IMG/VR virus record: IMGVR_UViG_3300034954_001525
Coordinates: 1-20,518 of that record
Source of the DNA: a virus
DNA length: 20,518 nt
Strand: one strand, 5' to 3'
Shown: piece by piece, positions 1 through 20,518 of the stretch
How positions within the stretch are numbered: the first letter of the stretch is position 1
How the letters are laid out: every line of letters starts with the position of its first letter
Position numbers and translations under genes: made by a program
The notes under the pieces: generated by a model
Told to the model about the DNA's origin: nothing
What the model saw: only the letters and a program-made list of their open reading frames with translations
The model's database searches: none

Positions 1-1
1 T

Positions 2-1201
2 CTTCCAGCAGGGTTCAAGGCCCGCGGCCTACGGATCAGGGACGATGACGATCCTTTACAGCCCGGTGAATTTCGTGATGTAGATGCTCCCGGTGGTGCT
101 ATTAGAGACAGTTTGATGCTGTTGCCGTTTAAGGGTGCTGATACGACTTTGTTTAATTTGCTTGGTTTTGTAGTTCAGGCTGGTCAGCGGTTTGCCACGA
201 TAACTGATTTGAAGGTTGGCGATGGGAATCAGCAGGCAGCGGTGGGCACGACTGTTGCGATGATGGAACAAGGCTCACGGGTCATGAGTGCTGTGCATAA
301 GCGTTTGCATTATGCGATGCGTCAGGAATTTAAGATTCTGGCTCGTGTAATGTCGGAGAGTTTGCCACAGGAGTATCCGTATACTGTAGCGGGCAGTAAT
401 CAGTCGATCATGGCTCAGGATTTTGATGATCGTGTGGACGTTTTGCCTGTTAGTAATCCGAATGTGTTTAGTCAATCTCAGCGAATTATGTTGGCTCAGA
501 CTAAGTTACAGTTAGCTTCTCAGGCTCCAGAGTTGCACAATTTGCATGAAGTGTATAAGGATATGTACGAAGCTTTGGGAGTTCAGGACGTAGACCGTAT
601 TATGAAGGCTACCCCTTCGGAAATACCTGAACCTATTGATCCAGCTAAAGAGAATATCAACGCTTTTGATATGTTGCCTTTGAAAGCTTTCGAGGGTCAG
701 AATCACCAAGCTCACATAAAGGCTCATATTATGTTTATGACTTCACCTATGGTTACTCAGATGCCTATGGTGGGTGTTGCGGTACAAAAGCACGTTATGG
801 AGCATATTCAAATAGCTGCTAGAGAGCAGGCTAGGCAGCAATTAGGTCAACAAGGTATGCAGCAAGGTATGGATATGGAGTTGCAGTTTGAGCAAATGGT
901 CGCTCAATTTGTTTCTGAAGGTTTGGAACAAACTCGTCAGCTTTCTCAACAGATCAATGGTCAAGGTCAGCAGCAAGGCCCAGACCCATTAGTTCAATTA
1001 AAAGAGAAGGAACTAGAGCTAAAAGCTCAAGCAGATCAGGCAGACAATCAAATAGATCAACAAAAATTACAGTTGGATGCTCAGAACCAGCAGATGCGTT
1101 CAGAGCAATTTAATCAGAGGTTGGCGGCTCAAGAGCGTCAAACGGCTGCGAGAATCCAGTCGGCGATGGATCGAGAGTTGTTGAAACAGCGCAACAATTA
1201 G
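2..1201 (+). CDS. Portal protein, 3' part (5' end outside window)
   Basis: The reading frame is open from the first bases, so this is the C-terminal 399 residues of a larger protein; the ATG at 113 is internal. The portal forms the dodecameric ring at one capsid vertex through which DNA is packaged and ejected. The visible part has the sequence style I recognise from P22/podovirus-type portals of marine phages: a glycine/proline-rich entry (GEFRDVDAPGGAIRD), then a helical segment with GDGNQQAAVGTTVAMMEQGS. The last ~120 residues (about 840-1200) are very Gln-rich and look helical (QQLGQQGMQQGM, then alternating K/E/Q), like the C-terminal barrel of long P22-like portals. The position upstream of scaffold and capsid genes agrees. 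Family assignment is from memory; the truncated start is certain. Confidence 0.85.
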   Translation, partial: LPAGFKARGLRIRDDDDPLQPGEFRDVDAPGGAIRDSLMLLPFKGADTTLFNLLGFVVQAGQRFATITDLKVGDGNQQAAVGTTVAMMEQGSRVMSAVHKRLHYAMRQEFKILARVMSESLPQEYPYTVAGSNQSIMAQDFDDRVDVLPVSNPNVFSQSQRIMLAQTKLQLASQAPELHNLHEVYKDMYEALGVQDVDRIMKATPSEIPEPIDPAKENINAFDMLPLKAFEGQNHQAHIKAHIMFMTSPMVTQMPMVGVAVQKHVMEHIQIAAREQARQQLGQQGMQQGMDMELQFEQMVAQFVSEGLEQTRQLSQQINGQGQQQGPDPLVQLKEKELELKAQADQADNQIDQQKLQLDAQNQQMRSEQFNQRLAAQERQTAARIQSAMDRELLKQRNN

Positions 1202-1210
1202 GGGGAAATT

Positions 1211-1405
1211 GTGGCAAAGGTTAAGCATCAGGGTTCGGCTCCTGCAAAAAGTCCGAAAGCGGTAGGTTATGCGGAGATAAAAGGTCAAGGTAAGATTCCT
1301 TATGGTTATTGTGCAGATGCTCCAAAAGTATCTGACAAACCTCGTGAGATGAAGGTACGGGGTTCGGGTGCTGCGAAACGCGGCACTAAATACATGGGGT
1401 ATTGA
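1211..1405 (+). CDS. Small basic conserved phage protein, unknown function
   Basis: This 64-residue protein starts at GTG, 9 bp after the portal stop, behind a GGGGG ribosome-binding run. It is rich in Lys, Gly and Pro and ends KVRGSGAAKRGTKYMGY. Short basic proteins with a GSGAAxRGTKxxGY-like tail occur beside portal genes in marine phages as I remember them, without a known role. There is no signal peptide, membrane segment or metal site. Its stop (TGA) overlaps an ATG in another frame (TGATG), and the next gene follows at once. It could be a virion-associated or nucleic-acid-binding protein, but nothing visible proves that. Confidence 0.7.
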   Translation: MAKVKHQGSAPAKSPKAVGYAEIKGQGKIPYGYCADAPKVSDKPREMKVRGSGAAKRGTKYMGY

Positions 1406-1409
1406 TGCC

Positions 1410-1712
1410 GTGGTTCGTTCACGGTTAGGCGGTTACGATTTGGATGGAGATGGTATAGTTACTGAAGAAGAGCTTCAAAGCTCTCAGGGGATGTTGGAGT
1501 TAGAGCTTCGTGAAGAAAAAGCAGAGGCTCAACGGAAAATGGCTTGGGTAGCGTTAGCTAGTATGGTCATTTTTACCTTCATTCTATTCACTCCTTACGT
1601 TTCTGAGAAGCGTGTAAACGCTTTAGGTGACTTACTTGGTCTATTTTATTTAGCGCAAGCTTCTGTCGTTGGTTTTTATTTTGGGGCTACAGCCTACATG
1701 AGTAAAAAGTAG
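1410..1712 (+). CDS. EF-hand protein with two transmembrane segments, holin-like
   Basis: From GTG at 1410 this gives about 100 residues; a GTG at 1368 in the same frame would add 14 residues but overlap the previous gene by 38 bp. A canonical 12-residue EF-hand calcium loop (DLDGDGIVTEEE, residues 10-21) has Asp at positions 1, 3 and 5, Gly at 6 and Glu at 12. A charged helix follows, then two hydrophobic segments (about residues 44-63 and 72-94) separated by a short charged loop, and a KK tail. The layout suggests a small inner-membrane protein with a soluble calcium-binding head. Its place directly before a holin suggests a lysis role, but the function is inferred. The start is unsettled: the ATG coupled to the upstream stop (1405) is out of frame and stops after seven codons. 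Confidence 0.72.
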   Translation: MVRSRLGGYDLDGDGIVTEEELQSSQGMLELELREEKAEAQRKMAWVALASMVIFTFILFTPYVSEKRVNALGDLLGLFYLAQASVVGFYFGATAYMSKK

Positions 1713-1727
1713 GCGTTTGGAGAAAAT

Positions 1728-2135
1728 GTGTTAAATAAGATTTTTGGTAGTTTAATTAATCCAATCACTGGATTACTGGAAAAAGCTATCCCTGATAGGG
1801 ATAAGCGGAACAAGTTAGCGCATGAGATTGCTACTATGGCAGAAAAGCAAGCTCATGCGATAGCTTTAGCTCAGATTGAGGTCAATAAAATTGAGGCCCA
1901 ATCGCCTAATTTCTTCAAATCTTCTTGGAGGCCATTTATCGGTTGGGTTTGCGGTATTGCGTTTGCGTACCATTTTGTCTTGCAACCCTTTTTAATTTTT
2001 GGTCTAACAGTCTATGGGATACAAATTCCTAGCTTACCTGAGTTCGACATGTCTACTTTAATGACCGTTCTAGGTGGTTTATTGGGTTTAGGTACTTTGA
2101 GGACTTATGAGAAATCTAAAGGTCTTACGAGATAA
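1728..2135 (+). CDS. Holin, 3TM type (GTA-holin-like)
   Basis: This 135-residue protein starts at GTG behind TTGGAGA. Holins make holes in the inner membrane to time host lysis. It has the layout of the 3TM holin family also known from gene transfer agents: an amphipathic N-terminal helix (NPITGLLEKAIPDRDKRNKL), a long charged helix (about 28-58), then the typical SSWRPFIGW motif (65-73) leading into hydrophobic segments at about 70-96 and 108-124, and a basic tail. Length and the WRPF motif fit the family well. It sits between the portal and capsid modules with another small membrane protein just upstream; no endolysin gene is visible in the window. Confidence 0.82.
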   Translation: MLNKIFGSLINPITGLLEKAIPDRDKRNKLAHEIATMAEKQAHAIALAQIEVNKIEAQSPNFFKSSWRPFIGWVCGIAFAYHFVLQPFLIFGLTVYGIQIPSLPEFDMSTLMTVLGGLLGLGTLRTYEKSKGLTR

Positions 2136-2137
2136 TC

Positions 2138-2151
2138 TATAATTATAGTAG
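2138..2151 (+). promoter_or_regulatory. Putative promoter -10 box in palindrome
   Basis: TATAATTATAGTAG begins 49 bp before the start of the next gene and follows the holin stop directly. The TATAAT is a perfect -10 hexamer, but no good -35 is seen at the usual distance. It lies inside a perfect 12-bp palindrome, CTATAATTATAG (2137-2148). The 14-base stretch resembles boxes in the other long gaps (5844, 15413, 18570, 20050). A second candidate, an extended -10 TGTGATAAT at 2168-2176, lies too close to the ATG to leave a leader. In AT-rich DNA such boxes also arise by chance. Confidence 0.45.
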
Positions 2152-2186
2152 CTTTTATGACAAAAAATGTGATAATTTAGGAACTT

Positions 2187-2384
2187 ATGGTAGATATTAG
2201 CGTACCAGAGGCCGTTTTTCGTTTAATCCGTGAGCGCAGAGAACAATGCGTGGAATTTATGACGAACGGTAACATCAAATCAATGGAACATTATCGTGAG
2301 ATTATGGGCAACTTAGAAGGCCTAGCTTACGTGGAACAGGAACTCAAGAGCCTGCTAAATAAACAGGAGCGATCAGATGACTGA
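2187..2384 (+). CDS. Small conserved phage protein, unknown function
   Basis: This 65-residue, mostly helical and charged protein has the pattern LIRERREQCVEFMTNGNIKS followed by LEGLAYVEQELKSLLNKQE. I recognise the type as a small protein common next to GroES/scaffold genes in marine phages; no role is known to me. The RBS is AGGA with 4 bp spacing. Its end overlaps the start of the next gene by 8 bp (ATGACTGA), so the two are probably translationally coupled. It follows the putative promoter at 2138 and would be the first gene of the capsid operon. A coiled-coil adaptor or assembly helper is possible but unproven. Confidence 0.75.
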   Translation: MVDISVPEAVFRLIRERREQCVEFMTNGNIKSMEHYREIMGNLEGLAYVEQELKSLLNKQERSDD

Positions 2385-2811
2385 ATCAACTGAGAAAGAA
2401 ACAGAAAATCAACAATCCTTAGCGGATGTTTATGTAGACAAACCTAAGTTGAATCCCGAAGCGATTGGAGCTTCTTTGCTAGAGCGGATGCCTGCCCCCA
2501 CAGGATGGAGACTCCTTATCTTACCTTACACTGGTAAAGTGAAGACCGACAGCGGTATTATTTTACCTACGTTGGTGCAGGACAATAAACAGATTTCCAC
2601 TCAAGTAGGTTATGTGTTGAAGGCTGGCCCTTTAGCATATAAGGACAAAGAAAAGTTTCCAACGGGCCCGTGGTGCGAGGAACGTCAGTGGGTGATGTTT
2701 GCTCGTTATGCGGGGTCTAGATTTCAAATAGACGGGGGAGAGGTTAGGATTCTCAACGACGATGAGATTCTTGCAACAATCCTTGATCCCGAAGACATAC
2801 ATCATCTGTAA
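2377..2811 (+). CDS. GroES-like co-chaperonin (Cpn10)
   Basis: This 144-residue protein has an acidic, disordered-looking N-terminal extension (1-35) and a Cpn10-type domain (about 40-138). GroES caps GroEL and helps proteins fold in the closed chamber. The mobile loop is clear: GKVKTDSGIILPT (53-65), where SGIIL matches the GroEL-binding GGIVL of bacterial GroES. The order of strands that follows also fits: VGYVLKAGP, then WVMFARYAGSRFQIDGGEVRILNDDEILATI, matching the GroES roof and final strand. It is longer than host GroES (about 97 residues), mainly through the N-terminal extension and an insertion around 88-104. The RBS AGGAG sits 7 bp before the ATG. The place next to scaffold and capsid genes suggests capsid folding with host GroEL, as T4 gp31 does. 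Confidence 0.88.
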   Translation: MTESTEKETENQQSLADVYVDKPKLNPEAIGASLLERMPAPTGWRLLILPYTGKVKTDSGIILPTLVQDNKQISTQVGYVLKAGPLAYKDKEKFPTGPWCEERQWVMFARYAGSRFQIDGGEVRILNDDEILATILDPEDIHHL

Positions 2812-2822
2812 GGAGATAACAA

Positions 2823-3701
2823 ATGACTGAAGCAACAGAAGTTGAAATCGGTACGGATGAGCAAGAAACTGAGGTGGTGCTTGAAGAAGCAGTATCTGAG
2901 GACACTGGCTCTGAGGTAGCGGTAGAAGATTCGGGCGAGGATCAATTTAAGAAAGCGGAAAGTTCTACTCAAAGAAGGATTGACCGACTAACTAAGAAGA
3001 TGCGTGAAGCTGAAAGACGAGAGCAAGAAGCTCTCCGTTATGCTCAAGCTATTCAAAGTGAGTCTGAAACATTAAAGCGAAAGGTAGAAAACCTAGATAC
3101 AAATTACGTCAATGAGTACTCTAGCCGTGTCTCTTCGGAGATTAAACGTGTTGAAGATGACTTAACGAGAGCAATTGATCTAGGTGATTCCGCTGCTGCT
3201 GTAGAGGCACAAAGAAAGCTGACCGCGTTAGCTATTCAAGAAGATAGAGCTAATCAAGCTAAGTATCAACAAGAACAGCAGGCGCAGTACAGACAACAGC
3301 AGATAGCTTTAGAGCAACAGCAAGCACAGCAGCAAGTACAGCAGCAACCAGCTAAACGTCCTGACAAGAAAGCAGAAATGTGGGCTTTGAAGAACGAATG
3401 GTTCGGTCAGGATGAAGCGATGACTTATGCTGCTTTTGGGATACATAAAACACTTGTCGAGAGTGAGGGATTTGACCCTCAGTCTGATGAATATTATAAT
3501 GAACTAGATAAACGTATAGCTTCGAAGTTTAAGCTAGACGCAGGCAATTCCAATAAACGGCCCGCTCAGACGGTTGTTGGAGCCTCTAGATCAAAAACAT
3601 CTGGGCGCAGCAAAAAGGTTAGACTCACCCCTAGCCAAGTAGCTATTGCTAAAAAATTGGGTGTGCCACTAGAAGAATACGCTAAATACGTGAAGGACTA
3701 A
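2823..3701 (+). CDS. Capsid scaffolding protein
   Basis: This 292-residue protein is preceded by a near-perfect AAGGAG RBS. A very acidic N-terminus (1-45) is followed by long charged helices with coiled-coil character (about 45-150), a Gln-rich stretch (about 148-178, QQQAQQQVQQQ-like), a middle helical part, and a basic C-terminus (RSKKVRLTPSQVAIAKKLG, then PLEEYAKYVKD). Scaffolding proteins direct shell assembly and leave before DNA packaging; a small basic helical C-terminus that binds the coat protein is typical, for example in P22. Composition, size and position, with the coat gene shortly downstream, fit well. No protease motif is seen. Confidence 0.85.
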   Translation: MTEATEVEIGTDEQETEVVLEEAVSEDTGSEVAVEDSGEDQFKKAESSTQRRIDRLTKKMREAERREQEALRYAQAIQSESETLKRKVENLDTNYVNEYSSRVSSEIKRVEDDLTRAIDLGDSAAAVEAQRKLTALAIQEDRANQAKYQQEQQAQYRQQQIALEQQQAQQQVQQQPAKRPDKKAEMWALKNEWFGQDEAMTYAAFGIHKTLVESEGFDPQSDEYYNELDKRIASKFKLDAGNSNKRPAQTVVGASRSKTSGRSKKVRLTPSQVAIAKKLGVPLEEYAKYVKD

Positions 3702-3703
3702 TT

Positions 3704-4180
3704 ATGTGTAAAAAAGAAGAAGTAAACGTAAAGAGAACCCTTCGCGCTAACCAAACTAGAGAGAAAACGGCACAGCGTAAGCCGTGGTCTCCACCATCAA
3801 TGTTGGACGCTCCACCTGCGCCGTCAGGCTTCAAGCATCGTTGGATTCGAGCAGAGACTCGTGGATTCGACGATACTAAAAACATCAGCGCCAAGCTTAG
3901 AGAGGGATGGGAATTAGTCCGTAAGGATGAATATCCAGACTTCGAAGCACCTGTCGTTGACTCAGGGAAGTACGAAGGGGTATTCGGCGTTGGAGGATTA
4001 CTTCTCGCTCGACTTCCAGAGGAAACAGTAGCAGAGAGATCGGCTTACTTTAATCAAAGAAGTGCGGATCAAATGCAAGCTGTTGATCAGGACATGATGA
4101 GGGAGAATGCTCATTCAACCATGCGGATTGGCAATGCTGATCGGCAAAGTCGTGTAACTTTTGGTGGCCCAAAAAAGTAG
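3704..4180 (+). CDS. Conserved phage protein between scaffold and coat genes, unknown function
   Basis: This 158-residue soluble protein starts 2 bp after the scaffold stop; its weak RBS (AAGGA) lies within the scaffold gene's end. The N-terminus is basic and probably flexible (to about residue 30), followed by a Pro-rich piece (SPPSMLDAPPAPSGFKHRWI), a globular part with the pattern RGFDDTKNISAKLREGWELV, and a GVFGVGGLLLARLPEETVAER segment. The C-terminal third is polar and helical. I recognise the RW-I-R…LREGWELV-R-K pattern from proteins placed here in marine phages; no role is known to me. A structural or assembly protein is likely from position only. Confidence 0.75.
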   Translation: MCKKEEVNVKRTLRANQTREKTAQRKPWSPPSMLDAPPAPSGFKHRWIRAETRGFDDTKNISAKLREGWELVRKDEYPDFEAPVVDSGKYEGVFGVGGLLLARLPEETVAERSAYFNQRSADQMQAVDQDMMRENAHSTMRIGNADRQSRVTFGGPKK

Positions 4181-4206
4181 GGCTGCTTTAATTTTGGGGG
4201 AAAATT

Positions 4207-4851
4207 ATGGCTAATCAAGACACTAGCTACGGTCTTCGTCCTATCGGTCTAGTTGGCAGCGGTGTAAACTCAACTGGGGTAACTCAGTATGAGATAGCTT
4301 CTGACAACGATCATGCTATATATCAATACGGTATCGTCGTTCCTTTGAATACCGGATTTATTGATTATGCTGGTGCTGCTGATGGTGGTACTACTCAAGC
4401 ATTAGGTGTACTGATGGGCGTTGAATACGTAGATTCTGTAAGTAAAAAACCTGTATTTAAAAACTACTGGCCCGGAAGTAACTCAGTTAGTGTAGACACT
4501 AACTATCCGGTAAAAGCTTTTGTGGCTGATAATCCAGATCAACTTTTTAAAGTAGCTTCAGACGCTACTCTAGTTAATAGAGCAGGCGCTGTAGGTAAAA
4601 CTTTTAAAAATGCTAACTTAGGTGCTTCCGCTCGTTCGGGTAGTGCTAGTACTGGAGTATCTTCTGCTGCTTTGTCTGTTAGTAGTATTGCCGCTACAGC
4701 TACTTTACCTTTGCGTATTGTAGGTGTTATGGAAGACCCAGCAAACGAAGATTTCGCTGCTGCTGGAATTCCTTTAATTGTTCGCTTGAACGCACATTTT
4801 AACGCTGGAAGTCGCAGGTTTGATACAACTGCTCCTTCCACTGGAATTTAA
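4207..4851 (+). CDS. Putative capsid-associated (decoration-like) protein
   Basis: This 214-residue protein starts behind a GGGGG run. It opens with DTSYGLRPIGLVGSGVNSTG, a start I know from proteins encoded next to coat genes in several phages. It is beta-rich with small residues, has an Ala/Ser-rich linker (about 130-165), and ends with IPLIVRLNAHFNAGSR. No membrane segment or enzyme motif is present. Its place directly before the coat gene, with strong RBSs on both, suggests an abundant capsid protein such as a decoration or stabilising protein. The role is inferred from context; the gene itself is certain. Confidence 0.75.
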   Translation: MANQDTSYGLRPIGLVGSGVNSTGVTQYEIASDNDHAIYQYGIVVPLNTGFIDYAGAADGGTTQALGVLMGVEYVDSVSKKPVFKNYWPGSNSVSVDTNYPVKAFVADNPDQLFKVASDATLVNRAGAVGKTFKNANLGASARSGSASTGVSSAALSVSSIAATATLPLRIVGVMEDPANEDFAAAGIPLIVRLNAHFNAGSRRFDTTAPSTGI

Positions 4852-4863
4852 GGGGGGACTAGG

Positions 4864-5775
4864 ATGGCTATTTCAAGAGCACAACTAGCGAAAGAGCTTG
4901 AACCCGGCCTTAATGCGCTGTTCGGGCTTGAATACAACCGATATGAAAACGAGCATAGTGAAATCTTCGAAGAAGAGTCTTCTGACAGAGCTTTTGAAGA
5001 AGAAGTTATGCTTGGTGGTTTCGGAACTGCACCAGTTAAAAACGAAGGCGGAAGCATTAGTTTTGACGATGCACAAGAAACCTATACTTCACGTTACACT
5101 CACGAGACAATTGCTTTGGCTTTCTCTATAACTGAAGAGGCTATTGAAGACAATCTGTATGATCGTCTAGCTTCACGTTATACAAAGGCTTTAGCTCGTT
5201 CAATGGCTCAGACTAAGCAGATTAAAGCTGCTTCGATCTTAAACAATGCTTTCAACACTGGCGTTCACGCTATTGGTGATGGTGCTGCTTTATGTTCGAA
5301 CGCTCACCCTAGCTTATCTGGAAACCAGCGTAACCTTTTAGTAACTGCTGCTGATCTCAATGAGACTTCTTTAGAGCAAATGCTAATTGATATTGCTGGA
5401 ATGACTGATGAACGTGGTCTAAAGATTGCAGTTCGTGGTATGAAGCTGATTATTCCAAAGGAACTTCAGTTTATTGCAGAGCGAGTTCTTAACTCCAACC
5501 TGCGACCCGGAAGTGCAGACAACGACTTGAACGCGATGAAGTCGATGGGAATGTTGCCAGATGGGGCGGTTGTAAACCACTTCTTAACTGACACTGATGC
5601 ATTCTTCATCAAGACTGACGCACCTAACGGTTTCAAGTACTTCAACCGAGCGCCTATTAAGACCGCTATGGAAGGAGACTTCGACACAGGTAATATGCGT
5701 TTCAAAGCTCGTGAGCGTTACAGCTTCGGCGTTTCTGATTGGCGATGTGTATTCGGTTCTCCGGGTGCTGCTTAA
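4864..5775 (+). CDS. Major capsid protein (HK97-fold type)
   Basis: This 303-residue protein starts behind an AGGGGGG run. It forms the icosahedral shell. Features that fit phage coat proteins: an acidic N-terminal region (NEHSEIFEEESSDRAFEEE), a long extended-loop-like part with SISFDDAQETYTSRYTHETI (66-85), a long spine helix (ITEEAIEDNLYDRLASRYTKALARSM, about 89-114), a NAHPSLSGNQRN loop, and the late LIIPKELQFIAERVLNSN segment. It has no long prodomain before the conserved part, so a separate scaffold (2823) would be used, which is present. A strong terminator follows at 5808, closing the capsid operon. Confidence 0.88.
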   Translation: MAISRAQLAKELEPGLNALFGLEYNRYENEHSEIFEEESSDRAFEEEVMLGGFGTAPVKNEGGSISFDDAQETYTSRYTHETIALAFSITEEAIEDNLYDRLASRYTKALARSMAQTKQIKAASILNNAFNTGVHAIGDGAALCSNAHPSLSGNQRNLLVTAADLNETSLEQMLIDIAGMTDERGLKIAVRGMKLIIPKELQFIAERVLNSNLRPGSADNDLNAMKSMGMLPDGAVVNHFLTDTDAFFIKTDAPNGFKYFNRAPIKTAMEGDFDTGNMRFKARERYSFGVSDWRCVFGSPGAA

Positions 5776-5805
5776 TTAGATTAAATTACAAATTTTTTGT
5801 GATCA

Positions 5806-5831
5806 GGGGGCTTCTTCGGAAGCCCTTTTTC
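5806..5831 (+). terminator. Intrinsic terminator after the coat gene
   Basis: GGGCTTC (5808-5814), loop TTCG (5815-5818) and GAAGCCC (5819-5825) make a perfect 7-bp stem closed by a C(UUCG)G tetraloop, followed directly by TTTTT. It lies 32 bp past the coat stop. It would end or reduce transcripts of the capsid operon before the next promoter. Confidence 0.92.
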
Positions 5832-5840
5832 TTATCCATG

Positions 5841-5857
5841 TGTTAGAATAAATATAG
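5841..5857 (+). promoter_or_regulatory. Putative extended -10 promoter
   Basis: TGT followed by TAGAAT (5844-5849) is an extended -10 element starting 10 bp past the terminator T-run. No recognisable -35 is present; that position falls in the terminator stem. The TAGAATAAATATAG stretch matches the boxes in the other long gaps. Transcription would begin near 5856 and give an 89-base leader before the ATG at 5945. It would supply the genes beyond the coat terminator. Confidence 0.5.
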
Positions 5858-5944
5858 GCTCAAAAACACAGCTTTGTAGACAGGTTCCGAGCCTCCTGAC
5901 GTTGCACAGACTACAGAGCGAAACCTTGTGCAAGGGGTAATTAT
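5856..5944 (+). promoter_or_regulatory. Putative 5' leader with two possible hairpins
   Basis: This 89-bp stretch has no gene. AGGCTC (5856-5861) can pair with GAGCCT (5889-5894), and TTGCACA (5902-5908) with TGTGCAA (5927-5933). The second stem ends at the ribosome-binding AAGGGG (5932-5937), so it could hide or expose it. The first stem would begin at the expected 5' end of the transcript and could protect it. It resembles no riboswitch class that I can name. Pairing is read by eye and was not folded. Confidence 0.45.
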
Positions 5945-6412
5945 ATGGCATCGACTACTTTTTCAGGCCCAGTAACTTCTAATAATGGGTTCATCTCAGG
6001 ATCAGGCTCCGTTGTTTCTTTAAGCAGTGACGTTTCTTTAACGTCAGCTTCACACGCAGGTCGTGTAATGCTTTTAGATAAAGCAGACGGCTTAACCGTA
6101 ACCTTACCAGCAGCTTCTGGTTCAGGTAATGTTTACAAATTCTTTGTAAAAACTACTGTAACTTCCAACAACTACGTTATTCAACTTAGTGGTAGTGACA
6201 CTATGTCGGGTGTTGCTGTTGTAGCTAACGATGGCGGCAATGGCGCTTCTATTTTTGAGACAGCTTCTGATTCCTCTACAATCACTTTAGATGGATCGAC
6301 TAAGGGTGGAATCTTAGGTGGAATGGTTGAACTTCAAGATTTGTATTCTGGTAAGTATTTAGTCAAAATACATCAATCAGCTACTGATACTGAAGCAACT
6401 CCTTTTTCTTGA
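5945..6412 (+). CDS. Beta-rich virion protein, putative
   Basis: This 155-residue protein starts with ASTTFSGPVTSNNGFISGSG, a start seen in phage structural proteins and fibres from marine samples. It is rich in Ser, Thr, Gly and Val with alternating small and hydrophobic residues, so it is mostly beta. The segment GRVMLLDKADGLTVTLPAASGSGNVYKFFV resembles small beta modules used as capsid decorations or on fibres. No signal peptide, membrane segment or enzyme motif is present. It is the first gene after the leader at 5856. Its position between coat and tail genes suggests a decoration or head-fibre protein; this is inference. Confidence 0.75.
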   Translation: MASTTFSGPVTSNNGFISGSGSVVSLSSDVSLTSASHAGRVMLLDKADGLTVTLPAASGSGNVYKFFVKTTVTSNNYVIQLSGSDTMSGVAVVANDGGNGASIFETASDSSTITLDGSTKGGILGGMVELQDLYSGKYLVKIHQSATDTEATPFS

Positions 6413-6426
6413 TTTAGGTGGTACTT

Positions 6427-6549
6427 ATGGGCAAGTTAAGAAGTAAAAAAAAGGTGGAAAAACCTGTAGTTAAAGAAGCTAAGGTTAAGAAACCTATTTC
6501 TATTAAAGAGAAACTAGAGCAAAAAAAGCTGGAGGAGCAGGATGGCTAA
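6427..6549 (+). CDS. 40-residue Lys/Glu-rich protein
   Basis: ATG at 6427 is preceded by AGGTGG with good spacing, and the frame runs 40 codons to TAA at 6547-6549, overlapping the next gene's ATG (6542) by 8 bp. The protein is almost entirely charged: basic first (MGKLRSKKKVEKPVVKEAKV), then KKPISIKEKLEQKKLEEQDG with helical character. It fills what would otherwise be a 129-bp gap, and the overlap resembles others in this window (2377, 7541), which supports a real gene. No family is recognised. It could bind nucleic acid or the virion interior, but that is a guess. Confidence 0.6.
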   Translation: MGKLRSKKKVEKPVVKEAKVKKPISIKEKLEQKKLEEQDG

Positions 6550-6820
6550 TTCAGATATTAAGTCAAAGCGCTTAACTGGGGCAGGTGCGGCTGGAGTCGG
6601 TCGTGCTCGTCTTCGGCAAGTGCAGGTGTTAACAAACTCTGGAGGAGCAGGTCAGTTAATTTTTACTGATGGTAACGGCGGTTCGACGGTTTTGGAATTA
6701 GATTTTTTAGCATCTGACTCACACTCAGTTAATATTCCTGATGAGGGTATTTTGTTTGCTAATGACATACACGTAGGAACTGCTACAAACGTATCTGCTA
6801 TTACTATTTTCTATAGTTAA
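6542..6820 (+). CDS. Small beta-rich phage protein, putative structural
   Basis: This 92-residue protein is preceded by GGAGGAG. After a short basic start (SDIKSKRLTGAGAAGVGRAR), the rest reads as one small beta domain: LRQVQVLTNSGGAGQLIFTD, a GNGGSTVLELDF strand pair, and SHSVNIPDEGILFANDIHVG. I know similar short proteins from marine phages near capsid genes; no role is established to my knowledge. It is probably a virion component. It is translationally coupled to the 40-residue gene before it. Confidence 0.7.
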   Translation: MANSDIKSKRLTGAGAAGVGRARLRQVQVLTNSGGAGQLIFTDGNGGSTVLELDFLASDSHSVNIPDEGILFANDIHVGTATNVSAITIFYS

Positions 6821-6835
6821 ATTTAGGGGGGTTTT

Positions 6836-7120
6836 ATGGCTACAACTAAGAATGTAAAGAGGCTACCTTCAGGTAGACTTCAATACAGGGGTGAAACTTT
6901 TTCTGGTTACAACAAGCCTAAACGAACCCCCGGTAAATCAAAGAAGAGTGCGGTTTTAGCGAAGAAGGGTAACGAAGTTAAACTGGTTCGGTTTGGTGAT
7001 CCTAACATGACTATTAAGAAGGATCAGCCAGCTAGACGCAAGAGCTTTCGTGCTCGTCATTCGTGTAAATCTGCATCAGATAAATTTTCTGCACGATACT
7101 GGTCGTGTAAAGCTTGGTGA
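6836..7120 (+). CDS. Conserved basic phage protein with RKSFRARH and YWSCKAW motifs
   Basis: This 94-residue basic protein starts behind a GGGGGG run. The first half is GETFSGYNKPKRTPGKSKKS, then VRFGDPNMTIKKDQPARRKS, FRARHSC and the end ARYWSCKAW. The order FGDPNM…RRKSFRARHxC…YWSCKxW is a pattern I recognise as a family shared by marine podo- and myoviruses, with unknown function. Two Cys and a His near the C-terminus could bind a metal, but the set is too small for a full zinc site in one chain. The high charge suggests nucleic-acid binding or packing inside the virion. It belongs to a run of such genes ending at 7924. Confidence 0.78.
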   Translation: MATTKNVKRLPSGRLQYRGETFSGYNKPKRTPGKSKKSAVLAKKGNEVKLVRFGDPNMTIKKDQPARRKSFRARHSCKSASDKFSARYWSCKAW

Positions 7121-7127
7121 GGTTTTT

Positions 7128-7313
7128 ATGAAAGAAGCAGAAGAAGCAATAGCAAGGTTAGAAAAACACGAAGCCGAATGTAGCTTACGTTATCAAAGGC
7201 TTGATGAGAAGTTATCTGAGTACTCTCAGTTTATCAAATCAGTTGATGGTAAGTTGTGGGCCATAGGAGTGTTAGTTTTAGTAGCCCCGGCTGTTCATAA
7301 TTTGTGGAAATGA
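7128..7313 (+). CDS. XhlA-like small coiled-coil membrane protein
   Basis: ATG at 7128 after GGTGAGG gives 61 residues; an upstream in-frame ATG at 7050 would overlap the previous gene by 71 bp and adds only readthrough-like sequence. Residues 3-36 form a charged amphipathic helix (EAEEAIARLEKHEAECSLRY), and residues 43-60 a membrane segment (LWAIGVLVLVAPAVHNLW) at the C-terminal end. This layout, soluble coiled coil then one C-terminal membrane helix, is that of XhlA-type lysis accessory proteins. It would sit in the inner membrane with its N-terminus in the cytoplasm. It lies among structural genes, 5 kb from the holin at 1728. Confidence 0.68.
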   Translation: MKEAEEAIARLEKHEAECSLRYQRLDEKLSEYSQFIKSVDGKLWAIGVLVLVAPAVHNLWK

Positions 7314-7314
7314 T

Positions 7315-7548
7315 ATGGGTTCTCGAGTAAAGACAGGTTCTAGCGTTAGTCCTTGCGGTGTTAATTATTACCGTAAAGGTGGAGCGGTCAGTAAAAAGTC
7401 TAAAGGCAGTAAAATTTGTCCTGCTGGGAAAGCTTGGGCAGAAAGAACATTTGATACCTACCCTTCGGCTTATGCTAATTTAGCTGCTTCTAAGTATTGC
7501 AAAGACCCTAATTACGCTAAATCCTCAAAAAGGAAAAAACGTGGGTGA
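7315..7548 (+). CDS. Small conserved Cys-containing basic phage protein
   Basis: This 77-residue protein starts 1 bp after the XhlA-like stop. The core SKICPAGKAWAERTFDTYPS then AYANLAASKYCKDPNYAK is a strongly patterned motif that I know from many marine phage genomes, with no function assigned. It is flanked by basic tails (SKKSKGSK at the start of the core, KSSKRKKRG at the end). Three Cys (about residues 14, 35, 62) are too far apart for an obvious metal site. The gene overlaps the next by 8 bp. A nucleic-acid-associated or virion-interior role is possible. Confidence 0.78.
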   Translation: MGSRVKTGSSVSPCGVNYYRKGGAVSKKSKGSKICPAGKAWAERTFDTYPSAYANLAASKYCKDPNYAKSSKRKKRG

Positions 7549-7924
7549 GTTAAAGAAATGGTTAGATCAAGATTGGGTACGCCTAGACAGCTCTGGGAAC
7601 ATTGCTGGAGAGTGCGGTACGTCCAAGAATAAGTCTAATCCAGATCGGTGCTTACCCAGAAGCAAAGCTCAGAGTCTTTCTAAGTCTCAGCGTAAAGCTA
7701 CTGCTTCTAAGAAAAAACGAGAAGGTAAAAAAGGTAAACAAGTTGTTTCTAACACTAAGGCGGCAAAGGTTACTAAAATGGCTGAAGGGGGCGCTGTTCT
7801 GAATACTCGTTGTAAACGCAAGTTTTACGGGAAAAATGTGGAAGGAACTGCTGTGGCTCGTGGTTGTGGCAAGGTTATGAAAAACAGGAGAAAAAGAACT
7901 AAAGGTTCTGTTTCTCAGTTTTAA
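7541..7924 (+). CDS. Basic two-module conserved phage protein
   Basis: GTG start behind AAGGA, 127 residues. Module 1 (about 1-78) has WLDQDWVRLDSSGNIAGECG, then NPDRCLPRSKAQSLSKSQRK and a very basic KKKREGKKGKQVV tail; I recognise this as a family common in cyanophages and other marine phages, function unknown. Module 2 (about 85-127) has MAEGGAVLNTRCKRKF, then ARGCGKVMKNRRKRTKG, a short motif that I recall as separate small proteins in related phages. The protein would be strongly basic. A fusion, or one ancestral gene split elsewhere, would explain the layout. Role unknown; nucleic-acid binding is plausible from charge. Confidence 0.78.
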   Translation: MGELKKWLDQDWVRLDSSGNIAGECGTSKNKSNPDRCLPRSKAQSLSKSQRKATASKKKREGKKGKQVVSNTKAAKVTKMAEGGAVLNTRCKRKFYGKNVEGTAVARGCGKVMKNRRKRTKGSVSQF

Positions 7925-7932
7925 GGTTAATT

Positions 7933-8601
7933 ATGACAACTTCTGGTAGTAAAAATTTTGAATTAGATGTCTCTGAGTATATTGAAGAGGCTTTTGAGCG
8001 CTGCGGTTTAGAGGTTCGTACTGGTTACGATCTCAAGACTGCAAGAAGGTCTTTGAATCTGTTGTTGGCAGATTGGGCAAATAGAGGTTTGAACCAGTGG
8101 ACAATCAAACAAAGATCATTAACGGTTGCTCAAGCTGATGGCGAATACGATTTAGGTACGGATGTGATAGACGTTCTATCGGTTGTTATCCGAAGAGCGG
8201 GTACGGATTATTCTTTGGAGAGGTTGAGCAGGGATGATTTTCTAACCATTCCAAACAAATCTACGCAAGGTAGACCAAGCCAATTTTTTCTGGACAGACA
8301 ACTTAACCCAAATCTAAAAATCTGGCCTATTCCTGAAAATAGTACAGACGTTATTTACTATGATGCTTTGACCCGAATGGATGATGCAGACGATTACACC
8401 AACACAATGGATATGCCATTTAGGTTTTATCCTTGTTTAGCTGCTGGTTTAGCTTACTACATTGCTCTAAAACGTGCTCCCAACAGAGTTCAAATGCTAA
8501 AAGCAATATATGAAGAGGAATTCGAAAGAGCTGCTACCGAGGATCGCGACAGGTCTTCTTTTAATGTTGTTCCTCAGTATGAGTACTATAGGACAAGCTA
8601 A
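7933..8601 (+). CDS. Head-tail adaptor / tail accessory protein (P22 gp4-like type)
   Basis: This 222-residue protein starts with the pattern EYIEEAFERCGLEVRTGYDL, then TARRSLNLLLADWANRGLN, typical of the adaptor that docks below the portal in podovirus-like phages (P22 gp4, T7 gp11 type). A middle beta part carries GEYDLGTDVIDVLSVVIRR, then GRPSQFF and the WPIP motif (131-134), and a C-terminal helical part YPCLAAGLAYYIALKRAP. The adaptor ring would extend the portal channel and hold the nozzle. The gene at 8903 has the same order of parts, so the two may be paralogues. The specific homology is inferred from pattern, not from a search. Confidence 0.78.
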   Translation: MTTSGSKNFELDVSEYIEEAFERCGLEVRTGYDLKTARRSLNLLLADWANRGLNQWTIKQRSLTVAQADGEYDLGTDVIDVLSVVIRRAGTDYSLERLSRDDFLTIPNKSTQGRPSQFFLDRQLNPNLKIWPIPENSTDVIYYDALTRMDDADDYTNTMDMPFRFYPCLAAGLAYYIALKRAPNRVQMLKAIYEEEFERAATEDRDRSSFNVVPQYEYYRTS

Positions 8602-8903
8602 TGGGTAAATTTGCAACGGGTAAAAAGTCATACGCTATTTCAGACCGAAGTGGTTTGCGTTACCCCTATTCTTCTATGAAGAAAGAGTGGAATGGTCTTT
8701 TAGTTGGCCCTGATGAGTACGAGGCGAAACACCCTCAATTAGGCCCATTCAAAAAGGTTGTTGATCCAGAGGCGTTGCCAAACTCAAGACCTGATAGGGT
8801 AGAACCATTTTTAACATTCGTGGGTATTCCTTTAATTGAAGCCCCTAATCTTAAACCTGCCAAAAGTTTTGGTAAGGTTGGAACAGTTACAGTGAGTGTG
8901 TGA
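8601..8903 (+). CDS. Conserved phage structural protein, small
   Basis: This 100-residue protein overlaps the previous stop by one base (TAATG). It begins MGKFATGKKSYAISDRSGLR and continues YPYSSMKKEWNGLLVGPDEYE, KHPQLGPFKK and RPDRVEPFLTFVG, a pattern I recognise strongly from phages where this gene sits between tail-joining genes. It is basic at the start, rich in Pro later and ends in a beta strand (GKVGTVTVSV). No enzyme motif is present. Since it lies between the two adaptor-like genes it probably belongs to the head-tail connection or is carried in the virion; the exact role is unknown. Confidence 0.78.
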   Translation: MGKFATGKKSYAISDRSGLRYPYSSMKKEWNGLLVGPDEYEAKHPQLGPFKKVVDPEALPNSRPDRVEPFLTFVGIPLIEAPNLKPAKSFGKVGTVTVSV

Positions 8904-9550
8904 TGACTTTTACTTATGCTCAATTAAAAACTTCCATTCAAGATTACACAGAAAACTCTGAAACGACTTTTGTGAATAATTTACCTGTGTTCATTAGATT
9001 AGCTGAAGAGCGCATCTTAAAAAATGTACAACTTAACTTTTTTAGAAAAAACGTATCGGGACTAATGACGGCTTCTAACAAGTTCTTAACTTGTCCTAGT
9101 GATTTTTTATCTCCGTTTGCTCTTTCGTTTCAAGACTCTAGTGGAAATGATGTTTTCTTAGAGTATAAAGAAGTAGATTTTATTCAAACGTTTAACCCAT
9201 CTGAAAGTACAGGTTTACCAAGGTATTATGCTTTTTTTGATGTAGATCATTTCATATTAGGCCCAGTTCCAGATGCTCAATACAATGTTGAATTACACTA
9301 TTTCTATCGTCCTGCTAGTTTAACATCAGGATCAGACAGTGATACTACTTGGCTTAGTGAAAACGCTGAAATGGCTTTACTTTACGGAAGTCTTCTAGAA
9401 GCGTATATATACATGAAGGGTGAGGCAGATATGCTGGCCCAATATGAGAAAAGATTTGTAGAAGCTCTTCAATCGTTGAAGCAGTTTGGAGAATCGAAGG
9501 AAGTTATGGATATGTACAGAAACGGTAAAGTAGTGAGGCCTCCACAATGA
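8903..9550 (+). CDS. Second head-tail adaptor-like protein
   Basis: I chose ATG 8903, which overlaps the previous stop (TGATG), over the adjacent GTG 8900; this gives 215 residues. It has LPVFIRLAEERILKNVQLNF (27-46), a beta middle with CPSDFLSPFALSF, the pattern GLPRYYAFF (104-112) and GPVPDAQYNVELHYFYRP (120-137), and a C-terminal helix AEMALLYGSLLEAYIYMKGE. This is the layout of phage adaptor/gatekeeper proteins of the podovirus type (SU10 adaptor or P22 gp4-like). The order G-x-P…P-x-P…helix is shared with the gene at 7933. It probably forms another ring at the portal vertex. Confidence 0.75.
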   Translation: MTFTYAQLKTSIQDYTENSETTFVNNLPVFIRLAEERILKNVQLNFFRKNVSGLMTASNKFLTCPSDFLSPFALSFQDSSGNDVFLEYKEVDFIQTFNPSESTGLPRYYAFFDVDHFILGPVPDAQYNVELHYFYRPASLTSGSDSDTTWLSENAEMALLYGSLLEAYIYMKGEADMLAQYEKRFVEALQSLKQFGESKEVMDMYRNGKVVRPPQ

Positions 9551-9843
9551 TGAATCCTATTTCAATGGACTTACCTATGGATTTTAAGGTAACTGTGAAA
9601 ACAACAAATAACCGAGGGTTTACTCCCGAAGAGGTTGCAGTTCGTTGCGCTGATAAGATTATTCAGGTTTCAAACACTGCTCCTCCTGCTATAAGGGATC
9701 AAGCAAACGCTTTTAAAGGTGATTTAATTAAAGTTTTGTCTTTTTATATGCGAGAAGCTGTAAATAGTGACAGGACTACAATATGTAATGCATTGAACGA
9801 GGCAGGTCATCAAGAGTTGTCTCAAATGATAAGGAGGCTATGA
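9547..9843 (+). CDS. Small conserved phage protein, unknown function
   Basis: This 98-residue protein overlaps the adaptor stop (ATGA); the ATG at 9550 is an equal start choice. The core GFTPEEVAVRCADKIIQVSN, TAPPAIRDQANAF and LSFYMREAVNSDRTTICNAL, ending AGHQELSQMIRRL, is strongly patterned, helical and familiar from marine phages at the same place. No known role. It has no membrane segment or catalytic motif. Its constant place between adaptor and tail genes suggests a virion or assembly role; that is inference. Confidence 0.78.
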   Translation: MMNPISMDLPMDFKVTVKTTNNRGFTPEEVAVRCADKIIQVSNTAPPAIRDQANAFKGDLIKVLSFYMREAVNSDRTTICNALNEAGHQELSQMIRRL

Positions 9844-9844
9844 T

Positions 9845-10279
9845 ATGCCGTTTTCTGGAAATTATATGTGTACATCTTTCAAAAAAGAACTTTTAGAAGC
9901 TGTACATAACTTTAAAAGCTCGGGTGGAAGTACGTTCAAATTAGCTTTGTATGATAATAATGCTACTTTTACTGCTGCAACTACAGCTTACACTACTAGT
10001 AATGAAATTAGTGGTACAGGCTATACTGCTGGAGGGGATTCTTTAGTTAGAGTAGACCCTACTAGTTCGGGAACTACAGCTTTTACTGATTTTAATGATT
10101 TAACTTTTAGCTCGGCTACAATAACTGCTAGAGGAGCTTTAATTTATAACTCTACTGCGTCTGGCGATCCTTCTGTGGTTGTTTTGGATTTCGGTGGAGA
10201 CAAAGCTTCAACTAATGGGGATTTTACTATTGTTTTTCCTACAGCAGATGCAAGTAATGCAATAATAAGGATTGCTTAA
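9845..10279 (+). CDS. Beta-rich virion protein, putative tail component
   Basis: This 144-residue protein starts 1 bp after the previous stop. It begins PFSGNYMCTSFKKELLEAVH, then TFKLALYDNNATFTAATTAY, EISGTGYTAGGDSLV and ATITARGALIYNSTASGDPS. I recognise this family from many phage tail regions, where it is called a structural protein; its exact role is unknown to me. After a first helix it is nearly all beta with Thr/Ser/Gly-rich loops. It is followed with a one-base overlap (TAATG) by a repeat protein, so the two may work together in the tail or fibre. Confidence 0.78.
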   Translation: MPFSGNYMCTSFKKELLEAVHNFKSSGGSTFKLALYDNNATFTAATTAYTTSNEISGTGYTAGGDSLVRVDPTSSGTTAFTDFNDLTFSSATITARGALIYNSTASGDPSVVVLDFGGDKASTNGDFTIVFPTADASNAIIRIA

Positions 10280-11166
10280 TGTCTAATGTAGTCGTTGCTT
10301 TAACCGGATGGGGTAGAGGCTCTTGGAACCAGTTAGAATGGGATCAAGGGTCTATTACAAATTCTGGAGCGGCGACTTCCGTAGGCTCTGTTACTGTAAC
10401 AGCAGATGCAAATGTAAGTACGGGTTCCACTGTAGGTTATACGTATAATAATGGTGTTAGTACAACTGTATCAATAGACGCTCCTGTAACAGGTTTAGCG
10501 GCCTCTCTTAATTCAAACCCTTCCTCAACTGTAACCACTCAAGCTATTTTAGAGGTTAGTTCTTCGACTATTTCGGGAAATGTAGGCAGTGTAACACTAT
10601 CAACTGAAGTAAATTACGAAGTAAATGGTTCTGAAGCTTCTACCTCAGTGGGTTCTAGTACAGCGAAAGCGGATGCTAACGCATTGGCTTCAGGAGTGGG
10701 GGCTTCTGGGGCGACTAATTCAGTAGAATTGATTACCAATCAAAATCTAGACGTTAGTGGCTTTTCGGCTAGTTTAGAAACATCCTCTGTTGTTATAACA
10801 GCGGATTCTAATACTGCCGTCACAGGATTAAGTGGTACTTCTGCGAATAACGGGGTTTCCCTTATTACGGATGTAAATCAGCTAGTTTCTGGATTAGAAG
10901 GTTTATCGGGAACTGAAGATGTTGTTATAACAGCGGATGCAAATGTACCAACCATTGGGGTGGAAGCTTCTCCTAGTGTAAACAATGTTGAGATTATTGC
11001 AAAAGCAAATGTGTTTTCGACAGGAGCTTCAATTAGTACAGCGGTGGGTCAAGTTTTGGTATATGGTAGGATTGTGCCAAATCAAAATCCACAGTATATT
11101 AATGTCACTCCAGACGTTCCTGAAGAAAGTGAAGGTACAACAGGTTGGACTAACCTAGCGGCATAA
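10279..11166 (+). CDS. Repeat protein with ~22-residue beta repeats, tail/fibre-associated
   Basis: This 295-residue protein starts with TGWGRGSWNQLEWDQG (9-24) and then carries about ten degenerate repeats of about 22 residues built on a strand such as VVITADANV followed by a turn with SGLxG or TGVxA. Repeat starts at residues 149, 171, 193, 215 and 238 show the period. The end VLVYGRIVPNQNPQYINVTP is a capping piece that I recall from similar phage proteins. The composition (Ser, Val, Thr, Ala, Asn; almost no Lys or Arg) is unlike its basic neighbours. A stacked beta shaft or adhesion surface is likely. It sits between a tail protein and the large fibre, so it is probably on the virion tail. 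Confidence 0.72.
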   Translation: MSNVVVALTGWGRGSWNQLEWDQGSITNSGAATSVGSVTVTADANVSTGSTVGYTYNNGVSTTVSIDAPVTGLAASLNSNPSSTVTTQAILEVSSSTISGNVGSVTLSTEVNYEVNGSEASTSVGSSTAKADANALASGVGASGATNSVELITNQNLDVSGFSASLETSSVVITADSNTAVTGLSGTSANNGVSLITDVNQLVSGLEGLSGTEDVVITADANVPTIGVEASPSVNNVEIIAKANVFSTGASISTAVGQVLVYGRIVPNQNPQYINVTPDVPEESEGTTGWTNLAA

Positions 11167-11175
11167 GGAAAAATT

Positions 11176-13887
11176 ATGGCAAGTGTGTATACAACAAATA
11201 ATGGTATTGAGTTAATCGGAACAGGGGAAAAATCGGGTACTTGGGGAGATATAACTAATCAAAACTTCGAGATAATAGATGCTTCTTTAGATGGTCAAAT
11301 CAGCATTGAATTAGCAAGCGCAGGTTCTTCAGGTTCTCCTAATACTGTAAACATAAGTGAAGGCCAAGGGGTTTCTGACGGTAACAATAGGATGTTTATT
11401 TTTACTGACGGAGCTTCTTTTAGTGGTGACGCTTACGTACAATTAACTCCTAATGATGCAGAAAAAATAGTTTATATCAGAAATAATTTTTCTAGTTCTT
11501 CTCCTCGCTCTATAATTGTTTTCCAAGGTAATTACGATGCCGCTAACGCTTACACAGTACCAAGGGGTAAAACTGCTGTAATTTACTTCAACGGAGCTGG
11601 TTTAGGTGCAGTAGCTGCGAACATTTTTAATAATGCTCATTTTGATGCATTGAACCTAGTTGGTAACGCTGACGTTGGTGGTAATCTAACAGTCACTGGT
11701 GATGTTGTAGCTGGTGACGATGTATCTTTACAAAGTGATGGGGCTGTGCTGAATTTCGGTGCAGATAATGACGTTTCTTTAAGTCATGTAGCTGACACGG
11801 CAATCCGAATAAATTCAGACAAAGCTCTTCAATTTAGAGATGCAGCTATTTCAATAGCCTCCAGTGCAGATGGTCAGTTAGATATCGACGCTGACACTGA
11901 GGTGGAAATAACTACTACTACTTTAGACATTGACGCTACAACTGTAGATATTAGTGCCACTAACTTTAACGTTCCAGCTAATTCGATAGCTTTAAGTACA
12001 GACACAACTGGTAATTATGTTGCTAGTGTTACAGGTGGAACAGGGTTAAACTCTACGGGATCAGGTGAAGGGGCTGCGGTAAATGTTAGTTTATCCGCTG
12101 CTTATGGCGACGACGAAAACCCTTATGGAAGTAAATCTGCTAATTTAGTACTTGCTGGCCCTAGTTCTGGTTCTAATACTCCTCCTAGTTTTAGGTCATT
12201 AGTTGCTGCTGATATACCTTCTCTTGCTATTAGTAAGGTTTCTGGATTACAGAACGCTTTAGATGACAAACTCGATGGAACGGGTGGTAACGCTTCTTCA
12301 GCCAGTAAATGGCAATCACCCATAACCTTAACTTTAGGTACAGATTTAACAGGAAATGTTTCTTTTGACGGTCAATCGAACGTAACTTTAAACGCTTCGG
12401 TTGTAAATAATTCTCACACCCACACAATCTCTAATGTTACAGGATTACAGAACGCTTTAGATGACAAACTCGATGAAACGGGTGGTGCTATATCAGGTAA
12501 TGTAACTATTTCGGGAACACTTGCTGTAGGAAGCACTTATGCCCCCTCACAATTGTATATAGGCTATCCCGCCTTTAATTCTGGCACTCACTATTCAAAT
12601 CCTGTCAAAGCTCTTCAGATTGGAACTGGTTCTACTGTTTATGGTCATGGTGGTATTGCTATGGGGGCCAACTGTGTATCAGGTAGAGGGGGTGGTAATG
12701 GAAGATATGCTATTGCAGCGGGTATTAGCTCCACGGCAACTTATGATTATGCTATTGCAATGGGAATAGGTTGTGATGCAACACAGGAGAAGGCTGTTGC
12801 ATTAGGCGGTCATTCTGAAGCAACAGGTATAGCTAGTTTTGCAGCAGGACAGAACTCCGAGGCAAATGGACATTACTCCATTGCAATGGGGTATTACTCA
12901 AACGGTCTGAACCAAGGGACTGTTGCATTAGGATACTCAACCGATGCTAGAGGGTTGTATTCTACCTCAATCGGGAGAGACAATTCTGCATTATCTAACT
13001 ACTGTGTCGCAATAGGTTCTTATAATACAGCAGGCGACACTAGTGGTAATCTGTCGGCAGACGTAGGTGCTACCGCAATCGGGTATGGCAATGAAGCGAC
13101 TGCGCAATACGCTACCGCATTAGGGTATTCCACAAACGCAACAGGACAGTTCTCTACTTCAATGGGGGATCAAACTACCGCTAGTGGTTCTCGCTCCACT
13201 GCAATGGGGTATGTCTCAACAGCATCAGGTGACAGGTCTACCGCAATGGGGGCTTACACAAGTGCTACTGGGACTGGCTCCACTTCAATGGGGTGGGATA
13301 CAGAAGCAAATGGAGCTTACTCCACTGCAATGGGTCGTGAAATTAATGTCGATGGTAATTATTCATTCGGGATTGGCTTAAATAATCCCTCTAGTGAGTA
13401 TGAATTAACCCAAGCCAACACTATGGCAATCATGGGCGGGAAAGTAGGTGTTGAAACTCTAGCTCCTACAAACACTTTTGAGGTTAACGGAAACATTAAA
13501 ATAGACGGTGTTACTGAAACTTTCGGGACTTATAGTACAAACATAACTAGTAGCTCTACGCTAACTGCGGATGCAAGTTCATCAAAACTTTGGAGAGTAA
13601 CTAGTTCCTCAATATCAGGAAGTTGGACAATTGATGTAACCAATATAAACTTGGAAATTGGCGATGCAACAAATCTAACTTTTGTTTTAGAATCTGGAAC
13701 TGGAACCTCTCATATTCCAAGCACTTTTAAAATTAGTGGATCACCTGTTACTATAAAATGGCAGGGAGGTTCTACTCCAACAGGAGATACGGGAACTGCT
13801 CCAGTGAATGTTTACAGTTTTACAGTATTCCGTACAGGGTCTAGTGCTTATACAGTTCTTGGGAATCACGTAAGTTTTGACAGCTAA
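11176..13887 (+). CDS. Tail fibre with YadA-like head repeats
   Basis: A 903-residue fibre preceded by AAGGA. The N-terminal part (about 1-165) begins ASVYTTNNGIELIGTGEKSG-TWG, a virion-attachment start that I recognise from marine phage fibres. A long shaft (about 165-490) contains beta segments and two copies of GLQNALDDKLD, predicted to be trimeric coiled coils. Residues about 493-735 hold 17 repeats of roughly 14-16 residues with the core S/A-x-A-M/L-G-x-x-x-x-A, the left-handed beta-roll of YadA-like trimeric adhesin heads. The end (about 760-903) is a beta knob with SFTVFRTGSSAYTVLG. No intramolecular chaperone (S74) motif is seen. It would make a trimeric fibre that binds the host surface. 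Confidence 0.85.
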   Translation: MASVYTTNNGIELIGTGEKSGTWGDITNQNFEIIDASLDGQISIELASAGSSGSPNTVNISEGQGVSDGNNRMFIFTDGASFSGDAYVQLTPNDAEKIVYIRNNFSSSSPRSIIVFQGNYDAANAYTVPRGKTAVIYFNGAGLGAVAANIFNNAHFDALNLVGNADVGGNLTVTGDVVAGDDVSLQSDGAVLNFGADNDVSLSHVADTAIRINSDKALQFRDAAISIASSADGQLDIDADTEVEITTTTLDIDATTVDISATNFNVPANSIALSTDTTGNYVASVTGGTGLNSTGSGEGAAVNVSLSAAYGDDENPYGSKSANLVLAGPSSGSNTPPSFRSLVAADIPSLAISKVSGLQNALDDKLDGTGGNASSASKWQSPITLTLGTDLTGNVSFDGQSNVTLNASVVNNSHTHTISNVTGLQNALDDKLDETGGAISGNVTISGTLAVGSTYAPSQLYIGYPAFNSGTHYSNPVKALQIGTGSTVYGHGGIAMGANCVSGRGGGNGRYAIAAGISSTATYDYAIAMGIGCDATQEKAVALGGHSEATGIASFAAGQNSEANGHYSIAMGYYSNGLNQGTVALGYSTDARGLYSTSIGRDNSALSNYCVAIGSYNTAGDTSGNLSADVGATAIGYGNEATAQYATALGYSTNATGQFSTSMGDQTTASGSRSTAMGYVSTASGDRSTAMGAYTSATGTGSTSMGWDTEANGAYSTAMGREINVDGNYSFGIGLNNPSSEYELTQANTMAIMGGKVGVETLAPTNTFEVNGNIKIDGVTETFGTYSTNITSSSTLTADASSSKLWRVTSSSISGSWTIDVTNINLEIGDATNLTFVLESGTGTSHIPSTFKISGSPVTIKWQGGSTPTGDTGTAPVNVYSFTVFRTGSSAYTVLGNHVSFDS
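12244..12486 (+). repeat. Direct repeat, two 45-bp copies, 44/45 identical
   Basis: Copies lie at 12244-12288 and 12442-12486, 198 bp apart (66 codons), and differ at one base (G/A). They encode GLQNALDDKLD(G/E)TGG in the fibre shaft. Near-identity also at third codon positions suggests recent duplication or gene conversion rather than old shared ancestry. Confidence 0.9.
12650..13385 (+). repeat. YadA-head coding repeats (17 units of about 42-48 bp)
   Basis: Each unit codes for a strand-turn core such as STAMGYVSTA or AVALGGHSEA. Several units share DNA as well as protein, for example the recurring CTCCACTGCAATGGG (13195, 13320 region). Unit number could change by slippage or recombination, which would alter fibre length. 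Confidence 0.85.
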
Positions 13888-13899
13888 AGGAGCTTTTAT

Positions 13900-15132
13900 A
13901 TGCCACCGTTTATTACAGGAGTAAGCGCCCTTAATTTTATGACTCGATATAAGTTGGGAGGCATAGATTTATCTAACTATGAAGATATAGGCGCAGGTAT
14001 AAGAACTTTACATGGTAGCAACAGTACCTATGGAAATAGAATTTCTGCAATAGAATATATGGGGAATGGAGTTATTTTAGCTGGAACTGCGAATGGTACT
14101 CACGGTAGGATTTACAAATCGACTGATTATGGTGCTAATTGGTCAACAGTTAAAACATTTACTAACATAAACCATGTTAGTGCTATAAAACGTTATCGCA
14201 CTTCTAACACTGTACTAGCCGCTACTGGGGGTCATGCTCACGATGGAAATGTGTATAGATCAACAGATGCTGGCAATACATGGACTCTTGTGAATGACTG
14301 GGGTGGTGGAATTTATCAGGGCCATGATAATGTTTACAGTTTAGAGCAGTTTGGCTATATTTTTCTGCATGGTGGAGGTTATAATGAAGGTGATGGCTCT
14401 ATTTGGAGGTCTGCGGATGGTGGTCAGAATTGGGTAGATTTAAGAGGTGCTAATTCTTCTGGACACGCACAAACTGTATACTATGCTTGGGATAACAGTT
14501 CAGTTTTTGATGCTGGAAGTCCCTATTATTCTTCTAGCGACTCTTGGTGGGTTGGTGCTTTAAAACATGTTGGAAACGGTGTGGTTTTAGCTAATAGAAG
14601 ACCTGTAAGGATTGGCTCTACATCAGGTTCTGGCTCAAGTACCGTCCCAGAATTAATAAGATCGACAGATTATGGTATTAATTGGACTAAAGTTACAACA
14701 CAATCTACAAACTTTTTAAATAATGGTCAATTTATAACTGAAAATTTAGGAGGCGGTAAAGTCATTGGTGTCACTAATGCGGAAGGCTCTACTAATAGTC
14801 ATAATGCTAATGTGTATATATCAAATGATTATGGTGCGAATTGGAACACAACATCTAAATTCACTTTAAACAGGAATCGCGCCTACGCTCCAACGCACTT
14901 AGGAAACGGACACGTTGTGTTTTTAGCCTTTCATTATACTGGAAGCGCTTTTTTAGCTAACGGTGGAGAAGTCTACGAATCTCTAGATTACGGTGAAACT
15001 TGGAATTCAACCCCAGTTTTTGATCCGGGTGTATTATACCTAGTCTCTGCTAAATTTAATCCAGATCGAAATGTTCTATATGTTGGTGGTTCTCTTGATG
15101 ACACCACTCCTGTATTATATAAACTTGGTTAA
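13900..15132 (+). CDS. Six-Asp-box beta-propeller protein, putative receptor-binding protein
   Basis: This 410-residue protein follows a strong AAGGAG RBS. It has six clear Asp boxes (S-x-D-x-G-x-x-W): 74-81, 121-128, 171-178, 255-262, 308-315 and 361-368. Such boxes sit on turns of propeller blades in sialidases and related proteins. The spacing implies about six blades. A sialidase catalytic set (FRIP arginine motif near the start, then Tyr/Glu) is not visible, so binding rather than hydrolysis is more likely. The first 30 residues (FITGVSALNFMTRYKLGGID) could attach it to the tail. It follows the YadA-like fibre by 12 bp. No signal peptide, so it is a virion part rather than a secreted enzyme. 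Confidence 0.78.
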   Translation: MPPFITGVSALNFMTRYKLGGIDLSNYEDIGAGIRTLHGSNSTYGNRISAIEYMGNGVILAGTANGTHGRIYKSTDYGANWSTVKTFTNINHVSAIKRYRTSNTVLAATGGHAHDGNVYRSTDAGNTWTLVNDWGGGIYQGHDNVYSLEQFGYIFLHGGGYNEGDGSIWRSADGGQNWVDLRGANSSGHAQTVYYAWDNSSVFDAGSPYYSSSDSWWVGALKHVGNGVVLANRRPVRIGSTSGSGSSTVPELIRSTDYGINWTKVTTQSTNFLNNGQFITENLGGGKVIGVTNAEGSTNSHNANVYISNDYGANWNTTSKFTLNRNRAYAPTHLGNGHVVFLAFHYTGSAFLANGGEVYESLDYGETWNSTPVFDPGVLYLVSAKFNPDRNVLYVGGSLDDTTPVLYKLG

Positions 15133-15156
15133 ATAATTTAATTTAAGGGTTAACTG

Positions 15157-15405
15157 ATGGAAGAAAAAGTAACAGAAGATGGAATTGAAATTTTAAAAAA
15201 CGGTGTAATAGGTATTACATATAAACTTGAAATTATTAAAGACGGTAATATTATAGCTGTCAATGGTTTTAACAAGCATATTTATCCCGGCGATGATTTT
15301 AGTGGTGAATCTGAAAAAATTAAGAGTATTTGCTCTACTGTACATACTCCCGAAGTTGTTGAGAAGTACAAAGCAACTAGTAAAAATATTTTACCTGAAG
15401 AATAA
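15157..15405 (+). CDS. Small conserved phage protein, unknown function
   Basis: This 82-residue acidic protein has three short strands at its start (EILKNGVIGITYKLEIIKDG), then the pattern HIYPGDDFSGESEKIKSICS followed by TVHTPEVVEKYKA. The PGDDxS…IxxIC…VHTPEVxxxY pattern recurs in small proteins encoded after fibre genes in marine phages as I remember them. It could be a fibre-assembly helper, but there is no direct evidence. The RBS is AAGGG. It is followed by a 55-bp gap with a putative promoter. Confidence 0.7.
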   Translation: MEEKVTEDGIEILKNGVIGITYKLEIIKDGNIIAVNGFNKHIYPGDDFSGESEKIKSICSTVHTPEVVEKYKATSKNILPEE

Positions 15406-15418
15406 AAACCAGTAGAAT
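15390..15418 (+). promoter_or_regulatory. Putative sigma70-type promoter
   Basis: TTTACC (15390-15395), a 17-bp spacer and TAGAAT (15413-15418) make the best -35/-10 pair in the window (4/6 and 5/6 matches). The -10 begins 48 bp before the ATG at 15461. The -35 lies in the end of the previous gene. It would drive the small coiled-coil gene and the gp10-like hub gene. Confidence 0.5.
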
Positions 15419-15460
15419 AACCGACTAAAACAACTTTATTTTTTAATAGGGAGGTGAGTG

Positions 15461-15676
15461 ATGGCTGAGAAAAAAACAACGCCGATCACCATAGATGAGA
15501 AACAGTATGTTCTAGAGGACATGACTGAAACTCAGCAGCTTATTTTAAGTCATGTAAGTGACTTAGAGCGAAAAATAAAATCCGCTCAATTCAACTTAGA
15601 ACAACTACAGGTGGGCCGAGAGGCGTTCTTAATTCATCTTAGGAATGATCTGAAAACAGCCGATGCAGCAGAGTGA
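15461..15676 (+). CDS. Small coiled-coil phage protein
   Basis: I chose ATG 15461, preceded by GGGAGGTGA at ideal spacing, over the adjacent GTG 15458; this gives 71 residues. The start ITIDEKQYVLEDMTETQQLI is followed by a long helix HVSDLERKIKSAQFNLEQLQ and VGREAFLIHLRNDL. The pattern (xITIDGxxYxLxDxTxEQQ…LxxKxxxAxFNLxQLxVGRxAF) is familiar from small proteins in cyanophages and other marine phages, role unknown. A homo-oligomeric coiled coil is likely. It lies just before the tail hub gene, which hints at a tail-assembly or chaperone function. Confidence 0.75.
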   Translation: MAEKKTTPITIDEKQYVLEDMTETQQLILSHVSDLERKIKSAQFNLEQLQVGREAFLIHLRNDLKTADAAE

Positions 15677-15684
15677 GATGAAAA

Positions 15685-17610
15685 ATGCCTCTACAAAAGT
15701 TGCAATTCAAACCCGGAATCAATCGGGAAACTACTTCGTATACTAACGAAGGTGGATGGTTTCATTGTGATAAAATAAGATTCCGTTTCGGTATGCCTGA
15801 AAAAATAGGCGGTTGGCACAAATACTCTACCAATCCATTCGCAGGTCAATGCCGTTCACTTCATTCTTTTGTGGCTTTAGATGGTACTAAGTACATTAGT
15901 TTAGGGACTCACTTAAAGTATTACATCAACGAGGGTGGCGCTCTTCATGACATTACTCCTGTCAGGTTAACTTCTCCTGTAGGAGGTGTTAGTTTCCAAG
16001 CTACTAATGGTAGCTCAGAAATTGTAGTAAACCATAACGATCACGGTGCTCAAGAAAATGACTTTGTTACTTTTTCAGATGCAGCTTCTTTAGGTGGTAC
16101 TATTACCGCAGATGTATTAAACCAAGAATATAGGATAAAAAGAAAAACTGGTGACAACACTTACATCATAGACGCTAGAGAAGTTAAAGAATTATCTAAA
16201 ACTATGCAAGGTAATACTTTTAATCCAGTTTTATTGCAAGCTACGGCTTCTGATTCAGGTACTGGTGGCGGCTCCACTGTGGGAGTGTATCAAGTAATTA
16301 CGGGTTTAGATGTATCCATTGGTGGAACAGGGTTTGGTGCAGGAACTTGGGGTCGAGGTGAGTGGGATTCCATAGCCTCTATTAGAACTCCGGGCGCTTC
16401 TTTGAGGATTTGGAGCCATGACAACTTCGGTGAAGATTTAATTTTAAATGTTCGTGATGAGGGTGTTTTTTACTGGGACAGATCACTAAGTGTTTCTACT
16501 TACCAAAGAGCGGTTGCTATTTCAGACCTTTCTTCTGACGCAACAGCGCCGACTTTGGCTAAACAAGTGATGGTTTCAGATCGTGATCGTCACGTAATTT
16601 TATTTGGTTGTGATTCTCAAACAGCTATAGGTACAATGGATCCGCTGTTAATCAGGTTTTCTGACCAAGAAAACCCTTTAGTTTGGGAATCTTTACCTAA
16701 TAATACCGCAGGTGATCTAAGAATCGGTACAGGCTCTCAGATTGTTGCTGCAATTGAAACCCGTCAGCAAATCTTGGTTTTTACGGATGTTTCTTTACAC
16801 GCAATGCAGTACTTGGGGCCACCGTTTACCTTTGGTATAAATACCTTATCAGCAAACATAACTGTAGCAGGCCCGTTGGCTATAACTGCTGTTGATGACG
16901 CTGTTTTTTGGATGGGTGAGGGTGATTTTTACGTATACACTGGTCAAGTCCAAAAGCTTCCTTGTAGCGTTCGATCTTATGTTTTTAATTCTTTGGACAC
17001 TGCTCAAAGAGAACAGATATTTTGTAGCGTAAATTCTAGCCATAGTGAAATATGGTGGTTTTATGTTTCTTATGAAGGCAACGGGGTTATAGATAGGTAC
17101 GTTGTATATAATTACCAAGAAAAGGTTTGGTATTACGGTACATTAAGTCGATCCGCTTGGATGGATAGGGGTATAAATCCTTACCCAATCGCAGCAGGAA
17201 CTGACGGTATACTTTACGAGCATGAGCTAGGTTGGGATGACAACTCTGTAGTCCCAGCAGTTGGTATAAATTCTTTTATTGAAAGCAGTCAGATGTCGTT
17301 GGGTGCTGGCGATAACTTCATGTTTTTGTCTAAGATTATTCCAGACGTTACTTTTGATGGCTCGGATTCAGGTGCTCCTTCGGCAAGTTTTACATTACAG
17401 ACTAGAAGCTGGCCCGGAGAGAATTACGGCAGCGTGGAGGAAAATACGGTTACGAGAAGTGCTACTGTTCCTATTGAACAGTTTACGAACTACCACAATG
17501 TCAGACTTAGAGGCCGCTCATTTGCTTTTAAAATCGAATCAGAAGACGAAGGAGTAGGATGGAGATTAGGGACTCCTAGAGTTGACATCAGACCAGATGG
17601 ACGGAAATGA
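15685..17610 (+). CDS. Tail hub / packaged-DNA stabilisation protein (P22 gp10-like)
   Basis: This 641-residue protein begins PLQKLQFKPGINRETTSYTN and KIRFRFGMPEKIGGW, the usual start of P22 gp10-like/nozzle proteins, which close the tail below the adaptor and keep DNA in the head. A domain inserted at about 95-195 (SEIVVNHNDHGAQENDFVTF then LNQEYRIKRKTGDNTYIIDA) is a beta module common in marine versions. The main part is a beta-propeller-like body (LRIWSHDNFGEDLILNVRDE, VFYWD, VFTDVSLHAMQYLGPPFTFG, DDAVFWMGEGDFYVYTGQVQ). A GAGTWGRGEW motif at 218-227 resembles the start of the protein at 10279. It is followed with an ATGA overlap by another tail protein. Confidence 0.82.
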   Translation: MPLQKLQFKPGINRETTSYTNEGGWFHCDKIRFRFGMPEKIGGWHKYSTNPFAGQCRSLHSFVALDGTKYISLGTHLKYYINEGGALHDITPVRLTSPVGGVSFQATNGSSEIVVNHNDHGAQENDFVTFSDAASLGGTITADVLNQEYRIKRKTGDNTYIIDAREVKELSKTMQGNTFNPVLLQATASDSGTGGGSTVGVYQVITGLDVSIGGTGFGAGTWGRGEWDSIASIRTPGASLRIWSHDNFGEDLILNVRDEGVFYWDRSLSVSTYQRAVAISDLSSDATAPTLAKQVMVSDRDRHVILFGCDSQTAIGTMDPLLIRFSDQENPLVWESLPNNTAGDLRIGTGSQIVAAIETRQQILVFTDVSLHAMQYLGPPFTFGINTLSANITVAGPLAITAVDDAVFWMGEGDFYVYTGQVQKLPCSVRSYVFNSLDTAQREQIFCSVNSSHSEIWWFYVSYEGNGVIDRYVVYNYQEKVWYYGTLSRSAWMDRGINPYPIAAGTDGILYEHELGWDDNSVVPAVGINSFIESSQMSLGAGDNFMFLSKIIPDVTFDGSDSGAPSASFTLQTRSWPGENYGSVEENTVTRSATVPIEQFTNYHNVRLRGRSFAFKIESEDEGVGWRLGTPRVDIRPDGRK

Positions 17611-18530
17611 GTCGCGGTCTAGTATTACCTAATTTTCCCACACCACCCTCTGAATATGATCAGAAATATCAGGCAGAGGTGGTACGTGCGTTCTCTGTAT
17701 TTTTACAGCAAGTTAATAACCCCGGCCCTTGGCGATCAACCTCGATCACCATTACCAACCTACAAGCAAACTCTACTGGTTTAGAGGACGGAACTTTATT
17801 TCAAGTAAACGGTTACGTAAAAGTAGCAGGTTCTAGTGAGGGTTCTGCGCCTGTATCAACAGGGGTTGTTCAACTAGAAGGTTCTGAATTATTTAAAGTT
17901 ACTGCGGCTCAAGTTACGGCAGGAGAGATTGAACTTCAGTACTCTGTTGCTTCTGGCTCGAATGTTAGGATTAATCAGCCCGGTGGATTACCTTTGATAA
18001 ATGCTTCTATAAATGAACCTTTTTTTTCTGGGGGTAATTTTTCTCCAGATAAGCCTGATTTTAGGATAGCGGATGCCAGTAATATAATTACTATAAGAGC
18101 TTCTGATTTAAGTACAAACATTTCTGAAAATGATGTAATTGAAGTTCGTTATGACATTAATTCTACTTTACTGTCTAACATAAGGCAGGTTATTTCACAG
18201 GAGCCTGAAGCGGAGTTAATTACCATTACAGCTACTGATATTAGTAGGGGTTATTTTCTTCTTTCAGATACCCCATCAAATCCAGACATGGTACAAATAC
18301 TTTCTATAGCAGGTGTAGATCAATTAAATCGCTCGTCTTTTACTACAGCAGAACTAGCCCTTCTCCCAGATAACCCTGATTTTCAGGTGGCCTCTCCAAC
18401 CGCTAATGATCCAAAAGCCGTTTACATTCGTTCTATGGACTTTAGTTCTCTTAGTGATGAAAATTTAACAAACAAACTTTCCGATTTTATCGTAGAAGGA
18501 GATGATCTGATTGTTTATTACCGCACTTAG
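17607..18530 (+). CDS. Tail protein downstream of the hub, putative
   Basis: This 307-residue protein overlaps the hub gene by ATGA. The start LPNFPTPPSEYDQKYQAEVV then RAFSVFLQQVNNPGPWRSTS and ITITNLQANSTGLEDGTLFQ is a domain (about 8-80) I recognise in marine phage tail proteins placed after the gp10-like gene. The rest is beta-rich with no Cys and ends in a strand (SDFIVEGDDLIVYYR). No enzyme motif is seen. It may be a tail needle, plug or fibre-attachment protein; position and coupling to the hub gene support a tail role, but the exact part is unknown. Confidence 0.75.
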   Translation: MSRGLVLPNFPTPPSEYDQKYQAEVVRAFSVFLQQVNNPGPWRSTSITITNLQANSTGLEDGTLFQVNGYVKVAGSSEGSAPVSTGVVQLEGSELFKVTAAQVTAGEIELQYSVASGSNVRINQPGGLPLINASINEPFFSGGNFSPDKPDFRIADASNIITIRASDLSTNISENDVIEVRYDINSTLLSNIRQVISQEPEAELITITATDISRGYFLLSDTPSNPDMVQILSIAGVDQLNRSSFTTAELALLPDNPDFQVASPTANDPKAVYIRSMDFSSLSDENLTNKLSDFIVEGDDLIVYYRT

Positions 18531-18566
18531 GTCATGAGGAAAATCATTAAACTTTTTTCTAAAAAT

Positions 18567-18584
18567 TGTTACTATTAAAGTAAC
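18567..18584 (+). promoter_or_regulatory. Putative extended -10 promoter with inverted repeat
   Basis: The 84-bp gap before the second fibre holds TGT-TACTAT (-10 at 18570-18575) within GTTACT-ATTAA-AGTAAC, a perfect 6-bp inverted repeat (18568-18584). The -10 box starts 45 bp before the ATG. The -35 position (TTAAAC, 18547-18552) is weak. The repeat could be an operator or a small hairpin at the transcript's start. Confidence 0.48.
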
Positions 18585-18614
18585 GTACTGTGCATTTTTA
18601 AAGGGGAGGAAAAA

Positions 18615-19961
18615 ATGGCACGATTGATTAAAGGACACTTTTTCGAGGATGCTTCAGTTGATACCGCTCAACTTGCTAACGGAGCAGTGGATCAAAACAA
18701 AATCGTAGCGGGTGCTGTGGTTTCAACGAAGATTGCTAACGGGGCTGTTATTACAGCTAGACTAGCTGACGATGCTGTTACGTCTGCGAAATTGGCTGAT
18801 GACTCAGTGGATTCTGAGCATTTAGTTGATGGAAGTATTGATGCAGCTCACATCGCTGCGGATGCAGTTGGTGCTTCGAAAATTAAAATCGCTTACGGCG
18901 ACTCAATTAGATTAGTTAATTCTGGTGGTTCAACCGTTGGAATTAGCATTGACTCAGACGGCGATTTGGTTGGCCCAGACACAAACAAGATTGCGAGTCA
19001 GTCTTACGTGTCAACAGCTATCGCAAACCTGATTGACAGCGCTCCGGGAGCACTTGACACTTTGAATGAATTGGCTGCTGCTATAAATGACGATGCCTCA
19101 TTCTCAACTACCATAAACAATCTAATCGGAGCTGGTTTTACTGGCGCTGGTTTGAATTCAAATGGTACTTACTCTGCTCCTTCAGGAACTAACTACTTAG
19201 GTAGCTCCAGTTCTTTGTTGAACGCTGCTGTAACTCTAGACACATCCATCAAGTCAGTGGAGACTTCTTTAACTAGCTCAATTTCCAGTAATGTTTCTAC
19301 TTTGAATGGAAAAATCGACACTATAGAAGCTTCCGTTGGATTATCTGCGGCAGGTGCTTTCGTTTCATTTTCAGGCACAAACTACATGGACACTGCGACT
19401 AGCATCGTTGGTTCACTCGAGGATTTAGATACTCAAATAGCTACTAACGCTTCTAGTGTTTCTAGTAATTCCTCTAGTATTAGTGGTCTTTCAACTTTAG
19501 CGGATGCCCATGAAACCGCTATCGGCTTGAACGCTAACGGTACTTATAACCAGCCTAGCAGCACAAACTACTTAGACAGTACTACTACTGTCATGGGTGC
19601 TTTAACTGCTATTGACACTGGTCTAGGTACTGCACAAACTGCTGCTAACAGAGCTTTAGCTGTCACAAAGAAACAAGATGTAATTGCTTTGACTTCTACT
19701 CATGTTTCAAATCAAACTTTGTCTTTTGAGCTTGACGAGTTAGCAAGATGGCACGAAAATGTATGTGTCCAATACGGTAACTTAGTTCTTGTTCCCGGTT
19801 CTTCGTATGATTTTACTGTAGCGAGTGATGCTAGTGGTCAAACTACTACTGTTACTCTGCACAGTGATTACAACCCAAGTTCTGGAAGCAAAGCTTACAT
19901 AGCTGGTGATGTGTTAGTTATTCGTTATGATTATGATCCAAGTTATACTTACTCCGAGTAA
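18615..19961 (+). CDS. Second tail fibre with decapeptide and 62-residue repeats
   Basis: A 448-residue fibre with a strong GGGGAGGA RBS. Residues 11-90 are eight successive 10-residue repeats (for example ANGAVITARL, ADDAVTSAKL, ADDSVDSEHL), a shaft motif of many phage fibres. Residues 137-167 hold the SAPGALDTLNELAAAINDD motif typical of T4-like and cyanophage fibres. Three ~35-residue motifs (178-212, 241-275, 303-337; GLNxNGTYxxPSxTNYL…LDTxI) recur every 62-63 residues with coiled-coil linkers between. The C-terminus (about 355-448) is a beta knob ending VLVIRYDYDPSYTYSE. It probably forms a trimer and binds the host. It has its own promoter and terminator, so it is a single-gene unit. 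Confidence 0.82.
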   Translation: MARLIKGHFFEDASVDTAQLANGAVDQNKIVAGAVVSTKIANGAVITARLADDAVTSAKLADDSVDSEHLVDGSIDAAHIAADAVGASKIKIAYGDSIRLVNSGGSTVGISIDSDGDLVGPDTNKIASQSYVSTAIANLIDSAPGALDTLNELAAAINDDASFSTTINNLIGAGFTGAGLNSNGTYSAPSGTNYLGSSSSLLNAAVTLDTSIKSVETSLTSSISSNVSTLNGKIDTIEASVGLSAAGAFVSFSGTNYMDTATSIVGSLEDLDTQIATNASSVSSNSSSISGLSTLADAHETAIGLNANGTYNQPSSTNYLDSTTTVMGALTAIDTGLGTAQTAANRALAVTKKQDVIALTSTHVSNQTLSFELDELARWHENVCVQYGNLVLVPGSSYDFTVASDASGQTTTVTLHSDYNPSSGSKAYIAGDVLVIRYDYDPSYTYSE

Positions 19962-19978
19962 CCTCTAATATTATTTTG

Positions 19979-20002
19979 GCCTCCTTCGGGAGGCTTTTTT
20001 TT
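19979..20002 (+). terminator. Intrinsic terminator after the second fibre
   Basis: GCCTCC (19979-19984), loop TTCG (19985-19988) and GGAGGC (19989-19994) form a perfect 6-bp stem closed by C(UUCG)G, followed by eight T. It is built like the one at 5806 and ends the fibre transcript 17 bp past the stop. Confidence 0.92.
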
Positions 20003-20026
20003 ATGCCCGAATCTGTAGGCCAATTG

Positions 20027-20063
20027 TGGACTGGTAAGAAAAAAACAAGTACAATAAAATTAA
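20027..20063 (+). promoter_or_regulatory. Putative sigma70-type promoter
   Basis: TGGACT (20027-20032), a 17-bp spacer and TACAAT (20050-20055) match sigma70 elements 4/6 and 5/6. The box begins 41 bp before the ATG at 20091 and continues TACAATAAAATTAA, like the other gaps. The rest of the gap (20003-20090) holds no gene; the T-run at 20068-20075 lacks a GC stem, so it is not called a terminator. Confidence 0.48.
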
Positions 20064-20090
20064 TACCTTTTTTTTGCATGGGCGGGGGCT

Positions 20091-20518
20091 ATGGAAGCAA
20101 TGATGAATCAAGGGCAGATGGAGATTCCAGCAGGTGGAATTGGTGATATTCCAGCACTAAGTGAGCAGGATATTGATCAAATTTACGCAAGTGAATTTGA
20201 TGAAATAGCTGCTCAAGGTAGAGGTAGCGACACCATGCTGGCCCACGTTAGCCCCGGAGAAATGGTTATTCCGGCTGAATTCTTAGAAGACCCCGCTATA
20301 AAACAAAGATTTGTTAATTTTTTGTCTGAACAAGGTGTGGAAGACCCTGAAAGATATATTGTTGGCTCCGATTCAAACTCTATTAATCCCGTCACAGGAT
20401 TAGCTGAATTTCTTTTAGGTAAACTGTGGAGGGGTATCAAAAAAGTCGCTAAAAAAGTTGTAAAAGTTGTTAAGAAAGCGGCGGGTGTAATTTTCCCTGC
20501 GATGTTAGCCGCCACACC
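20091..20518 (+). CDS. Virion protein, putative internal/ejection-type, 3' part missing
   Basis: ATG at 20091 follows the GGGCGGGGG ribosome-binding run; 142 codons are visible and the frame is open at the window end. The pattern GRGSDTMLAHVSPGEMVIPA (about 44-63) followed by a helical part, then SNSINPVTGLAEFLLGKLWR and a strongly cationic helix IKKVAKKVVKVVKKAAG leading into a hydrophobic stretch, is one I recognise at the start of large virion proteins of marine podo-like phages. The cationic-then-hydrophobic segment suggests interaction with membranes or DNA, as in ejected internal proteins. No transglycosylase or peptidase motif is in the visible part. The full function cannot be judged from this fragment. 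Confidence 0.75.
   Translation, partial: MEAMMNQGQMEIPAGGIGDIPALSEQDIDQIYASEFDEIAAQGRGSDTMLAHVSPGEMVIPAEFLEDPAIKQRFVNFLSEQGVEDPERYIVGSDSNSINPVTGLAEFLLGKLWRGIKKVAKKVVKVVKKAAGVIFPAMLAAT

Follow-up and report, generated by a model that had tools for sequence, protein, structure and literature searches.

T4-like phages possess small basic internal head proteins that are encoded together with the head genes and are present in virions. In other viruses, Tlr6F, the family described by Pfam entry PF19058 or DUF5754 (PMC12220804), is found in Polinton-like viruses (PLVs), virophages, giant viruses and some phages, where its role is unknown (PMC4642659); no structure of it has been solved. DUF5872 (PF19197) has been reported in the giant virus CpV-BQ1 (PMC12085832). 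In the XkdF-type prohead protease, exemplified by gp125 of ICP1, the small domain here called A is attached as an additional module to one end or the other. The window, i.e. the whole 20.5-kb stretch of a virus record that was analysed, contains A as a protein of its own in a run of small genes placed between the major capsid protein and an SU10-type head-tail adaptor (Table 1). With moderate confidence, A and two further proteins of this run, B and C, are considered here to be conserved head proteins of the virion with a joint role in head assembly or genome packaging.

Organization and conservation of the gene run

Four small basic ORFs (K, A, B and C) are found where an earlier note on this DNA had placed them, with computed charges that agree with its description (Table 1). 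The start of the C ORF overlaps B by 8 bases. The other proteins of the window are mostly near neutral or acidic, the most basic one after the cassette being a small protein of 64 residues (1211-1405, net charge +10) flanked by the portal and holin genes. The head gene block of the window also encodes a GroES co-chaperonin (2377-2811), as do those of CRP-901 and 023Pt_psg01.

Table 1. Coordinates of the gene run and its surroundings in the window and, in the last row, of ORFs in related contigs
Feature	Position	Strand	Characteristics
Major capsid protein	4864..5775	+	Phage_capsid_4 (E 1.1e-15), phrog_371; upstream context of the cassette
K, K-rich ORF, 40 aa	6427..6549	+	net charge +7
Interleaved non-basic protein, 92 aa	6542..6820	+	net charge -2; weak phrog_28102 match
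A, basic, 94 aa	6836..7120	+	pI 11.0, net charge +21
A motif RKSFRARHSC	7037..7066	+	residues 68-77, predicted helix
A motif YWSCKAW	7097..7117	+	residues 88-94, predicted C-terminal helix
Interleaved non-basic protein, 61 aa	7128..7313	+	net charge -1; charged segment followed by C-terminal hydrophobic stretch
B, basic, 77 aa	7315..7548	+	pI 10.2, net charge +15; phrog_27331; YPSAYAN motif
C, basic, 127 aa	7541..7924	+	pI 10.7, net charge +25; phrog_23735; W..W...CG...CLP and K-rich tail
SU10-type head-tail adaptor	7933..8601	+	PF24175 (E 1.4e-15); immediately 3' of C
K/M/G-rich neighbours in relatives	L126 3270-3413; L074 6107-6418; L048 7718-7939; L234 2541-2855

The relatives of A, B and C are widespread, as had been claimed, each protein having hundreds of confirmed relatives in IMG/VR; searching Pfam directly with the three window proteins gave no usable family. 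The run of four basic proteins holds for these three and is less firm for the 6427 ORF, which has only 3 detectable relatives among the fetched loci, although contig L126 has at the corresponding position a K-rich ORF starting with MGKLK. The 6427 ORF may be a fast-evolving member of the run, its membership being uncertain. Relatives of the 6542 protein occur in 132 loci, with a constant place in the gene order, and those of the 7128 protein in 106 loci; for the latter, previously called XhlA-like, a Pfam search gave no family. The 6427, 6542 and 7128 genes are neighbours in the run and only candidates for functional membership.

Among the loci fetched, 154 contain both capsid and adaptor genes; their prevailing order is capsid–5945–6542–A–7128–B–C–adaptor, with an occasional gene absent, and some contigs in this set are counted more than once since they were fetched by several queries. 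This arrangement is seen in many viral contigs of marine origin. With the C relative from pelagiphage HTVC106P as query, a divergent group of phages was fetched in which B lies beside C in 80/80 loci, while A is found in 28, DUF6321 (PF19846) in 37 and both in 0 (Fisher p 6e-11, the loci in these co-occurrence counts not being independent samples). The same pattern is seen in the lineage of the window, where 99 loci fetched through B or C comprise 41 with A, 57 with DUF6321, 1 with neither and 0 with both, and in 15 related records of 28-65 kb (9 with A, 6 with DUF6321, 0 with neither, 0 with both). The median distance upstream of B is 178 bases for A and 163 bases for DUF6321. DUF6321 therefore replaces A in the same slot, and the two are mutually exclusive. 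They also look alike, DUF6321 being basic, with an RRKSFxAR stretch, a C-terminal W and a cysteine pair, but the hhalign probability of 2.4% does not support a homology between A and DUF6321.

The A-B-C trio is present in HTVC106P and in contig L276. The cassette genes adjoin a peptidase gene rather than the capsid gene in HTVC106P and HTVC203P, and scaffold and capsid genes flank B, C and DUF6321 in P-SCSP2. P-SCSP2 and HTVC023P encode, along with B and C, a small protein with an EF-hand-like stretch (NKDGKIS.EDF; L422 7165-7290; L421 7275-7640). Altogether, the cassette families span phages of Rhodobacteraceae, Pelagibacter, Vibrio and Synechococcus. A, B and C are under purifying selection: median dN/dS is 0.14 for B and 0.18 for C, and for A the nearest contig, L155, gives dN 0 with dS 0.10 (one usable pair), all remaining pairs being saturated at synonymous sites and yet ~80-90% identical as proteins.

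The suggestion that these proteins act together is strongly supported by the conserved order, the constant B–C adjacency, the replacement of A by DUF6321 and the natural fusions of C, B and DUF6321 described below. Independent occurrence of the families, which would have spoken against it, is not seen for B and C; A does occur elsewhere, alone or fused.

Sequence and fold relationships of A, B and C

In the family alignment, P28, V40, G54, D55, R74, W89 and W94 of A are invariant. The Cys/Trp motifs that first drew attention to this protein are real, with both tryptophans invariant, but its cysteines are not: 65 sequences have both, 5 neither and 0 a single one. The AlphaFold model of A is a confident compact fold (mean pLDDT 94.3), which in Foldseek matches ORF125 of ICP1 and phage proteins named XkdF/ChaB, and more weakly, in BFVD, predicted proteins of Tunisvirus and Chloriridovirus (prob 0.96-0.97, TM 0.50-0.57, E 0.07-0.19). 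A PDB search for A, by sequence and by fold, gave no match. At the sequence level, 10 of 24 members of the A family match DUF5754 in a consistent register, over positions 5-49 of the 49 of the profile, with a best E of 1.9e-4 at 21.8 bits, below the gathering cut-off of 27.4 bits that no member reaches; window A itself has no match to this profile at E<1. From its fold and this weak sequence signal, A is probably a phage branch of DUF5754/Tlr6F. The CRP-901 homologue of A is labelled 'HVA1 family protein', a name for which a Pfam search gave no family. Scanning bacterial genomes with the ICP1-type A module returned only two contigs, both binned as MAGs.

B and C appear related to the two halves of a single family. 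Members of the B family match positions 1-51 of DUF5872 above the cut-off (CRP-2 gp70, 3.9e-11; contig L404, 1.9e-10), and members of the C family match positions 51-115 below the cut-off (C72C1, 4.6e-5; L404, 0.0066), the region of C that matches the right half carrying W..W...CGR...CxP. Window B and C themselves are below detection against DUF5872 and are linked to it via these relatives, since window B aligns to the DUF5872-matching members of its family and window C to the C family. A fold search with C in BFVD found one DUF5872 protein and several cyanophage DUF6321 proteins; a sequence match of C in the PDB was at chance level only. Due to the coverage of positions 1-51 by B members and 51-115 by C members, the overlapping B and C genes look like a split DUF5872.

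The cysteines of C are likewise kept or lost as a pair (both in 50, neither in 5, a single one in 0 sequences), and so are those of B in a small alignment. Such pairing within A, within C and within B hints, at the sequence level, at a disulfide or a metal site. A strictly cysteine-based zinc motif is ruled out, since both cysteines have vanished together in some members.

Several smaller features surround B and C. In relatives, the cassette is adjoined by further small proteins rich in K, M and G (Table 1), whose repeats, such as MRGGGMVKKMRGGGMVKK, have a GG stretch in common with B and C; each of the latter carries a single KGGAV or EGGAV. This GG stretch may serve for processing or for binding. 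In some relatives, another basic ORF (SGQWSARKAQMLASAYKKAGGGYKD) stands in B's stead and C is a cysteine-free version, as in contig L048 (7065-7531). In contigs L036 (7622-8055) and L048 (7277-7710), the stretch RGCG...RRKKT, C-terminal in C, forms an ORF of its own, which suggests that C is composed of two modules.

Fusions, virion proteomes and alternative readings

Beyond the window, A is often part of longer proteins, 22 of 28 of which have matches to Peptidase_S78_2 (PF14550) and to head-maturation-protease PHROGs; ICP1 is an example, its capsid protease gp125 having A as its C-terminal part. Because the proteins that match phrog_1530 carry an XkdF-type protease, its name 'DNA methyltransferase' is probably a misnomer. 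Seven of the long A-bearing proteins match DUF5824 and four match ChaB. An XkdF protease was not found in the 15 related records of the window lineage, so that any docking role of A cannot depend on this enzyme there. B and C are also found fused. In contig L317, a C+B protein is encoded directly upstream of A, and in S-BM3 a single protein consists of C+B+DUF6321.

Cyanophages link these modules to the virion. Mass spectrometry of S-CREM2 virions identified 7 unique peptides for the whole of ORF160 (128342-129235) and 4 for the whole of ORF137 (108049-109521) (PMC10665884, Table 3). ORF160 holds, in frame, C at 128759-129034 (E 1.8e-5) and the N-half of DUF5872 at 129119-129223 (E 0.003), and its B stretch scores 4e-7 with the B profile when searched in a small sequence set; ORF137 holds DUF6321 at 109291-109512, in frame (E 3e-12). 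A is not detectable in S-CREM2, in line with its replacement by DUF6321. In S-SCSM1, whose virion proteins were established by mass spectrometry, ORF29 (42662-44215) is annotated as 'virion protein'; profile searches find C and DUF6321 in it, and a B-like stretch can be read by eye. Judged by their sequences, the cyanophage C and B modules are distant relatives of window C and B. The proteomes support the virion presence of B, C and DUF6321 relatives, wherever in the particle these may lie and whether or not they touch DNA. In the literature on virion proteomes, none was found with a stand-alone A or from a phage of the window lineage. Virion proteomes back the idea of packing in the head where relatives of C, B and DUF6321 are concerned; for A, the backing is indirect and comes from its fusion to the head-maturation protease.

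Peptide counts as low as 4 and 7, together with a charge that makes sticking to DNA or heads plausible, could also mean that these are late regulatory or nucleic-acid-binding proteins of the cell and that their carry-over into virions is contamination. We regard this as very improbable, since A is fused to a prohead protease, C, B and DUF6321 are fused in one protein annotated as a virion protein, and the genes are placed among head genes.

The same basic charge and virion presence would suit effectors that are packed in the head, injected with the DNA and active on host nucleic acid. One long A protein is fused to a cytidylyltransferase, a family that has been detected in cyanophage virions (PMC3037559; PMC9602691; PMC10665884) and that others proposed to be carried into the host (PMC9602691). 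However, a domain of effector type is absent, and strong conservation across phages of such different hosts as Rhodobacteraceae, Pelagibacter, Vibrio and Synechococcus is more readily explained by a structural role than by a host-specific one, which makes ejection improbable.

A structural role need not involve the interior of the head. Cofactors of packaging or of the neck would act at the portal vertex alongside terminase and adaptor, making DNA coating in the head unnecessary. Gene neighbourhoods point in this direction: the P-SSM2 genes lie between gp15 and gp16, S-CREM2 ORF137 is flanked by the terminase subunits, the S-BM3 gene follows gp16, A and B of CRP-2 are upstream of terminase and the window cassette is directly 5' of the adaptor. 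But this position differs between phages, and A is fused most often to the prohead protease, an interior component; this reading is accordingly rather unlikely.

Proposed role and comparison with known systems

As head proteins, A, B and C would be expressed late and end up in the virion head. The likeliest role for A, and for DUF6321 where it takes the place of A, would be that of a small folded module docking to a prohead component; this would account for the fact that other phages carry A on their maturation protease. B and C would act as short modules, each with two cysteines and a lysine-rich tail, that lie inside the head on the packaged DNA, much as basic internal or core proteins do in other phages. 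By analogy, we infer the position inside the head, the contact with DNA and the docking of A, assuming that what holds for its distant relatives holds for this phage too. Very common marine-virus families, namely DUF5754/Tlr6F, DUF5872 and DUF6321, would thereby be tied into one functional set, placed in the virion and beside head maturation, and many late phage genes called 'hypothetical' would gain a better annotation. The earlier description of an undescribed system is fair for the set, but not for the single families, which have Pfam names.

Compared by description only, B and C resemble the basic internal head proteins of T4-like phages in being small, basic, encoded among head genes and, for their relatives, present in virions. 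Unlike the module of the XkdF-type protease, window A stands alone, without a Peptidase_S78_2 domain. The likeness to DUF5872 extends to arrangement, its halves being adjacent with the N-half before the C-half, as in window B then C, but it is one domain there and two overlapping genes in the window. The phage branch of the A family has protease fusions, whereas none was found described for Tlr6F in the literature. An ancient set of small basic core proteins (Tlr6F/DUF5754 and DUF5872) acting together inside the virion during packaging might be common to tailed phages and to eukaryotic giant, Polinton-like and virophage viruses, a proposal that is tentative and on balance doubtful. If it were true, the phage fusions of A to the head-maturation protease would hint that Tlr6F, conserved across these viruses, takes part in particle assembly. 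Tlr6F is common in giant and Polinton-like viruses, and its function could be tested directly in a phage host system.
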